This document shows positions 1 to 64,000 of a stretch of DNA of 64,000 nt, in pieces. How positions within the stretch are numbered: the stretch's first letter is position 1; each line of letters opens with the position of its first letter. The notes beneath the pieces were generated by a model. The model saw only the letters and a program-made list of their open reading frames with translations. It had not been told where the DNA came from and searched no databases. The DNA comes from Amycolatopsis albispora (GTDB lineage Bacteria > Actinomycetota > Actinomycetes > Mycobacteriales > Pseudonocardiaceae): contig NZ_CP015163.1 in the NCBI RefSeq assembly GCF_003312875.1, positions 3,472,001 through 3,536,000 on the forward strand, given 5' to 3'. Both the position numbers and the translations under genes were made by a program.

Positions 1-1
1 G

Positions 2-1303
2 ATCTGCGCGCCGAACTCGTACCACTGGGTGATCGCCGCGCTCGGCGCGTCGGCCGCCGGGGCGGCGCTGGTGCCGATCAACACCCGGTTCACCGGGCCG
101 GAGATGCGCGACGTCATCACCCGCAGCGCGGCCAGGGCACTGGTGGTCGCCGACAACTTCCTCGGGGTGGACCGGCTCGCCGAAATCGGCGACGCCCGCC
201 CCGAAGTGGTCTTGCGCATCCCCACCGACTGGACAGACCTCACCGGCGAATTCGACACCGCCGTCGAACCGGACGACCTCGCCGACATCCTGTTCACCTC
301 GGGCACCACCGGCCGCAGCAAGGGCGCGATGACCAGCCATCGGCGCACGCTGGGCGTCGCCGGCGCCTGGGCCGAGCGCGCCGGGCTCACCCCGGAAGAT
401 CGCTACCTGGTGATCAACCCGTTCTTCCACAGCTTCGGGTACAAGGCGGGCATTCTCGCGGCGGTCCTGGGCGGCAGCACCATCGTGCCGCAGGCGACCT
501 TCGACCCGGTGCGCACGATGGAGCTGATCGAGACCGAGCGGATCACCGTGCTGCCCGGCGCGCCGACCATCTTCCAGGTGCTGCTGGACCACCCCGAGCG
601 CGCGGCACACGACCTGTCGTCGCTGCGGGTCGCGGTCACCGGCGCGGCCACCGTGCCGGTCCCGCTGATCGAGCGCATGCGGTCCGATCTCGGCCTGGAG
701 ACCGTGCTCACCGCGTACGGGCTGACCGAGGCGGTGGTGGCGACGATGTGCCACGCGGGCGACGACCCGGTCACCGTGGCGACCACCTGCGGCAGCGCGG
801 CCGCCGGGTTCGAGGTGCGCATCGCGGACACCGGTGAGGTCCTGCTGCGCGGGCCGAACACCATGCTCGGTTATCTTGACGATCCCGAAGCCACCGCCGA
901 AGCGATCGACGCCGACGGCTGGCTGCACACCGGTGACGCCGGTGAGCTGGACGAACGCGGCTACCTGCGGATCACCGACCGCATCAAGGACATGTACATC
1001 TGCGGTGGCTTCAACGTCTACCCAGCCGAGGTGGAGCAGGTGCTCGCGCGGCTGCCCGGGGTCACCGAATCGGCGGTGATCGGGGTGCCCGACGACCGGC
1101 TCGGTGAGGTCGGCGCCGCCTACGTGGTGCGCTCCGATGACGGCACCGCACTGTCCGAAGAGGACGTTCTGGCGCACTGCGAGGCAAACCTGGCCAACTA
1201 CAAGCGGCCGCGCCGGGTGGAGTTCGTCAACGCGCTGCCGCGCAACGCGTCCGGGAAGGTACTCAAGCGAATGCTCCGTGTCGACGGCGAGGAGGCCCCA
1301 TGA
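2..1303 (+). CDS. fadD3: Acyl-CoA synthetase FadD3 (5' end outside window)
   Basis: ATP-dependent ligase of the ANL superfamily. By resemblance to mycobacterial FadD3 it activates the C/D-ring propionate left after loss of rings A and B (HIP) with CoA. The reading frame is open from base 2, so the N-terminus lies outside the window; about 433 residues are visible of roughly 500. Visible signatures are the phosphate loop TSGTTGRSKG near the first quarter, the INPFFHSFGYKAG segment, AYGLTE, the adenylation motif DGWLHTGD, the hinge KDMYICGGFNVYPAEVE, and the C-terminal NASGKVLKR with the catalytic lysine. It overlaps the next gene by ATGA. The gene order fadD3-fadE31-32-33 is the mycobacterial one, apart from the inserted crotonase gene, and strongly supports the assignment. 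Confidence 0.88.
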   Translation: MCAPNSYHWVIAALGASAAGAALVPINTRFTGPEMRDVITRSAARALVVADNFLGVDRLAEIGDARPEVVLRIPTDWTDLTGEFDTAVEPDDLADILFTSGTTGRSKGAMTSHRRTLGVAGAWAERAGLTPEDRYLVINPFFHSFGYKAGILAAVLGGSTIVPQATFDPVRTMELIETERITVLPGAPTIFQVLLDHPERAAHDLSSLRVAVTGAATVPVPLIERMRSDLGLETVLTAYGLTEAVVATMCHAGDDPVTVATTCGSAAAGFEVRIADTGEVLLRGPNTMLGYLDDPEATAEAIDADGWLHTGDAGELDERGYLRITDRIKDMYICGGFNVYPAEVEQVLARLPGVTESAVIGVPDDRLGEVGAAYVVRSDDGTALSEEDVLAHCEANLANYKRPRRVEFVNALPRNASGKVLKRMLRVDGEEAP

Positions 1304-2139
1304 CGGTGCGGTACGAGCAGCGGGACGCGGTCGCGGTGGTGACCATGGACCGGCCCGAGTACCGGAACGCGCAGAACTCGGCGATGACCTACGCGCTGGA
1401 CGACGCGTTCTCGCGGGCGGTGGACGACGACTCGGTGAAGGTGATCGTGCTGGCCGGGGCGGGCAAGCACTTCTCCGCCGGGCACGACATCGGCTCGCCG
1501 GGCCGGGACGCGGACACCTCCTTCGACCGCCGGTCGGTGCTGTGGTGGGACCACACCGGCCGGGACGGCGGTGACCGGCGCTTCGCCCGCGAGTCCGAGG
1601 TGTACCTGGGCATGTGCCGCCGCTGGCGGGAGATCCCGAAGCCGATGATCGCCAGCGTGCAGGGCGCGTGCATCGCCGGCGGGCTGATGCTGGCGTGGGT
1701 GTGTGACCTGATCGTCGCCTCCGAAGACGCGTTCTTCGCCGATCCCGTGGTGCGCATGGGAATTCCGGGGGTGGAGTACTTCGCGCACCCGTGGGTGCTC
1801 GGGCCGCGTGCGGCCAAGGAGGTGCTGTTCACCGGCGAACGGTTCACCGCCGCGCAGGCCAGGGAATGGGGCATGCTCAACCGCGTGGTGCCCCGCGAGG
1901 ACCTGGAGTCGGAGACGCTGGCGCTGGCCGGGAAGATCGCCGCCATGCCGGGATTCGGGCTCGCGCTGGCGAAGAAGGCGGTCAACCAGGCGGAGGACCT
2001 GATGGGCCTGCGCGCGGGCATGGACTCGGTGTTCGGCCTGCACCACTTCGCGCACGCGCACAACGCCGAGGTCGCGGGCGGGGACTCTCTCGGCGGGCAG
2101 GACGCGCGCTCGATGCGGGACGCCGGGAAGCAGTCCTGA
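1300..2139 (+). CDS. Crotonase-family enoyl-CoA hydratase/isomerase
   Basis: 279-residue crotonase-fold protein acting on a CoA thioester, presumably in degradation of the steroid C/D-ring remnant, because it lies between fadD3 and fadE31 with 4-nt and 1-nt overlaps. The oxyanion-hole segments are visible: HFSAGHD near residue 60 and ACIAGGLMLAWVCDL near residue 125. By eye, the region that carries the first catalytic glutamate in classical hydratases reads ADPVVRMG here, with valine at that place, followed by PGVEYF. The chemistry could therefore differ from plain water addition (isomerase or ring-cleaving hydrolase). It is longer than typical EchA proteins (about 250-260). The exact substrate cannot be read from sequence. 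Confidence 0.8.
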   Translation: MTVRYEQRDAVAVVTMDRPEYRNAQNSAMTYALDDAFSRAVDDDSVKVIVLAGAGKHFSAGHDIGSPGRDADTSFDRRSVLWWDHTGRDGGDRRFARESEVYLGMCRRWREIPKPMIASVQGACIAGGLMLAWVCDLIVASEDAFFADPVVRMGIPGVEYFAHPWVLGPRAAKEVLFTGERFTAAQAREWGMLNRVVPREDLESETLALAGKIAAMPGFGLALAKKAVNQAEDLMGLRAGMDSVFGLHHFAHAHNAEVAGGDSLGGQDARSMRDAGKQS

Positions 2140-3263
2140 TGGACCTCGACCTCCCCGAATCGACGCTGGCCTTCCGCGCCGAAGTGCGTGCCTGGCTGGC
2201 GGAAAACGTCGTCACGCTGCCCTCGTTCGACACCACCGAGGGATTCGAACTGCACCGCGAGTGGGAGGCCAAGCTCGCCGACGCGCGGTTGTCGGTGGTC
2301 TCCTGGCCCGCCGAGTTCGGTGGCCGTGATGCGTCCCTTTTGGACTGGCTGGTCTTCGAGGAGGAATACTACGCGGCACGCGCGCCGGGGCGGGTCAACC
2401 AGAACGGCCTGTTCATGCTCGCGCCCACGTTGTTCTCCCACGGCACGCCGGAGCAGCAGGCCCGCATCCTGCCGAAGATGGCGCGCTCCGAAGCGGTCTG
2501 GGCGCAGGCGTGGTCCGAACCCGAAGCGGGCAGCGACATCGCCGCGTTGCGCAGCACGGCCCAGCGCACCGACGGCGGCTGGCTGCTGTCCGGGCAGAAG
2601 ACGTGGAGTTCCCGCGCCGCGTTCGCGGACAAGGCATTCGGGTTGTTCCGCAGCGACCCGGAGGCGGTGCGGCACCGCGGGCTCACCTACTTCATGATCG
2701 ATCTGCGGGCCGACGGTGTGCAGGTGCGGCCGATCGCCCAGCTCGACGGCGAGCCCGGGTTCGCCGAACTGTTCTTCGACGAGGTCTTCGTGCCGGACGA
2801 GGACGTGATCGGCACGCCCGGCGAGGGCTGGCGGGTCGCGATGACCACGGCGAACAACGAGCGCGGGCTGTCGCTGCGCAGCCCCGGCCGGTTCCTGGCC
2901 AGCGCGGACCGGCTGGTCCGGCTGTGGTCGGAAAGCCGCGACCCGGCGCTGGCCGATCGGGTCGCCGACGCGTGGATCGGGGCTCGCGCCTACCAGCTCT
3001 ACACCTTCGGCACGGCCACCCGCCTCGCCGATGGGGCTTCGCTCGGCCCGGAGTCCAGTGTGAACAAGCTCTTCTGGTCGCAGCTGGACGTTTCCCTGCA
3101 CGAAACCGCGCTCGAACTGCTCGGGCCCGAGGCCGAAGTGGACGGTGACTGGCCGGACGGCTGGCTGTTCTCGCTGGCCGGGCCGATCTACGGCGGCACC
3201 GACCAGATCCAGCGCAACATCGTCGCCGAGCGGCTGCTCGGCCTGCCACGGGGTGATCGATGA
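2139..3263 (+). CDS. fadE31: Acyl-CoA dehydrogenase, FadE31-like
   Basis: 374-residue flavin acyl-CoA dehydrogenase subunit. The start ATG overlaps the preceding stop codon (TGATG). Family signatures include WAQAWSEPEAGSD (FAD/substrate loop, about residue 125), GWLLSGQKTWSS, and the C-terminal YGGTDQIQRNIVAERLLGLP. It is the first of three consecutive dehydrogenase genes in the order and approximate sizes of mycobacterial fadE31-fadE32-fadE33, which act on CoA esters from the opened C/D rings. In the steroid-specific family large and small FadE chains form alpha2beta2 complexes, so this is probably the large partner of one of the two following short chains. Confidence 0.85.
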   Translation: MDLDLPESTLAFRAEVRAWLAENVVTLPSFDTTEGFELHREWEAKLADARLSVVSWPAEFGGRDASLLDWLVFEEEYYAARAPGRVNQNGLFMLAPTLFSHGTPEQQARILPKMARSEAVWAQAWSEPEAGSDIAALRSTAQRTDGGWLLSGQKTWSSRAAFADKAFGLFRSDPEAVRHRGLTYFMIDLRADGVQVRPIAQLDGEPGFAELFFDEVFVPDEDVIGTPGEGWRVAMTTANNERGLSLRSPGRFLASADRLVRLWSESRDPALADRVADAWIGARAYQLYTFGTATRLADGASLGPESSVNKLFWSQLDVSLHETALELLGPEAEVDGDWPDGWLFSLAGPIYGGTDQIQRNIVAERLLGLPRGDR

Positions 3264-4144
3264 GGTTCGCGCTGTCCACCGAGCAAACCGACTTCGCCGC
3301 CGCGCTGGACGACTACCTGTCCACAGCGGACTGCGACGCGGCCGCCCGGTCGTGGGCGGACGACGACCTCGGGCCGGGCATGAAGCTCTGGCACGGCTTG
3401 ACCGGCCTCGGCCTGCTCGACCTGCTGGACTCCGGCGGTTCGCTGGTCGATCTGGTGGTCGCCTTCGAACGGCTCGGTTATCACGCGGTACCGGGGCCGT
3501 GGGTCGACGCCGCCGCCGTGCTGCCCGCGCTGTCCGTCGAATCGGGCGGGCGGCTGGCGTCGGTGGTGCTGCCGCCGCACGTGCCGTACGGCCTGGACGC
3601 CGATGTCGCCGATGTCCGGCTGATGCTCACCGGCGACGGGCTGCACACCTTCTCCCCCGGCAAGCGGCTGACCTCGGTCGATCGGGTCCGCCGGTTGTTC
3701 GAGCCCGAACGCGGTGACCGGATCGGCGACCACGTGCCGCTGGCCTTCGAACACGGCGCGCTCGCCACCGCCGCGCAGCTGCTCGGCGCCGGGCAGTGGC
3801 TGCTGGACGCCTCGGTGAGTTACGCCAAGCAACGCAAGCAGTACGGCCGCGAGATCGGCAGTTACCAGGCGATCAAGCACCTGCTCGCGGACGCCGTCAC
3901 CGCGCTCGAACTCGCGCGGCCCCTGCTCTGGGCGGCCGCGCTGAGCACGTCGGCACGGGACGTGTCGGCGGCGAAGGCCGCCGCCGGAAAGGCCGCCTCA
4001 CTGGCCGCGCGGACCGGACTCCAGGTGCACGGGGCCATCGGCTACACCGCCGAACACGGCCTCGGCCTGCGCCTGACGAAGGTGCGTGCACTGGTGGCGG
4101 CGTGGGGCACGCCCGCCTTCCACCGCGGGCGGGTGCTGCCGTGA
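3260..4144 (+). CDS. fadE32: Acyl-CoA dehydrogenase, FadE32-like small subunit
   Basis: 294-residue acyl-CoA dehydrogenase-like chain, shorter than the usual 380, with a reduced middle domain (MLTGDGLHTFSPGK) and an intact C-terminal helical bundle (YAKQRKQYGREIGSYQAIKHLLAD near residue 190, then GLQVHGAIGYTAEHGLGL). This short form is typical of the steroid heteromeric FadE partners. It overlaps fadE31 by ATGA and the next gene by GTGA, so the three are translationally coupled. In mycobacteria the fadE32 product is implicated in dehydrogenating an acyclic C/D-ring product; here the role is inferred from order and similarity. Confidence 0.83.
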   Translation: MRFALSTEQTDFAAALDDYLSTADCDAAARSWADDDLGPGMKLWHGLTGLGLLDLLDSGGSLVDLVVAFERLGYHAVPGPWVDAAAVLPALSVESGGRLASVVLPPHVPYGLDADVADVRLMLTGDGLHTFSPGKRLTSVDRVRRLFEPERGDRIGDHVPLAFEHGALATAAQLLGAGQWLLDASVSYAKQRKQYGREIGSYQAIKHLLADAVTALELARPLLWAAALSTSARDVSAAKAAAGKAASLAARTGLQVHGAIGYTAEHGLGLRLTKVRALVAAWGTPAFHRGRVLP

Positions 4145-5040
4145 GCACCGCGGAGGAGCTGGACGCACTGCGGGACTCGGTGCGCAGCGCCTTGTCGCGG
4201 GGTGCGTCGTGGGACGTGTTGTGCTCGCAGATCGGGGTCGCCGCGCTCGCGGTGCCGGAGGAACACGGTGGTCTCGGCGCGGGACTGCCCGAACTGGCCG
4301 TGGTCGCCGAAGAATTCGGCCGCGTGCTCTCACCACTGCCGTTCCTGTCCACTTCGATCGCCGCGCTGGCGCTGGCGGACTCGCCGCTGGCCGCCAAGTT
4401 GACCACCGGCACCGTTGCCTTCGCGGACTTCTCGGCCGATGGGTCCACTGTGGACGGAACAGGCCGGTACGTGCTCGACGGCGACACAGCCGAGCTTCTG
4501 CTGGTCGTGACGGGAAATCGGCTCTACTCGGTACCGGTGGAGCAGCCGGGTGTCCGGCGCACCCACTCCCCCACCATGGACGAGACCCGCCGACTGGCCA
4601 CTGTGGATCTTCGCGGAGCACAGGTTTCCCTGGTCGGGGACGTCGATCCTTCCCTGCTGGACCAGGCGTGTGTGCTGCTCGCGGCCGAGCAGACCGGCGC
4701 GATGGCGCGCGCGTTCGAAATCACCTTGGACTACACGAAGCAACGCAAGCAGTTCGGCCGGGTGATCGGTGGTTTCCAGGCGATCAAGCACCGCCTGGCC
4801 GACCTGTACGTCCTGGTCGAGACCTCGCGCTCGTGCGTGGCGGCGGCCGCGGAGGACCCATCGCTGGCCTGGGTGGCCAAAGTGCACTGTGCGGAGGCCT
4901 TCACCACGATCGCCTCGGAAATGATCCAGCTGCACGGCGGGATCGGCATCACCTGGGAACACCCCGCGCACCGGTACTTCAAGCGCGCACACGGCAGCAG
5001 CCAGCTGTTCGGGCCACCGCACCGGCACCTGCGCCGGTAG
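4141..5040 (+). CDS. fadE33: Acyl-CoA dehydrogenase, FadE33-like small subunit
   Basis: 299-residue short acyl-CoA dehydrogenase chain. The GTG at 4141 is chosen because it overlaps the fadE32 stop (GTGA) and gives an N-terminus with the usual helical domain (EELDALRDSVRSAL, then GVAALAVPEEHGG). The conserved YTKQRKQFGRVIGGFQAIKH lies near residue 200, and the C-terminus has MIQLHGGIGITWEHPAHRYFKRA. The neighbouring fadE32 and fadE33 share the same architecture and look like ancient duplicates. It is last in the fadD3-echA-fadE31-32-33 operon; a small GC-rich hairpin lies just after the stop. Confidence 0.83.
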   Translation: MSTAEELDALRDSVRSALSRGASWDVLCSQIGVAALAVPEEHGGLGAGLPELAVVAEEFGRVLSPLPFLSTSIAALALADSPLAAKLTTGTVAFADFSADGSTVDGTGRYVLDGDTAELLLVVTGNRLYSVPVEQPGVRRTHSPTMDETRRLATVDLRGAQVSLVGDVDPSLLDQACVLLAAEQTGAMARAFEITLDYTKQRKQFGRVIGGFQAIKHRLADLYVLVETSRSCVAAAAEDPSLAWVAKVHCAEAFTTIASEMIQLHGGIGITWEHPAHRYFKRAHGSSQLFGPPHRHLRR

Positions 5041-5110
5041 GGGCAGCCCCACCCCCGGCCGGGGTGCGCACCGGCTACCGGCGGGCACACGCGGTGACCA
5101 GACTCGACGC

Positions 5111-6130
5111 GTGACCACACAGCCTCTTCTCGCCGCGGAAACCGGAAGCGACTTCGCCCGGTTGTCCCGGCGGATCAACCAGGCCGGCCTGCTGGACCGG
5201 CGTCCCGGCTACTACGCACTGCGCATCGGCGTGGTGACCGCCCTGTTCGCCGCCGCCTGGACGCTGTTCGGACTGGTCGGCGACTCGTGGGCGACGCTGT
5301 TCGTAGCGGTGCTGCTCGCCGTGTTGTTCGGGCAGATCGCGCTGCTCTCGCACGACCTCGCGCACCGGCAGGTGTTCCGCACGCGGCGGCCGAGCGAGGT
5401 CGCCGGGCGGCTGGCGGGCAATCTCGGCATCGGCATGAGCTACGGCTGGTGGATGGACAAGCACACCCGCCACCACGCGAACCCGAACCACGAGGAACTC
5501 GATCCCGACGTCGATCCGGACGTGCTGGTCTGGTCGAAGGACCAGGCCAGGGCCAGCCGCGGCATCCCGCGGTTCATCGGCCGGTACCAGGCGTACCTGT
5601 TCTTCCCGCTGCTCACGCTGGAAGGGCTGAACCTGCACTGGTCGGGCGTCCGCGCGGTGCTGAAGCCGGGCCTGAAGCGGCGCGGGCTGGAGGCCGGACT
5701 GCTGTTCGCGCACTTCGCGCTGTACCTGGGTGCGGTGTTCCTGGTGCTCTCGCCGGTGAAGGCGCTGGTGTTCATCGCCGTGCACCAAGGGTTGTGGGGT
5801 GTCTACATGGGATCGATCTTCGCGCCGAACCACAAGGGCATGCCGACGCTGACCGGGAACAAGCGGCCGGACTTCCTGCGGCGCCAGGTGCTCACCTCGC
5901 GCAACGTGCGGGGCGGGTGGTTCGTCGACACCGCGATGGGCGGGCTGAACTACCAGATCGAGCACCACCTGTTCCCCAGCATGCCGACCCCGCACCTGCG
6001 GCGCGCGCAGCCGATCGTCCGCGACTACTGCGCCGAGATCGGCGTGCCGTACCACGAAACCGGCCTCGTCGATTCGTACGCGCAAGCCCTGCGCCACCTG
6101 CACGAGGCAGGTTCCCCGCTACGCCGCTAG
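5111..6130 (+). CDS. Membrane fatty-acid desaturase
   Basis: 339-residue di-iron membrane desaturase. All three histidine boxes are visible: HDLAH at about residue 78, HTRHH at about 117, and QIEHH near residue 283. Hydrophobic pairs precede and separate them (YALRIGVVTALFAAAWTLF, LFVAVLLAVLFGQIALL, LFAHFALYLGAVFLVL). The third box QIEHHLFPSMP is the form found in front-end and DesA3-like desaturases; no cytochrome b5 domain is present, so electrons must come from a separate reductase. The start is a GTG with no clear ribosome-binding site, so it is uncertain. It is separated from fadE33 by 70 bp and converges on hsaB, sharing a palindromic terminator. Substrate (acyl-CoA, membrane lipid or steroid-side-chain acyl) unknown. 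Confidence 0.82.
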   Translation: MTTQPLLAAETGSDFARLSRRINQAGLLDRRPGYYALRIGVVTALFAAAWTLFGLVGDSWATLFVAVLLAVLFGQIALLSHDLAHRQVFRTRRPSEVAGRLAGNLGIGMSYGWWMDKHTRHHANPNHEELDPDVDPDVLVWSKDQARASRGIPRFIGRYQAYLFFPLLTLEGLNLHWSGVRAVLKPGLKRRGLEAGLLFAHFALYLGAVFLVLSPVKALVFIAVHQGLWGVYMGSIFAPNHKGMPTLTGNKRPDFLRRQVLTSRNVRGGWFVDTAMGGLNYQIEHHLFPSMPTPHLRRAQPIVRDYCAEIGVPYHETGLVDSYAQALRHLHEAGSPLRR

Positions 6131-6149
6131 TTCCGGGGGGGGTGCAATG

Positions 6150-6190
6150 AATGTGGCTTTCATAGCGTTTGGCGCGCTATGAAAGCCACA

Positions 6191-6192
<2 letters not shown>
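6150..6192. repeat. Intergenic palindrome, copy 1 (bidirectional terminator-like)
   Basis: Perfect 18-bp inverted repeat with a 7-nt loop (arms 6150-6167 and 6175-6192), containing the core AATGTGGCTTTC shared with copies near 22986, 30346, 51578 and 51702. It lies exactly between the convergent desaturase and hsaB genes and even includes two bases of the hsaB TAA stop codon. It could serve as a terminator in both directions, although there is no run of U after either arm. Confidence 0.85.
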
Positions 6193-9668
<3,476 letters not shown>

Positions 9669-9678
9669 ACCGGCAAGA

Positions 9679-11280
9679 CTAGAACACGTTCTCGTTTTTG
9701 TCGAGTTCCCGCAGCGTCCGGCCACTGTGGGCCCCAGCACGGCGGCCGGAAAACACGCAGTCCGCCAGCGACAGGCCGCTGACGTAGGAACGAGAACAGA
9801 TTCCTACCGCGGTGCGGCCGGCGGCGTACAAGCCGGGGATCGGACGGCGGTCCCCGTCGAGCACCATGCCGCTGTCCTCGTCCACCACCAGCCCGCCGAG
9901 GGTGAGCATCGGGCACGGGAAGGCCAGGCTCGGCCGGATCGACACGTCGACCAGCGAGTACGGCGGTGTGCCGAGCCGGTGCGTGAAGTCGGCGGGCTTG
10001 CCCATCGGGTCGGGCCCGTCGGCCGCGGCGGCCACCGTTTTGGCCAGCCCGCCCGGGTCGATCCCGGCGCGGCGCGCGACCTCCTCGATCGAGCTGCCGA
10101 CCACCCGTCCGCGCCGCAGCAGGTACCGGGTCTGCAGTCGCTGGAACCACTGCACGTCACGCTGGGCGCGTGCCCGCCGGACCAGCTCGTCGTCGAGCAG
10201 CAGCCAGCCCCGGCCGTCGTGCCGGGTGATCAGCTCCTCGCCGACCGCCGCGCCATATCGCGACTCGTCGATGACCCGCTCCCCCCGCGCGTTCACCAGC
10301 AGCCCGCCGAGAAAGGCGCTCGGCGGCGTCAGGAAACGCCAGGCCGAGACGCGGCCCAGCTCGGCGGTCGCCCCACCGGCGGACCGGCCCAGCTCGATGC
10401 CCGAACCGTCGTCCCCGGCCGTGCCGAGCTGGAGCCCGCCGCGATAGGCGGGCGCGTGCTCGCGCACCCAGTCCCGGTTGGCGATGAAACCACCGGCGGT
10501 GAGGATCACGCCGCGTGCTGAGATTTCCACCTCACGCGCGAACCGCGCCTCGATCGCCGCGACCCGGCGGTTCAGCAGTTTCCGCAGCGCGGGCACGTAG
10601 ATACCGGGCTTCGCGGACCATTGCCCGAGCACGCGGTGCGTCGCCCTCGCCCAGCCCGGCGCGTCACGCAGCGTTGTCGCGAGCACTCCGGTGACCGTGC
10701 CGTCAGCCGATTGGAGGAGTCGGCGCACACGGGTCTGCGGCAGTACCGTCGCACGATGGCGTACCGCGGCCGCGAGCGGCTTGAACAGGGCCTTTCCCGA
10801 GGTCCCGCGGCCCTTGGCGCGATGCCCCCGCGGCGCGGGCGTGGCCACCTCGCGGAACGCGCCGGACGCCTCGCTGCCCGAGTAGTAGAGGTAGTGCCGG
10901 TTGCCCGGGTACGAGGTCTTGTCCGGGCACAGGCTGCCTTCGAACGGCACGCCGTGGCGCTCCAGCCAGCGGATCATCTCCGTGCTGCCCTCACAGAAGG
11001 CACGCAGGGTCCGCTCGCTGACCACGTCGCCGGTCTCGTGCCGCAGGTAGGCGTACATGGCCTCGGCCGAGTCGGTGACCCCGGCGTCCCGCTGCTGCGC
11101 GGTGCCGCCACCGGCGTAGACCACGCCACCGCTGATCGTGGTGGCGCCGCCACCCTGGAATCGGTCCAGCACCAGCACGTCGGCTCCGGCTTCGGCGGCT
11201 TCCAGCGCCGCGCAGGCGCCAGCCGCCCCGAACCCGGCCACCACCACGTCGGCTCGCAGAGGCTCCAGAGATCCCGTCAC
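9679..11280 (-). CDS. FAD-dependent 3-ketosteroid dehydrogenase-like flavoprotein
   Basis: 533-residue succinate dehydrogenase/KstD-superfamily flavoprotein. The Rossmann FAD motif VVVAGFGAAGACAALEAAEAG begins near residue 12, with the second signature GGGATTISGGVVYAGGG near 44. The FAD-contacting C-terminus reads GLYAAGRTAVGICSRSYVSG, followed by LSLADCVFSGRRAG. It lacks the KstD-type MGHTYAGPGATIGPAM ending of its divergent neighbour, so it is a paralogue with another specificity. A 3-oxo-5alpha-steroid 4-dehydrogenase is a reasonable guess; another Delta1-type enzyme is possible. It starts at a GTG behind a KstR-like site and is the first gene of the operon leading into hsaADCB. Confidence 0.75.
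   Translation of the reverse strand: MTGSLEPLRADVVVAGFGAAGACAALEAAEAGADVLVLDRFQGGGATTISGGVVYAGGGTAQQRDAGVTDSAEAMYAYLRHETGDVVSERTLRAFCEGSTEMIRWLERHGVPFEGSLCPDKTSYPGNRHYLYYSGSEASGAFREVATPAPRGHRAKGRGTSGKALFKPLAAAVRHRATVLPQTRVRRLLQSADGTVTGVLATTLRDAPGWARATHRVLGQWSAKPGIYVPALRKLLNRRVAAIEARFAREVEISARGVILTAGGFIANRDWVREHAPAYRGGLQLGTAGDDGSGIELGRSAGGATAELGRVSAWRFLTPPSAFLGGLLVNARGERVIDESRYGAAVGEELITRHDGRGWLLLDDELVRRARAQRDVQWFQRLQTRYLLRRGRVVGSSIEEVARRAGIDPGGLAKTVAAAADGPDPMGKPADFTHRLGTPPYSLVDVSIRPSLAFPCPMLTLGGLVVDEDSGMVLDGDRRPIPGLYAAGRTAVGICSRSYVSGLSLADCVFSGRRAGAHSGRTLRELDKNENVF
9680..9693. promoter_or_regulatory. KstR operator candidate at hsaA
   Basis: TAGAACACGTTCTC fits TnnAACnnGTTnnA at 7 of 8 fixed positions (last A is C). 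It overlaps the stop codon of the upstream flavoprotein gene and lies 12 nt before the hsaA ATG, so hsaADCB may have an internal KstR-controlled promoter in addition to read-through from 11280. Confidence 0.7.
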
Positions 11281-11297
11281 CCCGCCCAGCCTAGAAC

Positions 11298-11311
11298 TGA
11301 AACACGTTCTC
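11298..11311. promoter_or_regulatory. KstR operator candidate upstream of the minus-strand flavoprotein/hsa operon
   Basis: TGAAACACGTTCTC matches TnnAACnnGTTnnA at 7 of 8 fixed positions and lies 17 nt before the GTG start at 11280. It probably controls the flavoprotein-hsaADCB unit. Confidence 0.72.
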
Positions 11312-11354
11312 GTCTATGGTGACCCATAGTGCAGCGACCAGCTGTTCGCATTTC

Positions 11355-11368
11355 TATAACGCGTTCCA
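11355..11368. promoter_or_regulatory. KstR operator at kstD
   Basis: TATAACGCGTTCCA matches TnnAACnnGTTnnA at all 8 fixed positions and ends 18 nt before the kstD ATG. With the site at 11298 it gives the divergent promoter region two operators 43 bp apart (between AAC-GTT cores about 57 bp), one per direction. Confidence 0.8.
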
Positions 11369-11386
11369 GTAGCACGGGAGGCATGG

Positions 11387-13060
11387 ATGCCGGACGAGTT
11401 CGACGTCGTGGTGGTCGGCAGCGGTGCCGCCGGCATGACCGCCGCACTCGCCGCGGCCCGGCACGGGCTGAGCGTGGTGGTGCTGGAAAAGGCCGCCAAG
11501 TACGGCGGTTCGACCGCGCGTTCCGGGGGTGGCGTGTGGATTCCCGGCAACGAGGCGCTGCGCGCGGCCGGGATCGACGAGCCACCCGAGCGGGCCCGCG
11601 AATACCTCGAAGCCATCGTCGGTGACGTGGTGCCCGCCGAGCGGCGGAACACCTACCTGGACCGCGGGCCCGAGGTGATCGAGTTCCTCCACCGCGAAAC
11701 CCCGCTGCGGCTGTGCTGGGTGCCGGGTTACTCGGACTACCACCCCGAAGCCCCCGGCGGCCGGGCCGGCGGACGGTCCGCCGAGCCGAAACCGCTGGAC
11801 GCCCGCGTGCTCGGCAAGGAACTGGCCAACCTGGAACCGCCGTACAGCGCCCCGCCCGCCGGTGTGCCGCTGATGCAGGCCGACTACCGCTGGCTCAGCC
11901 TGCTCGCCCGGCATCCACGCGGCATCACGCGGGTGTTCCGCCTCGGCGCGCGCTGGCTGACCGGGCGGCTGACCGGGAAACGCCAGCTCGCCATGGGCCA
12001 GGCGCTCGCCGCGGGCCTGCGCGCCGGGCTGCTGCGTGCCGGCGTGCCGGTCCGGCTCGACACCCCGCTGGTGGATCTGTGCACCGAAGGCGACCGCGTC
12101 ACCGGCGTGGTGGTGGCCGGTGGCACCGAGATCCGCGCGCGGCTCGGTGTGGTGCTGGCGTGCGGCGGGTTCGAGCACAACGCGGAAATGCGCGCCAAGT
12201 ACCAGCGCGCGCCGATCGGTACGGAGTGGACGGTCGGCGCCGAGGCGAACACCGGTGACGGCATTCTCGCCGGTCTCAAGCTGGGCGCCACCACGGAGTT
12301 GATGGACGACGCGTGGTGGGGCCCGTCCATTCCGCTGACCGGCGGGCCGTGGTTCGCGCTCGCCGAGCGCTCCCGGCCGGGCTGCCTGCTGGTCAACGAA
12401 CGCGGCGAGCGGTTCGTCAACGAATCCGCGCCCTACGTCGAAGCCGTGCACGCGATGTACGGCGGGAAGTACGGCCAGGGCGAAGGTCCCGGCGAGAACG
12501 TGCCCGCCTGGCTGATCTTCGACCAGCGCAACCGCAACCGGTACATGTTCACCGGGCTCGGCCCGCGCCAGCCGCTGCCGGGCCGCTGGTACAAGGCGGG
12601 CATCGCGGCCAAGGCTGGCACGCTGCGCGAGCTGGCCGAGTCGACCGGACTGCCCGCCGACCGCCTCGAAGCCACCGTTGCCCGGTTCAACGGCTTCGCC
12701 CGCGACGGCGTCGACCAGGACTTCGGCCGCGGCAAGAGCGCCTACGACCACTACTACGGGGACCCGCGCAACAAGCCCAACCCCAGCCTGGGCCCGGTGG
12801 ATCAGGCCCCGTTCTACGCGGTGCGCGTGGTGCCCGGCGACCTGGGCACCAAGGGCGGCCTGCTGACCGACACCCGCGCCAGGGTGCTGCGGGCGGACGG
12901 CTCGGTGATCGACGGGCTGTACGCCGCGGGCAACACCAGCGCCGCGGTGATGGGCCACACCTACGCGGGGCCCGGCGCGACCATCGGCCCGGCGATGGTC
13001 TTCGGCTACCTTGCGGCCGAGGACCTCGCGGCCAAGAATCGAACCGGAGGTACGCGATGA
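11387..13060 (+). CDS. kstD: 3-ketosteroid Delta1-dehydrogenase KstD
   Basis: 557-residue flavoenzyme that introduces the 1,2 double bond in ring A of 3-ketosteroids. Together with KshAB this opens ring B. The FAD motif VVVVGSGAAGMTAALAAARHG begins near residue 6 (given in part by convention), with GGSTARSGGGVWIPGN near 40. Active-site tyrosines characteristic of KstD are expected in GYSDYHPEAPGG near 115 and in MGHTYAGPGATIGPAM near 525; both motifs are present. A GGGAGG ribosome-binding site precedes the ATG. Its stop overlaps the kshA start (ATGA), coupling the two enzymes of ring opening. Expression is probably repressed by KstR through the site 18 nt upstream of the ATG. Confidence 0.93.
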   Translation: MPDEFDVVVVGSGAAGMTAALAAARHGLSVVVLEKAAKYGGSTARSGGGVWIPGNEALRAAGIDEPPERAREYLEAIVGDVVPAERRNTYLDRGPEVIEFLHRETPLRLCWVPGYSDYHPEAPGGRAGGRSAEPKPLDARVLGKELANLEPPYSAPPAGVPLMQADYRWLSLLARHPRGITRVFRLGARWLTGRLTGKRQLAMGQALAAGLRAGLLRAGVPVRLDTPLVDLCTEGDRVTGVVVAGGTEIRARLGVVLACGGFEHNAEMRAKYQRAPIGTEWTVGAEANTGDGILAGLKLGATTELMDDAWWGPSIPLTGGPWFALAERSRPGCLLVNERGERFVNESAPYVEAVHAMYGGKYGQGEGPGENVPAWLIFDQRNRNRYMFTGLGPRQPLPGRWYKAGIAAKAGTLRELAESTGLPADRLEATVARFNGFARDGVDQDFGRGKSAYDHYYGDPRNKPNPSLGPVDQAPFYAVRVVPGDLGTKGGLLTDTRARVLRADGSVIDGLYAAGNTSAAVMGHTYAGPGATIGPAMVFGYLAAEDLAAKNRTGGTR

Positions 13061-14190
13061 CCGAGAGCTTTCGCACTATCGACGCAGGCAAACCGCCGAC
13101 CCGGTTCGCCAGGGGCTGGCACTGCCTCGGCCTCGCCGAGAGCTTCCGCGACGGAAAACCCCACGCCATCAACGCCTTCGGCACCAAGCTGGTGGTGTTC
13201 CAGTCCAGTGACGGCAAGCTGAACGTGCTCGACGGCTACTGCCGTCACATGGGCGGCGACCTGACCCAGGGCACGGTCAAGGGCGACGAGATCGCCTGCC
13301 CGTTCCACGACTGGCGCTGGGGCGGCGACGGCAAGTGCAAGTCGATCCCCTACGCCAAAAGGGTTCCGCTGCGCGCCCGCACGCGGTCGTGGACCACGTG
13401 CGAGGAGAACAAGCAGCTCTTTGTCTGGCACGACCCCGAGGGCAACCCACCGCCGCCGGAGCTGGCGATCCCGCGCATCGACGGCATCTTCAGCGGTGAG
13501 TGGAGCAACTGGACCTGGGACTCGGTGCTGATCGAGAACTCCAACTGCCGCGAGATCATCGACAACATGGTCGACATGGCCCACTTCTTCTACATCCACT
13601 ACGCGTTCCCGACCTACTTCAAGAACGTGTTCGAGGGCCACATCGCCACCCAGTACCTGAACACCAAGGGCCGCCCGGACATGGGCATGGCTTCGAACTA
13701 CGGCGGCGAGGAGAACCTGCTCCGCTCGGAGGCCTCCTACTACGGCCCGTCCTACATGATCAACACGCTGCTCAACACCTACAAGGGCTTCGAGATCGAG
13801 AACGTGCTGATCAACTGCCACTACCCGGTCACGGAGAACTCCTTCGTGCTCCAGTGGGGCGTGAGCGTGAAGAAGCTGCCCGGGGTGGACGACGAGCAGG
13901 CGGACAAGATCGCCGGCAAGTTCGCCAAGAGCATCGGCGTGGGTTTCCTGCAGGACGTGGAGATCTGGCGGAACAAGTCGCGGATCGACAACCCGCTGCT
14001 GTGCGAAGAGGACGGTCCGGTCTACCAGCTGCGCCGCTGGTACGAGCAGTTCTACGTGGACGTCGCCGACGTGACGCCGGAGATGACGCAGCGCTTCGAG
14101 TTCGAAGTGGACACCACGCGCGCCAACGAGGTGTGGGAGGTGGAGGTCCGGGAGAACCTGGCCCGGCAGGCCGCCGAGGCGGAGGTCTGA
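13057..14190 (+). CDS. kshA: 3-ketosteroid 9alpha-hydroxylase, oxygenase component KshA
   Basis: 377-residue Rieske non-haem iron oxygenase that hydroxylates C9 of 3-ketosteroids, causing ring B cleavage. The Rieske ligands are CRHMGGDL near residue 67 and CPFHDW near 86. The mononuclear iron ligands lie in IIDNMVDMAHFFYIHYAFP near residues 170-187. The ATG at 13057 is chosen from the ATGA overlap with kstD and a GGAGG eight bases upstream; the open frame extends further 5' inside kstD but that part is shadow. Electrons come from KshB, encoded two genes downstream. Confidence 0.95.
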   Translation: MTESFRTIDAGKPPTRFARGWHCLGLAESFRDGKPHAINAFGTKLVVFQSSDGKLNVLDGYCRHMGGDLTQGTVKGDEIACPFHDWRWGGDGKCKSIPYAKRVPLRARTRSWTTCEENKQLFVWHDPEGNPPPPELAIPRIDGIFSGEWSNWTWDSVLIENSNCREIIDNMVDMAHFFYIHYAFPTYFKNVFEGHIATQYLNTKGRPDMGMASNYGGEENLLRSEASYYGPSYMINTLLNTYKGFEIENVLINCHYPVTENSFVLQWGVSVKKLPGVDDEQADKIAGKFAKSIGVGFLQDVEIWRNKSRIDNPLLCEEDGPVYQLRRWYEQFYVDVADVTPEMTQRFEFEVDTTRANEVWEVEVRENLARQAAEAEV

Positions 14191-14191
14191 G

Positions 14192-14527
14192 GTGGTCACG
14201 CCCTACACTCCGCCGTCTGCTCGGGGGACGACCCCCGGACCCCCGAACTACACGGTGTTCGGTTCTCCGGTCGCGTCGGCCGAGGAAACCAGGGAATTCC
14301 TCAGCGGCGGGCTGGCGCCGGTCGGCTGCCGGACCTGCGCGGTGCGGGTGCTGGTGAAGAAGAACAGCCCCAAGCACACCAGCATCCAGTGGACCACGGA
14401 GAGCTCGGCGTGCCCGGTGTACGCCGCGTCCGACCGGCCGGCCGCCCTCCAGGACACCTGCCCGGAACTGCAGCACAGCATCAACGAGGACGTCCGCGCG
14501 GGCGCGCTGGGGGTAGCCGGTGAGTGA
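14192..14527 (+). CDS. Small cysteine-containing protein between kshA and kshB
   Basis: 111-residue protein of unknown function. A GGAGG ribosome-binding site 6 nt before the GTG, a start 1 nt after the kshA stop, and an 8-nt overlap with kshB support its being real and co-translated. There is no signal peptide or membrane segment. It has four cysteines, CxxC at residues 46-49 and single cysteines near 74 and 90, and a conserved-looking core SGGLAPVGCRTCAVRVLVKK. The cysteine pattern could bind zinc or an iron-sulfur cluster. In M. tuberculosis a hypothetical gene (Rv3527) also follows kshA, so this may be its counterpart; I could not align them. A role with the KSH oxygenase is inference from position only. 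Confidence 0.72.
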   Translation: MVTPYTPPSARGTTPGPPNYTVFGSPVASAEETREFLSGGLAPVGCRTCAVRVLVKKNSPKHTSIQWTTESSACPVYAASDRPAALQDTCPELQHSINEDVRAGALGVAGE

Positions 14528-15536
14528 CGTCCGGCGCCTGCGGGTGGCGGACGTGATCGCCGAGACCGCCGAAGCGCACTCGCTGGTGTTCGAATCGGCG
14601 CCCGGCATGGACTACCGGCCCGGCCAGTTCCTCACCCTGCGCGTGCCCAGCGACCGCTGCGGTTCGGTGGCGCGGTGCTACTCGCTGTCCAGTTCCCCGC
14701 ACACCGGTGATCCGCTGACCGTCACGGTCAAGCGCACCGGGTACGCGTCCAACTGGATCTGCGACAACGTCCGACCGGGTGCGGAGATCGAGGTGCTGCC
14801 GCCGTCCGGGGTGTTCTGCCCACCGGACCTGGACGCCGACCTGCTGTTGTTCGCCGCGGGCAGCGGGATCACGCCGGTGATGTCCATCGTGAAGTCCGTG
14901 CTGGCCAAGGGTTCCGGCCGGCTGCTGCTGGTGTACGCCAACCGCGACGAGCAGTCGGTGATCTTCGCGCGCGAGCTGCGTGAGCTGTCCGCCGCGATGC
15001 CGGACCGGCTGACCGTGGTGCACTGGCTGGAATCCGTGCAGGGCCTGCCGTCGGTCGAGCAGCTGCAGGCGCTGGCCGCACCCTTCCCCGGCCGCCCGGC
15101 GTTCCTCTGTGGACCGAAGCCGTTCATGGAGGCCGCGCAGACCGGGCTGAAGGCACTGGGCTGGGACCGCAAGCTGATCCACGTCGAGAAGTTCCTTTCC
15201 CTGGACGGAAACCCGTTCGAGGAAGCCGCCGAAGTGGTCGCCGAGGAGCCGTCGGCCGAACCGGCCGCGACCGTGCACGTCGATCTCGACGGTGAGCAGC
15301 GATCCCTTTCGTGGCCACGGGAACGCAAGCTGCTCGACCTGCTGCTGGAGGCCGGGCTCGACGCGCCCTACTCCTGCCGCGCCGGGCAGTGCAGTGCCTG
15401 CGCCTGCCGCCTGGTCTCGGGCAAGGTGAAGATGCTCAACAACGAAGTACTCGATTCCGACGACCTCGACGAGGGGATCGTGCTGGCGTGCCAGTCCATT
15501 CCGCTCACCGACGAGGTTTCAGTCACTTACGAATGA
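14520..15536 (+). CDS. kshB: 3-ketosteroid 9alpha-hydroxylase reductase KshB
   Basis: 338-residue NAD(P)H-dependent reductase with three domains: flavin-binding barrel (RPGQFLTLRVP near 38, RCYSLSSSP near 57), nucleotide-binding domain (FAAGSGITPVMSI near 120, FLCGPKPFMEAA near 200), and C-terminal plant-type 2Fe-2S ferredoxin (CRAGQCSACACRL near 285 with the last ligand in VLACQS near 325). It passes electrons from NAD(P)H to KshA. The GTG start is embedded in the end of the preceding small gene. It is encoded in the same KstR-controlled unit as kstD and kshA. Confidence 0.94.
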   Translation: MSDVRRLRVADVIAETAEAHSLVFESAPGMDYRPGQFLTLRVPSDRCGSVARCYSLSSSPHTGDPLTVTVKRTGYASNWICDNVRPGAEIEVLPPSGVFCPPDLDADLLLFAAGSGITPVMSIVKSVLAKGSGRLLLVYANRDEQSVIFARELRELSAAMPDRLTVVHWLESVQGLPSVEQLQALAAPFPGRPAFLCGPKPFMEAAQTGLKALGWDRKLIHVEKFLSLDGNPFEEAAEVVAEEPSAEPAATVHVDLDGEQRSLSWPRERKLLDLLLEAGLDAPYSCRAGQCSACACRLVSGKVKMLNNEVLDSDDLDEGIVLACQSIPLTDEVSVTYE

Positions 15537-15545
15537 GTGGTGCGC

Positions 15546-16409
15546 ATGCCCATCGACCCAGCTGTCGCGATCGGCGCGGAACTCGGCGAGGAGCGGTTCT
15601 CCTGGACCGCGTCCGAAGTCCAGCTCTACCACCTCGCGCTCGGCGCGGGCGCCGATCCGGGCGACCCGCGTGAGCTGCGGTACGTGCTGGAGGACAACCT
15701 GCACGTGCTGCCCACCTTCGCCACGGTGGCCGCCTCGTTCCACTGGACCGAGCCGCCGACCGTGGCCTTCCCCGGCGTGTCGATCGACCTGAGCAAGGTG
15801 GTGCACGGCACCCAGGAGGTCGTCGCGCACCGCCCGCTGCCGGTGGCGGGCAAGGCCACCTCGCGCACGAAGGTGGTCGACGTGCTGGACAAGGGCAAGG
15901 CCGCGGTGATCGTGCGCGAGACCACCACGGTGGACGAGCACGGCAGTCCGTTGTGGACGGCCCGGTCGAGCATCTTCGCCAAGGGTGAGGGGGGTTTCGG
16001 CGGGCACCGCGGCAGTTCCGAGAAGATCACCCCACCGGACCGCGAGCCGGATCACCATGTCGACACGGCGACCCTGCCGCAGCAGGCGCTGCTGTACCGG
16101 CTGTGCGGCGACCGCAACCCGCTGCACGCCGATCCCGCGTTCGCCGCCCGTGCCGGGTTCGACCGGCCGATCCTGCACGGCCTGTGCACCTACGGGATCG
16201 TGGCGAAGGCGGTCACCGACGCGGTGCTCGACGGGGACGCGACGGCCGTCGGCTCGTGGTCGGCGAAGTTCGCCGGGGTGGTCTTCCCCGGCGAGACCCT
16301 GCGGACCTCGATCTGGCGTGAAGACGGCCGGTTCGTCGTGGTGGCCACGGTTCCCGAGCGCGACGACGCGGTAGTCCTGTCCGAAGGCGTGCTGACCGCT
16401 AGGACGTGA
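15546..16409 (+). CDS. chsH3: MaoC/hot-dog enoyl-CoA hydratase, ChsH3/Hsd4B-like
   Basis: 287-residue double hot-dog protein resembling mycobacterial Rv3538, which hydrates enoyl-CoA esters of the cholesterol side chain. The N-terminal inactive hot dog is followed by the hydratase-2 motif LLYRLCGDRNPLHADP near residue 185 with the catalytic Asp/His pair, and then PILHGLCTYG. The ATG at 15546 is preferred to in-frame GTGs at 15537 and 15540 because MPID matches the start I know for this family. It follows kshB by 9 nt and converges on ltp2 with an 11-nt overlap of the coding ends, leaving no room for a separate terminator. Confidence 0.85.
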   Translation: MPIDPAVAIGAELGEERFSWTASEVQLYHLALGAGADPGDPRELRYVLEDNLHVLPTFATVAASFHWTEPPTVAFPGVSIDLSKVVHGTQEVVAHRPLPVAGKATSRTKVVDVLDKGKAAVIVRETTTVDEHGSPLWTARSSIFAKGEGGFGGHRGSSEKITPPDREPDHHVDTATLPQQALLYRLCGDRNPLHADPAFAARAGFDRPILHGLCTYGIVAKAVTDAVLDGDATAVGSWSAKFAGVVFPGETLRTSIWREDGRFVVVATVPERDDAVVLSEGVLTART

Positions 16410-17565
16410 GCACGAGCGCGCTGGTCGGCACCCCGGTGCCCGCGGTGACCAGCACGCGCTCGGCGCCGCCGACCTGGTTGGCCGCCGTGCCGCGCAGCTG
16501 GCGCACGCCTTCGGCGATGCCGTTCATGCCGTGGATGTAGGCCTCACCGAGCTGGCCGCCGTGCGGGTTCAGCGGGAGCGAGCCGTCCAGCTCCAGGTTG
16601 CCGTCGGCGATGAAGTCCTTCGCCTCACCGCGGCCGCAGAACCCCAGCTGCTCCAGCTGCATCAGCACGTACGGGGTGAAGTGGTCGTAGAGCACGCCGA
16701 CGTCCATATCGGACGGTGACAGCCCGGACTGCGCCCACAGCTGCCGCGCCACCACGCCCATTTCCGGCAGCGCGGCCAGGTCGTCGCGGTAGTAGCTGGT
16801 CATCACGTACTGGTCGGTGCCGCTGCCCTGCGCGGCCGCGGCGATCACCGCAGGCGGGTGCGGCAGATCGCGCGCGCGTTCGGCGCTGGTGATCACCAGC
16901 GCCACCCCGCCGTCGCTCTCCTGGCAGCAGTCGAGCAGGCGCAGCGGCTCGGCGATCCAGCGGGAGGCCTGGTGCTGCTCCAGCGTGATCGGCTTGCCGT
17001 GGAACCAGGCGTGCGGATTGGTCGCCGCGTGCTTGCGGTCCACCACCGCCACCCGGCCGAAGTCCGCGCTGGTCGCGCCGTACTCGTGCTGGTAGCGCCT
17101 GGCCAGCATGGCCACCGTGGCGGCCGGGGTGGCGATGCCCATCGGGTAGTGGAAGCTGTTGTCCACGCCCGAGGAGTTCACCTGCTGCGCGGCCGCCGCG
17201 GACACGCGGCCGAAGCGGTGCCCCGAGCGCTCGTTGAACGCCCGGTACGCGACCACCACGTCGGCCACACCGCTGGCCACCGCCAGTGCGGCCTGCTGCA
17301 CGGTCGCCGCCGCCGCGCCACCGCCGTAGTGGATCCGGCTGAAGAAGGTCAGCTCGCCGATGCCCAGTTCCCTGGCCACCGCGATCTCGCTGTTGCCGTC
17401 CATGGTGAAGCTGACCAGGCCGTCCACATCGGACAGCTGGAGGCCCGCGTCGGCCACCGCGGCACGCACGCATTCGGCGGCCAGCCGCAGTTCGCTGCGG
17501 CCGGAGTCCTTGGAGAACTCGGTGGCACCGATGCCGGCGATGGCTGTTGTCCCGGCGAAGCTCAT
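16399..17565 (-). CDS. ltp2: Steroid side-chain aldolase Ltp2 (thiolase fold)
   Basis: 388-residue thiolase-superfamily lipid-transfer protein. Ltp2 cleaves the 17-hydroxy-steroid-20-carboxyl-CoA by retro-aldol reaction, giving the 17-ketosteroid and propionyl-CoA. It requires the DUF35 part of ChsH2. Visible segments include GIGATEFSKDSGRSELRL, HYGGGAAAATVQQAALAVASG, LLDCCQESDGGVALVITSAE and LYDHFTPYVLMQLEQLGFC, with HGGQLGEAYIHGMNG near residue 345. It is the last gene of the chsE1-chsE2-chsH2-chsH1-ltp2 operon, with an ATGA overlap to chsH1, exactly the mycobacterial igr order without cyp125 and fadA5. Confidence 0.92.
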   Translation of the reverse strand: MSFAGTTAIAGIGATEFSKDSGRSELRLAAECVRAAVADAGLQLSDVDGLVSFTMDGNSEIAVARELGIGELTFFSRIHYGGGAAAATVQQAALAVASGVADVVVAYRAFNERSGHRFGRVSAAAAQQVNSSGVDNSFHYPMGIATPAATVAMLARRYQHEYGATSADFGRVAVVDRKHAATNPHAWFHGKPITLEQHQASRWIAEPLRLLDCCQESDGGVALVITSAERARDLPHPPAVIAAAAQGSGTDQYVMTSYYRDDLAALPEMGVVARQLWAQSGLSPSDMDVGVLYDHFTPYVLMQLEQLGFCGRGEAKDFIADGNLELDGSLPLNPHGGQLGEAYIHGMNGIAEGVRQLRGTAANQVGGAERVLVTAGTGVPTSALVLTS

Positions 17566-17960
17566 GCCGCACCCCCTGGCAGCACGACCCGCACGGTGCC
17601 GGACAGGTGCTCCCCCAGCGCGCCGCGCCCGGTCACTTCGACCACCACCTCGTCACCCTCCTGTTCGGACACCCGGCCGGAGAGCACGAGCGTGTCGTAG
17701 GCGTAGCACGGCACCCCGAGGCGGATGCTGATCGAGCGGATCAGCGCCTCGGGCCCCGCCCACTCCGAAACGAACCGCTGCACCAGCCCGTTGTCGGTGA
17801 GGATGTTGGCGAAGATGTCCTTGGAGCCGCGGGCGATCGCGCTGTCACGGTCGTGGTGCACGTCCTGGAAGTCGCGCGTGGCGATCGCGGTGCTGATCAC
17901 GAAGGTCGGGGTCAGCTCGATCTTCAGCTCGGGCAGCTCGGTGCCCACCACCGCGGTCAC
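17562..17960 (-). CDS. chsH1: Enoyl-CoA hydratase subunit ChsH1
   Basis: 132-residue single hot-dog MaoC-like protein. It pairs with ChsH2 to hydrate 3-oxo-pregna-4,17-diene-20-carboxyl-CoA. Characteristic segments are ATRDFQDVHHDRDSAIARG near residue 28 and NILTDNGLVQRFVSEWAG near 52. The GTG start overlaps the chsH2 stop (GTGA), and its own stop overlaps the ltp2 ATG, consistent with obligate co-assembly. Confidence 0.92.
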   Translation of the reverse strand: MTAVVGTELPELKIELTPTFVISTAIATRDFQDVHHDRDSAIARGSKDIFANILTDNGLVQRFVSEWAGPEALIRSISIRLGVPCYAYDTLVLSGRVSEQEGDEVVVEVTGRGALGEHLSGTVRVVLPGGAA

Positions 17961-18895
17961 CGGGCCACCCGCCAGGCCGGCAGGGTCAGCTCGTCGTCGA
18001 TCCGGAGGAACGCCGCCCGGACCTCGAGTCCGATGTGGACCTCGTCGGGCCGGACATCCAGCAGTTCACCGAGCACCCGCACGCCTTCCTCCAGTTCCAC
18101 GAGCGCCACCACGAACGGCAGCTCCTTGCCGGGCACCGGCGGGTGGTGGTGCACGACGTAGCTGTACACCGTGCCGCGTCCCGACGCGACCACGTAGTCC
18201 GGCACCGCGTCGAGGTCCCCGTCGGGCGGCATCGGGCCAGGCGGGTGGCGCAGCACGTCACCCCAGCGCTGGATGCGCAGCTCACCGGCCTTGGTGCCCT
18301 CCCAGAAGAACGCGGTGTCCGGGCTGATCACCGGCCGCAGCACGGCGGCACCCGGCGCGTCCACGACCTCCGGCTTCGGCTGCTCGCGGGGACGGAACTT
18401 CAGCACCCGGAACACCATGTCCGCGACCAGTTCCTCGCCCACGTACCAGTTCGTCCTGGTGGTGACGAACCAGCCCTCGCCGAGCGCGGTCTTCTTGGGG
18501 CCCTTGACGTCTTCGAGCACCGTGGTGGCCGCCAGGTGCTCACCGGGGCGCAGGTAGCGGTGGTAGGTCTGGTCGGAGTTGGTGGCCACCACCGAGGTGA
18601 AGCCCGCATCGTCCAGAACGGACATCATCGCGCCGAGCGGGTCGCCGGTGCCCCGCTGGTGGTGCAGCCCGCCCATCGTCCACACCTGCGCCATCGCCGG
18701 TGGCGCGACCAGCCCGCCGTGCACGGACTTCGCCGCGAACTCCGGGTCCACGTAGACCGGGTTCGTGTCCCCGATGGCCTCGACCCAGTTGTTCACCATG
18801 GCCTGGTTCACCGGGTCGCGCGCGAACCGCCGGGCGGACTCACCACCGGCCGCGATGCGGTCCGCCGCCGCCCTGATCTCCGCGTCCGTGGTCAT
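17957..18895 (-). CDS. chsH2: Enoyl-CoA hydratase/DUF35 protein ChsH2
   Basis: 312-residue two-domain protein: an N-terminal MaoC hot dog (NNWVEAIGDTNPVYVDPEFA near 35, then GLVAPPAMAQVW) and a C-terminal DUF35 domain (FFWEGTKAGELRIQRWGD near 197, then GTVYSYVVHHHPPVPG). In the known system the hot dog pairs with ChsH1, and the DUF35 domain docks Ltp2 to form the hydratase-aldolase complex. The typical DUF35 zinc-ribbon cysteines are not seen here, as in the steroid branch of the family. Both ends overlap the neighbouring genes by 4 nt. Confidence 0.92.
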   Translation of the reverse strand: MTTDAEIRAAADRIAAGGESARRFARDPVNQAMVNNWVEAIGDTNPVYVDPEFAAKSVHGGLVAPPAMAQVWTMGGLHHQRGTGDPLGAMMSVLDDAGFTSVVATNSDQTYHRYLRPGEHLAATTVLEDVKGPKKTALGEGWFVTTRTNWYVGEELVADMVFRVLKFRPREQPKPEVVDAPGAAVLRPVISPDTAFFWEGTKAGELRIQRWGDVLRHPPGPMPPDGDLDAVPDYVVASGRGTVYSYVVHHHPPVPGKELPFVVALVELEEGVRVLGELLDVRPDEVHIGLEVRAAFLRIDDELTLPAWRVAR

Positions 18896-20046
18896 CGCGG
18901 CACCCTCGGCAGGCCCAGCCCGGCGGTGGCGATCAGTTCACGCTGCACCTCGTTGACGCCGCCGCCGAAGGTCAGCACCAGGTTGCGCTTGGCCAGCCGG
19001 TCGAACAGCTCGGCCAGCTCGGCGGTTTCCGGATCGGCCAGATCCCCGTGCCGTCCGACTATCTCTTCACACAGCCTGCCGATCCGCTGCACGCGTTCCG
19101 AGCCGAGGACCTTGGTCGCCGAGGCGTCGGCAATGTCCACACCGGACGGTTTGGCCACCGAGGCCACCTGCCAGTTGAGCAGTTCGTTCACCCTGGTCAC
19201 CGCGCGGGCTTCGGCCAGCACGGCCCGTACGTCGGGCAGGTCCAGCAACGAGTTCGCGCGTGCCCACGCCCGCAGGCGGTCGTACAGGCCGCCGATGCGA
19301 CCGGCCGGGCCGAGCATCACGCGCTCGTGGTTGAGCTGCGTGGTGATCAGCCGCCAGCCCGCGTTCTCCGCGCCCACCAGGCGGTTCACCGGTACGCGCA
19401 CGTCGGAGTAGTAGGTGGCGTTGGTGTGGTGGGCGCCGTCGCAGGTGATGATCGGCGTCCAGCTGTAGCCGGGATCCCGGGTGTCCACGATGAGGATCGA
19501 GATGCCCTTGTGCTTGGGCGCCTCGGGATCGGTGCGCACGGCGAGCCAGACGTAGTCGGCGTCGTGCCCGCCGGTGGTGAAGATCTTCTGGCCGTTGACC
19601 ACGTATTCGTCCCCGTCGCGCACCGCGGTGGTGCGCAGCGAAGCCAGGTCGGTGCCCGCTTCCGGCTCGGTGTACCCGATCGCGAAGTGCAGCTCACCGT
19701 CGAGGATCTTGGGCAGGAAGAAGGCTTTCTGCTCCTCGGTGCCGAACGCCTGCAGCGTGGGCCCGACGGTTTGCAGGGTCACCGAAGGCAGCTGCACTTC
19801 GGCACGCGCCGCTTCGTCGGCGAAGATGTGCTGCTCGACCTCGCCGAAACCGCGGCCGCCGTACTCCTTCGGCCAGCCGACGCCGAGCCAGCGGTCCCGG
19901 CCCATGCGCCGCACGATTTCGCGGAACACCTTGCCGTGGCGCTCGCGCACCATCGCCCGGCGTTCCTCCGGTGTGACCAGCCCGGCGAAGTACGCCCGCA
20001 GTTCGTCGCGGAGCTGTTGCTGTTCGCTGGTGAGTTCGACGTGCAT
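18892..20046 (-). CDS. chsE2: Acyl-CoA dehydrogenase ChsE2 (FadE29)
   Basis: 384-residue acyl-CoA dehydrogenase that forms an alpha2beta2 enzyme with ChsE1 and dehydrogenates the C22 steroid-20-carboxyl-CoA. Signatures are VGWPKEYGGRGFGEVEQHIF near residue 55, FAIGYTEPEAGTDLASLRT near 122, NGQKIFTTGGHDADYVWLA, and the C-terminal GGGVNEVQRELIATAGLGLP. The second gene of the igr-like operon, it overlaps chsE1 (TGATG) and chsH2 (ATGA). Confidence 0.92.
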   Translation of the reverse strand: MHVELTSEQQQLRDELRAYFAGLVTPEERRAMVRERHGKVFREIVRRMGRDRWLGVGWPKEYGGRGFGEVEQHIFADEAARAEVQLPSVTLQTVGPTLQAFGTEEQKAFFLPKILDGELHFAIGYTEPEAGTDLASLRTTAVRDGDEYVVNGQKIFTTGGHDADYVWLAVRTDPEAPKHKGISILIVDTRDPGYSWTPIITCDGAHHTNATYYSDVRVPVNRLVGAENAGWRLITTQLNHERVMLGPAGRIGGLYDRLRAWARANSLLDLPDVRAVLAEARAVTRVNELLNWQVASVAKPSGVDIADASATKVLGSERVQRIGRLCEEIVGRHGDLADPETAELAELFDRLAKRNLVLTFGGGVNEVQRELIATAGLGLPRVPR

Positions 20047-21083
20047 CAGGCCCTCCCCGCCAGTTCGCCGAGGCGGTGCGCGTGCCCGCCGAGGAAGCGC
20101 ACCAGGTCCTTGGCGGCGGCGGAATAGCGGTGCATCGGGTAGCTCGTGTCCACGCCGAGTCCGCCGTGGAGGTGGTGGCAGGCGCCCATCGCGAGCGGCA
20201 CCTGCTCGGTGGCCCAGTACGCGGCCACGTCGAGTTCGTCGTCGGCGTCACGGCCGGTCGCCAGCCGCCAGATCGCCGAGGTGGTGCTCAGGTGCACGGT
20301 CCGCGAGGCGATGTAGACGTCGGCGATCTGCTGGGCCACGGCCTGGAAGGTGGCCAGCGGCCTGCCGAACTGGACGCGCTCCCGCACGTGCTTCGTGGTC
20401 AGCTCCAGCGCGCCGGCGAGCAGCCCGTCGAGCGCGGCGAGCGTGCCCGCGAGCGCGAAGCGGTGCACGCCCTCGATCGTGCCGCCGAGCAGATTCCGTT
20501 CGTCCACCGGGGTTTCCGCGAAGGTCAGCCGGAATTCGGGGGTGTCACCCGAGCGGTACGACTCCTCGACGGTGACGCCGGGTGCGTTCGGGTCCACCAG
20601 GAACACCCCGGTGCCGACCGGCAGCGACGCGGGCACGAGCACACGCGTGGCTTCGGCGGCTCGGGGTACGGCGGTCTTGATGCCGTTGAGCAGCCAGCCG
20701 CCGTTCGCCTGCGACGCGGTCACCGCCGGTCGCAGCGGGAACGGCGCCGACGGCTCGTGCAGGGCGGCGGTGAGCACCTCGGTGCCGTCACCGACGCCGG
20801 GCAGGAAGGCCGCGCGCTGCTCGGGACTGCCGAAGGCTTCGAGCGGCAGCGCGCCCAGGGCGAGCGCGGGCCACGCGGGCACGTCGGCGGCGGCGCGGCC
20901 GATTTCGGTGAGCAGGGCGCAGACTTCGGTCACGCCGAGCCCGTCCCCGCCGAGTTCGGCGGGCAGCGCCAGTGCGAGCAGGCCCGCCTTGGCCAGCGCG
21001 GGCCAGGAATCGGCTTCACCACGCAGGATCTGCGCCGCCAGCTCGGTGACCGCGGCCTCGTGCGCACCGGGGGTGAAGTCCAC
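20046..21083 (-). CDS. chsE1: Acyl-CoA dehydrogenase ChsE1 (FadE28)
   Basis: 345-residue short acyl-CoA dehydrogenase chain, partner of ChsE2. The middle domain is reduced, and the C-terminal motif RVQFGRPLATFQAVAQQIAD near residue 238 is followed by GACHHLHGGLGVDTSYPMHR near 300. It starts at a GTG with a GGAGG 5 nt upstream. As first gene of the igr-like operon it is preceded, 38 nt upstream, by a perfect KstR motif. Mycobacterial homologues follow cyp125 and fadA5 divergently; here an AraC-type regulator gene lies there instead. Confidence 0.91.
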   Translation of the reverse strand: MDFTPGAHEAAVTELAAQILRGEADSWPALAKAGLLALALPAELGGDGLGVTEVCALLTEIGRAAADVPAWPALALGALPLEAFGSPEQRAAFLPGVGDGTEVLTAALHEPSAPFPLRPAVTASQANGGWLLNGIKTAVPRAAEATRVLVPASLPVGTGVFLVDPNAPGVTVEESYRSGDTPEFRLTFAETPVDERNLLGGTIEGVHRFALAGTLAALDGLLAGALELTTKHVRERVQFGRPLATFQAVAQQIADVYIASRTVHLSTTSAIWRLATGRDADDELDVAAYWATEQVPLAMGACHHLHGGLGVDTSYPMHRYSAAAKDLVRFLGGHAHRLGELAGRA

Positions 21084-21120
21084 TCAGGCCTCCTCGCCAG
21101 GATCCGGGCAGGGATCAAAC

Positions 21121-21134
21121 TGAAACCTGTTCTA
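21121..21134. promoter_or_regulatory. KstR operator of the chsE1-ltp2 operon
   Basis: TGAAACCTGTTCTA matches TnnAACnnGTTnnA at all 8 fixed positions. It lies between the end of the AraC-type gene (stop at 21138) and the chsE1 GTG at 21083, so it acts on the igr-like operon. Confidence 0.82.
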
Positions 21135-21137
21135 GTT

Positions 21138-22130
21138 TTAGCCCGGATCCGGCGTGACGGCAAGCCCTCCCCGGAAGGTCGTGCGGTAACTGCTCGGCGA
21201 AACCCCCAGCGTGGCCTGCAGGTGCTGACGCAGGGAGGAGGCCGTGCCGAAGCCGGATTCCTCGGCGACGCGGTCCACCGGGAGGTCGGTTTCCTCCAGC
21301 AGGCGGCGCGCCCGCTCGACGCGCTGCTGAGTGAGCCAGCGCGCCGGGGACATGCCGACCTCGTCGCTGAACCGCCGGGTGAAGGTGCGCACGCTCATCG
21401 ACGCCTGCTTCGCCAGGTCGTTCCGGGTGATCGGGCGGTCGAGGTGCGCCAGCGCCCAGGCTCGCGCGGCGCTGGTCGACGAAGTGCGTTCCTCCGGCAC
21501 CGGGAGCGAGATGTACTGGGCCTGGCCGCCCTCGCGGTGCGGCGGCACGACGGTGGTCTTCGCCACTTCGGTGGCCACGGCGACACCGTGGTCGCGGCGG
21601 ATCATGTGCAAGCAGAGGTCGATCCCGGCGGCCTCGCCCGCCGAGGTGAGCACGTCGCCGTTGTCGGTGTAGAGCACGTCCGGATCGAGATCGACCCGAG
21701 GGTAGAGGCGGCGGAAGTCGGCGGCCGACTTCCAGTGCGTGGTCGCGCGCCTGCCGTCGAGCAGTCCCGCGGCGGCGAGCACGAAGGCACCGGTGCAGAT
21801 CGACGCGATGCGGGCCCCCGGCCGGATCCGGGCGAACGCGGCGGCCAGGTCGTCGGGCAGGCGCCCCTCGGTCTCCGTCGCGTCCGGCTCGTGAGAGGCG
21901 AGGACCAGCACGGTGTCGGCGCGGTCCAGCACCTCCGGCCCGGCGGCCACGTGGATCGGGAAGTCGGCGTCGGTGCGGACCTCGCCGGGGGTGAGTGCGC
22001 AGGTCACGACCTCGTAGAGCGGTTCGCCGTCCGGGGTGGCGGCGCGGCCGAACATCTGGTGCACGATGCCCAGCTCGAGCGGCATCACCCCATGCCGAAC
22101 CAACGCGGCGACGACGGTCGTGGCGGTCAT
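21138..22130 (-). CDS. GlxA-type AraC-family regulator with DJ-1/PfpI domain
   Basis: 330-residue transcription factor: an N-terminal class I glutamine-amidotransferase/DJ-1-like sensor domain (ASICTGAFVLAAAGLLDGRRATTHW near residue 110, shown in part) and a C-terminal pair of AraC helix-turn-helix motifs (NDLAKQASMSVRTFTRRFSDEVG, then AEESGFGTASSLRQHLQATLG). The ligand is unknown. The ATG at 22130 gives the family N-terminus; a second in-frame ATG at 22148 is possible. It is divergent from a quinone reductase gene 71 bp away, which may be its target. It lies within the steroid island but carries no KstR site of its own. Confidence 0.85.
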   Translation of the reverse strand: MTATTVVAALVRHGVMPLELGIVHQMFGRAATPDGEPLYEVVTCALTPGEVRTDADFPIHVAAGPEVLDRADTVLVLASHEPDATETEGRLPDDLAAAFARIRPGARIASICTGAFVLAAAGLLDGRRATTHWKSAADFRRLYPRVDLDPDVLYTDNGDVLTSAGEAAGIDLCLHMIRRDHGVAVATEVAKTTVVPPHREGGQAQYISLPVPEERTSSTSAARAWALAHLDRPITRNDLAKQASMSVRTFTRRFSDEVGMSPARWLTQQRVERARRLLEETDLPVDRVAEESGFGTASSLRQHLQATLGVSPSSYRTTFRGGLAVTPDPG

Positions 22131-22201
22131 GGCCCAATTCTGGCACATGTTGTCCTTTGGGCCACTCGTGTGCGGGCTGCCTGGGCAGCAGGGTGGGGAT
22201 C

Positions 22202-22981
22202 ATGAACGTGCTTTGGGTTTTTGCGCATCCGGAACAGGCTTCGCTCAGCGGTGTGCTGCGTGACGAGGGCGTGCGGGCGCTGACGGAGGCCGGGCATGCG
22301 GTCCGGATGTCGGATTTGTACGCGATGAAGTGGAAGGCCGTGGTCGACCGGGACGACTTCCCGGAGGAGACGTCGCCCCGGCTGGAGGTCGCCTCGGCTT
22401 CGCGCCGGGCCTACGACGCGGGCACGCTGAGCGCCGACATCCGCGCCGAGCACGAGAAGCTCGACTGGGCCGACACGGTCGTGTTGCAGTTCCCGCTGTG
22501 GTGGTACGGCATGCCGGCGATCCTCAAGGGCTGGGTGGACCGGGTTTTTGTGAAGGGTTTCGCGTACGGCGTGACCGATCCGTCGGACGGGCGGACGCTG
22601 CGGTACGGGGAAGGCATGCTGGCCGGGAAGCGGGCGCTGGTGGTGCTGACCGCGGGCAGCCGGGAGCCCGCCTTCGGGCCGCGGGGGATCAACGGGCAGC
22701 TGGACCTGGCTTTGTTCCCGCTCCTGCACGGCACGCTTTGGTACACCGGGATGAGCGTGCTGCCCCCGGTGGCGATTTATGGCGCGGACCGGATGAGCGC
22801 GGAGGCACTGGACGCCGCCGCTTCGCTGGTGCGCTCGAAAGTGCTCTCGGCCGCCACGGACCGCCCCCTGCCCTACCGCCACCAAAACCACGGCGACTAC
22901 GACGGGGACCTGGTACTACGCCCGGCCCACGCCCCGGGGGAAACGGGCCTGGCCATCCACTACCGAGCTGGGGATCGGTAG
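22202..22981 (+). CDS. NAD(P)H:quinone oxidoreductase, flavodoxin-like
   Basis: 259-residue FMN/FAD-binding NAD(P)H dehydrogenase of the MdaB/NQO1 group. The start MNVLWVFAHPEQASLSGVL is the typical first strand and phosphate loop. DTVVLQFPLWWYGMPAILKGW near residue 95 is the family fingerprint (split at the 20-residue limit: DTVVLQFPLWWYGMPAIL, then KGWVDRVF). The ATG follows GGGTGGGG. It is probably a two-electron quinone reductase in the cytosol, controlled by the divergent AraC-type protein. Its stop is followed within 5 bp by an intergenic palindrome that has been split by an IS110 element. Confidence 0.85.
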   Translation: MNVLWVFAHPEQASLSGVLRDEGVRALTEAGHAVRMSDLYAMKWKAVVDRDDFPEETSPRLEVASASRRAYDAGTLSADIRAEHEKLDWADTVVLQFPLWWYGMPAILKGWVDRVFVKGFAYGVTDPSDGRTLRYGEGMLAGKRALVVLTAGSREPAFGPRGINGQLDLALFPLLHGTLWYTGMSVLPPVAIYGADRMSAEALDAAASLVRSKVLSAATDRPLPYRHQNHGDYDGDLVLRPAHAPGETGLAIHYRAGDR

Positions 22982-22985
22982 GCCG

Positions 22986-23025
22986 ATGTCACGAATGTGG
23001 CTTTCGAGACGTTTGGCGTCTCGAA
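22986..23025. repeat. Intergenic palindrome, copy 2 (split by IS110 element)
   Basis: The first arm runs 22986-23011 and contains GAATGTGGCTTTC; the inner partner CGTCTCGAA lies at 23017-23025 after a 5-nt loop. The outer partner TTCGTGACAT is found at 24321-24330, on the other side of the IS110 element. Joining 23025-23032 to 24321 restores a palindrome whose middle reads GAATGAAGCTTTCG. Confidence 0.8.
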
Positions 23026-23038
23026 TGAAGCTTCTATG

Positions 23039-24061
23039 TCAAGTGAGGTCGGTGGTGAGTGCTCGGTAGATGGTGTTGGCGAGGTGGCGTTTGAGGGCGC
23101 GGAGGGCGGCTTTGGTGGTGGCGTGGGGGTGGTGTTTGGTCCAGTTGTCGCGGTAGGTGCGGGCGGGTGGGTGGTGGGTGAGTTGGGTGATGGCGATGCG
23201 GTGGAGGCAGGTGTTGAGTTGGCGGTTGCCGCCGCGGTTGAGGCGGTAGTGGGGTTTGTTGGCTGTCCAGGTGGGGATGGGTGCGGTGCCGGTGTGCATG
23301 GCGTAGGCGGCGGGTGAGCGGAAGCGGGTGATGCCGGCGGTTTCGCCGATGATTTTCGCGGCGAGGACGGTGCTGACGCCGGTGATGGCCAGCAGGGTGG
23401 GGGCCAGGGGCTGGACTCGGGTGCGGAGTTGGTGTTCGAGCTGGGTGATCTGCTGGGTCAGGGTGGTGATCTCGGTGAGCAGGTCCAGGGCGAGGTCGCG
23501 GCGGACGCTGGCGGGCAGGGTGGACAGGGCGGTGGTGAGGGTGTGCTGGGCGCGGGGCCCGGTCAGGCGGGGGTGGGTCTGGTCCAGGGCGGGGTCGAGG
23601 TCGTGCAGGTGCCAGCGCAGTTGGTTGATGCTGGCGGTGCGGCGGTTGACCAGGTGTTCGCGCCGGTCGGAGAGCAGGCGCAGGTCCAGGGCGGTCTGGT
23701 CCAGGTGTGCGGTGGGCAGGTCGGGTTCGCGCAGGGCGGCGCGGGCGATGGCCAGGGCGTCGATCGGGTCGGATTTACCGCGGGTGCGGGCGCTGGCGCG
23801 GCAGGCGGCCATCAGTTTGGGTGGGACCCAGACCACGGTGGCGCCGGTGCCGATCAGGGTGCGGACCAGTCGCCCGGCCACGCCGCGGCCGTCTTCGACC
23901 GCCCAGCGCGGCCCGGTGCCGAACTGGGTGGCCCAGGACCGCAGCCGCAGCAGCCCGTCGGGGTCGGCGGTCACGGTTTTCTGCCCCAGGCGGCGGCCGG
24001 TCTGATCGACCGCGACCGCGGTGTGGCTGGACTTGTGCGGATCGATGCCAATGACCACCAT
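23039..24061 (-). CDS. IS110-family DEDD transposase (bridge-RNA recombinase class)
   Basis: 340-residue transposase with an N-terminal RuvC-like DEDD domain (VVIGIDPHKSSHTAVAVD at the start, AVEDGRGVAGRLV near residue 57, TRGKSDPIDALAIARA near 95) and a C-terminal Tnp_20 domain (ITGVSTVLAAKIIGETAG near 230, followed by AYAMHTGTAPIPTWT), where the nucleophilic serine is expected. A coiled-coil segment lies between them (TLTQQITQLEHQLRTRVQPL). The ATG at 24061 begins at the universal MVVIGIDPHK. All catalytic acids are present, so it looks active. The stop codon lies only about 8 bp from the element end. Confidence 0.93.
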   Translation of the reverse strand: MVVIGIDPHKSSHTAVAVDQTGRRLGQKTVTADPDGLLRLRSWATQFGTGPRWAVEDGRGVAGRLVRTLIGTGATVVWVPPKLMAACRASARTRGKSDPIDALAIARAALREPDLPTAHLDQTALDLRLLSDRREHLVNRRTASINQLRWHLHDLDPALDQTHPRLTGPRAQHTLTTALSTLPASVRRDLALDLLTEITTLTQQITQLEHQLRTRVQPLAPTLLAITGVSTVLAAKIIGETAGITRFRSPAAYAMHTGTAPIPTWTANKPHYRLNRGGNRQLNTCLHRIAITQLTHHPPARTYRDNWTKHHPHATTKAALRALKRHLANTIYRALTTDLT

Positions 24062-24107
24062 GGACACCGCGTGTGTTCCTTCCCTAGCCGGAGAACATGC
24101 GTCTTTT

Positions 24108-24264
24108 CCGGGCCGGGCTGGTCGGACACACCTCAGTCGAGGTTGATGGCGTATGCCCACGCTTCTATCAAGTCAGGCCAGCCAGGCCCGGACCTTGATC
24201 ACGCTGGACAATTCGTTCGCAAGCCAGCAACGGCAGTGGCTTTCAGAGTCACCACGCGATCAAG
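24108..24264 (-). ncRNA. Predicted bridge RNA of the IS110 element
   Basis: In transposase orientation two stem-loops follow each other, 2 nt apart. The first is closed by 7 bp (24194-24200 with 24258-24264) and has a 57-nt loop; the second is closed by 14 bp with one mismatch (24108-24121 with 24178-24191) and has a 56-nt loop. The first loop holds GAAAGC (from 24236-24244), identical to the left target flank plus core, and a 7-of-9 match (24211-24219) to the right flank. The second loop holds a near copy of the element's right end (24161-24173, GCTTCTAT plus CAAGT) and CTCAGT of its left end (24132-24137). This is the order target-loop then donor-loop known for IS621. RNA ends are not determined. 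Confidence 0.6.
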
Positions 24265-24526
24265 ACCGGACCCTAACCGCCCACCACGAGCGGCCACACC
24301 AACCCTGACACTGAGTGGCTTTCGTGACATCGGAGCTAGGCCTCGGCTGCACGGAGCACTGCGACCGGCGAGGCAGGCACAGATCGGCTGTGTGGGCGTG
24401 GGCTCGCGAGCCTGTGGGGCTTAGGCGTCGGAGACCGAGTGTCAACGTCGGGGGCGGGGGTGCGCCGCGCGACGGGAGTGCGCAAAGCGCGCGGGTGCGT
24501 ACGAAGCGGCGGGCTTGGCGCGGCGA

Positions 24527-24876
24527 GATGTGCATGCGAGGTGCGCGAGGCAACGAGGCGCGTCAGGCAAGCTAGGCAGGCAGGTGAGATAGGGCACGCG
24601 GGGCGGGCCGGACTGGGTGCGCCACGTGAGTTGCGTCAGGCAACGAGGCGGTCCGGCGAGGCGCGTCAGGCAGCGAGGCGCGTCAGGCGAGATGGGCAAG
24701 CAGGCAAAGCGGGCCAGGCGAGGTGGGGCAAGCGAGCTGCGCCAGGTGAGGCGGATCAGGTGACGTGAGGCAGGTGGCGCGTCGGGCAGCGAGGTGAGTC
24801 AGGCACGCGAGGTGGGCCAAGCGAGGTGGGCCAGGCGAAGTGGGTCAGGCGGGTGAAGCGGGTCAGGAGAAGTGGG
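24527..24876. repeat. Purine-rich degenerate tandem repeat, non-coding
   Basis: About 350 bp made of short variants of GCGTCAGGC, GCAACGAGGC and, towards the right, a 14-bp unit GCGAGGTGGGCCAG repeated with changes (about 24815-24890). The plus strand is strikingly poor in pyrimidine runs and rich in G. It lies between the IS110 element and the 3' end of the SNF2 gene, running into its stop codon. A 109-codon plus-strand frame here encodes only arginine/alanine/glutamine-rich repeats without ribosome-binding site and is taken as chance. The stretch 24321-24526 shows no gene. Confidence 0.65.
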
Positions 24877-27453
24877 TCAGGGGAGGTGCACCAGTGCCGC
24901 CAGCTCTGCATCGGTCAGGGAGGTTAGCCAGTCTTCGCCGGTGCCCAGGATGGAGTCGGTGAGGGCGCGTTTGCGGGCGAGCAGGGTGGCCACGCGTTCT
25001 TCGACGGTGCCTTCGGTGATCAGCCGGTGGACCTGGACGGGGCGGTCCTGGCCGATGCGGTGGGCGCGGTCGGTGGCCTGGTCTTCCACGGCCGGATTCC
25101 ACCACCGGTCGTAGTGGATGACCTGCGTGGCCCTGGTCAGGTTCAGCCCGACCCCACCCGCCTTCAGCGACAGCAGGAAAACCGGCACCTCCCCCGCCTG
25201 GAACCGGCGCACCATGCGGTCCCGCTCCCCGACCGGCACCGAACCCGACAGCAGCTGCACCGGCAACCCCCGCTCCCGCAGCCAGCCCTCCAGCAACCGG
25301 CACATCGCCACGTACTGGCTGAACACCAGCACCTGCTCCCCCGCCTCCAGCATCACGGTCAGCAACTCGTCGAAGGCGGCCAGCTTGCCCGACCGCCCAT
25401 CGAGTGCCCCCGGCTCCTTCAGATACTGCGCCGGGTGGTTGCAGATCTGCTTCAGCTCGGTCAGCAGCTTGAGCACCTGCGCCCGCCGCGTGATGCCGGT
25501 GCTCTGCTGGATCGCGGCCAGGTTCTCCCGCACCACCGCCTCGTACAGCGTGACCTGCTCGCGGGTCAGCGGCACAAACAGGTCACTCTCGGTTTTGGCG
25601 GGCAGCTCCGGCGCGATGTCCGGGTCGGTCTTGCGCCGCCGCAGCAGGAATGGTCGCACCAGCGCGGCCAGTTGGTCGGTGCGTGACTGGTCGGCGTGCC
25701 GTTCGATGGGACGGGCGTAGCGCTGCCGGAACTGCTCGGCGTTCCCCAGCAGCCCCGGCGTGGTCCAGTCCAAAATGGACCAAAGATCGGCCAGCCGGTT
25801 CTCCATCGGCGTGCCGGTCAGCGCGACGCGTGCCGACGACGGCAGCCGGCGCAACTCCCGCGCGGTCTTCGACAACGCGTTCTTCACCTGCTGCGCCTCG
25901 TCGGCGGCGATCAGTCCCCAGTCCACTGTGGCCAGTGCCTGGCGATCACGCAGCAGCACGCCGTAGGTGGCCAGCACCACCTCGTCCTCGGCGAGACCAC
26001 CGAGGCTGCGGCGGCCACCGTGGAACCGGCGCACCGGCACCGAAGGCGCGAACCGCGCGAACTCCCGCTCCCAGTTGCCCAGCAGCGAAGCCGGGCACAG
26101 GACCAGCGTCGGCCCATCACCGCGGCGGTGCAGGTGCAGCGCGATCAGCTGGATCGTCTTGCCCAGCCCCATGTCGTCGGCGAGGCAGCCGCCCACGCCG
26201 AGTTCCGTCATCCGCGCCAGCCACGCCAGCCCGCGCAGCTGGTACGGGCGGAGCTTGCCGTGCAACCCCGGCGGCGGCCCCACCTCGGCCTCTGGCGCTT
26301 CACGGAGGCGGGTGAGCAGGCCGGTGAGCACCGACGGCGGCACGAACTCGCATTCTTCACCGTCCACTTCGACCGAACCGGCGAGCGCGGCGGCCACCGC
26401 CTCCGCCTCGCTCATCGGCGACCGCGCCGCGCGCAACCTGGCCAGCAGCAGCGAATCCGCCCGGACCCACTGCCCGCGCAACCGCACCAGCGGCCGTTTC
26501 GCCTCGGCCAGCGCGGCCACCTCGTCGTCGGTCAGTTCCTCGTTCCCGATGCTGACCTGCCAGCGGAAAGCCAGCATCCGGCTCAACGTGAGCTGCGGCG
26601 GCGAATCCGACGGCACGCGCACCGACGCCCGGACCCGCGGCAGTCCGTCGAACAGGTCCTTCGGCCACAGCACCTCGATGCCCGCCGCGCTCAGTCGCGA
26701 CCCGCCACCCCGCAACAGCTCCGCGACCTCGTGATCCGCCAGCTCGACCACCCCGCCCACCGCCCGCGCCAACGGCGGCCACACGACCGCTCCACGCCGC
26801 AACGCGAGCGCCAGCCGCACCTGGACGTGCTCGCCGAACTGCGCGCGCACCACCTCCGGCGCGTCCGCGAGGTCGGCCACGTCGAGCACCAGGCCCGGAT
26901 CACTCGCACTGCGCACCGCGAGCACCCCGGCAAAACACTCGTCGCCGAGGTCCACGCGCAGCACCAGGCGCACGGACTCGTTCTCCGCGAGCAGATCGGC
27001 GATCGCGTCCCAGACCGCCCGCACCAGCGACTCCGGCGAATGCAGCCGGACGCGTTTCAGCCCGGACAACGGCAGCGCGAGCGCCTCCGGCGGCAGCGCG
27101 CCGGCCAGCTCGGTCAGGCGCAGCGCGTCGTCCACTTCGAGCGGGCCCGCTCGCCAGCTCGCGCCGTCCGGCTCGATCCGGCCGCGCGCGACCAGGCTCA
27201 GCCCCGCCGCCACCACCTCCGCCCAGGCGCTGATGGTGGCGCTGGCGTGCTCACCGGCGGCGAGCAGCACGCGGACCGCCTCGGCGACGGGCAGCACCGA
27301 AGCGGCCACCTGGGTGCGGCGGTAGGCCTGTTCCCTGGGCAGGACCAGGTCGATCGGCGTGTCACCGCCGCCGTGCCCCCACAGGGCGAGCACACCGTCG
27401 CGAGGTGGGTCGGACGGCACAAAGAGGGCTTGGGTTCCGGGAGCCAGCTCCAT
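24877..27453 (-). CDS. SNF2-family DEAD/H helicase-like ATPase
   Basis: 858-residue SWI2/SNF2 ATPase of the bacterial HelZ/RapA-like type. The N-terminal half (about 1-390) is the SNF2-associated domain seen in actinobacterial homologues. The ATPase core has Walker A DDMGLGKT near residue 425, DEAQ as motif II near 510, ALTGTPMENRLADLWSILDW near 540, and the C-terminal helicase domain with VFSQY, GVGLNLTRATQVIHYDRWWN (written within limit) and QATDRAHRIGQ near 810. Such proteins translocate on dsDNA and remodel protein-DNA or polymerase complexes. The ATG at 27453 is preferred to an in-frame start at 27483. The SWIM-domain partner often encoded beside it is not here. Confidence 0.87.
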   Translation of the reverse strand: MELAPGTQALFVPSDPPRDGVLALWGHGGGDTPIDLVLPREQAYRRTQVAASVLPVAEAVRVLLAAGEHASATISAWAEVVAAGLSLVARGRIEPDGASWRAGPLEVDDALRLTELAGALPPEALALPLSGLKRVRLHSPESLVRAVWDAIADLLAENESVRLVLRVDLGDECFAGVLAVRSASDPGLVLDVADLADAPEVVRAQFGEHVQVRLALALRRGAVVWPPLARAVGGVVELADHEVAELLRGGGSRLSAAGIEVLWPKDLFDGLPRVRASVRVPSDSPPQLTLSRMLAFRWQVSIGNEELTDDEVAALAEAKRPLVRLRGQWVRADSLLLARLRAARSPMSEAEAVAAALAGSVEVDGEECEFVPPSVLTGLLTRLREAPEAEVGPPPGLHGKLRPYQLRGLAWLARMTELGVGGCLADDMGLGKTIQLIALHLHRRGDGPTLVLCPASLLGNWEREFARFAPSVPVRRFHGGRRSLGGLAEDEVVLATYGVLLRDRQALATVDWGLIAADEAQQVKNALSKTARELRRLPSSARVALTGTPMENRLADLWSILDWTTPGLLGNAEQFRQRYARPIERHADQSRTDQLAALVRPFLLRRRKTDPDIAPELPAKTESDLFVPLTREQVTLYEAVVRENLAAIQQSTGITRRAQVLKLLTELKQICNHPAQYLKEPGALDGRSGKLAAFDELLTVMLEAGEQVLVFSQYVAMCRLLEGWLRERGLPVQLLSGSVPVGERDRMVRRFQAGEVPVFLLSLKAGGVGLNLTRATQVIHYDRWWNPAVEDQATDRAHRIGQDRPVQVHRLITEGTVEERVATLLARKRALTDSILGTGEDWLTSLTDAELAALVHLP

Positions 27454-27483
27454 GGCGGTCACCGTAGGACGCGCCCCCGACAA

Positions 27484-29592
27484 TTACGCGCGAGGGAGGC
27501 CCAGCAGGCGTTCGGCGGCCACGTTCAGCAGTACCTGGGTGGTGCCGCCGGCGATGCTCAGGCACCGCGAGACCAGGAACTCGTACTGCGCGTCCGCCAC
27601 CGCTTCTCCTTGCAGGCCAACGACTTCCAGCATCGCCTCGGCCACCGACTGCCGGTGCCGCACGCCGATCAGCTTGCGCACGCTGGATTCCGGACCGGGG
27701 TCCTGCCCGGCCAGCTGCCGCAGCGCGCCGCGCAGGCCGAGCAGTGAACCGGCGGAACCTTCGGCGACCAGCGCGCCGAGGCGGTCCAGCAGCAGCGGAT
27801 CCGCGGTGCCGCGCAACTGCCCGGTGAGCCGCTCCACGCCCTCCCCCACCAGCGTGCCCGAGCCCATCGCGACCCGTTCGTTGGCCAGCGTGGTGCGCGC
27901 GAGCCGCCAGCCGCCGCCGACCTCGCCGACCACCTGCTCGTCCGGCACAAAAACGTCGTCGAGGAACACCTCGTTGAACCGGGTTTCGCCGGTGATCTCC
28001 CGCAGCGGCCGGACTTCGATGCCGCTCGCGCGCATGTCCACCAGGAAGTAGGTGATGCCGCGGTGCTGCGGCGCGTCCGGATCGGTGCGGGCCAGGCAGA
28101 TCGCCCAGTCCGCGCGGTCGGCGAGCGAGGTCCACACCTTCTGGCCCGACAGCCGCCAGCCACCGTCGGCGCGGATTGCCTTGGTGCGCAAGGAAGCCAG
28201 GTCCGAACCCGCACCCGGTTCGCTGAACAGCTGGCACCAGGTGATCTCGCCACGCAGGGTCGGGCCGACGTACTTCTCGCGTTGCGCGTCGGTGCCGTGC
28301 TCCAGAATGGTCGGCGCGGCCCAGGCACCGATGATCAGTTCCGGCCGCGTGACGCCCGCGCGCTCGAGTTCGGCGTCGATGACCAGCTGTCGCGCCGCGC
28401 TCGCGCCGAGACCGTACGGTTCCGGCCAATGTGGAGCGAGCAGCCCGGTCTCGGCCAGCTTCAGGCGTTGCTCGTCGGCGGGCAACGCGGCGATTTCCTC
28501 GGCCAGCGCCCGGATTTCCGGATCGGACGCGGTCGTGGTGTCCCCTTGGCGGCGGACGCCCGCGAGCGCGAGTTCGGCGGCCCGGCGCCGCCACCGCGCG
28601 CTCCCGCCGAGCACCTGGCGCGTGGTCACCGCGCGGCGCAGGTAGAGGTGCGCGTCGTGTTCCCAGGTGAACCCGATGCCGCCGAGCACCTGGATGCAGT
28701 CCTTCGCGTTCTCCACCGCGGCGTCGAGCGCGAACGCGGCGGCCGTCGCGGCGGTGAACTCCCGCTGGTCACCGTCCGCCGCGCGGGCGGCGTCCCAGGC
28801 CAGCGCGGCGGTGGCTTCGGCGCGGCAGAGCATTTCCGCGCACAGGTGCTTGACCGCCTGGAACGCGCCGATGGGACGGCCGAACTGCTCGCGCACCTTG
28901 GCGTAGTCGACCGCCGTGCGCAGACACCATTGGGCGATGCCAGCGGCCTCCGCGACGGCCAGCGTGACCGCGAGTGCCCGCACCTCACCCGAAACGGGGA
29001 AAATCGCGTCGGCTGGCACGGCCGCGCCGGTGAGCCGGATCGTGCCCAGTTCACGCGACGAGTCCATCGATTCGACCGGGGTGACCTCCACCCCGGGAAA
29101 GCCCGGCGGCAGCACGAACCACCGGTCGCCCGCGGTCAGCAGCAGGTGCGCGGCCGGACCGGCGTCCAGCACGGGCCCGGTTTCGCCGGTGACCAGCAGC
29201 CCGCCGTCCGCCCCCGGCAGCGCTTCGAACGGCGTCCAGGACACCGCCGCGGTCGCCGAGCCGTCGGCCAGCGCGGGCACGAGTTCCTTGGCCGCCGGCG
29301 TGTCCGGCGCCTGCCCCAGCACCAGCGCGGCGAGCACGCCGCTGAGCACCGGGCCGGGCACCAGCGCTTCGGCGGTGGCCTCCAGCCCGGCGGCCGCGTC
29401 GGCCACGCCCGCGCCCGCGCCGCCGAGCGCTTCCGGCACGGCCACGGAGAACAGGCCGATGCGCCCGAGCGGCGCCAGGCAACCGGTGAAGCCGCCACCC
29501 GCGCGGAGGAGTTCCACCGGGCGGTCATCCGCGGCCCACGCCCGGATCGACTCCGCCAGCGCCCGCTGCTCGTCGGTGATGGCGATCGGCAC
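27484..29592 (-). CDS. fadE34: Fused two-domain acyl-CoA dehydrogenase FadE34/ChsE3
   Basis: 702-residue protein made of two acyl-CoA dehydrogenase modules in tandem: residues about 1-330 (ITDEQRALAESIRAWA at the start, REQFGRPIGAFQAVKHLCAE near 230, VLGGIGFTWEHDAHLY near 300) and about 345-702 (LFSEPGAGSDLASLRTKAIR near 470, GGTTQVLLNVAAERLLGLP at the end). This fusion is how the alpha2beta2 FadE heteromers became one chain. FadE34 of M. tuberculosis (ChsE3) acts on C24 steroid acyl-CoA and also neighbours kstR. The GTG at 29592 is preferred because GGAGG lies 5 nt before it; a GTG at 29616 is an alternative. A perfect KstR motif lies 28 nt upstream. Confidence 0.9.
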   Translation of the reverse strand: MPIAITDEQRALAESIRAWAADDRPVELLRAGGGFTGCLAPLGRIGLFSVAVPEALGGAGAGVADAAAGLEATAEALVPGPVLSGVLAALVLGQAPDTPAAKELVPALADGSATAAVSWTPFEALPGADGGLLVTGETGPVLDAGPAAHLLLTAGDRWFVLPPGFPGVEVTPVESMDSSRELGTIRLTGAAVPADAIFPVSGEVRALAVTLAVAEAAGIAQWCLRTAVDYAKVREQFGRPIGAFQAVKHLCAEMLCRAEATAALAWDAARAADGDQREFTAATAAAFALDAAVENAKDCIQVLGGIGFTWEHDAHLYLRRAVTTRQVLGGSARWRRRAAELALAGVRRQGDTTTASDPEIRALAEEIAALPADEQRLKLAETGLLAPHWPEPYGLGASAARQLVIDAELERAGVTRPELIIGAWAAPTILEHGTDAQREKYVGPTLRGEITWCQLFSEPGAGSDLASLRTKAIRADGGWRLSGQKVWTSLADRADWAICLARTDPDAPQHRGITYFLVDMRASGIEVRPLREITGETRFNEVFLDDVFVPDEQVVGEVGGGWRLARTTLANERVAMGSGTLVGEGVERLTGQLRGTADPLLLDRLGALVAEGSAGSLLGLRGALRQLAGQDPGPESSVRKLIGVRHRQSVAEAMLEVVGLQGEAVADAQYEFLVSRCLSIAGGTTQVLLNVAAERLLGLPRA

Positions 29593-29619
29593 GGTTACCT
29601 CCACGTTCTCGACCACAAA

Positions 29620-29633
29620 TAGAACGTGTTTCA
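29620..29633. promoter_or_regulatory. KstR operator between fadE34 and kstR
   Basis: TAGAACGTGTTTCA matches TnnAACnnGTTnnA at all 8 fixed positions. It lies 28 nt before the preferred fadE34 start and within the divergent spacer to kstR. Confidence 0.82.
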
Positions 29634-29657
29634 GTTTAGGCAGTCAAGCCCCCGAGT

Positions 29658-29685
29658 TTGAACCCCCGGTCAGGTTAGGTAGGCT
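29658..29685 (+). promoter_or_regulatory. Possible kstR promoter with inverted repeat
   Basis: TTGAAC at 29658-29663 and TAGGCT at 29680-29685 are 16 bp apart, a plausible sigma-70-type pair for an actinomycete. An inverted repeat GGTTAG (29673-29678) and CTAACC (29684-29689) overlaps the -10 region. The weaker KstR-like site at 29698 would lie around the transcription start. Confidence 0.4.
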
Positions 29686-29697
29686 AACCAGGCAAAG

Positions 29698-29711
29698 TGG
29701 AACAAGTTTCG
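29698..29711. promoter_or_regulatory. Weaker KstR operator candidate at kstR
   Basis: TGGAACAAGTTTCG matches TnnAACnnGTTnnA at 7 of 8 fixed positions and ends 22 nt before the kstR ATG. This suggests autoregulation separate from the fadE34 site 65 bp upstream. Confidence 0.55.
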
Positions 29712-29733
29712 ACCAGACCGGGGGAGCCGCCCG

Positions 29734-30342
29734 ATGGCCAAGCAGAAGGCCCCCATGGGCACGCTGAACGGGGACGAGCTGGGCTCGGCGGCCCAGCGCG
29801 ACCGTCGCAAGCGCATCGTCGACGCCACGCTGGCGCTGGCGTCCAAGGGCGGTTACGACGCCGTGCAGATGCGGGCCGTCGCCGAACGCGCCGACGTGGC
29901 GCTGGGCACCCTCTACCGGTACTTCCCGTCGAAGATCCACCTGCTGGTTTCCGGGCTGGCCAGGGAGTTCGAGCGCGCGCAGGAGAAGCTGCAGCGCGGC
30001 GCCATTCCCGGGGACACGCCCACCGAGCGGCTGCTCTTCGTGCTGGGCCGCAACACCCGGCTGATGCAGCGGGACCCGCACCTGACCGAGGCGATGGTGC
30101 GCGCGTTCATGTTCGCCGACACCACCGCGGCCACCGAGGTCGAGCACGTCGGGCGGCTGATGGAGAACATGTTCGCCACCGCGATGGGCATCGACGAGCC
30201 GACCGAGGCCGACCGCGACATCTTCCACGTCATCGCCGACGTCTGGATGGCGAACCTGGTCGCCTGGGTGACGCGGCGGGCGTCGGCCGCGGACGTGGCG
30301 AACCGGCTGGAACTCTCGGTGCACCTGCTCCTGGACAAGTGA
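29734..30342 (+). CDS. kstR: TetR-family repressor of sterol catabolism KstR
   Basis: 202-residue TetR regulator closely resembling mycobacterial KstR. The helix-turn-helix part is ASKGGYDAVQMRAVAERADV, then ALGTLYRYFPSKIHLLVSGL, near residues 33-75. The ligand domain contains LTEAMVRAFMFADTTAATEV and VWMANLVAWVTRRASAADVA, matching the mycobacterial protein almost motif for motif. KstR is released from DNA by steroid acyl-CoA intermediates. Here it lies divergent from fadE34, the known arrangement, with operator-like sites on both sides of the spacer. All other KstR-like sites found in this window lie before steroid genes. The gene is followed directly by a palindrome split by an IS5-like element. 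Confidence 0.93.
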   Translation: MAKQKAPMGTLNGDELGSAAQRDRRKRIVDATLALASKGGYDAVQMRAVAERADVALGTLYRYFPSKIHLLVSGLAREFERAQEKLQRGAIPGDTPTERLLFVLGRNTRLMQRDPHLTEAMVRAFMFADTTAATEVEHVGRLMENMFATAMGIDEPTEADRDIFHVIADVWMANLVAWVTRRASAADVANRLELSVHLLLDK

Positions 30343-30345
30343 TGC

Positions 30346-30378
30346 GATGAATGTGGCTTTCATTGCGCCTGACGCAAT
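30346..30378. repeat. Intergenic palindrome, copy 3, left part (split by IS5-like element)
   Basis: The left arm GATGAATGTGGCTTTCATTG and the loop region lie here, 3 nt after the kstR stop codon. The inner return arm CGCAAT ends at 30378, where the IS5-like element begins. The rest of the return arm (AATGAAAGCCACATTCAT) is at 31298-31315. Confidence 0.85.
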
Positions 30379-30434
30379 GAGCCTTTTCCAACCTGATGTG
30401 GGTTGGTGAGGGTGTGTCGCTGGGCTGGACATGG

Positions 30435-30491
30435 CGAAGCTCCTGGTAGATGCGTGTATCGACCAAGAAACATGCGCTACCAGGAGCTTCG
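30435..30491 (+). promoter_or_regulatory. Leader hairpin covering the transposase ribosome-binding site
   Basis: Perfect 15-bp inverted repeat (30435-30449 with 30477-30491), with further pairing possible inside through GCGTGT and ACATGC. The right arm contains AGGAG (30482-30486), the ribosome-binding site for the GTG at 30494. A transcript entering from outside would include both arms and hide the site; one starting between the arms would not. Confidence 0.75.
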
Positions 30492-30493
30492 TT

Positions 30494-31279
30494 GTGCTTT
30501 CTTACCCCTCGGTGATCCCGGTGTCCACCCAGACACTGCGCGAGCTGACTCGGATCATCCGTACCCACCGCCGCGCGATCGGCTCACGCTGGCGCAGGCT
30601 GTCCCCGCAGCGCCAAGCCCTGCTCACCCTGGCCCACCTGCGCAACGGCGACACCTACCACCGCCTCGCCGCCGGGTTCGGCATCGGAGTGGCCACCGTG
30701 TGCCGCTACCTGCACGAAACCATCACCCTGCTCGCCCACCAGGCTCCCACCCTGACCGACGCCCTCCGACGGCTGGCCCGCACCCGGCACAACTACACCA
30801 TCATCGACGGCACCGTCGTCCGCATCGACCGTGTCGCCGCGAACAAGCCCTTCTTCTCGGGTAAACACCGCTACCACGGCATCAACTTCCAGGCCCTCAC
30901 CGATCCTGATGGCCAGCTGCTGTGGCTCTCGCCCGGGCTGCCCGGCGCGATCAACGACACCGCCGCCGCCCGCCACCACCGCATCTGCGAGCAGGTCCGC
31001 CAGGCCGGGCTGCGGCTGCTGGCCGATGGCGGCTACGACCAGGTCGCCCCCGGGGTGATCACCCCGTACCGCAACCGCCGCAACCGCCACCAGCCCAAAC
31101 GTGAACTAGGGCCCGCCTACAAAGCCGCCAACAACGCCCTGGCCAGGGTGCGCAGCCGCGGCGAACGCGGATTCGCCACCCTCAAAAACTGGCGCGTCCT
31201 CACCCGAGCCCGCTGCAGCACCCACCGCGTCACCACACTCGCCCACGCCATCCTCACCCTCGAACACCTCCCCAACTAA
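30494..31279 (+). CDS. IS5-family transposase (DDE_Tnp_4 type)
   Basis: 261-residue DDE transposase. An N-terminal helix-turn-helix (LAHLRNGDTYHRLAAGFGIG, then VATVCRYLHETITLL) is followed by the DDE catalytic domain with Asp in IIDGTVV near residue 105, Asp in LPGAINDTAAARHH near 155, LADGGYDQV near 182, and Glu in RSRGERGFATLKNW near 234. I place the start at GTG 30494 because AGGAG lies 7 nt before it and family members begin around VLSYPSV. The open frame continues upstream to an ATG at 30431, but those codons form the leader hairpin. The gene looks intact. Confidence 0.88.
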   Translation: MLSYPSVIPVSTQTLRELTRIIRTHRRAIGSRWRRLSPQRQALLTLAHLRNGDTYHRLAAGFGIGVATVCRYLHETITLLAHQAPTLTDALRRLARTRHNYTIIDGTVVRIDRVAANKPFFSGKHRYHGINFQALTDPDGQLLWLSPGLPGAINDTAAARHHRICEQVRQAGLRLLADGGYDQVAPGVITPYRNRRNRHQPKRELGPAYKAANNALARVRSRGERGFATLKNWRVLTRARCSTHRVTTLAHAILTLEHLPN

Positions 31280-31297
31280 CCAAGATGGAAAAGGCTC

Positions 31298-31315
31298 AAT
31301 GAAAGCCACATTCAT
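31298..31315. repeat. Intergenic palindrome, copy 3, right part
   Basis: AATGAAAGCCACATTCAT completes the arm begun at 30375-30378 and pairs with 30347-30364. The duplicated AAT at its start is the insertion footprint. Confidence 0.83.
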
Positions 31316-31323
31316 AGCGCGGC

Positions 31324-32313
31324 TCAGGCGTGCAGCTTGGGCAGGACCTCCCGGCCGAACACCTCGATCCACTCCTTCTGGTTCCGGCCCACGTTGTGCA
31401 CGTAGATCCGGTTGAACCCGGCGTCGACGTACTTCTGCAGCGACGCGCGGTGCACGTCCGGATCGGACGAGATGACCATGCGGCCCTCGAAGTCCTCCGG
31501 GCGCACCAGCTTCGCCATCTGCTCGAAGTCGAACGGCGAGCGCACGTCGGCCTTCGGGAACTTCATGCCGCCGTTGGGCCACTGCTCCATCGCGTTGGCC
31601 AGCGCCTCCTCCTCGGTCGGCGCCCACGACAGGTGGACCTGCAGCAGCTTCGGCATCGCGTCCGGGTCCTTGCCCGCCTTCTTCGCGCCCTTGCCGAAGT
31701 TGTCCAGGATGCCGGCCAGCTTCTCCAGCGACGCGCCCGGCGTGATCAGGCCGTCGGCCAGCTCACCGGTCTTGCGCGAGGTGTACGGCCCGGCCGAGGC
31801 GATGTAGATCGGCGGCGGCGCCTCCGGCAGCGTCCACAGCCTGGTGGTGTGCAGCTTGAAGAACTCGCCGCTGTGCTTGACGTCCTGCCCGCTGAACAGC
31901 TTCCGGATGATCTCCAGCGCCTCGAACATCCGGCGCACCCGCTCCGGCGCCTCCGGCCAGTACCCGGCGATGATGTGCTCGTTGAGCGACTCGCCGGAGC
32001 CGATGCCCAGCCAGGTCCGCCCGGGATAGGTGGCCTCCAGCGTGGCCGCGGCCTGCGCCACCACCGCCGGGTGCAGCCGGAACGACGGGCAGGTCACGCC
32101 CGGCCCGAGGTCACCGGTGGTGTTCTCGGCGAGCGAGGCCAGCACGCTCCACACGAACGACGCCTCGCCCTGCGCGGGCACCCACGGCTGGAAATGGTCG
32201 GCGGCCATCTGGCCGGAGAACCCGTGCTGCTCGGCCAGTGCGGCCAGCTCGATGGACTCCCGCGGCGAAAACTGCTCCAGTGCCGCGGCCATGCCGATCT
32301 GAACTTCACTCAC
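31324..32313 (-). CDS. F420-dependent luciferase-like oxidoreductase (FGD-like)
   Basis: 329-residue TIM-barrel enzyme of the F420-dependent glucose-6-phosphate dehydrogenase subgroup of the luciferase-like family. The FGD-like start ALEQFSPRESIELAALAEQHGF is followed by ADHFQPWVPAQGEASFVWSV (DHFQPW is diagnostic) near residue 40, LGIGSGESLNEHIIAGYWPE near 105, and YIASAGPYTSRKTGELADGL near 170. Residues that bind glucose-6-phosphate in true Fgd are not all recognisable, so the substrate could be a related sugar or another hydride donor. It starts at GTG 32313 and lies 51 nt downstream of the next luciferase-like gene. Confidence 0.83.
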   Translation of the reverse strand: MSEVQIGMAAALEQFSPRESIELAALAEQHGFSGQMAADHFQPWVPAQGEASFVWSVLASLAENTTGDLGPGVTCPSFRLHPAVVAQAAATLEATYPGRTWLGIGSGESLNEHIIAGYWPEAPERVRRMFEALEIIRKLFSGQDVKHSGEFFKLHTTRLWTLPEAPPPIYIASAGPYTSRKTGELADGLITPGASLEKLAGILDNFGKGAKKAGKDPDAMPKLLQVHLSWAPTEEEALANAMEQWPNGGMKFPKADVRSPFDFEQMAKLVRPEDFEGRMVISSDPDVHRASLQKYVDAGFNRIYVHNVGRNQKEWIEVFGREVLPKLHA

Positions 32314-32364
32314 GAACGCTTACCCCTTCTCACCCGTGGTTCTCGCTTCGCCAACCTACTCCGG

Positions 32365-33195
32365 TTACTTGAACTCGCCCGCGAACGTGGCGAACTCGTC
32401 CAGCTTGCGCAGCGTCTCGGACTCCGGCAGCGTCGGCAGCAGCAGCGACAGCCGGTCGACCCCGGCTTCGGCCAGCGCGGCCACCCCGGCCCGTTCGGCA
32501 GGCGCGCCGAAGATGGTGGTCGGCACGTTCTCCCGGCCCTGCTCGGCCAGCCACGACTTCACCCGCCGGATCTCCTCCGGCGGCGTGCCCGGACGCGGCA
32601 ACCAGGCGTCACCGTACTTCGCCAGCCGCTGCAGCGCGCGCTCGCTCTCACCGCCGATGTAGATCGGCGGGTGGGGTCGCTGCACCGGTTTCGGCCACGA
32701 GAACACCGGGTCGAAGTCGACGAACTTGCCGTGGAACTCGGCCTGCTCCTCGGTCCACAGCAGTTTCAGCGCCTGCAGCTGCTCGTCCAGCAGCGCGCCG
32801 CGGGTGCGCGGGTCGGTGCCGTGGTTGCGCATCTCCTCGCGGTTCCAGCCCGCCCCGACACCGAACAGCACGCGGCCGCCGGAGATCAGGTCGAGGCTGG
32901 CCACCTCCTTGGCCGTGTGGAACACATCGCGCTGGATGAGCAGCGCGACCCCGGTGCCGAGCAGCAGGTTCGAGGTGGTGCTCGCGATGGCGGCGAGCGT
33001 GACGAACGGGTCGAGCGTGCGGTAGTAGATCCGCGGCAGGTCACCGCCCGGCGGGTACGGCGACTCGCGGCTGGCCGGGATGTGCGAGTGCTCGGCGAGG
33101 AAGAGCGAGTCGAAACCCCGCTCTTCCAGCGCCTTGCCGAGCACGCCGGGGCGGATGCCCTCGTCGGTCACGAACGTGGAGATACCGAAGTCCAT
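32365..33195 (-). CDS. F420-dependent luciferase-like oxidoreductase (Rv2161c-like group)
   Basis: 276-residue luciferase-like monooxygenase-fold protein. Signatures are FGISTFVTDEGIRPGVLGKA at the start, ERGFDSLFLAEHSHIPASRE near 25, LGTGVALLIQRDVFHTAKEV near 78, RVLFGVGAGWNREEMRNHGT near 105, and RPHPPIYIGGESERALQRLA near 165. It fits the probable F420-dependent oxidoreductase group common in mycobacteria. Substrate unknown. It forms a probable two-gene unit with the FGD-like gene downstream on the same strand. Confidence 0.82.
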   Translation of the reverse strand: MDFGISTFVTDEGIRPGVLGKALEERGFDSLFLAEHSHIPASRESPYPPGGDLPRIYYRTLDPFVTLAAIASTTSNLLLGTGVALLIQRDVFHTAKEVASLDLISGGRVLFGVGAGWNREEMRNHGTDPRTRGALLDEQLQALKLLWTEEQAEFHGKFVDFDPVFSWPKPVQRPHPPIYIGGESERALQRLAKYGDAWLPRPGTPPEEIRRVKSWLAEQGRENVPTTIFGAPAERAGVAALAEAGVDRLSLLLPTLPESETLRKLDEFATFAGEFK

Positions 33196-33236
33196 GTTCG
33201 TGGCGAACCGCGGCCGCCCCGGCGGTTATTCCCGGT

Positions 33237-33830
33237 TCAGCGGGTCCTCAGGTCCCAGCGGCGGTGCTTCGGGGTGCGCAGCGGCCCGGTGGCGGGCTCG
33301 TCGCGGGCCGTCTCGTCGGTGACCGGTTCGGTGGTGCCGGTGGTCTCCGCCGGCGTGTCGGCGGGCTCGGCCGCGTGCACCACCTTCCGGGCCGGCAGCA
33401 GCGCCATCACCAGGCCGAGCAGGGCCAGCCCGCCGTGCAGCCAGTTGTCGGCGGCGTTGATGTGCAGCGGGTCGCCCAGGCCGGACAGCGGGTTGCTGGC
33501 GATCACGCCGGTGATCATCAGGCCCCAGACGAAGACCGCGCCGTAGCCGATCAGCAGCAGCCAGCCGTAGGTCCTTGCCAGCCCGGACGAGGTGGCCATC
33601 AGCACGCCGAGCAGGCCGCTGAGCACGTGCACCACGTTGTGGAACGGGTTGATCGCGAACCCGAGCAGGGTCCCGTGCGAGTGACCGGCGAAGTCGCCGA
33701 AGCCGGTCCGCACCAGGCCGACGATGCCGAACACCAGGAAGGCCAGGCCGACCAGCCCGGCCAGCAGCTGGACCGGCTGGAGACCGGCGCGGCGGGGACG
33801 CAGGGTTTTCGCGGTGGTCTCGCGAGCCAT
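33237..33830 (-). CDS. DUF4383 membrane protein
   Basis: 197-residue integral membrane protein with four hydrophobic helices: QLLAGLVGLAFLVFGIVGLV near residue 22, NVVHVLSGLLGVLMATSSGL near 65, YGWLLLIGYGAVFVWGLMIT near 88, and WLHGGLALLGLVMALLPARK near 130. The segment INPFHNVVHVLSG is the hallmark of DUF4383. The C-terminus (about 150-197) is hydrophilic, rich in Glu, Thr and Pro, and probably cytoplasmic. Function unknown; 41 bp upstream of the luciferase-like pair and same strand. Confidence 0.82.
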   Translation of the reverse strand: MARETTAKTLRPRRAGLQPVQLLAGLVGLAFLVFGIVGLVRTGFGDFAGHSHGTLLGFAINPFHNVVHVLSGLLGVLMATSSGLARTYGWLLLIGYGAVFVWGLMITGVIASNPLSGLGDPLHINAADNWLHGGLALLGLVMALLPARKVVHAAEPADTPAETTGTTEPVTDETARDEPATGPLRTPKHRRWDLRTR

Positions 33831-33906
33831 GACTTTCTCCCCTCACGGAGTGTCGTGGCGCAGGATTACCCCCGGTTTTCGGCGGGCAAACCAGTACGGT
33901 GGGGCC

Positions 33907-34353
33907 ATGCCCGCCGACCTGGAGCTGCTCCGGCGCCTCGCGCTGGACGAACACGGCCTCGCCGTCATTTCCACCGTTCGCGCGAACGGCACGGTTCACT
34001 CGTCCGTGGTGAACGCGGGCCTGATCGACGATCCGGTGAGCGACGTGCCGTCGGTCGGCTTTGTCGCGCGTGGTGACGCGCTGAAGCTGCGCCTGCTGCG
34101 CACCGCCGGGCACGCCACGATCGTGTTCCGCCGCGGCTGGAACTGGGCCGGCGTTCAGGGCGCGGTGCGGATCATCGGCCCCGACGACCCCGATCCCGAT
34201 TTCGACCAGGACAAGCTGCCGTCGCTGCTGCGCGACGTGTTCCGAGCGGCCACCGGCACGCACGACGACTGGGCCGAGTACGACCGCGTGATGGCCGCGG
34301 AACGCCGTGCCGCGGTGTTCATCGCGGCCGACAGGGTCACCGGAAACAGCTGA
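33907..34353 (+). CDS. F420/FMN split-barrel oxidoreductase (PPOX class)
   Basis: 148-residue pyridoxamine-oxidase-like split barrel, probably F420-dependent. The start MPADLELLRRLALDEHGLAV is followed by ISTVRANGTVHSSVVNAG near 20, the typical first strands, and by LLRTAGHATIVFRRGWNWAG near 68, which forms the cofactor pocket. The ATG at 33907 lies 76 bp from the divergent DUF4383 gene. Substrate unknown. Its 3' end overlaps by 17 bp a short minus-strand frame coupled to icmF. Confidence 0.8.
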   Translation: MPADLELLRRLALDEHGLAVISTVRANGTVHSSVVNAGLIDDPVSDVPSVGFVARGDALKLRLLRTAGHATIVFRRGWNWAGVQGAVRIIGPDDPDPDFDQDKLPSLLRDVFRAATGTHDDWAEYDRVMAAERRAAVFIAADRVTGNS

Positions 34354-34465
34354 ACCGGGCGTCCACCAGGTCCGCGACCTGCTCGGCGTCGCACGTGCCG
34401 TCCACTTCGATCACCTCGACGAGCACCTCTCGGGCAGGCCGTTCCGAACGGGTCTGTGCCGTCAC
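34337..34465 (-). CDS. Possible 42-residue protein coupled to icmF
   Basis: Short frame beginning with a GTG 3 nt after the icmF stop codon (TGA TCA GTG) and encoding 42 residues: an acidic beta-rich core REVLVEVIEVDGTCDAEQVA and then DLVDARFSCFR. Third codon positions are strongly G/C as in real genes of this window. The close spacing suggests translational coupling. I do not recognise it. It could be a small partner of IcmF, the remains of a longer gene, or chance; the 3' end runs 17 bp into the convergent split-barrel gene. Confidence 0.4.
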   Translation of the reverse strand: MTAQTRSERPAREVLVEVIEVDGTCDAEQVADLVDARFSCFR

Positions 34466-34468
34466 TGA

Positions 34469-37400
34469 TCACACGTTGCGCCGGTACTGGCCCCCGACCT
34501 CGAAGAAGGCTTCGGTGATCTGGCCGAGCGAGCACACCCGCGCCGCGTCCATCAGCACGCCGAACAGGTTCTCGCCACCCCGGGTCGCGGCCTCACGCAG
34601 GTTCCGCAGCGCCAGCTCGGCCTCGGTCGCGTGCCGCTGCTGGAAGTCCGCGAGACGACGCAGCTGCGACTGCTTCTCGTCCTCGGTGGCGCGCGCCAGC
34701 TCGACTTCGACCTCGTCCTCTTCGGGATGCGGGTTGCGGAAGGTGTTCACGCCGATGATCGGCAGCGAACCGTCGTGCTTGAGCCGCTCGTACAGGATCG
34801 ACTCGTCCTGGATGCGGCCGCGCTGGTAGCCGGTCTCCATCGCGCCGAGCACACCGCCGCGCTCGGAGATCCGGTCGAACTCGGCCAGCACCGCCTCCTC
34901 GACCAGGTCGGTCAGCTCGTCGATGATGAACGCGCCCTGCAGCGGGTTCTCGTTCTTCGACAGGCCCCACTCCTTGTTGATGATCATCTGGATGGCCATC
35001 GCGCGGCGCACCGAGCTCTCCGACGGCGTGGTGATCGCCTCGTCGAAAGCGTTGGTGTGCAAGGAGTTCGCGTTGTCGTAGAGCGCGCACAGCGCCTGCA
35101 GCGTGGTGCGGATGTCGTTGAAGCTCATCTCCTGCGCGTGCAGTGACCGGCCCGAGGTCTGCACGTGGTACTTGAGCTTCTGCGAGCGCTCGTTGGCGCC
35201 GTAGCGGTCGCGCATGGCCACCGCCCAGATCCTCCGCGCCACCCGGCCGAGCACCGAGTACTCCGCGTCCATGCCGTTGGAGAAGAAGAACGACAGGTTC
35301 GGCGCGAAGTCGTCGATGTCCATGCCGCGCGCCAGGTACGACTCGACGTAGGTGAAGCCGTTGGCCAGGGTGAAGGCCAGCTGCGAGATCGGGTTCGCCC
35401 CGGCCTCGGCGATGTGGTAGCCCGAAATGGACACCGAGTAGAAGTTCCGCACCCCGTGCTCGATGAACCACTCCTGGATGTCGGCCATCATGCGCAGGCT
35501 GAACTCGGTGGAGAAGATGCAGGTGTTCTGGCCCTGGTCCTCCTTGAGGATGTCGGCCTGCACGGTGCCGCGGACGTTGCGCAGCGCCCACTCCCGCAGT
35601 TCGGCGGCCTCCGCCTCGGTCGGCTCGCGGCCGTGCTCGGCCTTGAACGCCTCGACGCGCTGGTCGATCGCGGTGTTCAGGAAGAACGCCAGGATGGTCG
35701 GCGCGGGGCCGTTGATGGTCATCGACACCGAGGTGTTCGGCGCGGTCAGGTCGAACCCGTCGTAGAGGGCCCGCATGTCCTCCAGCGTCGCGATCGACAC
35801 ACCCGAGGTGCCAACCTTGCCGTAGATGTCGGGACGGGTGTCGGGGTCGTGCCCGTACAGGGTGACCGAGTCGAACGCGGTGGACAGCCGCTTGGCCTCG
35901 GAATCCGCGGACAGGTACTTGAACCGGCGGTTGGTGCGGAAGGCGTCGCCCTCGCCGGCGAACATCCGGGCCGGGTCCTCGCCCTCCCGCTTGAACGGGA
36001 AAACGCCCGCGGTGTAGGGGAAGTAGCCGGGCAGGTGCTCGCGGCGCAGGAAGGACAGCAGCTCGCCGGTCTCGGTGTAGCGCGGCAGCGCCACGCGCGG
36101 GATCTTGCTGCCGGACAGGGTTTCGCGCCAGAGCTGCGTGTGCAGCTCCTTGTCGCGGATCTTCACCACCAGCTCTTCGGCGCGGTAGGACTCGGCCAGC
36201 TCGGCCCAGTGCTCCAGCAGGCGGCGGACGTCGGCGTCGACCGCGTCGGCGGCCTGCTCGGCCAGCTTCTCGATGGCGGCCACGTCGTCGCCCGCCTCGG
36301 CGAGCGCGGTGCGCGCGGCCTCCAGGTGCTCGCGACGGCGTACCGCGGCGACCTGGTCGATCGTGCGCTGGTGGTAACCGCGCACGGTGTCGGCGATGTC
36401 GGAGAGGTAGCGGACCCGCGAGGACGGGATGATCGTGCTGGCGTCGGTGGACACCTTGCCCTCGACCGCGGGCAGCACGCCCGGCGAGACCGACAGCCCC
36501 TTCTCGGCCAGCGCGTCCCGCAGGTACTGGTACAGCGCGGTGACCCCGTCGTCGTTGAACTTGGCGGCCGACGTGCCGAACACCGGCATGTCCTCCGGCG
36601 AGGACCCGAAGGCCTCCCGGTTGCGCACCAGCTGGCGGGCCACGTCGCGGCGCGCGTCCTCGGCACCGCGGCGCTCGAACTTGTTGATCGCCACCGCGTC
36701 GGCGAAGTCGAGCATGTCGATCTTCTCCAGCTGGGACGCGGCGCCGAACTCCGGCGTCATCACGTACAGCGCGTGGTCCACGTGGTCGACGATGCCCGCG
36801 TCGCCCTGGCCGATGCCCGGCGTCTCCACGATCACCAGGTCGTACCCGGCGGCCTTGCAGGCCAGCACCGACTCGTCCAGCCCGGCCGGGATCTCACCGC
36901 TGGTGGTGCGGGTGGCCAGCGAGCGGAAGAACACCGGCGAGCCGTCCAGGCAGTTCATCCGGATCCGGTCGCCGAGCAGCGCGCCACCGCCGCGCCGCCG
37001 CGACGGGTCCACCGCGAGCACCGCGATCCGCAGCTTGTCCTCCTGGTCGAGCCGGAACCGCCGGACCAGCTCGTCGGTCAGCGAGGACTTGCCGGAACCA
37101 CCCGTTCCGGTGATGCCGAGCACCGGCACCTGACGGCTCGCGGCCGCCTCGGTGATCGCGGTCAGGTGGTCCTCGGGCAGCGTGCCCAGCTGCAGCCGGG
37201 TGATCGTGCGGGCCAGCGCGGGCACGTCGCCGGAGAGCAGCTTGTCCACCGAGCCGGCGCCGGCCTCGGACAGGTCCGTGTCGCACTCGCGGATCATCAG
37301 GTTGATCATGCCCGGCAGGCCCAGCCGCTGGCCGTCCTCCGGCGAAAAGATCCTGGCCACGCCACGCGAGTGCAGCAGGTCGATCTCTTCGCGCACGATG

Positions 37401-37708
37401 ACGCCGCCACCGCCGCCGTAGACCCGGATGTGCCCGGCGCCGCGCTCGTTGAGCAGCTCCACCAGGTAGCTGAAGTACTCGACGTGCCCGCCCTGGTACG
37501 CGCTGATGGCCACGCCCTGCACGTCCTCGGAGATGGCCGCGGTGACCACCTCGTCGACCGAGCGGTTGTGGCCGAGGTGCACCACCTCGGCGCCCTGCGA
37601 CTGCAGGATCCGGCGCATGATGTTGATCGAGGCGTCGTGGCCGTCGAACAGGCTGGACGCGGTCACGAACCGGACGGGGTGCGCGGGCTGGTGCAGCTCG
37701 GTGCTCAT
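34469..37708 (-). CDS. icmF: Fused isobutyryl-CoA-type mutase IcmF (B12-dependent, with G-protein chaperone)
   Basis: 1079-residue adenosylcobalamin-dependent acyl-CoA mutase with built-in GTPase. Order: B12-binding domain (FDGHDASINIMRRILQSQGA near residue 21), MeaI-like GTPase (GITGTGGSGKSSLTDELVRR near 198, AVLAVDPSRRRGGGALLGDR, VETPGIGQGDAG, NKFERRGAEDARRD), linker, then the substrate barrel (FPFKREGEDPARMFAGEGDA near 570, SVSMTINGPAPTILAFFLNT near 665, ISGYHIAEAGANPISQLAFT near 770). It interconverts isobutyryl- and butyryl-CoA or related branched acyl-CoAs and repairs its own cofactor loading. GGAGGG lies directly before the ATG. A 26-bp palindrome upstream is the likely operator. It could process branched acyl-CoA from sterol or amino-acid breakdown. 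Confidence 0.93.
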   Translation of the reverse strand: MSTELHQPAHPVRFVTASSLFDGHDASINIMRRILQSQGAEVVHLGHNRSVDEVVTAAISEDVQGVAISAYQGGHVEYFSYLVELLNERGAGHIRVYGGGGGVIVREEIDLLHSRGVARIFSPEDGQRLGLPGMINLMIRECDTDLSEAGAGSVDKLLSGDVPALARTITRLQLGTLPEDHLTAITEAAASRQVPVLGITGTGGSGKSSLTDELVRRFRLDQEDKLRIAVLAVDPSRRRGGGALLGDRIRMNCLDGSPVFFRSLATRTTSGEIPAGLDESVLACKAAGYDLVIVETPGIGQGDAGIVDHVDHALYVMTPEFGAASQLEKIDMLDFADAVAINKFERRGAEDARRDVARQLVRNREAFGSSPEDMPVFGTSAAKFNDDGVTALYQYLRDALAEKGLSVSPGVLPAVEGKVSTDASTIIPSSRVRYLSDIADTVRGYHQRTIDQVAAVRRREHLEAARTALAEAGDDVAAIEKLAEQAADAVDADVRRLLEHWAELAESYRAEELVVKIRDKELHTQLWRETLSGSKIPRVALPRYTETGELLSFLRREHLPGYFPYTAGVFPFKREGEDPARMFAGEGDAFRTNRRFKYLSADSEAKRLSTAFDSVTLYGHDPDTRPDIYGKVGTSGVSIATLEDMRALYDGFDLTAPNTSVSMTINGPAPTILAFFLNTAIDQRVEAFKAEHGREPTEAEAAELREWALRNVRGTVQADILKEDQGQNTCIFSTEFSLRMMADIQEWFIEHGVRNFYSVSISGYHIAEAGANPISQLAFTLANGFTYVESYLARGMDIDDFAPNLSFFFSNGMDAEYSVLGRVARRIWAVAMRDRYGANERSQKLKYHVQTSGRSLHAQEMSFNDIRTTLQALCALYDNANSLHTNAFDEAITTPSESSVRRAMAIQMIINKEWGLSKNENPLQGAFIIDELTDLVEEAVLAEFDRISERGGVLGAMETGYQRGRIQDESILYERLKHDGSLPIIGVNTFRNPHPEEDEVEVELARATEDEKQSQLRRLADFQQRHATEAELALRNLREAATRGGENLFGVLMDAARVCSLGQITEAFFEVGGQYRRNV

Positions 37709-37714
37709 CCCTCC

Positions 37715-37740
37715 AAAATACTTGGACTTCCTACTATTTT
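37715..37740. promoter_or_regulatory. 26-bp AT-rich palindrome upstream of icmF
   Basis: Two half-sites of form AAAATAsTwGGA face each other about a CT/AG centre, in an otherwise GC-rich region, 7 bp before the icmF ATG and overlapping the edge of its ribosome-binding site. It looks like an operator for a dimeric (TetR/GntR-type) repressor. No regulator gene lies next to it. Confidence 0.6.
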
Positions 37741-37779
37741 GAAGGCCGCCACCATCGTGTGAGGAGTTTCACCAGTCTT

Positions 37780-38403
37780 CTAGCGGACCCCGGCCGCCAC
37801 GCCGCCGCCGCGGCGGGCCAGCCACTGCCGCATGGCGTACTCGACCATGGTGATCAGGGTCTGCTTGGTGGACTCGCGGTCCCGCGCGTCGCACTTGACG
37901 ATCGGCACGCTCGGATCGATCGAAAGCGCCTCGCGCACGTCCTCGACGTCGTGCCGCAGCTCGCCGTCGAAGCAGTTCAGCCCGATGATGTAGGGCAGGC
38001 CGCGGTCCTCGAAGAAGTCCACCGGCGCGAACGAGTCGGCCAGGCGGCGCGTGTCGGCCAGCACCACCGCCCCGATCGCGCCGCGGACGAGGTCGTCCCA
38101 CATGAACCAGAAGCGCTGCTGCCCCGGCGTGCCGAACAGGTACAGGATCAGGTCCGAGTCCAGCGAGACGCGGCCGAAGTCCATCGCCACCGTGGTGGTG
38201 GCCTTGTTCGGCGTCGCCCGCAGGTCGTCGACGCCGCTGCTGGCCTCGGTCATCATCGCTTCGGTGGTGAGCGGCACGATCTCCGACACCGACCCGACGA
38301 AGGTCGTCTTGCCGGCGGCGAACCCGCCGGCCACGACGATCTTCGCCGAGGTCATGGTGCCTGGCGCGCTCTCCCGCGGAGCCTTAAAGCCGACGGAGTC
38401 CAC
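37780..38403 (-). CDS. cvnD: Conservon GTPase CvnD-like
   Basis: 207-residue small GTP-binding protein of the MglA/CvnD type. P-loop GGFAAGKTTF near residue 25, switch region DDLRATPNKATTTVAMDFGR near 60, G3-like LYLFGTPGQQRFWFMWDDLV near 88, and NCFDG in place of NKxD near 143. In conservons this GTPase acts at the membrane with the kinase-like CvnA, the roadblock CvnB and DUF742 CvnC, as a bacterial analogue of receptor-coupled G-protein signalling. It starts with GTG and overlaps cvnC by 20 nt. Last gene of the conservon; no associated P450 gene follows. Confidence 0.9.
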   Translation of the reverse strand: MDSVGFKAPRESAPGTMTSAKIVVAGGFAAGKTTFVGSVSEIVPLTTEAMMTEASSGVDDLRATPNKATTTVAMDFGRVSLDSDLILYLFGTPGQQRFWFMWDDLVRGAIGAVVLADTRRLADSFAPVDFFEDRGLPYIIGLNCFDGELRHDVEDVREALSIDPSVPIVKCDARDRESTKQTLITMVEYAMRQWLARRGGGVAAGVR

Positions 38404-39043
38404 TCAAAACCCTTTCCATCAACAACAGGTGTGCCTCGTCGTTCTCGCTGCCGGAGGCGGTCTTGTGCACGATGACCAGGCCGGCGTCCGCGGCATCACT
38501 GATCAGGACCCTGGCCACCCCCAGCGGCACCCGCAACGCCGAGGCGATCTCCGCGACGGAACGGGGGGTCCGGCATTCTTCCACGATCGAGCTCTGCTCG
38601 ATCTGTTCGGGCACGAAGGAGGCGAGTTCCTCGGCGTTCGTGGAGATCAGCGTCTCCAGTTCGAGCACGTGGTTGGCCTTCGTGCGCCCGCCGGTCAGCG
38701 CGTACGGGCGGACGATGGCGGTCTCTTCGGCCGCCGGTGGCGGTTCCGGCACGGGCGGTGGCTGGTAGGCGGGGTGGCCGTGGGGCTGCACGCGCGGCTG
38801 CTGCCCGGTGTCGAAGAGCGGGTTGGGCGGGGCGAGGATCTCGGCGACCGGCGCCGGCGGGGGCGTCATCGCGTGCCCCCGCGTTTCAGCCGGTGGTGCG
38901 TCAAGTGACTGAGCATGAGCATGACCGTCCTTGTCCTTCTTGCGCTTACGACGTCCACGACCGGAATCCAGGGTGAACCCGTTCAGGACGTCGGCGAAGG
39001 TGCCGTCGTCCCGCTCACGCCCGTGGTCCGGTCCCGTGCTCAT
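38384..39043 (-). CDS. cvnC: DUF742 protein CvnC-like
   Basis: 219-residue protein with a long disordered N-terminus (basic RGRRKRKKDKDGHAHAQ near 30, proline-rich stretch near 60-105) and a C-terminal DUF742 winged-helix-like domain: VRPYALTGGRTKANHVLELE near 110, then TPRSVAEIASALRVPLGVAR near 158 and VIVHKTA. It follows cvnB by 7 bp and overlaps cvnD. The longer than usual basic N-terminus may mediate membrane or protein contacts. Confidence 0.9.
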   Translation of the reverse strand: MSTGPDHGRERDDGTFADVLNGFTLDSGRGRRKRKKDKDGHAHAQSLDAPPAETRGHAMTPPPAPVAEILAPPNPLFDTGQQPRVQPHGHPAYQPPPVPEPPPAAEETAIVRPYALTGGRTKANHVLELETLISTNAEELASFVPEQIEQSSIVEECRTPRSVAEIASALRVPLGVARVLISDAADAGLVIVHKTASGSENDEAHLLLMERVLSGLRRL

Positions 39044-39050
39044 CAGGCCA

Positions 39051-39500
39051 TCATCCCACCGGCTGGCCGATCAGCGAACCGCCGGCGCCCTGCAACTGCG
39101 CGCGGAGTTCCGGGGTGAGGATCTGGCCGACCCGGTCGACCAGCATGGTCATCTCGTAGGCGACCTGGCCGATGTCGCAGTTCGGGGCGGCGAGCACGGC
39201 CAGGCACGAACCGTCGCTGATGGACATCAGCACCATGATGCCGAGTTCCATCTCCACCACGGTTTCGTTGACCGCACCGGCTTCGAAGCAGCGAGCCGCG
39301 CCCTGCGTCAGGCTGACCAGGCCGGAGGCGACGGCGGCGAGCTGGTCGGCCCGGTCCAGCGGCAGCCGGTTGGACGCGGTCAGCAGCAGTCCGTCGGCCG
39401 AGACCACCACGGCGTGCGCGACGCCGGGGACCCGCTCGGCGAAGTCGTTGACCAGCCAGCCGAACTGGTTCTGGGGCTGGGCCGAACTAGGGGAAGTCAT
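39051..39500 (-). CDS. cvnB: Roadblock/LC7 protein CvnB-like
   Basis: 149-residue roadblock/LC7 domain protein: FGWLVNDFAERVPGVAHAVV near residue 13, VSADGLLLTASNRLPLDRAD near 33, GLVSLTQGAARCFEAG, then LMSISDGSCLAVLAAPNCDI near 90. Such proteins regulate the partner GTPase. The ATG overlaps the cvnA stop (ATGA). Sequence and length are standard for conservons. Confidence 0.92.
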   Translation of the reverse strand: MTSPSSAQPQNQFGWLVNDFAERVPGVAHAVVVSADGLLLTASNRLPLDRADQLAAVASGLVSLTQGAARCFEAGAVNETVVEMELGIMVLMSISDGSCLAVLAAPNCDIGQVAYEMTMLVDRVGQILTPELRAQLQGAGGSLIGQPVG

Positions 39501-42500
39501 TCACCCTCCACTTTCTCTGTTTTCCCGTCCGCGGCGGCCTGAGCGTTGTGGTGCCGCCCGCGGCGGACGCCCTGCTGGAAACTGCTCAACCGGCCGCGCA
39601 CATCATGCGGGTCACGGCCCGGCCGCGGTGCGGCGGCCGGGGTAGCGGGTGCGGCGCTGCCCGGTAGCAGGTGCTCACCACGCCGACGGCGGGGCAGGCC
39701 CGCCGCGGTGAAACTGGACGGCTCGATGCCGGACACCGCCTCGGCGACCGCCTGCGCGGCCTGCCAGCCCTCGTCGGAGCCGAAGCCCTTCGGAGCGGGC
39801 TTCGCTTCCGCTTGGGCCTCCGCGTTGGCGGCCTGGGCCGCTGAACCTTCGGCGGCCTGCGTCTTGGCGGTGGCCTGCGTCTTGGCGGCGGCCCGGGTCT
39901 CCACGGTGGCCTGCGTCTTGGCTGCCGCCCGGGTCTCCACGGTGGCCGGAGTCTCGGCGGTCGCCGAAGCTTCGGCGGCTGGGCTCTTCGCTGCGACCCC
40001 GTTTTCGGTAGCAGCCCGAGACCCGGCGGCCGCCCGGGCTCCGGTGGCGGTGCGGGTCTCGGCAGTGGCCGGGGTTTCTGCCTCGGTTTCGGCCTTGGTG
40101 GCGCCGCTGGCCTTGCCCGCGGTCTTCGTGCCGGTCTTGGTCTTGGCAGCGGTGCCGGTCTTGGCAGCGGTGCCGGTTCCTGCCTTGGTCCCGGCCTTGG
40201 CGGCGGGCTCGCTTCCGGTCTTGGCCGCGGTTTCGGTCCCGGCCTCGGTTTCCGTGCTGGTGCCGGGCTTGGCGGTGGCCTTCGTGGCCTTGGTGGCCCC
40301 GCCGGTGGCGGCCTTGGTTCCGTTGGTGCCGCGCTTCGCGGGCGGGGTACCAGGCTTGGCCTTCGCCGCGGGTTGGGTGCCGGAGGTGGTGGGCGGGGTG
40401 GTGCCGGTCTGGGGTTCCGGGGCGGGGGCCGGGCCGAGTGGGACCTGCGCGATGGCGGGCACCTCGGCACCGTCCGCGGGCACCCGGCCGGTTTCCTGCC
40501 GTCCGCGGTTGACGCCCTGCTGGAAGCTGCTCAACCGGCCACGCACGTTCGCCGGGTCGCGGACCGGGAGGTCGGTGCCCTTGGCGACCGGCGCCGGGGT
40601 GGACGCGGCCGCGCTGCCGGGCAGCAGCTTCTCCCCGCGCCGACGCCGGGGCAGCCCGGCCGCGGTGAAGCTCGACGGCTCCGATTTGGACACCGCCTCC
40701 ACCGTCCGCCAGCTCTCGTCGGACGGGAAGTCCCACTCCGGCTTGGGCGATTCGGCCGCTTCAGTGTCCTTTTCGGACGTCTCAACAGCGGGCTTGGCCG
40801 TCGAGGCCGCTGCGGCTGCCTCGGGCTGGTCGGCCGCCGCCTCTTCCGGCTCGCTCTTGCGGAACCAGGCCGACAGCATCGCGTCGAAGATCGGCGTGTT
40901 CTCCGGCTGGTCCGGCTCCGGCGCGGGCTCCGCCGTGGTCGCCGCCGCCCACCAGTCGCTGAGCACCCCGCGTGGCGCGCTGGTGTCCTGATTGGACACG
41001 AACAGCGCCTTGCCGCTGGGCAGCGTGGCCTCGCTGTCGCTCTCGGCGGGCTTCGGCTTCGAGGTCAGCGGCGCCGCCTCCGGCTCCGGCTTCGGCTCGT
41101 CCACCGTCACCGGGATCTCTTCGGTCGGCGTGACCGGGCTGAACAACGCGGTACCGGAGACCTCCGCCGCGGTCGGCGACGGCACCTCCTCCCCGCTCAG
41201 CCGCCGCTCCAGCGCGCTGCCCTCGGACGGCGACGGCACCGGCGAAGAAGCGGGCAGCAGCCCGGGACGGCTTGTGCCGTTGGCCTTCCGGCGCGGCAGC
41301 GCCCCGGCGGGCTGACGGCCCGGCGGCGTGGACTGCGGCTCCAGCCGCGGCCGGGTGCCGGTGCCGGGGATCGCGTCCATCACCAGGTCGGCGGGCACGG
41401 TCACGGTGGCGCGCACGCCGACGATGTCCCGGCCGCCGTGCAGCACCACGCCGATGCCGTGCCTGCTGGCCAGGCGGCCGACCACGAACAACCCCATCCG
41501 GCGCGAGGTCGCCAGGTCCACCGAACCGGCTTCGGTCAGCCGCGTGTTGGCCTCGGCGACCTCCGCCTCGTTCATCCCGATGCCCTTGTCCAGGATGTCC
41601 ACCGAGAGCACGCGGTCCTCCGAAAGCCGCGTCGCCACGGTCACCTGGGTTTCCGGCGCGGAGAACGCGGTGGCGTTGTCGAGCAGCTCGGCGATCAGGC
41701 GCATCAGGTCGCTCGCCGCGTACCCGACCACCCTCGCCGGTGGCGGCGGCTGCACCACCACGCGCTGGTACTGCTCGATCTCCGAGACCGCCGCGCGCAG
41801 CATGTCCGTTGTGGACACCGGCTGCCCGGACCGGCGGGCCGGTTCGGCGCCGGAGAGCACCATCAGGTTCTCGTTGTTGCGGCGCATCCGGGTGGCCAGG
41901 TGGTCCAGCTGGAACAGCGTGGCCAGCTGGTCCGCGTCCTCCTCGTCGCGCTCCAGCCGCTCGATCAGCTGGAGCTGCCGCTGCACCAGGCTCTGGCTGC
42001 GGCGCGAAAGGTTGACGAACACGCTGCTGTAGCCGGTCCGCATCGCGGCCTGCTCCACGGCGAGGCGCAGCGCCTGGCTGTGCACCGCGTCGAACGCGCG
42101 CGCCACCTCGCCGACCTCGTCCTTCGACGACACCGGAACGGGTTGCACGTCGGTGCTCTGCGGACGGCCCTCCTGGATGTTCTCCACCGCCCCGGGCAGC
42201 TGCTTCTCCGCGATGTCCAGCGCGCTGGCCCGCAGCACCCGCAGCGAGCGCAGCAGCTGCCGGGTGATCAGGAAGACCACCGCGGCGGCGAGCACCAGCG
42301 CGGCGAACAGCAGCACGGTGAGCACACCGGCGCCGGTGCTGGCCTGGTCGGCCAGGTTCGCCGACACCGTGCCGAGCTGGTCGCCGATCCGGCCGCTGAC
42401 CTCGGAAAGCCGGGTGCCGACCGCGGTCGAGCTGTCCGTCCACTGCTGTGCCGAGGTCTCCCGCAGCGCCTCCTCCGGCGAGCGGCCCTGCTCGCCGAGC

Positions 42501-43324
42501 GCGGTGCGGACCAGCGTGTCGCGGGTTTCGAAGCTGGGCCCGGCGACCGTGGTGTCGAAGTCCTGGCGCTGCGACTGCGAGGCCGCGGCGCGGAAGTCGG
42601 CGAGCCGGTCGGCGAGGCGCACCTCGGTGGTGCGCAACTGGTTCAGCTCGGCCGGTGAGAGCGTGCCGCGGGCGATGCCGTAGCTCACCAGCGCCTGCGC
42701 CAGCGACACCTCTTCCTTGGCCACCAGCAGATCGTGCAGCGCGGTCGGCGTGCCGCCGATGGCTTCGTCGCTGATGCCCGCGGTGAGCGCGGTGTCCAGT
42801 TTGAGCAGTCCGGTCACCACCGCGGTGTATTCGGTGATCGCCTCGGCGGGTTCGAGCCCGCCCGCGTCGACCTGCTGGCGGATCTGGCTCAACCGGGAGA
42901 GCTGGTCGTCGGCTTCCCTGGCGGGGCTGACCACGCCGCTGTCGAGCGAGGTGGCCCGCTCGATCGCGGAGTCCAGCCCGGGCAGCGCGCCGTCGGTGCG
43001 CAGGCGCAGTTCGGCCAGCTCCGGCGAATCACGGACGGTGGTCTGCACCAGCAGCTCGGCCGTGCGCACCCGCTCGGCCTGCAGGTGCGCCAGCGTGGTG
43101 CGGAGCTCACCGCCGAGCGCGACCAGCCGGTCCATCCGCTGGTAGCTGCTCGAGCGCTCCACCTGGCTGCCGATGGTCAGCACGCCGAGCACGATCGCGA
43201 TGAGGATCGGCACCAGCGTCACCGCGGCCAGCTTGACCGGCAGGTTCCAGTCGCGCCAGCGCGTCAGCGAGCGCCATCTGGACGGCCTCCGGGGCGGCCG
43301 TCCGAGCAGCTTTCCAACAGGCAC
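39497..43324 (-). CDS. cvnA: Conservon sensor kinase-like protein CvnA with duplicated C-terminal module
   Basis: 1275-residue membrane protein from GTG 43324 (AGGAG 8 nt upstream; an in-frame GTG at 43408 is the alternative). Order: TM1 LAAVTLVPILIAIVLGVLTI near 32, extracellular nitrate/nitrite-sensing-type helical domain, TM2 VLTVLLFAALVLAAAVVFLI near 330, HAMP, pseudo-kinase helices, and ATPase domain (LIAELLDNATAFSAPETQVT, DKGIGMNEAEV, MGLFVVGRLASRHG). From about residue 660 the tail is disordered. It carries two copies of a module SSFTAAGLPRRRRGE..LLPGSAA then VRGRLSSFQQGV (about residues 885-960 and 1200-1260), a shorter third LPRRK version earlier, and between them about 200 residues of Ala/Thr/Lys-rich near-repeats. 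Confidence 0.9.
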   Translation of the reverse strand: MPVGKLLGRPPRRPSRWRSLTRWRDWNLPVKLAAVTLVPILIAIVLGVLTIGSQVERSSSYQRMDRLVALGGELRTTLAHLQAERVRTAELLVQTTVRDSPELAELRLRTDGALPGLDSAIERATSLDSGVVSPAREADDQLSRLSQIRQQVDAGGLEPAEAITEYTAVVTGLLKLDTALTAGISDEAIGGTPTALHDLLVAKEEVSLAQALVSYGIARGTLSPAELNQLRTTEVRLADRLADFRAAASQSQRQDFDTTVAGPSFETRDTLVRTALGEQGRSPEEALRETSAQQWTDSSTAVGTRLSEVSGRIGDQLGTVSANLADQASTGAGVLTVLLFAALVLAAAVVFLITRQLLRSLRVLRASALDIAEKQLPGAVENIQEGRPQSTDVQPVPVSSKDEVGEVARAFDAVHSQALRLAVEQAAMRTGYSSVFVNLSRRSQSLVQRQLQLIERLERDEEDADQLATLFQLDHLATRMRRNNENLMVLSGAEPARRSGQPVSTTDMLRAAVSEIEQYQRVVVQPPPPARVVGYAASDLMRLIAELLDNATAFSAPETQVTVATRLSEDRVLSVDILDKGIGMNEAEVAEANTRLTEAGSVDLATSRRMGLFVVGRLASRHGIGVVLHGGRDIVGVRATVTVPADLVMDAIPGTGTRPRLEPQSTPPGRQPAGALPRRKANGTSRPGLLPASSPVPSPSEGSALERRLSGEEVPSPTAAEVSGTALFSPVTPTEEIPVTVDEPKPEPEAAPLTSKPKPAESDSEATLPSGKALFVSNQDTSAPRGVLSDWWAAATTAEPAPEPDQPENTPIFDAMLSAWFRKSEPEEAAADQPEAAAAASTAKPAVETSEKDTEAAESPKPEWDFPSDESWRTVEAVSKSEPSSFTAAGLPRRRRGEKLLPGSAAASTPAPVAKGTDLPVRDPANVRGRLSSFQQGVNRGRQETGRVPADGAEVPAIAQVPLGPAPAPEPQTGTTPPTTSGTQPAAKAKPGTPPAKRGTNGTKAATGGATKATKATAKPGTSTETEAGTETAAKTGSEPAAKAGTKAGTGTAAKTGTAAKTKTGTKTAGKASGATKAETEAETPATAETRTATGARAAAGSRAATENGVAAKSPAAEASATAETPATVETRAAAKTQATVETRAAAKTQATAKTQAAEGSAAQAANAEAQAEAKPAPKGFGSDEGWQAAQAVAEAVSGIEPSSFTAAGLPRRRRGEHLLPGSAAPATPAAAPRPGRDPHDVRGRLSSFQQGVRRGRHHNAQAAADGKTEKVEGE

Positions 43325-44201
43325 TTGGCCTTCTCCTGCACCAGTCACGAAAGTGACTCCCTGTTCGCCATCGTCGAGCACGTCGATCCACACCCGGCGC
43401 GCGGCCACCGGCTTCGCTCAGCTGCTGCTGCCGCTCGTGCATCGCCCCGGGCGGATGCACGGCACAACGCAACATGCCATCTGCACGTGCACGGGGACAA
43501 CAGCAGCACCCAATCGATCACAAAAGTCAGCGTGGTGCCGGAATCGTACACCAATAGTGTGATTGTTCGAACGGCTCAGCAAACACCTACTGACCTGCAA
43601 AAATGGTGTCTGGGGCGGAGCGGGCGCCGGGTTGTCCGTACCCGGACGGGCGGCGGGCCGAATTCCGGTTACAGAGTTCACCCCTTTCCTCGAACGCCGT
43701 GTCACCCACATAGCCCAGCACCCACGATCGGCGTTGGCAAACTCATACCTACCGTGCCACTTGGACCGGACTTGAGCTGCAATTTATCCCCGATGATGTG
43801 GTGTTGATCCTGGTTCAACGGAAGCCGGAATCTTCTTTCCATCCACTGTCGTAAATGGAGAATCATTACCGGCGGCGGACCGGAGGCGGTGCGGTGGCAC
43901 CGGGATCCGAGGGTCCTCGTGGTCCCACACAACCACGGTCACCTGTGGTGATCCGGCCGGGTGACACTTATCCGGAACGGGCCCTCTGATGTCGCACAGG
44001 CTAGCCTAAGAATAGAACTGAGCGTCACCGCAGCCTTCACTAATTCGAGTGACAAGGTGCATTTATTCGCGCTTTAACCAGGGCATTCCAGCCCGGGTGA
44101 AGATCGTTTTTCGGACTCTCACGATTCAGCAGTGGTCGCTTTCCGGACACCGAAAGGCCGTAGTTACGATGACCGCCGCCCAAGCTCGCGGAGGAGGAAC
44201 G
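43325..44201. other. Long divergent spacer between cvnA and the DUF485/symporter operon
   Basis: About 880 bp, unusually AT-rich in parts for this window, without a convincing gene; short frames lack ribosome-binding sites. It must hold promoters for both directions. I see GTAAATGGAGAATCATTACC around 43852 and a CTAGCCTAAGAATAG segment near 44000, neither matched to a known site. If the cvnA start is at 43408 the spacer is 84 bp shorter. Confidence 0.5.
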
Positions 44202-44702
44202 ATGCCGGAGCTCACCAACGAGCCCCCTGCCCGGAGGGCCGTGAACGGCGGGACCGCGGGGAACGCGGTGCCCGCCAGGAACGCTGTGCCTGCCCTGAAC
44301 GCCGGTGCCGCCCGGAACGCCATGGAGGACACCGGGCAGCTCCCGATCATGTTCGGCGGCCCCGGCCCGTCGGTGCTCCGGCACGACCCCGCCGAGCAGG
44401 CTGGCCCGGACTACGAGGCGATCCAGCGGAGCCCGGAGTTCGTCAGCCTGCGCTCGCGGCTGCGGCGGTTCATCTTCCCGATGAGCCTGCTGTTCTTCGC
44501 CTGGTACCTGGCGTTCGTGCTGCTCGCGGCGTACGCGCACGAGTTCATGAGCACCCGCGTCTTCGGCTCGGTGAACGTGGCGATGGTGCTCGGCCTCGCC
44601 CAGTTCGCCTCCACCGTGCTGGTCACCGCCGCCTACCTGCGCTTCGCCAACCGGCGCGTCGACCCGCAGGTGGCCGCCATCCGCCGGAGCGTCGGCCGGT
44701 GA
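44202..44702 (+). CDS. DUF485 membrane protein, partner of the symporter
   Basis: 166-residue protein with a low-complexity N-terminus (NAVPARNAVPALNAGAARNA) and a DUF485 domain: SPEFVSLRSRLRRFIFPMSL near residue 82, then LFFAWYLAFVLLAAYAHEFM (TM1) and VNVAMVLGLAQFASTVLVTA (TM2). The ATG at 44202 is chosen for the strong GGAGGAGG 5 nt upstream; an in-frame ATG at 44169 is weaker. DUF485 proteins are regularly encoded before acetate/solute symporters and probably assist them. The stop overlaps the next start (GTGA). Confidence 0.85.
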   Translation: MPELTNEPPARRAVNGGTAGNAVPARNAVPALNAGAARNAMEDTGQLPIMFGGPGPSVLRHDPAEQAGPDYEAIQRSPEFVSLRSRLRRFIFPMSLLFFAWYLAFVLLAAYAHEFMSTRVFGSVNVAMVLGLAQFASTVLVTAAYLRFANRRVDPQVAAIRRSVGR

Positions 44703-46285
44703 CCGCCATCGCCGCCGCGGCCCCGGACAGCGACCCGGTGGTCAACATCGTGGTGTTCGCGCTGTTCGTCGCCATCACCCTGTTCGTGGTCTACCGGGTC
44801 AGCAGCCGCAGCTCGTCCACTTCGGACTACTACGCCGCGGGCAGCGCGTTCACCGGTCGTCAGAACGGGATCGCACTTTCGGGTGATTTCCTGTCCGCGG
44901 CCTCGTTCCTCGGTATCGCCGGCGCGATCGCCATCCACGGGTACGACGGTTTTCTCTACTCGATCGGGTTCCTCGTCGCGTGGCTGGTCGACCTGCTGCT
45001 GATCGCCGAGCTGCTGCGCAACACCGGCCGGTTCACCATGGGCGACGTGCTCAGCTTCCGGATGCGCCAGCGCCCGGTGCGGGCCGCCGCGGCCACCTCG
45101 ACGCTGGTGATCTCGCTGTTCTACATGCTCGCGCAGATGGCGGGCGCCGGCGGCCTGATCGCGCTCCTGCTGGACATCGACAGCGGCTTCGGCCAGGCGC
45201 TGGTGATCGGCGTGGTCGGTGTGGTGATGGTGCTCTACGTGCTGGTCGGCGGCATGAAGGGCACCACGTGGGTGCAGATCATCAAGGCCGCCATGCTGAT
45301 CCTGACCGTGGCCCTGATGACTGTTTTCCTGTTCGGCAAGTTCGGCTTCAGCTTCTCGAACCTGCTCTCCTCGGCCGCCGACAACAGCCCGATGGGCGAC
45401 CGCCTGCTCGAACCCGGCGGGCTCTACGGCGCCACCGACACCAGCAAGCTCGACTTCGTCTCGCTGTCGATCGCGCTGATCCTCGGCGCCGCCGCGCTGC
45501 CGCACGTGCTGATGCGCTTCTACACCGTGCCGAACTCGAAGGAGGCCCGCCGGTCGGTGGTCTGGGCGACCGCCTGCATGCTGGTCTTCTACCTCTGCAC
45601 GCTGGTGCTCGGCTTCGGCGCGGCGGCGCTGGTCGGCTCCGACGAGATCCTCGGCGCGCCCGGCCGCGAGAACTCCGCGGCCCCGCTGCTGGCCCTGCAC
45701 ATCGGTGGCACGCTGCTGCTCGGCGTGGTGGCCGCGGTGGCGTTCGCCACCATCCTGGCCGTGGTCGCCGGGCTGACCATCACCGCGTCGGCCTCGTTCG
45801 CGCACGACGTCTACGCGAACATCTTCAAGGACGGCAAGGCAGAGCCGCGGCAGGAAGTGCGGGTGGCGCGGCTCACCGCGGTGGTGATCGGCGCGCTCGC
45901 CATCGCCGGCGGCATCCTGGCCAGCGGGCAGAACGTGGCCTTCCTGGTCGCGCTCGCCTTCGCGGTGGCGGCCTCGGCGAACCTGTCCACGCTGCTGTAC
46001 TCGCTGTTCTGGAAGCGGTTCAACACCACCGGCACGCTGTGGGGCATCTACGGCGGGCTGACCGCCTGCCTGGTGCTGGTGCTGTTCTCGCCGGTGGTCT
46101 CCGGCGCGCCGGACTCGCTGTTCCCGCAGGCGGACTTCAGCTGGTTCCCGCTGAAGAACCCGGGCCTGGTGTCCATCCCGTTCTCCTTCCTCTGCGGGAT
46201 CGTCGGCACCCTGCTCGGCGAGAAGCCCGACCCGCGCAAGCAGGCCGAGATGGAGGTCCGCTCGATCACCGGCATCAGCGGCTGA
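44699..46285 (+). CDS. Sodium/solute symporter, ActP-like
   Basis: 528-residue SSS-family permease with about 13 hydrophobic segments. The family core is near residue 60: GDFLSAASFLGIAGAIAIHG. Further markers are FTMGDVLSFRMRQRPVRAAA near 115, VGGMKGTTWVQIIKAAMLIL near 185, LPHVLMRFYTVPNSKEARRS near 265, and TILAVVAGLTITASASFAHD near 350. With the DUF485 partner this points to acetate or another short carboxylate driven by sodium. Transport of acetate or pyruvate would suit a sterol-degrading organism, but the substrate is not fixed by sequence. Confidence 0.87.
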   Translation: MTAIAAAAPDSDPVVNIVVFALFVAITLFVVYRVSSRSSSTSDYYAAGSAFTGRQNGIALSGDFLSAASFLGIAGAIAIHGYDGFLYSIGFLVAWLVDLLLIAELLRNTGRFTMGDVLSFRMRQRPVRAAAATSTLVISLFYMLAQMAGAGGLIALLLDIDSGFGQALVIGVVGVVMVLYVLVGGMKGTTWVQIIKAAMLILTVALMTVFLFGKFGFSFSNLLSSAADNSPMGDRLLEPGGLYGATDTSKLDFVSLSIALILGAAALPHVLMRFYTVPNSKEARRSVVWATACMLVFYLCTLVLGFGAAALVGSDEILGAPGRENSAAPLLALHIGGTLLLGVVAAVAFATILAVVAGLTITASASFAHDVYANIFKDGKAEPRQEVRVARLTAVVIGALAIAGGILASGQNVAFLVALAFAVAASANLSTLLYSLFWKRFNTTGTLWGIYGGLTACLVLVLFSPVVSGAPDSLFPQADFSWFPLKNPGLVSIPFSFLCGIVGTLLGEKPDPRKQAEMEVRSITGISG

Positions 46286-46300
46286 CCTACCCTCGATCGG

Positions 46301-47446
46301 GTGAGCGCTGATCGAATCCTGGACTTCCTGGAGCGGGCGGACCCGCCGACGCCGTGCCTGGTGCTCGACGTCGACGTGGTCCGCGACCGCTACCGCGAGC
46401 TGTCCGCGCTGTTCGACAAGGTCTCGCTGTACTACGCGGTCAAGGCGAACCCCGAGCCCGCGGTGGTGCGCGCGCTCGTTGCCGCCGGGTCGCGGTTCGA
46501 CGTGGCGAGCCCGGCGGAGATCGAACTGTGCCTGGCGTGCGGGGCGCGGCCCGAGTCCCTGTCCTACGGCAACACGATCAAGAAGCCCGCGGACATCGCG
46601 GTCGCGTACGCGGCGGGCGTCCGCGACTTCGTCTTCGACGCCGAAGAGGACCTGGAGAACCTGGCCCGCCACGCGCCCGGATCCTCGGTGTCGGTGCGGA
46701 TCCTGGTGGACGGGCCCGATTCGGTCACCCCGTTCGGCCGGAAGTTCGGCTGCGAGCCGGAGCTGGCGCTGATCCTGCTGAAGCGGGCCGCCGCGCTCGG
46801 GCTCGACGCGGCCGGGGTGGCCTTCCACGTCGGCTCGCAGCAACTGGACCCGCGGGCCTGGGACGCCGGGATCGCGGCGGCGGCGAAGATCGCCGCCGAG
46901 GTACCCGTGCGCAGGCTCAACCTCGGCGGCGGCCTCGGCATCACCTACCGCGAGCACGCCCCGGCGCCCGCCGACTACGCGGACGCCATCTTCGGCTCGC
47001 TGCGGCGGCACTTCCCGGACGGCGTACCGGAGCTGCTGATGGAACCGGGCCGCGCGCTGGTGGCCCCCGCCGGGCTGATCCGCACCGAAGTGGTGCTGGT
47101 CGCCCGCAAGTCCACTGTGGACGAGACGCGCTGGGTCTATCTCGACGTCGGCCGGTACAACGGCCTCGCCGAGACGGAGAACGAGGCCATCGCCTACCGG
47201 CTGGTGCCGGTCGGCGAGCAGTCGGCCGGCACCGGGCCGGTGATCGTCGCCGGGCCGACCTGCGACGGCGACGACGTGCTCTACCAGCGCACCCCGTACC
47301 GGCTGCCGCTGTCCCTGCGTGGTGGTGACCGGCTGGACATCCTCGACGCCGGTGCGTACACCGCGAGCTACTCCTCGGTGGCCTTCAACGGGATCCCGCC
47401 GCTGCGCACGTATTGTCTGGGCACGGGGGTGGAAGATGACGGCTGA
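46301..47446 (+). CDS. Ornithine/lysine decarboxylase family protein (PLP, fold III)
   Basis: 381-residue alanine-racemase-fold decarboxylase resembling eukaryotic ornithine decarboxylase. The PLP lysine is in LYYAVKANPEPAVVRAL near residue 46, then SPAEIELCLACG, the stacking histidine in AFHVGSQQLDPRAW near 175, the phosphate loop LNLGGGLGITYREH near 207, EPGRALVAPAG near 248, and the catalytic cysteine in GPTCDGDDVL near 323. With speH overlapping by 11 nt and speE following, it most likely makes putrescine (or cadaverine) for polyamine synthesis. The GTG start at 46301 has only a weak ribosome-binding site. Confidence 0.86.
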   Translation: MSADRILDFLERADPPTPCLVLDVDVVRDRYRELSALFDKVSLYYAVKANPEPAVVRALVAAGSRFDVASPAEIELCLACGARPESLSYGNTIKKPADIAVAYAAGVRDFVFDAEEDLENLARHAPGSSVSVRILVDGPDSVTPFGRKFGCEPELALILLKRAAALGLDAAGVAFHVGSQQLDPRAWDAGIAAAAKIAAEVPVRRLNLGGGLGITYREHAPAPADYADAIFGSLRRHFPDGVPELLMEPGRALVAPAGLIRTEVVLVARKSTVDETRWVYLDVGRYNGLAETENEAIAYRLVPVGEQSAGTGPVIVAGPTCDGDDVLYQRTPYRLPLSLRGGDRLDILDAGAYTASYSSVAFNGIPPLRTYCLGTGVEDDG

Positions 47447-47828
47447 GGTCGGGTTGTTCGCGGGCAGGCACGTGCTGGCCGAGCTGCACGAGGTCGATCC
47501 GGCGCTGCTGGACGACGAGGGGTTCCTGCGGTCCGCGCTGCGCGAAGTGATGGAGTCGGCCGGGGCGACCGTGGTCGGCGTGCAGGCGCACCGGTTCGAA
47601 CCGCAGGGCGTGACCGTGCTGGCCATGCTCGCCGAGTCCCACGCCTCCGTGCACACCTATCCGGAACTGGGCGCGATGTTCGTCGACGTGTTCACCTGCG
47701 GGGAACGCGCCGACCCGGAACTGGCCGTGCGCCTGCTCGCCGAAGCGCTCGGCACGCGCTCGGTGATCTCGTCCACAGTCGACCGCGGGCACCGCGTGGT
47801 GCTGCCGCACAACCCGATCGGGAGCTGA
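47436..47828 (+). CDS. speH: S-adenosylmethionine decarboxylase proenzyme SpeH
   Basis: 130-residue pyruvoyl enzyme that produces decarboxylated AdoMet, the aminopropyl donor. The self-cleavage site is in LAESHASVHTYPELGAMFVD near residue 66; the serine before VHTYPE becomes the pyruvoyl group. Further family parts are GRHVLAELHEVDPALLDDEG at the start and VDVFTCGERADPELAVRLL. The ATG at 47436 lies within the end of the decarboxylase gene and behind GGGGTGG. Confidence 0.93.
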   Translation: MTAEVGLFAGRHVLAELHEVDPALLDDEGFLRSALREVMESAGATVVGVQAHRFEPQGVTVLAMLAESHASVHTYPELGAMFVDVFTCGERADPELAVRLLAEALGTRSVISSTVDRGHRVVLPHNPIGS

Positions 47829-47829
47829 G

Positions 47830-48681
47830 TTGCCGAGCATCGTCGAACCGGTCGGTGCCGGGCTGACCAGGGTGTGGGAGCTGGACGAGGTGCTGGCCGA
47901 CACCCGGACCGCCTACCAGCACCTGGTGATCGCGCGCACCGCCCAGGGCGTCTCGCTGTTCTGCGACGACGAACGGCAGAGCACCGAGGCCAGCCAGCTC
48001 GTCTACCACGAGGCGCTGATGGTGCCACCGCTGCTGCTCGCCGACGGCCGGTCGCGGGTGCTGGTGATCGGCTCCAGCGAGGGCGTGGCGACGCAGATCG
48101 CGGTGGCCGCCGGGGCCTTCGTGGACCACGTCGACATCGACACCGAGGCGGTGCGGACCTGCGCCGGACTGCTGCCGTACGGCTACTCCCCCGCCGAACT
48201 CGCCGAAGCCGAGCGCGGCACGGACACCGCACGGGTGTGGTACCGGGACGGCTGGTCGTTCCTCGCCGAGACCGAGCACCGCTACGACGTGGTGGTGATC
48301 GACCTGCCGGACGAGAACACCGACCCGTCGGCGCAGCACAACCGCCTGTACGGCAAGGACTTCCTGCGCCGGTGCGCGGGCGTGCTGGCGCCGGGCGGGG
48401 TGGTCTGCTGCCAGGCCGGCTGCCCGACGCTGTGGCGCAACGAGACCCTGCTCGCGCTGTACCAACGGTTCACCGAGGTGTTCGCCACCACCGTCTACTT
48501 CGGATCGGACGAGCACGAGTGGGCGTTCCTGTCCGGGCGCGCCGACACGCTGCCGGACCCGGTGGCGACGATGACCGCCCGGCTGGCCACGCTGCCCTAC
48601 CGTCCGTCCTCAGTGGACGCCGAAACGCTGCGCGGCGGCACCGTGCCGCCGTACTCGCTGCGGCACTCAGGCCGGGCGTAG
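47830..48681 (+). CDS. speE: Spermidine synthase SpeE-like
   Basis: 283-residue aminopropyltransferase. Visible: YQHLVIARTAQGVSLFCDDE near residue 29, QSTEASQLVYHEALMVPPLL near 50, nucleotide-binding loop VLVIGSSEGVATQIAV near 77 (GSSEG where GGGDG is usual), HVDIDTEAVRTC near 99, and VVIDLPDENTDPSAQHNRLY near 154, where the catalytic aspartate lies. It starts with TTG 1 nt after the speH stop. The three genes make a compact putrescine-to-spermidine operon. It converges on a TetR gene with a 15-bp overlap. Confidence 0.88.
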   Translation: MPSIVEPVGAGLTRVWELDEVLADTRTAYQHLVIARTAQGVSLFCDDERQSTEASQLVYHEALMVPPLLLADGRSRVLVIGSSEGVATQIAVAAGAFVDHVDIDTEAVRTCAGLLPYGYSPAELAEAERGTDTARVWYRDGWSFLAETEHRYDVVVIDLPDENTDPSAQHNRLYGKDFLRRCAGVLAPGGVVCCQAGCPTLWRNETLLALYQRFTEVFATTVYFGSDEHEWAFLSGRADTLPDPVATMTARLATLPYRPSSVDAETLRGGTVPPYSLRHSGRA

Positions 48682-49203
48682 ACCGCCGACCACGATGTCC
48701 AGCAGGCGCCCGGCCTCCTCGGGCGTGGCCTGCTCGGTGGCCACACAAAGGCCGTGGCCGAGGCGCAGCAGGTCCACGTTGGTGACGTCGGACCGGACGT
48801 GCTCTCCCGCCGCGGCGAGCACCTCGGCGGCGACCTCGTGCAGCACGGCGTGCGCCCAGGCGAACACCTCGCGGTCCCGGTCCAGGGACGCCTTGAGCGC
48901 GACGGTGAGCCCCTTCTTGCGGGTGAAGAACCGGACCTGCTCCTGGAACCAGAGCGGCATGATCTTCTCGGGCGCGGCCTCGGCGGCGAGTTCGCGGCCG
49001 TAGTCGGCCAGCGCCTCGATCTCCCCGCGGTAGACCGCTTCGACCAGCGCGTCGCGCTGCGGGAAGTGCCGGTACAGCGTGCCCGCGCCGACCTCGGCCC
49101 GCTTGACCACCTCGTCGAGCGGCACGTCGGTGCCCTTCTCGGCGAACAGCTCCCGCGCGACGGCGACGATCCGCTCGTAGTTGCGGCGGGCGTCGGCACG
49201 CAT
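48667..49203 (-). CDS. TetR-family regulator of the adjacent MFS pump
   Basis: 178-residue TetR protein: N-terminal DNA-binding domain VAVARELFAEKGTDVPLDEV, then KRAEVGAGTLYRHFPQRDAL near 13-55, and a divergent ligand domain. It is divergent from an MFS transporter gene. The 147-bp spacer contains two copies of a palindrome with half-site CTAAnCGGA, so it very likely represses itself and the pump and responds to a pump substrate. Confidence 0.88.
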   Translation of the reverse strand: MRADARRNYERIVAVARELFAEKGTDVPLDEVVKRAEVGAGTLYRHFPQRDALVEAVYRGEIEALADYGRELAAEAAPEKIMPLWFQEQVRFFTRKKGLTVALKASLDRDREVFAWAHAVLHEVAAEVLAAAGEHVRSDVTNVDLLRLGHGLCVATEQATPEEAGRLLDIVVGGLRPA

Positions 49204-49221
49204 CGCGACCTCCTCGTCAGG

Positions 49222-49246
49222 CTAAGCGGATAGATTCTCCGGTTAG
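49222..49246. promoter_or_regulatory. TetR operator 1
   Basis: 25-bp palindrome: CTAAGCGGA at 49222-49230 and TCTCCGGTTAG at 49236-49246 (written approximately by half-site). It lies 19 bp before the tetR start and is 21 of 25 identical in form to the inverted copy at 49289. Confidence 0.72.
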
Positions 49247-49288
49247 GCTTGCGGAAGCGGAGAGTCTCTCCCTATGCTAACCCCACGG

Positions 49289-49313
49289 CTAACCGGACAA
49301 TCTCTCCGTTTAG
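49289..49313. promoter_or_regulatory. TetR operator 2
   Basis: Second copy of the same palindrome (CTAACCGGA .. TCCGTTTAG), inverted relative to the first and 42 bp away. It lies 38 bp before the MFS start codon. The intervening sequence contains a further GGAGAGTCTCTCC palindrome. Confidence 0.72.
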
Positions 49314-49350
49314 CTTTCCTGGGGTTCCCGCATCCACTTTGGAGACATCC

Positions 49351-50775
49351 GTGTCCACCTCCACGCTTCCGGCACCACCGGCCGCCCGGCCCGGCCTGGC
49401 GCTGGCCACCGTGCTCACCACGCAGCTCATGCTGGTCCTCGACGTCACCGTGATGAACGTGGCGCTGCCCGGCATCCAGGCCGAACTCGGCTTCAGCCCG
49501 ACCGGGCTGTCCTGGGTGATCACCGCGTACAGCCTGGTCTTCGGCGGGCTGCTGTTGCTCGGCGGCCGCGCGGGCGACCTGTTCGGCAGGCGGCGCCTGT
49601 TCCTGGGCGGCGTGGCCGTGTTCACCGCCGCGTCCCTGCTCGGCGGGCTCGCCGACTCGGCGTTCTGGCTGGTCGCGGCCCGTGTGCTGCAGGGCGTCGG
49701 CGCCGCGGCGGCCGGGCCGAGCACGCTCGCGCTGATCACCACGACGATCACCGAACCAGCCGCGCGCACCAGGGCGCTGGCCCTGTTCACCAGCATGTCC
49801 AGCGGCGGGTTCGCGGTCGGGCTGCTGGTCGGCGGCCTGCTCACCGACTGGTTCTCGTGGCGGGCGGCGTTGTTCATCAACGTGCCGTTCGGCATCGCGG
49901 TCTGCCTGCTCGCCGCGCGGTTCGTGGTCGAACCGCCCCGCACCCGCGCGCGGCTCGACCTGCCCGGCGCGCTGCTGGCCACCCTCGGCATCGGGGCGCT
50001 GGTGTACGGCTTCAACCACGCGGCCACCGGCGGCTGGACCGCCGCGATCACCGTGCTCGGCCTGGCCGCCGGGCTGGTGCTGCTGGCCGTTTTTGTGCTG
50101 GTCGAACTGCGCACGCGGCAGCCGCTGATGCCGTTGTCCCTGTTCGCCGACCGCGACCGCGCCGCGGCCTACCTGAACTTCTTCTTCGGCCCGATGGCGA
50201 TGATGTCGATGTTCTACTTCCTCACCCAGTTCATGCAGGAGCTGGGCGGGTTCGGCCCGCTGGCCACCGGGTTCGCCTTCCTGCCGATGGCCGGCGCGGT
50301 GTTCGGGCTGAGCCGGCTGGTGCCGCGGCTGCTGCCCCGGTTCGGGCCGAAGGCGCTCACCGTCACCGGGTGCCTGCTGATGGTCGCCGGGCTCGCCTGG
50401 CTGACCCGGCTGAGCCCGGACACCGCCTACTTCCCCGGGCTGTTCGGGCCGCTGCTGCTGATGGGGCTGGGCGCGGGCACCGCGTTCACCCCGCTCAACG
50501 TGATCATCATGGCGAGCGTGCGGCCGTCGGACGCCGGTGCCGCCGGCGGGGTGCTGCAGACCATGCAGCAACTCGGGACCACCGTGGGGCTGGCCGTGCT
50601 GGTGACCGTGTTCGGCGTGGCTTCCCGCGAGACGACCGGCGGGCTGCGGCTGACCACCGGCATGACCGCGGCGTTCACCGCGGCGGCGATCATCGCCACC
50701 GGCACGCTGCTGGTCGCGCTGACCTTCCGGCGGAAGGGGGTTACAGCTGCTCGCCAGCCAGCGTCTTCGCGGTGA
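49351..50775 (+). CDS. MFS drug-efflux transporter, DHA2 (14-TM) type
   Basis: 474-residue proton-driven exporter with about 14 hydrophobic segments. Motifs: LDVTVMNVALPGIQAELGFS in TM1, LSWVITAYSLVFGGLLLLGG in TM2, GRAGDLFGRRRLFLGG (motif A) near residue 72, and AARVLQGVGAAAAGPSTLAL in TM4. The GTG at 49351 lies behind GGAG and matches the family N-terminus; the longer open frame crosses the operators and is rejected. Regulation by the divergent TetR is evident from the two operators. Substrate unknown. Confidence 0.88.
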   Translation: MSTSTLPAPPAARPGLALATVLTTQLMLVLDVTVMNVALPGIQAELGFSPTGLSWVITAYSLVFGGLLLLGGRAGDLFGRRRLFLGGVAVFTAASLLGGLADSAFWLVAARVLQGVGAAAAGPSTLALITTTITEPAARTRALALFTSMSSGGFAVGLLVGGLLTDWFSWRAALFINVPFGIAVCLLAARFVVEPPRTRARLDLPGALLATLGIGALVYGFNHAATGGWTAAITVLGLAAGLVLLAVFVLVELRTRQPLMPLSLFADRDRAAAYLNFFFGPMAMMSMFYFLTQFMQELGGFGPLATGFAFLPMAGAVFGLSRLVPRLLPRFGPKALTVTGCLLMVAGLAWLTRLSPDTAYFPGLFGPLLLMGLGAGTAFTPLNVIIMASVRPSDAGAAGGVLQTMQQLGTTVGLAVLVTVFGVASRETTGGLRLTTGMTAAFTAAAIIATGTLLVALTFRRKGVTAARQPASSR

Positions 50776-51094
50776 CCTTGCGCTCGACGACAAACGAGAC
50801 GAACGGGACGCACCCGGCGAGCAGCACCCCGGCCACCGCCTTCCACGACCAGCGGGCCTTGATCGCCAGGTCGATGGTGAGCGCGGCGTAGACCATGAAG
50901 ACCACACCGTGGATCGGCGAGTACACCGCCGACGGGCCGGGGTTGTCGAAGACGTAGCGCCAGATCATCACCACGACCAGGCCCAGCAGGCCGACACCGG
51001 TGACGTAGGCGGCCACGCGGAAGCGGGCCAGCGGACCGCGCAGCGCGGCCGCGCGCTCGGTGCCGTCCTTCGTGTCGTCTTGGGCGCTCACCAT
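50741..51094 (-). CDS. DUF3817 membrane protein
   Basis: 117-residue protein with three hydrophobic helices: RVAAYVTGVGLLGLVVVMIW near residue 26, SPIHGVVFMVYAALTIDLAI near 58, and WSWKAVAGVLLAGCVPFVSF near 82. The pattern SPIHGVVFMVY is typical of DUF3817. Function unknown. It is encoded 3 bp after the following upstream gene on the same strand, and its 3' end overlaps the MFS gene by 35 bp. Confidence 0.83.
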   Translation of the reverse strand: MVSAQDDTKDGTERAAALRGPLARFRVAAYVTGVGLLGLVVVMIWRYVFDNPGPSAVYSPIHGVVFMVYAALTIDLAIKARWSWKAVAGVLLAGCVPFVSFVVERKVTAKTLAGEQL

Positions 51095-51097
51095 CTG

Positions 51098-51499
51098 CTA
51101 CTTCCTGCTTTCTTCGTCGCGTGCCGCGAGTTCGGCGAGGTACGCGTTGTACGCCGCCAGTTCGGCGTCCTCGGGGTCCAGCGGCTGCTCGTCGGAAACC
51201 CGCGGCGCCGGGAGCCGGACCGGCTTGGGCGCGGGCGGCGGGGTGGCCTCCGTTTGGGTCCCGGCTTCGGCTTCGGCTTCCGCGCGCAGGCGGATCCGGC
51301 GGATGCGCCAGAACATGAAGGCCGGGAACAGGCCGAACAGCGGCCACTGCAGCACGTAACCCAGGTTCTGGAAGGTGCCGTTGGCCGAGGAGAACTTCTC
51401 CCACTGCCACCAGGCCAGCCCGCAGCAGAGCACCAGGCTCAGCAGGCAAACCCCGGCGATCGCCAGGCGCCGGGCGACGGGTGAGGTGGCCATGGACAC
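51098..51499 (-). CDS. Small membrane protein paired with DUF3817
   Basis: 133-residue protein with two transmembrane helices (LAIAGVCLLSLVLCCGLAWW near residue 12 and LGYVLQWPLFGLFPAFMFWR near 46) and a charged, proline-rich cytosolic tail containing an acidic end (DPEDAELAAYNAYLAELAAR). This arrangement, just before DUF3817, is common in actinomycetes, but I know no function. An ATG at 51493 is an alternative start. Confidence 0.78.
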   Translation of the reverse strand: MSMATSPVARRLAIAGVCLLSLVLCCGLAWWQWEKFSSANGTFQNLGYVLQWPLFGLFPAFMFWRIRRIRLRAEAEAEAGTQTEATPPPAPKPVRLPAPRVSDEQPLDPEDAELAAYNAYLAELAARDEESRK

Positions 51500-51577
51500 G
51501 CTTCGACGCTAGCACCCCCGTCCGGGTGAGCCACCGCACACCTGGTCGCGATATGCCCGATTCGCCGGGCGCCGAGG

Positions 51578-51632
51578 TGTCACGAATGTGGCTTTCGGGA
51601 CGTTCCGCGTCTCGAAAGCCACATTCGTGACA
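51578..51632. repeat. Intergenic palindrome, copy 4
   Basis: 25-bp stem with a single G/T mismatch and a 5-nt loop (arms 51578-51602 and 51608-51632), containing TGTCACGAATGTGGCTTTCG. It lies 79 bp upstream of the small membrane protein start, between it and the lytic transglycosylase 3' end. Confidence 0.9.
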
Positions 51633-51701
51633 TGCCCGCCTGCCCGAGGCAGAGCCCGGGCGCTCGCTCACTCGAACGTGGGGCTCGCCCCGCCCGCCAG
51701 G

Positions 51702-51752
51702 ACACGAATGTGGCTTTCGGGGCGTTTTTCGCCCCGAAAGCCACATTCGTGT
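51702..51752. repeat. Intergenic palindrome, copy 5
   Basis: Perfect 23-bp stem with a TTTTT loop (arms 51702-51724 and 51730-51752), containing ACACGAATGTGGCTTTCG. It lies 27 bp past the stop of the lytic transglycosylase gene, so it could terminate that transcript. The 69 bp between copies 4 and 5 hold no gene. Confidence 0.9.
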
Positions 51753-51779
51753 TCAGGACCGGGGCCGGGAGGCGCGAGG

Positions 51780-52607
51780 TCAGCTCGGGGCGACGGTGCG
51801 CGCGGACTTGGCATAGCCGTCCGCGAGGCCGAAGACCTTCTGCGCGTATTCGATCGAGTTGTTGTACGACATGATCCCGGCCCACCAGCCCTGCGCCGCG
51901 GACATGTCGCGCCCGCCCGCGCACAGGTAGCGCCCGGCGGCCAGCGCGGCGTCGTCGATCTGCTGCGGGTCGCCGACGCCGTCACCGTTGCCGTCGGAGT
52001 TGTACTTCGCCCACGTGCCGGGGATGAACTGCATCGGGCCGACCGCGCGGTCGTGCGTGGAGTCCCCGTCGAACCGGCCGCCGTCGGTGTCGCCGATCGC
52101 CTTGACGCCCGGCGAGCCGTCCAGCGGCACGCCGATGATCGGCTTCGACGGCAGGCCGTCGGCACCCAGCGCGGCCCCGCCGTACTGCCCGTGGTTCGAC
52201 TCGATTCGCCCGATCCCGGCGAGCGTGGCCCACGACAGCTTGCAGCCGGGCAGTTCCGCCCGCACCGCCAGCTCCGCGTTGCCGTACGCCCTCAGCGCCC
52301 GCGCCGGCACACCCATCACCGCCGCCGCCCGCTGCGACCAGCCGGCCAGCAGGTCCTCACCGGACCGCTGCTGCGGCTGCCCCTGCTGCTGCGCCCCGCC
52401 GACCGAGGCGTCCACCGGGGCGAGCGTGCCCGGCTCCACCGGCGCGGCCTGCACCTGCAACGCGGGGATCTCGGTGGTGATCGGCCCGGCCTCGGGCACG
52501 CTGGCCTTGGCGACCACCCACACCCCGGCTCCGGCCACCGCGAGCACCGCGGTCACGATTCCCGCTCGCCCGGCGGCAGCGGCCACCCCGGCTCGGACCT
52601 TGGTCAA
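51780..52607 (-). CDS. Secreted lytic murein transglycosylase
   Basis: 275-residue peptidoglycan-cleaving enzyme. An N-terminal membrane anchor or signal (AGIVTAVLAVAGAGVWVVAK near residue 14) is followed by a Gln/Pro-rich linker and an SLT-type catalytic domain: LSWATLAGIGRIESNHGQYG near 122 with the catalytic glutamate, DRAVGPMQFIPGTWAKYNSD near 185, then DDAALAAGRYLCAGGRDMSA near 215 and MSYNNSIEYAQKV. It acts in the cell wall. The start is a TTG behind GGAGGG, somewhat uncertain. Confidence 0.87.
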   Translation of the reverse strand: MTKVRAGVAAAAGRAGIVTAVLAVAGAGVWVVAKASVPEAGPITTEIPALQVQAAPVEPGTLAPVDASVGGAQQQGQPQQRSGEDLLAGWSQRAAAVMGVPARALRAYGNAELAVRAELPGCKLSWATLAGIGRIESNHGQYGGAALGADGLPSKPIIGVPLDGSPGVKAIGDTDGGRFDGDSTHDRAVGPMQFIPGTWAKYNSDGNGDGVGDPQQIDDAALAAGRYLCAGGRDMSAAQGWWAGIMSYNNSIEYAQKVFGLADGYAKSARTVAPS

Positions 52608-52722
52608 CTCGCGAACCCTCCACCCACACCGACTTCGTCAGGACAACGACTCGGCGCAGGCTAGCGTTACGCACGCGCTTTCGCGGACGCGGCTCGCCAG
52701 CTGGGAACCTCGGCCAGCCGAC

Positions 52723-53208
52723 TCAGCCCGCGTCGCGGCGCTGGCGGGCGAGCCTGGCCACGCACCACGCGGGCGCGCTGCCGCGGCGCAGGTGCTGCAG
52801 CACGGTCATCGGGCCGAGCCGCTTGCTCAGGTCGGCCGGGGTGAGCCCGGCCGCGCGGTAGTCCAGCGCGCGCTGGTCGAGCGGGCTGATCCCGGCGTCC
52901 CACCACTTCTCGGCTTCGGCCACCGGCCCGATCATCTGCCACCAGCCGGCGGCCGCGCTGAGCAGCTCCACCGGCACCTCCGGCAGCCGGTCGCGCATCG
53001 CTTCCACGTAACCGGGGTCGGCCGCCTCCAGCGGCGCCCAGCCGGTCGAACCGGTCCTCGCCCGCTGCCCGGGAATCCCCGGCGGGGCCTGCGGCATGTC
53101 GGCGAGCCACGCCGACGCGATCCGGTCCGCTTCGCGCTCCTCCGCGCTCTGCTCTCGCTCGGCGGCCCACTGCTGGATCAACGCGTCCACTCCGGGATCC
53201 CCGGTCAT
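52723..53208 (-). CDS. Conserved-looking hypothetical protein
   Basis: 161-residue soluble protein, not recognised. The ATG at 53208 follows AAGGAGG at good spacing; the longer frame upstream has no support. It is rich in Ala, Glu and Trp, with LIQQWAAEREQSAEEREADR near the start, GWWQMIGPVAEAEKWWDAGI near residue 90 and LSKRLGPMTVLQHLRRGSAP near 130. The latter could be a helix-turn-helix-like segment. No membrane segment. Stands alone between the transglycosylase and a small membrane-protein gene. Confidence 0.65.
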   Translation of the reverse strand: MTGDPGVDALIQQWAAEREQSAEEREADRIASAWLADMPQAPPGIPGQRARTGSTGWAPLEAADPGYVEAMRDRLPEVPVELLSAAAGWWQMIGPVAEAEKWWDAGISPLDQRALDYRAAGLTPADLSKRLGPMTVLQHLRRGSAPAWCVARLARQRRDAG

Positions 53209-53478
53209 CCCTGCCTCCTTACCCATGCGCCGCGTTGGGTTCAGCCCGGGTCGAACAGCTGGGGGCTTTGTTCGAAACGGGGAGCCGACGCGGATCCATG
53301 AGAACCAGACGATCACGCAATGTGAGCACCGTAGGGGGCACGGCCCCGCTTCCGCCAGTGTTTGCCGCGGATGAATCGGTCTACCAGTGCATTAATCGTC
53401 GATATCCACCCGGATGGTCGAGCGATCCGCCCGAATTCTGGGAATGGTGACTAAGCGTGATTTCGCCCTATCCGGACA

Positions 53479-53525
53479 CCACTTCGGCCGGCTCCGCGTC
53501 GCACACGCGGGGCCGGCCGAAGTGG
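53479..53525. terminator. Strong hairpin after the 55-residue protein gene
   Basis: 21-bp stem with one mismatch and a 5-nt loop (arms 53479-53499 and 53505-53525), beginning CCACTTCGGCCGGC. It begins 15 bp past the stop codon of the minus-strand gene at 53541, a position expected of a terminator. The adjoining 53209-53478 shows no gene. Confidence 0.75.
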
Positions 53526-53540
53526 ACGGTTACCGGCGGG

Positions 53541-53708
53541 TCAGGCGAACAGGCTCTTCACGAAGGTCACGATGGCTTCGGCGCCCTCACGCAGCCAGCC
53601 GAGCGCGGTCTGCACCGCCTCCGCGGACTGCGTGGGCTGGGTGATCAGCAGGAACAACACGAGCGCCACGACGCCGACGAGCAGAATCTTCTTGATTTGC
53701 GGCGACAT
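53541..53708 (-). CDS. 55-residue single-pass membrane protein
   Basis: Small protein with GGAG 5 nt before its ATG at 53708. One transmembrane helix (KKILLVGVVALVLFLLITQP, residues 6-25) is followed by a likely amphipathic helix (AVQTALGWLREGAEAIVTFV) to the end. A frame continuing upstream to 53780 is Arg-rich and lacks support. It is monocistronic and followed by a strong hairpin. Function unknown; the design resembles small stress- or envelope-associated peptides. Confidence 0.7.
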   Translation of the reverse strand: MSPQIKKILLVGVVALVLFLLITQPTQSAEAVQTALGWLREGAEAIVTFVKSLFA

Positions 53709-53967
53709 GGCTCCATCCTGGTGTACCCGGCGGCCACGCGGTCGGCGTCGCCGTACTCCAAAACCACCCTCGACCGTCATCCTGCCCCGCCCACACCCGA
53801 TTCGAACAGGCTTTCACGCCAATGCGTACTGCCGTTCACGCCGAGTAGGTGACGATCTCCCACCCAGTGTAGAAGCCGGGCGGCCGATTACCCGGTCGGA
53901 CACGCCCGGCACTCGATGGTGTACCGAGCTGACCGAGCGTGTTCCGAACACAGGCAGTTACCGCACG

Positions 53968-55110
53968 TTAACTAATGACTCCCGCACTCCGAAGCTGGTC
54001 CACTTCGGTCACTCCGTACTCCGCCAGCACCTCGTCGGTGTCGGCGCCCTTGTCGTGCGGGGCCTCCGGCGTCCCCGGCGGCGTCCGGTCGAACTTCGGC
54101 GCCGGCGCGGGCTGCACCACCCCGCCGATCTCGACGAAGGTGCCGCGTGCCCGGTTGTGCGGGTGCTCGGCCGCCTCCCACGGCGAGAGCACCGGGGTCA
54201 GGCAGGCGTCGGTGCCCTCGGCCATGGCCACCAGCTCGTCCCTGGTGTGCTTGCCGATCGCCGCGGTGAGGATCTCGCGCAGCCGCGGCCATTCGTTCTT
54301 GTCCACGTGCACCGGCAGCTCGGCCGGGTCCAGGCCGAGCACCTTGACCAGCTCCGCCCAGAAGCGCATCTCGATCGCGCCGACCGCCACGTACTTGCCG
54401 TCGGCGGTCTCGTAGGTGTCGTAGAACGGCGCGCCGCCGTCGAGCATGTTGTCGCCGCGCTCCCCCGGCCACACACCCGCCGCCCGCAGGCCGTGCAGGT
54501 GCGTGGTGAGCAGGGCCGCGCCGTCCACCATCGAGGCGTCGACCACCTGCCCCTTCCCGGACGAGGTCCGCTCGTACAACGCCGCGAGCACGCCCATCGC
54601 CAGCAGCAGGCCGCCACCGCCGAAGTCGCCGACCAGGTTCAGCGGCGGCACCGGCCGCTCCCCCGCCCGGCCGACCGGCTCCAGCGCACCGGCCAGGCCG
54701 ATGTAGTTGATGTCGTGCCCGGCGGCCGGCGCGAGCGGGCCGTCCTGGCCCCAGCCGGTCATCCGGCCGTAGACCAGCCGCGGGTTGCGGGCACGCACCT
54801 GCTCCGGCCCCAGCCCCATCCGCTCGGCCACGCCGGGGCGGAAGCCCTCGATCAGCACGTCGGCGCGTTCGGCCAGCTTGAGCACCAGCTCCACGCCCTC
54901 CGGCGTTTTGGTGTTCACGCCGATCGTGCGCCGGCCGCGCATCAGCGGGTCGTACGCGAAGCCCAGCACGTCCTCGCCCGGTTTCGCGCGGTCCACCCGG
55001 ATCACGTCCGCGCCGAGGTCGGCGAGGATCGTGCAGGCGAACGGCGCGGGGGCGAGCCCGGCCAGTTCGATCACCTTGAGCCCGGACAGCGGGCCGGTCT
55101 TGTCGGGCAT
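53968..55110 (-). CDS. mcr: Alpha-methylacyl-CoA racemase (CaiB/BaiF family)
   Basis: 380-residue class III CoA-transferase-fold racemase. It inverts C2 of 2-methylacyl-CoA, including the C25 centre of cholestenoyl-CoA and pristanoyl-CoA. Evidence: GLKVIELAGLAPAPFACTIL near residue 10, ADVIRVDRAKPGEDV, GFRPGVAERMGLGPE near 90, the catalytic His in GHDINYIGLAGALEPVGRAG near 130, the catalytic Asp in LNLVGDFGGGGLLLAMGV near 158, and GGAPFYDTYETADGKYVAVG near 224. CaiB-type transferases have a different nucleophile context. It ends an operon with the acyl-CoA dehydrogenase, 1 nt upstream. It links functionally to the sterol side-chain genes although no KstR site is seen. Confidence 0.87.
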   Translation of the reverse strand: MPDKTGPLSGLKVIELAGLAPAPFACTILADLGADVIRVDRAKPGEDVLGFAYDPLMRGRRTIGVNTKTPEGVELVLKLAERADVLIEGFRPGVAERMGLGPEQVRARNPRLVYGRMTGWGQDGPLAPAAGHDINYIGLAGALEPVGRAGERPVPPLNLVGDFGGGGLLLAMGVLAALYERTSSGKGQVVDASMVDGAALLTTHLHGLRAAGVWPGERGDNMLDGGAPFYDTYETADGKYVAVGAIEMRFWAELVKVLGLDPAELPVHVDKNEWPRLREILTAAIGKHTRDELVAMAEGTDACLTPVLSPWEAAEHPHNRARGTFVEIGGVVQPAPAPKFDRTPPGTPEAPHDKGADTDEVLAEYGVTEVDQLRSAGVIS

Positions 55111-55111
55111 G

Positions 55112-56260
55112 TCAGAGCGTCCTCGAGATGATTTCCTTCATGATCTCGCTGGTCCCGCCGAAGATCCGGGAGATCCGGATGTCCGCCCAGGCCCGCGCGA
55201 TCGGGTACTCGGTCATGTAGCCGTAACCGCCGAACAGCTGCAGGCAGTCGTCGACCACCCGGTTGATCCGCTCGGTGGTCCACAGCTTCGCCATCGCCGC
55301 GCCCTGCACGTCCAGCTCGCCCTTGAGGTGGCGCTCGATGCACTGGTCGAGGAAGGCACGTGCCACCGCGGCTTCGGTGGCCGCTTCGGCGAGCTTGAAC
55401 TTGGTGTTCTGGAAGTTGAAGATCGGCCTGCCGAAGGCGGTGCGGTCCTTGGTGTAGGCGATGGTCTGGTCGATCGCCGCCTCCATGCCGGCCACCGCGG
55501 TCACCGCGATGATCAGCCGCTCCTGCGGGAGCTGCTGCATCAGCTGGATGAAGCCCTGGCCCTCCTCGCCGAGCAGGTTCGCCGCGGGCACGCGCACGTC
55601 GTCGAAGAACAGCTCGGCGGTGTCCTGGCCCTTGAGCCCGACCTTGTCCAGCACGCGGCCGCGGCGGAAGCCCGGTGTGTCGGTCTCCACCGCGATCAGC
55701 GACACGCCCTGCGCACCGGCGTCCGGATCGGTCTTGCAGGCGACCACCACCAGGTCGGCGTGGTAGCCGTTGGTGATGAAGGTCTTGGCGCCGTTGAGCA
55801 CGTACTCGTCGCCGTCGCGGACCGCGCGGGTCTTGATGTTCTGCAGGTCGGAGCCGGTGCCGGGCTCGGTCATCGCGACCGCGCCGACGAACTCGCCGGA
55901 GGCGAACTTCGGCAGCCACTCGCGCTTGCGCTCCTCGGTCGCGTAGTGCAGCAGGTAGTGCGCGACGATGCCGTTGTGCACCGTGACGCCCCAGGCGCCG
56001 TCCCCGCACCGGGCCTGCTCCTCGTAGAGCACGGCCTCGTGGGCGAACGTGCCGCCACCACCGCCGTACTCCTCCGGGATGGACAGCGCGAGCAGGCCGA
56101 CCTCACCGGCCTTCGTCCACAGCTCGCGGTCGACCTTCTTCTCCGCCATCCAGCGTTCCTGGTTGGGCACCAGTTCCTTCTGGCAGAAGGTGCGCGCGAG
56201 GTCGCGGAAGTCCTCGAGATCGGGGTTGCTCCATGAGCTCTTCTGAATCTGCAGTGGCAC
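55112..56260 (-). CDS. Acyl-CoA dehydrogenase
   Basis: 382-residue full-length acyl-CoA dehydrogenase: LSIPEEYGGGGGTFAHEAVL near residue 58, AVAMTEPGTGSDLQNIKTRA near 125, NGAKTFITNGYHADLVVVAC near 152, RTAFGRPIFNFQNTKFKLAE near 275, and LQLFGGYGYMTEYPIARAWA near 340. The catalytic glutamate is expected in that last region. GTG 56260 is chosen because GGAGGG lies 6 nt before it. The 442-codon frame starting at 56440 crosses the regulatory spacer. With the racemase it may degrade branched or long acyl-CoAs, under control of the divergent TetR gene. Confidence 0.88.
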   Translation of the reverse strand: MPLQIQKSSWSNPDLEDFRDLARTFCQKELVPNQERWMAEKKVDRELWTKAGEVGLLALSIPEEYGGGGGTFAHEAVLYEEQARCGDGAWGVTVHNGIVAHYLLHYATEERKREWLPKFASGEFVGAVAMTEPGTGSDLQNIKTRAVRDGDEYVLNGAKTFITNGYHADLVVVACKTDPDAGAQGVSLIAVETDTPGFRRGRVLDKVGLKGQDTAELFFDDVRVPAANLLGEEGQGFIQLMQQLPQERLIIAVTAVAGMEAAIDQTIAYTKDRTAFGRPIFNFQNTKFKLAEAATEAAVARAFLDQCIERHLKGELDVQGAAMAKLWTTERINRVVDDCLQLFGGYGYMTEYPIARAWADIRISRIFGGTSEIMKEIISRTL

Positions 56261-56291
56261 GGCGGACCCTCCGGACTGGAAAACATGCCAA

Positions 56292-56319
56292 TCGGAATGT
56301 AAGTTCTGCTCGGAATGTA
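56292..56319. promoter_or_regulatory. Direct repeat, possible TetR operator
   Basis: TCGGAATGTA occurs at 56292-56301 and again at 56310-56319, an 18-bp period (about two helical turns), in the spacer between the divergent acyl-CoA dehydrogenase and tetR genes. The second copy continues into the small palindrome ATGTACAT. Confidence 0.55.
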
Positions 56320-56366
56320 CATCTGGAGCCCAGGCCGGGTAAAGCCCGGCGGAACGGGGTTTCGCT

Positions 56367-56969
56367 GTGACCGGCACAACACACCGCACCCAGGCCGAGC
56401 GGCGGGCGCAGACGCGGACCGCCCTGCTCGACGCGACCATCGACTGCCTGGTGGACCTCGGCTACGCGCGCACCTCGGTGCAGGAGATCTGCGCCAGGGC
56501 CGGGGTGTCGAAAGGCGCGGTGCAGCACCACTTCTCGGCCAAGGCGGAGCTGATGGCCGCCGCCGTCGAGCACCTGACGAACCGGCTCAAGTCCGAGCTG
56601 GCCGCCTCGCTGGAGCGGCTGCCGTCGGGCGCGGACGGCATCCCGGCCGCGATCGACCTGCTCTGGGAGGGCTACTCGGGCACGCTGGCGACCGCGGTCA
56701 CCGAGCTGTGGGTGGCCGCGCGCACCGACGACGAGCTGCGTGCGGCGATCCGGCCGGTGGACCGCGCGCTGGGGCGCTCCACCCTGGAGCAGATCTCGGT
56801 GGTGGCGGGCGAGCTGCCGCGTGAACGCGCCGAGGTGCTGTTCTGGCTGACCGTCAACCTCACCAGGGGGCTGGCGCTGGACGCCGAACTCGGCGGGGAT
56901 CCCAAGCGGCGCAAGCAGTTGCTCGACGAGTGGAAGCGGATCGCGGTCCTGCTCTACGGGCACGGTTAG
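56367..56969 (+). CDS. TetR-family regulator
   Basis: 200-residue TetR protein: TRTALLDATIDCLVDLGYAR near residue 16, then TSVQEICARAGVSKGAVQHH with FSAKAELMAAAVEH, and a TetR_C-like ligand domain with VTELWVAARTDDELRAAIRP near 112. It starts at a GTG. It is divergent from the acyl-CoA dehydrogenase/racemase operon; by analogy with other such pairs it may sense an acyl-CoA. The repeat at 56292 lies in the shared spacer. Confidence 0.86.
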   Translation: MTGTTHRTQAERRAQTRTALLDATIDCLVDLGYARTSVQEICARAGVSKGAVQHHFSAKAELMAAAVEHLTNRLKSELAASLERLPSGADGIPAAIDLLWEGYSGTLATAVTELWVAARTDDELRAAIRPVDRALGRSTLEQISVVAGELPRERAEVLFWLTVNLTRGLALDAELGGDPKRRKQLLDEWKRIAVLLYGHG

Positions 56970-57051
56970 GTCTCGAAGGTCGCGCCGCGGCTACCCTCCG
57001 GCACTTTTCCCGCGATGGTGAGGACGTCCCCAGCATCGACAGGAGTCCTCG

Positions 57052-57966
57052 ATGACCGTAGGCGCGACCCCGCCGCCCCCGGCGATGCCGCCGCAGTTCC
57101 AGCCGCACCACCAGCCACCGCCCCCGCCGCCGCGGCGGCCCGGCGTGCACGGCTTCTCCGTGGCGGCCGGCGTGCTCGCGCTGGTAGCCGCCGGCCTGCT
57201 GATCTTCGGCAGTTTCCTGCCCTACACCGAATACCTGATCGTCCACGACGGCGAGCAGAGCTTCTCCCAGCAGACCACCGGCTGGGAGTGGATCATGGAC
57301 GAAAGCGGTGACAACGACGTCGCCTCGGCCTCCTTCGCCGAACCCGAGGGCGCGCACCCGCCGCGGTTCGGCATCGTGCTGACCGTGGCCGCCGCGATCC
57401 TGCTGATCGGCGCGTTCGTCACGGTGGCTTCGGCCGGGCGCGGCGCCAATCCCGGCGTGCGCGCGGGTTCCCGCCTGATGCTGAGCACCGCCACCGCGGG
57501 CGCGGTGGTCGCGGTGTGGATGGTCGCGCTGACCGCGACGAGCCTGGAAAGCATGGCCGTGACGGACGAAGTCGGCCGCGGCTCCTTCCGGACGGTGTAC
57601 CACCTGGAGACCGGGCTGTGGGTGCTGATCTGCGGTGGCGGGGTGGCGCTGCTGGCGCTGGTGGTCGCCTGGCTGCCCGCGGCCGGTTCGCGTGCGGTGG
57701 CGGGCCCGCCGCCGGGGCCCGGTGTCCAGATGTTCGTGGAGCCGAGGACGCCACCACACGGGTTCGCGCCACCAGTGCCGCCGATGTCGCCGCCACCCGC
57801 ACCGCCGCCCCCACCAGCGGTCCCGCCCGCGCCCGAGCCGTACATTTCGCCGTTCACCCAGGCGGCGGCGACCGAATCGCTGGACGCGAAACCAGCTGCC
57901 GAGGCCGAAGCCGGCAAAACCGAAGAGAAGACCGAAGAGAAGAAGGACGAGGAGCCGCCGAAGTAG
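57052..57966 (+). CDS. Proline-rich four-helix membrane protein
   Basis: 304-residue protein. A Pro/Gln/His-rich N-terminus precedes TM1 (VAAGVLALVAAGLLIFGSFL near residue 37), an extracytoplasmic acidic loop, TM2 (FGIVLTVAAAILLIGAFVTV near 107), TM3 (STATAGAVVAVWMVALTATS near 146), and TM4 (LWVLICGGGVALLALVVAWL near 188). A cytosolic tail follows, first Pro-rich (residues 215-265), then Glu/Lys-rich (AEAGKTEEKTEEKKDEE). Function unknown. A perfect hairpin follows the stop. Confidence 0.75.
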   Translation: MTVGATPPPPAMPPQFQPHHQPPPPPPRRPGVHGFSVAAGVLALVAAGLLIFGSFLPYTEYLIVHDGEQSFSQQTTGWEWIMDESGDNDVASASFAEPEGAHPPRFGIVLTVAAAILLIGAFVTVASAGRGANPGVRAGSRLMLSTATAGAVVAVWMVALTATSLESMAVTDEVGRGSFRTVYHLETGLWVLICGGGVALLALVVAWLPAAGSRAVAGPPPGPGVQMFVEPRTPPHGFAPPVPPMSPPPAPPPPPAVPPAPEPYISPFTQAAATESLDAKPAAEAEAGKTEEKTEEKKDEEPPK

Positions 57967-57975
57967 CGCCCTCGC

Positions 57976-58010
57976 TGCCATGAACGGCCCGGGGTGGGCC
58001 GTTCATGGCA
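57976..58010. terminator. Perfect 15-bp hairpin
   Basis: TGCCATGAACGGCCC at 57976-57990 and its exact complement at 57996-58010, loop GGGGT, 9 bp after the stop of the proline-rich protein gene. It is a different sequence from the GAATGTGGCTTTC palindromes and occurs once here. Confidence 0.8.
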
Positions 58011-58116
58011 CCCGCAACCAGAGTAACGTGAGTGCCTTTCACGTTCTACGGATTCGTTTCGCCTACCGCCGGTATGCTGTACTGACGGGTAACCTCGCCA
58101 CGGAACGGAGTCGCTC

Positions 58117-59727
58117 ATGACCAGCACCACCCCCGCGCCCACCGGACAGCAGTCCTCCCGGCCGAGCACGGTGGGCGGCGTGGTCGGCGCGCCTTCGGCC
58201 GCGCGGGCCGCCCAGCTGGTCCGCCGCGCCACCGGCGGAGCCGACCGCGCGCCGGCCGAAATCACCTCACCGTTCACCGGCCTGATCACCGCGTCGCTGC
58301 CGCAGGCGAACGACGCCGAGGCACGCGCCGCCTTCGCCGAGGCGAGGACGGCGCAGCGCGCCTGGGCGGCGGTGCCCGTGGCCGAGCGGCAGCGCATCCT
58401 GATCCGCCTGCACGACCTGCTGCTCGACCGGCAGGACGAGGTGCTCGACCTGGTCCAGGTCGAAGCGGGCAAGGCAAGGCTGGACGCCTTCGACGAGGTC
58501 AGCGGCTCGGCGCTGGTCGCGGCCTACTACGGCAAGCACAGCGCGCGGATCCTGTCCCCGCGCCGCGCGGCCGGGGTGATCCCGGTGCTCACCAAGGCCG
58601 GTGAGATCCGCCACCCCAAGGGCGTGATCGGCGTGATCACCCCGTGGAACTACCCGCTCGCGCTGACCGCGATGGACGTGCTGCCCGCGCTGGCGGCGGG
58701 CAACGCGGTGGTGCAGAAGCCCGACAACCAGACCTCGCTGTCCGCGCTGTGGCTGCACGAACTCGCCGAGGAGGCCGGACTGCCCGCCGGGGTGTGGCAG
58801 ATCGTGCTCGGCCGCGGTTCGGCGATCGGCGACGCGCTGGTCGAAGAATCCGACTACCTCTGCTTCACCGGCTCCACGCCGACCGGCAAGCGGCTGGCCG
58901 AGCAGGTCGCCGGGCGGCTCACCGGCTACTCGCTGGAACTCGGCGGCAAGAACCCGATGATCGTGCTGCCGGACGCGAACCCGGCCAAGGCCGCGGCGGG
59001 CGCGGTCACCGCGTGCTTCTCGTCGGCCGGGCAGCTGTGCGTCTCGGTCGAGCGGATCTACGTCCACGAAAGCATTCGCGAGGAGTTCACCCGGGCCTTC
59101 GTGGCGAAGACCGAGGCGCTGCGGCTGGGTGCCAAGCTCGACCACTCCGCCGACATGGGCTCGCTGACCTCGGAGAGCCAGCTCGCGAACGTCACCGCGC
59201 ACGTGGACGACGCGCGGGCCAACGGCGCGACCGTGCTCACCGGCGGGCACCCGCGCCCCGACCTCGGCCCGCTGTTCTACGCGCCGACCGTGCTCACCGA
59301 CGTCACCCCGGCCGCGAAGGTGTTCGCCGAGGAGACCTTCGGCCCGGTGGTGTCGATCTACGGCTACACCGAGATCGACGACGCGGTGGAGCGCGCGAAC
59401 GACACCGACTACGGCCTCAACGCGAGCGTGTGGTGCACCGACACGCGGGCGGGCGCGGCGGTGGCGGCCCGGCTGAAGGCGGGCACGGTCAACGTGAACG
59501 AGGGCTACGCGGCGACCTTCGGCAGCGTCGGCGTGCCGATGGGCGGGATGAAGGACTCCGGCGTCGGCCGCCGCAACGGTGCCGAAGGACTGCTCAAGTA
59601 CACCGAGGCGCAGTCGATCGCGGTGCAGCGCGGGCTGAAGCTGCGCCCGTTCCGCGGGCTGCCGCCGAAGCTGTGGGTGAAGGGCATGACCGCGAGCATG
59701 AAAGCGTTGCGGCGCCTGCCCCGCTGA
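58117..59727 (+). CDS. gabD2: Succinate-semialdehyde dehydrogenase GabD2-like
   Basis: 536-residue aldehyde dehydrogenase. Evidence: GVITPWNYPLALTAMDVLPA near residue 173, NAVVQKPDNQTSLSALWLHE near 195, FTGSTPTGKRLAEQ near 250, catalytic Glu in SLELGGKNPMIVLPDAN near 272, catalytic Cys in ACFSSAGQLCVSVERIYVHE near 305, and EETFGPVVSIYGY near 408. The C-terminal extension (LRPFRGLPPKLWVKGMTASM) fits the actinobacterial GabD2 group, which uses NADP or NAD to oxidise succinate semialdehyde and related aldehydes. The ATG follows ACGGAG by 7 nt. Confidence 0.85.
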   Translation: MTSTTPAPTGQQSSRPSTVGGVVGAPSAARAAQLVRRATGGADRAPAEITSPFTGLITASLPQANDAEARAAFAEARTAQRAWAAVPVAERQRILIRLHDLLLDRQDEVLDLVQVEAGKARLDAFDEVSGSALVAAYYGKHSARILSPRRAAGVIPVLTKAGEIRHPKGVIGVITPWNYPLALTAMDVLPALAAGNAVVQKPDNQTSLSALWLHELAEEAGLPAGVWQIVLGRGSAIGDALVEESDYLCFTGSTPTGKRLAEQVAGRLTGYSLELGGKNPMIVLPDANPAKAAAGAVTACFSSAGQLCVSVERIYVHESIREEFTRAFVAKTEALRLGAKLDHSADMGSLTSESQLANVTAHVDDARANGATVLTGGHPRPDLGPLFYAPTVLTDVTPAAKVFAEETFGPVVSIYGYTEIDDAVERANDTDYGLNASVWCTDTRAGAAVAARLKAGTVNVNEGYAATFGSVGVPMGGMKDSGVGRRNGAEGLLKYTEAQSIAVQRGLKLRPFRGLPPKLWVKGMTASMKALRRLPR

Positions 59728-59748
59728 CGCGGCCATAGGATGTCCGGC

Positions 59749-60147
59749 ATGGCCGACATCGAGTTCTCCACGCCGGACACGCTTCCCCAGCCCAACGGGT
59801 ACAGCCACGTGGCCAGCGTCGGCCCCGGCAGCCGATTGGTCTGGACCTCCGGCCAGGTGCCGATCGCCGCGGACGGCACCGTCGCGCCCGCCGGGGACTG
59901 GGCGGCCCAGACCCGCCAGGCGATGCACAACGTCGGCGCCGCCCTCGCCGCCGCGGGCGCGACCTGGACGGACGTCTTCAAGCTCACCTTCTACGTCGTC
60001 GACACCTCCGCGCTGGCGACGGTACGGCAGGTGCGGGACGAGTTCGTCGACACCGAACGGCCGCCGACCAGCTCGCTCGTCCAGGTGGCCGGCCTGGTCC
60101 GGCCGGACCTGCTGATCGAGGTCGAAGCGGTCGCGGCGATCGGCTGA
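59749..60147 (+). CDS. RidA-family protein
   Basis: 132-residue YjgF/YER057c/UK114 protein: LPQPNGYSHVASVGPGSRLV at the start, WTSGQVPIAADGTVAPAGDW near 30, AQTRQAMHNVGAALAAAGAT near 52, and PTSSLVQVAGLVRPDLLIEV near 104. The arginine in the last segment, needed for imine deamination in RidA, is present. The ATG at 59749 has AGGA 8 nt upstream; an ATG at 59740 is the alternative. Monocistronic, 21 bp after gabD2. Confidence 0.83.
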   Translation: MADIEFSTPDTLPQPNGYSHVASVGPGSRLVWTSGQVPIAADGTVAPAGDWAAQTRQAMHNVGAALAAAGATWTDVFKLTFYVVDTSALATVRQVRDEFVDTERPPTSSLVQVAGLVRPDLLIEVEAVAAIG

Positions 60148-60195
60148 TGCCCTCTCGGCGCTCCAGCTCGGGGCGAGCGAGGACACACGGACGGG

Positions 60196-60391
60196 GTGGT
60201 CGAGCGCGACGGGTCCACTTTGTACTGCACGGCGGTGTTCCTCGATCCGGCGACCGGGTACGCGGGCAAGCACCGCAAGCTGGCCCTGACCGCCGGACCG
60301 TCCGGTGACCTGCTGGCCGGGCCACTACTCGCGGCCGGACGTCTTCTCGCTGACGGTCGACGAAACCCGGCGTCACCTCCGCCGGGACTAA
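60196..60391 (+). pseudogene. Nitrilase-family remnant
   Basis: Two pieces of a carbon-nitrogen hydrolase survive in different frames. The first frame reads [20 protein letters not shown], then GYAGKHRKL (the strand and catalytic-lysine region, GKHRK). From about 60325 the next frame reads [20 protein letters not shown], then RRD and a stop at 60389, the usual nitrilase C-terminus. The region between, with the catalytic cysteine, and the N-terminus are missing. The end overlaps the LuxR-type gene's stop codon by 4 bp. Confidence 0.72.
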
Positions 60392-63300
60392 CCGGCCAGC
60401 AGACCGCGGTCCTTCGCGATAGCCACGGCTTCGGCGCGGCGGCTCGCGCCGAGCTTGGCCATCACGCGGGACAGGTGCACGCTGACCGTTTTCTCGCTGA
60501 TGTACAGCTCTTCACCGACCTGCCGGTTCGTCCGGCCCAGCGCGACCCGCTCCAGCACCGCGCGTTCGCGGTCGGTCAGCGGGTCCACCACGTCACGCGG
60601 CGGCGCCTGACCGGGCAGCTCGACGCGGGCGCGGTGCGCGAGGTCGCGAATGCTGTCCCCGAGCGGTTTCGCCCCGAGCCGTTCCGCCACCTCGTACGCC
60701 TTCAGCAGTTCCGCCGCGGCGCGTTCGGCGTCGGCGGCTTCCCCGGTGCTCAGCAACGCCGCCGCGTACCGCTGCCGCGACACGGCCTGCTCGTAGACCG
60801 CGCCGTACCCGAAGGCGGCCACCGTCTCCGCCCAGGCAGCCGGGTCGAATCGCCCGTGCAACTCGGGCGCCTCGGCCTCCAGCCGCGCGCGCCACGCCCG
60901 GCCTTCCGGCCCCAGCGTGCCCGACCGCGGCTTGCCGTGCTCGAGGCAGGCGCGGCCGTGCGCCAGCAACGCCTCTCCCCTGGCCACCGCCTCGGCCTCG
61001 GCTACGGTGTCCCCGCGCACCCTCGCGGCCGCCGCCAGCGCCGAAGCGGACCGCATGCCCAGCACCACCATGCGCAACCCGCCGAGCAACCACGGATCGA
61101 ACTGCTCCAGCCGCTGGATCGCGTCCTCGGCCCGGCGCAGCGCTTCGGCGTGCTCCCCGCGCCAGTACGCGAGATCGATGCCGACCGCGCCACCCGCGAT
61201 CGCGATCAGGATGTCCGTGCGCCACTCCCCGCCCAGGCTCTCGACCATCTTCTCGGCCTCGGCGAGCCGTCCGCGCGCGGCCACGATGTACACCCACGAC
61301 GCGGTCATCCTGGCCGCCACCGCGCTGGACACCCCTCGCCGCGGGCGCCCGTCCTCGGTCGGCCAGTCGCCGCTGACGTACCGCAGGTACAGGTGCCTGG
61401 CCCGCGCCTCCAGCCCGAACGAGCTCCAGGTGAGCCCGTTTTCCTTGGCGTAGTCGGCACTTTCGCGGTAGGCGGCGAGCGCTTCGGCTATTTCGGACTG
61501 TTCCTCGTAGCTGGACGCGAGGAAGTACCTGGCCCGCAGCCCGACGTTGAGGGCGCCCGCCTTCTCCGCCTTGAGCTGTGCTTGGCGCAACCGGTCGCGG
61601 GCCTCTTCGATGTGCCCCTCGGTTTCGGCGAGCGCGCCGAGCGTGACCAGCGCGTCCGCCTCGGCGCCGTCCGCGCCGACCGCGCGGGCGTCGGCCACCG
61701 CGCTCTGCGCGCTCCACAGCGCACCGGCGATGTCGTTGTCCCCGCGCTGGATGATCGCCCTGGTGGAGAGCACCCACGCCCGCGTGCGCGAGGCCTCCGC
61801 GCGCTCGACCAGTTCCCACGCCTTGCCGATGGCCTCCACCGACTCGTCCCACGTCCCGTCCAGCACACCGAGCACCTGGGCCAGCCGTCGCCACAGCGTG
61901 GCCGCGCGCTCGACGGACACACCGTCGTGGATGGCTTCGACGGCGCTGCGGGCGTAGGCGATCGCGCGCTCGGGCTCACCCGAAGTCCCGGCGAAGTAGG
62001 ACGCCTCGCTGAGCAGCTTGATCTCGTCGACGCCTTCGGGCCGGTCCTTTTCCGGGACCGCGTCCCAGATGGCCAGCGCCTGCTCGGTGTGCTTGAGCGC
62101 GGACGCCGGCGCGCCGAGCCCCTCGGCTTCGGTGGCCGCGCGCTTGGACGCGGCCAAGGCCGTGGGCAGGTCGTTGCTCTCCAGGCTGTGGTAGGCCAGC
62201 AGCGCGTACCCACCGCGGGTTTCCGGTCTGCGCCGCAGGCGGTCCGCGTACTGGGCGTGGGTCCGCGTGCGCTCCCCCGGCAGCAGGTCGCCGTAGACGG
62301 CTTCGCGCAGCAGCGCGTGCCGGAACAGGTAGAACTTCTTGTCCACCACCAGAACGTGGTGCTGCACGGCTTCACGCAGCGCCTCGTCCAGCGCGAGTTC
62401 GTCCAAACCGGACAGATCGTTCAGCACGGCGTGCGAGACCCCGCCGTTGGCCACCGAGATCAGCCGCAGCACCCGGCGCGTCTCCGCGGACAGCCGCTCC
62501 ACCCTGGACAGCAGCACCTCGGCCAGCCCGGTCGGCAGGTCGGAACCGTCGTCCCCGCACGAGGCGATCAGCTCCTCGAGAAAGAACGGGTTGCCCTGCG
62601 ACCGCTCGATCAGCTCGGTGATCACCTCGGGTGACAGCGTGGACTCGGCCAGCGCGGCGACGAACTGGCGGGCGTCGGCCTCGGAGAACGGCGTCAGGTC
62701 GATCCGCTCCACGCTGGCCAGCCGGACCAGCTCGGACAGCAGCGGCCGCAGCGGGTGGCGCCGGTGCACGTCCTCCTCGCGGTAGCTGGCCACCACCAGC
62801 AGCCGCTGCGCGCGCAGGCGGGACAGCAGGAACGACAACAGGTTGCGGGTCGAGCCGTCGGCCCAGTGCAGGTCCTCCAGCAGCAGCACCACCGGGGTGC
62901 GCTCGGACAGCTCGGTGAGCAGGCCGAGCACCGCGTCGAACAGCTGGAGCTGGCCGAGGTCGCGCTCGGCCCGCACCGGGCCCATCGTCTCGTGGTCGCT
63001 GGCCGACACCGGCGTGTACTCCGCGCTCGGCGGCAGCACCGTGCCCAGCTGCGGCAGCAGCCTGCCGAGCGCGTGGCGCACGCGCAGCGCGTCGGCCACC
63101 GCGCTGTCCCCCGAGGTGGCCAGCGGGGTCAGCGCCTCGGCGAAGGGCAGGTAGGGCAGGCCGCCCTCGCGCACGTCCAGGCAGCGGCCGGTGAGCACCA
63201 GCGCGCCCCGGCTCGCCGCGTGCTCCCCCAGCTCCGTCAGCACGCGGGTCTTGCCGACCCCCGCGTCCCCCGACAACAGCACGGCGCCGGCTTCGTTGCG

Positions 63301-63393
63301 CTCGGCACGGGCGAGCGCGGCACGAAGCCGGCGCATTTCACTGGTCCGCGCGACGAGCGGGATTCCGGATCCGAGACGGGGCACGGTCTGCAT
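60388..63393 (-). CDS. Large ATP-binding LuxR-family regulator (LAL)
   Basis: 1001-residue LAL/MalT-like activator. An N-terminal AAA/STAND ATPase has Walker [21 protein letters not shown] near residue 40 and Walker [21 protein letters not shown] near 165, then a winged-helix part ([20 protein letters not shown] region near 350). Tetratricopeptide-like helices run from about 400 to 900. A C-terminal LuxR helix-turn-helix reads [20 protein letters not shown], then [20 protein letters not shown], near 935-980. Such proteins integrate a ligand through the repeats and activate nearby catabolic or antibiotic genes. Nothing identifies its target; the downstream nitrilase relic may once have been one. 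Confidence 0.9.
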
Positions 63394-63464
63394 TGTGGCC
63401 TACCCGCGGTCCCGGAGCCCTGTGGTTTTCGCTCGTGGCGTGGCGCCTGTGGCGCTCATCGCGG

Positions 63465-63647
63465 TTACGCGGCGGCGTCGTGCGACCCGTCCCGCTGCTG
63501 CGGTATGTGTACCCGTGGCTTGCTGCTCAGCCAGCGGTACGGCCTGGTCGAGCGCACCACCCTGGTCAGCCTGCCCGCGCGGCGCAGCTCGTCGGTGCGG
63601 TAGGCGACCTCGGCCTGCACGGCGTCCCACATCCAGTCGGTCCTCAT
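63465..63647 (-). CDS. 60-residue hypothetical protein
   Basis: Small basic protein with AGGAG 7 nt before the ATG at 63647. It reads MRTDWMWDAVQAEVAYRTDE, then LRRAGRLTRVVRSTRP, with a hydrophilic C-terminus. It is amphipathic, without signal or membrane helix. The frame continues upstream to 63764 without support. It lies 71 bp before the LuxR-type gene on the same strand and may be a short leader gene of it. Function unknown. Confidence 0.6.
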   Translation of the reverse strand: MRTDWMWDAVQAEVAYRTDELRRAGRLTRVVRSTRPYRWLSSKPRVHIPQQRDGSHDAAA

Positions 63648-63744
63648 GGCGTTCTCCTCTGTTCCCGGTCTCTTCTGCCGAGTCTCAGAGTCGTGCTGAG
63701 GGGTGCCCGCCGGCATCGGACGATCACGCAGTCCGGACACGACT

Positions 63745-63793
63745 CGGCCCCTTACTCCCGCCATGCCCCAGGGTCGGCGGGGGTAAGGGGCCG
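63745..63793. terminator. GC-rich hairpin after the DUF397 gene
   Basis: 18-bp stem with one mismatch and a 13-nt loop (arms 63745-63762 and 63776-63793), beginning CGGCCCCTTACTCCCGCC. It starts 12 bp past the stop of the minus-strand DUF397 gene, a terminator position. Confidence 0.75.
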
Positions 63794-63805
63794 GTGCGGC
63801 TGGGT

Positions 63806-64000
63806 TCAGCTGGGGTCGAGGCTGCCGGCACGCGTGGCGTCCAGCAGCCCCTGCCAGCCCCGGGAGCTGAAGGAGAGCAGACCGCCCTCGACGTCCTTCG
63901 AGTCGCGGACGGCGGCGCCGTCACGGGTGAATGCGATTTCGACGCAGTCATTGCCACCACCGCTGTGGCTGCTCTTGCGCCATCGGGTCAGGAATTCAGG
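63806..64000 (-). CDS. DUF397 protein (5' end outside window)
   Basis: The last 64 residues of a DUF397 protein are visible, of a usual 60-75, so only the first few residues are missing. Diagnostic parts are RWRKSSHSGGGNDCVEIAFT, then VRDSKDVEGGLLSFSSRGWQ. DUF397 proteins are small partners of an XRE-type regulator in Streptomyces and relatives (BldB/WhiJ-like systems), acting in development and antibiotic control. The XRE partner is expected just beyond the right edge. Confidence 0.88.
   Translation of the reverse strand, partial: PEFLTRWRKSSHSGGGNDCVEIAFTRDGAAVRDSKDVEGGLLSFSSRGWQGLLDATRAGSLDPS

Follow-up and report, generated by a model that had tools for sequence, protein, structure and literature searches.

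The closest described systems are insertion sequences that carry their own guide RNA. In IS621 of Escherichia coli, the RNA lies in the left end of the element and presents a left and a right target guide (LTG, RTG) followed by a left and a right donor guide (LDG, RDG), with a stem-loop between the guides and a left target guide of 9 nt; the promoter boxes lie at opposite ends, -35 at the right and -10 at the left, and handshake pairing and insertion into palindromic repeats belong to the same picture, as given in the parts of the reports used here (PMC11208160, PMC11208158). ISEc21 and ISMch6 carry a seekRNA in an upstream non-coding region, where a bottom-strand match to the target precedes a top-strand match, with natural redirection between related elements and no target duplication (excerpts of PMC11187229). 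ISPpu9, ISPpu10, ISPa11, ISRm19 and ISRm22 insert specifically into highly repeated extragenic palindromes (excerpts of PMC1525189). Apart from the extragenic position of the repeats, these features have an observed or presumed likeness at the locus reported here. Unlike ISEc21, which enters IS3-family transposase genes, and ISMch6, which is one redirected relative (PMC11187229), the set around our element holds 15 distinct left guides, and the palindrome-seeking elements have other hosts and other repeats (PMC1525189), whereas the family entered here is actinobacterial and REP-like by its copy number.

The window analysed is a stretch of 64,000 nucleotides from Amycolatopsis albispora. We consider it very probable that positions 24101-24279, on the minus strand, encode a bridge RNA, whose expression and activity we infer, and that it belongs to an insertion sequence of the IS110 group. 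By sequence comparison, the first loop holds the guides for the entered site, and the second holds those that match the two ends of the element itself, in the manner of IS621. The RNA is of a known kind, naturally retargeted, and its variant features are a core that is not fully shared and a threonine at the nucleophile position of the enzyme.

An IS110-group element in a REP-like palindrome

The element and its site comprise the following features.

22992-23005, minus: second target site, still uninterrupted, in the opposite arm of the palindrome (exact GAAAGCCACATTCG)
23021-23026, minus: right half of the target, ATTCGA in the window copy and ATTCGT in the other seven (copy junctions)
23027-24314, minus: whole IS110-family element, 1288 bp (junctions of eight copies and 647 uninterrupted sites)
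23037-23042, minus: TTGACA at the right end, overlapping the stop codon, -35 box of the presumed junction promoter (joined-end pattern in 21 of 22 groups)
23039-24061, minus: recombinase gene, 340 aa (PF01548 and PF02371 above cut-off; D7, E56, D98 and D101 kept)
23264-23266, minus: codon ACA, Thr266, aligned to the catalytic Ser241 of IS621 (profile alignment to 8wt6 and 9t56)
24302-24307, minus: CAGGGT at the left end, -10-like partner in the presumed junction promoter (joined-end pattern)
24315-24323, minus: left half of the target, GAAAGCCAC (copy junctions)

The 9.12-Mb single-contig genome holds eight near-identical copies of the element, which fall into four sequence types of two copies each; the window copy differs from the others by 0-2 bases in 1288. 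The junctions are the same in all eight, ...CGAAAGCCAC/TCAGTGTCAGGG...TTGACATAGAAGCTTC/ATTCG..., and together with the empty sites they define the true target as GAAAGCCAC/ATTCG. The preliminary description had recognised an IS110 element, which the gene with its PF01548 and PF02371 domains and the common junctions of the copies bear out, but both of the edges that its coordinates seem to imply move by 3 nt: the left flank continues through CAC, and the right end, which had seemed to lie at ATAGAAGC, continues through TTC. The eight copies and the uninterrupted repeats rule out that the cut falls between GAAAGC and CAC, and equally that the element ends on the right at the palindrome's second site (22992-23005). 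The left end reaches 253 nt before the gene and the right end 12 nt past its stop codon; a long left end with a non-coding RNA region and a short right end are as expected of the IS110 group and not of IS1111.

Uninterrupted, the site GAAAGCCACATTCG occurs 647 times in the genome (328 forward, 319 reverse), while the reversed control sequence occurs 0 times. Exact 14-mer sites within the window lie at 22992, 51583, 51614, 51705 and 51736. An inverted partner lies at most 60 nt upstream in 24 of the first 30 sites fetched, partners being counted separately, and the sites are the arms of palindromes of the form TGTCACGAATGTGGCTTTCGAGACG-N5-CGTCTCGAAAGCCACATTCGTGACA or its GGGGCG variant. The target is therefore REP-like, that is, a short palindrome in many copies. 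The window copy occupies the rarer form, in which both arms carry the site in the same direction; in some repeats (L068/L069, L086/L087 and the window copy) the inner 13-mer is inverted in one arm, so that the arms are co-directional. Across the genus, the site is present at least once in 11 of 80 genomes, the own genome included, and at least 10 times in four of them (647 in the own genome, 135 in G026, 49 in G057 and 10 in G053), the other 76 having 0-5. An apparent strand preference of the repeats beyond about 1.6 Mb was dropped, as it had been read from 100 of the 647 places, a subset seemingly bounded separately on each strand. At one related locus (L006), about 48 unrelated bases split the target palindrome just upstream of the element, as judged by eye. 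A literature search on palindromic repeats of Amycolatopsis returned nothing relevant.

The integrated element contains no consensus sigma-70 promoter. When its ends are joined, as they would be in a circle, they give TTGACA-N17-CAnnnT in 21 of 22 bridge-RNA groups, the exception being the G168 group (L018), and this pattern resembles the junction promoter reported for IS621 in the part of that report used here (PMC11208160).

A two-loop RNA whose guides change with their sites

Within the left end, the predicted RNA is laid out as follows, given in its own 5' to 3' direction.

24101-24279, minus: bridge RNA as modelled, both loops (fold z -2.66; covariance model R1, 172.8 bits, a match by construction as the model was built from the window RNA and 16 relatives)
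24255-24272, minus: target-binding loop, 5' arm of the stem (compensatory changes in helices 2 and 3)
24236-24244, minus: putative left target guide GAAAGCCAC (9/9 identical to the left flank; covaries with the flanks in relatives)
24215-24220, minus: putative right target guide GCGAAC (fixed-register pairing with the right flank, 17 representatives, 0/20,000 permutations)
24212-24214, minus: putative handshake triplet GAA, pairing with the element's last 3 nt, TTC (right-end match in 41 of 43 scored copies)
24185-24205, minus: target-binding loop, 3' arm of the stem (compensatory-change analysis)
24172-24184, minus: donor-binding loop, 5' arm of the stem (helix 5)
24161-24168, minus: putative left donor guide ATAGAAGC (8/8 letters identical to the right end; co-changes in relatives)
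24132-24137, minus: putative right donor guide ACTGAG (reverse complement of left-end CTCAGT, 6/6; permutation test not significant)
24116-24126, minus: donor-binding loop, 3' arm of the stem (helix 5)

Two stem-loops lie where they had been placed before, and the order LTG, RTG, LDG, RDG is indeed that of IS621. The large loops also exist, although each is not open but consists of a guide, an inner hairpin and a guide, and for the first the minimum-energy fold puts 49 nt, rather than 57, inside the outer helix. Position by position, most of the proposed matches hold: 24244-24236 reads GAAAGCCAC, identical in 9/9 letters to the left flank at 24323-24315 (chance expectation of the exact 9-mer in a 49-nt loop about 1.6e-4, by arithmetic); in the second loop, ACTTGATAGAAGC (24173-24161) is similar to the right end ACTTGACATAGAAGC, and the left-end CTCAGT has its reverse complement at 24137-24132. 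The proposed right-flank match stands in part. Read by eye, 24219-24211 (CGAACGAAT) agrees in 7/9 letters with the reverse complement of CTTCATTCG, but three of its letters, GAA, pair with the element's own end TTC rather than with the target. The right target guide proper forms 4/6 Watson-Crick pairs with the right flank of the window copy, with a mismatch adjoining the cut, and gains one further pair, a G-U, in the other seven copies. An alternative register, ACGAAT (24216-24211), fits better when taken alone but was set aside, as it includes the triplet, which stays constant in the window clade while the targets change.

Extent matters for the fold. The wider segment suggested earlier for folding, 24062-24320, is unremarkable (z -1.19, with 25/200 shuffles folding as well), whereas the fold trimmed to the RNA, 24101-24279, reaches z -2.66 with 1/200 shuffles as good. 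No Rfam family reached its threshold in the window. The consensus of 17 RNAs has a long stem that encloses the LTG, an inner hairpin and the RTG; another stem encloses the donor guides. Of its 36 pairs, 13 are changed on both sides (1/500 shuffles as high); paired cells amount to 97.9% against 88.7% in shuffles, and the covariation score is 0.385 against 0.211 in shuffles (0/500 as high) and at most 0.115 when the structure is slid. One of the five fold measures, further pair types, did not exceed the shuffles (84/500 as high). Most of the compensatory pairs belong to the first stem, and a single one to the second outer stem, where the letters hardly change. Together, these changes indicate two stem-loops conserved by compensatory change, as is characteristic of a bridge RNA.

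In the own genome, R1 finds eight places, one before each of the eight transposase genes (150 of 9566 first-look candidates scored). Of 54 further loci, a few of them near-copies of each other or of training rows, it finds the RNA in 36 at E <=0.001; all matches are on the transposase strand, at protein identities of 30-71%, and the remaining 18 of the 54 gave no match at E 0.001. All but one of the 36 lie 16-139 nt before the gene, and the match in L016 lies 1386 nt before it; there, by eye, the stretch between bridge RNA and transposase ends in another transposase gene.

To follow guides and sites together, we drew homologous loci from named contigs, the genus (80 genomes), the family (390 genomes) and further copies, 100 loci in total with a transposase match. 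As 5 candidates per genome were scored in the family survey and at most 26 in the genus survey, copy counts are lower bounds. Junctions were tabulated for 46 loci with recognised ends, chosen after the sequences had been viewed and hence not a blind set, duplicates and loci with unclear ends being left out; these copies carry 22 distinct RNAs with 15 distinct left guides. The left guide of L017 is CACGGTGCC. Fixed-register scoring covered 43 of the 46, since the LTG pattern had no match in L096, L038 and L039. When the distance from guide to cut may vary by 0-2 nt, the LTG matches at least 8/10 letters in 37 of the 43 scored copies and fewer in six (L015, L095, L113, L115, L097 and L098). Among 17 representatives, it scores 8.18 of 10 against its own flank and 4.66 against swapped flanks, and the RTG 4.71 against 2.02 of 6, each with 0/20,000 permutations as high. 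A right-flank test without the fixed register (n=20) was weak, at 357/20,000. For left guides taken from the model columns alone, the 90 nt preceding the RNA contain a match at p<0.05 in 17 of 28 non-window loci and no significant match in the other 11, one opposite-strand match (L100) having been dropped. From the co-changes of guides and flanks, the first loop is predicted to pair with both strands of the target, left guide then right guide, in the manner of a bridge RNA. Two copies in G070 (L134, L135) exceed their sibling L034 in length by about 1.4 kb, owing to an interrupted transposase gene; their left guides still match, at 9/10 each, and the right guide of L135 is poor, with 2/6 Watson-Crick pairs.

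For the donor side, the right end co-changes with the RNA (0/20,000 permutations, n=20), and the left donor guide is accordingly the part predicted to pair with the right end. The corresponding test of the left end against the RDG was not significant (2067/20,000, n=20) in a set where the left end hardly varies. By eye, guide and left end have changed jointly in L038 (GCCTTAGT with ACTAAGGC) and in L039 (GCGTCAAT with ATTGACGC). By eye, the site entered in L038 and L101 encodes AAYFA/KEMGR, much as an IS3-family orfA does at its end, and other insertion sequences may therefore be among the targets of these elements.

Two other readings of the structure must be measured against these data. The folded leader could act solely as a 5' UTR structure that controls translation of the transposase, with the protein alone choosing the site. 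The structure does lie directly upstream of the start codon, and the transposase of ISPpu9, itself an insertion sequence in REP sequences, is reported to be regulated by two small RNAs and a 5' UTR structure of its mRNA, according to the part of that study used here (PMC8450116). Such a regulator, however, has no need of loop letters that change together with the flanks (0/20,000 permutations) or with the right end, and we regard this explanation as very unlikely. Even less credible is that the flank match is an artefact of the palindromic repeat, which any RNA with a related hairpin would show. The site does lie in a palindrome, and its recurring TTCG yields the second, out-of-register RTG match ACGAAT, but relatives in different sites, among them start codons and other repeats, keep the register with changed bases. 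The identification as a bridge RNA, as the preliminary description had proposed, is thus the reading that the flank-matched guides and the two-loop fold kept in homologues point to. Copies with unchanged loops at unrelated sites, or homologues without the fold, would have spoken against it; instead, all eight genome copies sit at matching sites and the fold is kept.

Handshake, core and a threonine at the nucleophile position

The triplet that follows the RTG is GAA in the window clade and GTT in a sister clade, and in 41 of 43 copies it is the reverse complement of the last three bases of the element (TTC and AAC, respectively; exceptions L106 and L098). It scores 2.88 of 3 against its own end and 1.95 against swapped ends (0/20,000 permutations), and it corresponds to the handshake guides described for IS621 in the passages used here (PMC11208158). 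At the core, the junctions and the 647 uninterrupted sites show that the target offers AC and the donor TC, with one C in common. In the sister copy L118, the target offers GG and the donor AC, no core base being shared with the donor end AAC; entry between GGG and NNATG without loss or gain is evident from all 19 orthologous loci that lack the insertion (L145-L163, the best among the genomes searched). A shared core dinucleotide of the IS621 type is therefore absent: IS621 prefers CT in target and donor (PMC11208158), whereas our element shares one C. Since the target and donor cores differ, the RNA must choose between them, and unlike in IS621 its core-side triplet matches the donor and not the target.

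Spacing is a further difference. TCAAGGGCGCC precedes the right half at all 33 places found in G168 and all 22 in G281, with a site pattern that allowed 0-2 extra bases, and the guide ends one base before the cut in 5 of 6 G168 copies and 4 of 4 G281 copies. The left spacing is thus loose by 0-2 nt among relatives, while the right register is fixed.

We propose the following course of events. Excision would make a circle, whose joined ends (TTGACA-N17-CAGGGT) would form the promoter from which the RNA is made. On a recombinase tetramer carrying the RNA, LTG and RTG would pair with one arm of the palindromic repeat and LDG and RDG with the circle junction. Strands would be exchanged after the C of GAAAGCCAC, and the GAA beside the RTG would then pair with the incoming donor end TTC as the handshake. 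Target and donor would have no need of a common two-base core here: the window element shares one C, and the sister insertion L118 none. The enzyme would either work with Thr266 or receive help in trans.

The enzyme itself is clearly of the IS110 family in its domains. The DEDD_Tnp_IS110 domain (PF01548) scores 1.2e-28 and the C-terminal Transposase_20 domain (PF02371) 3.4e-14, with 53.4 bits against a cut-off of 21.3, and its four acidic residues recur among 120 homologues: D7 in all 118 and E56 in all 119 that cover the respective position, D98 and D101 in 119 of the 120. Close relatives in public records are named IS110 family transposase, and one (P0044) IS110 family RNA-guided transposase, which shows that the kind is already recognised. 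A single-protein search found only ISCro4 below E 0.01, and the match to IS621 is remote, at E 2.2e-15 with an 11-sequence profile. In the profile of 11 relatives, position 266 aligns with the serine of RYESG in IS621 (8wt6) and ISCro4 (9t56); as the chain numbering runs two ahead of that in the paper (D11, D102, D105), the aligned serine is Ser241. In IS621, Ser241 forms the 5'-phosphoserine link and a composite active site forms between protomers, as stated in the portions of the report used here (PMC11208158). The window enzyme has Thr in this column, with Ala next to it, and the Thr is found in all eight copies. The nucleophilic serine conserved in the family is, by this alignment, replaced, and IS621 with its Ser differs here from our element. 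Thr266 is a specific reason to doubt that the RNA of the window copy works, one that the preliminary description did not mention.

Over 99 covered loci (of 100, L027 being uncovered and some genomes counted twice, for example L014 and L032), the nucleophile column holds Ser in 86, Thr in 11 and Ala in 2 (L095, L113); the Thr loci are the eight genome copies, L022, L046 and L094. A broader alignment was built from the best 120 of 7980 homologous proteins and 14 loci, and in its 131 proteins longer than 300 aa the column reads Ser in 104, Thr in 26 and Ala in 1. A Cys in P0082 and P0093 in the first alignment became Ser in the multiple alignment. On a FastTree tree the column takes eight parsimony steps, Thr arose more than once, and one clade of 13 proteins with 74-99% identity is all Thr, while the nearest siblings of the window enzyme (P0002-P0005, 83-84% identical) carry Ser. 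Literature searches on IS110 with a threonine nucleophile, within a limited set of papers, on serine recombinases with threonine and on bridge recombinases returned nothing relevant, and the word threonine is absent from the main text of Durrant et al.

Does this lineage still move by itself? The RNA could be a bridge RNA by descent in a lineage that is dead or dependent on a helper, with Thr266 unable to attack DNA and the copies moved in trans by a serine relative that has since been lost. The prevalence of Ser among the aligned loci and in the nearest siblings would fit this, as would the Ala version in G274, whose two copies, 99.8% identical, each occupy a site of their own, from which it follows that spread does not prove self-sufficiency. 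Against it, no relative of more than 32% identity was found in the single-contig genome beside the eight Thr copies, the four types of two copies suggest that movement continued after Thr had been fixed, and Thr, by parsimony, has more than one origin and is retained through the 13-member clade. A dead or helped lineage therefore seems to us unlikely, though a serious contender, and we lean modestly towards Thr266 itself acting as the nucleophile.

A sister clade at start codons

A group of relatives has taken the same type of RNA to a different kind of site. In a tree of 36 proteins, 19 of them without a targeting label, the eight repeat-targeting and nine start-codon-targeting rows fall on opposite sides of one branch (97/95). 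All 13 sister copies that were read (L036, L117-L121, L035, L037, L114-L116, L097 and L098) end exactly 2 nt before an ATG or GTG, and in all 13 a TAnnnT lies 6-8 nt before the start codon in the left flank. On reading, the protein starts at these sites look like those of ordinary host genes. In 4 of the 13 upstream regions, TGTCRGTG is also found 5-9 nt before TAnnnT, a PafBC-like promoter: the LexA-independent DNA-damage promoter is given as tTGTCRgtg-8 nt-TannnT in the part of the source used here (PMC5656591), and the letters of the PafBC motif were not found in PMC11804915 and PMC6789036. At its right end, the sister element brings AGGAGCAAC (AGGAGCCAC in L098), which looks like a ribosome site.

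The sister clade thus targets genes that seem to be leaderless, entering them between the -10 box and the start codon. We infer that its elements enter leaderless promoters, would be transcribed from them and would hand the gene a ribosome site. A literature search on IS110 and leaderless genes returned nothing relevant. IS900 of Mycobacterium avium subsp. paratuberculosis also belongs to the IS110 family. On its other strand, the target motif CATGNNNNNNTCTCCTT holds ATG and AAGGAGA, and hence a gene start, which gives the gene-start sites of the sister clade a precedent (excerpts of PMC8141618). Unlike the IS900 motif, the sister sites combine a -10 box with a start codon at a distance of 6-8 nt, and the window element's own clade does not target start codons.

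Taken as a whole, the picture would be that of a serine nucleophile repeatedly replaced by Thr in lineages that still move, through a phosphothreonine link, without a shared core and with a triplet matching the donor, and of a sister clade in which the same RNA scaffold has been redirected to where leaderless genes have their -10 box and start codon, which brings the element under a host promoter and provides the gene with a ribosome site. For this combination as one statement, we put the chances at slightly under even.

Its parts bear on the biology of the family in different ways. The natural series of 22 distinct related bridge RNAs, with guides and sites changing jointly, shows which positions of the RNA set target, donor and handshake, and what latitude natural elements have in spacing and core match. 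Should enzymes with Thr266 prove active, serine would not be a strict requirement in this family. And if the sister elements capture leaderless promoters, this would explain how an insertion at a start codon can leave the gene unharmed while the element profits from it.
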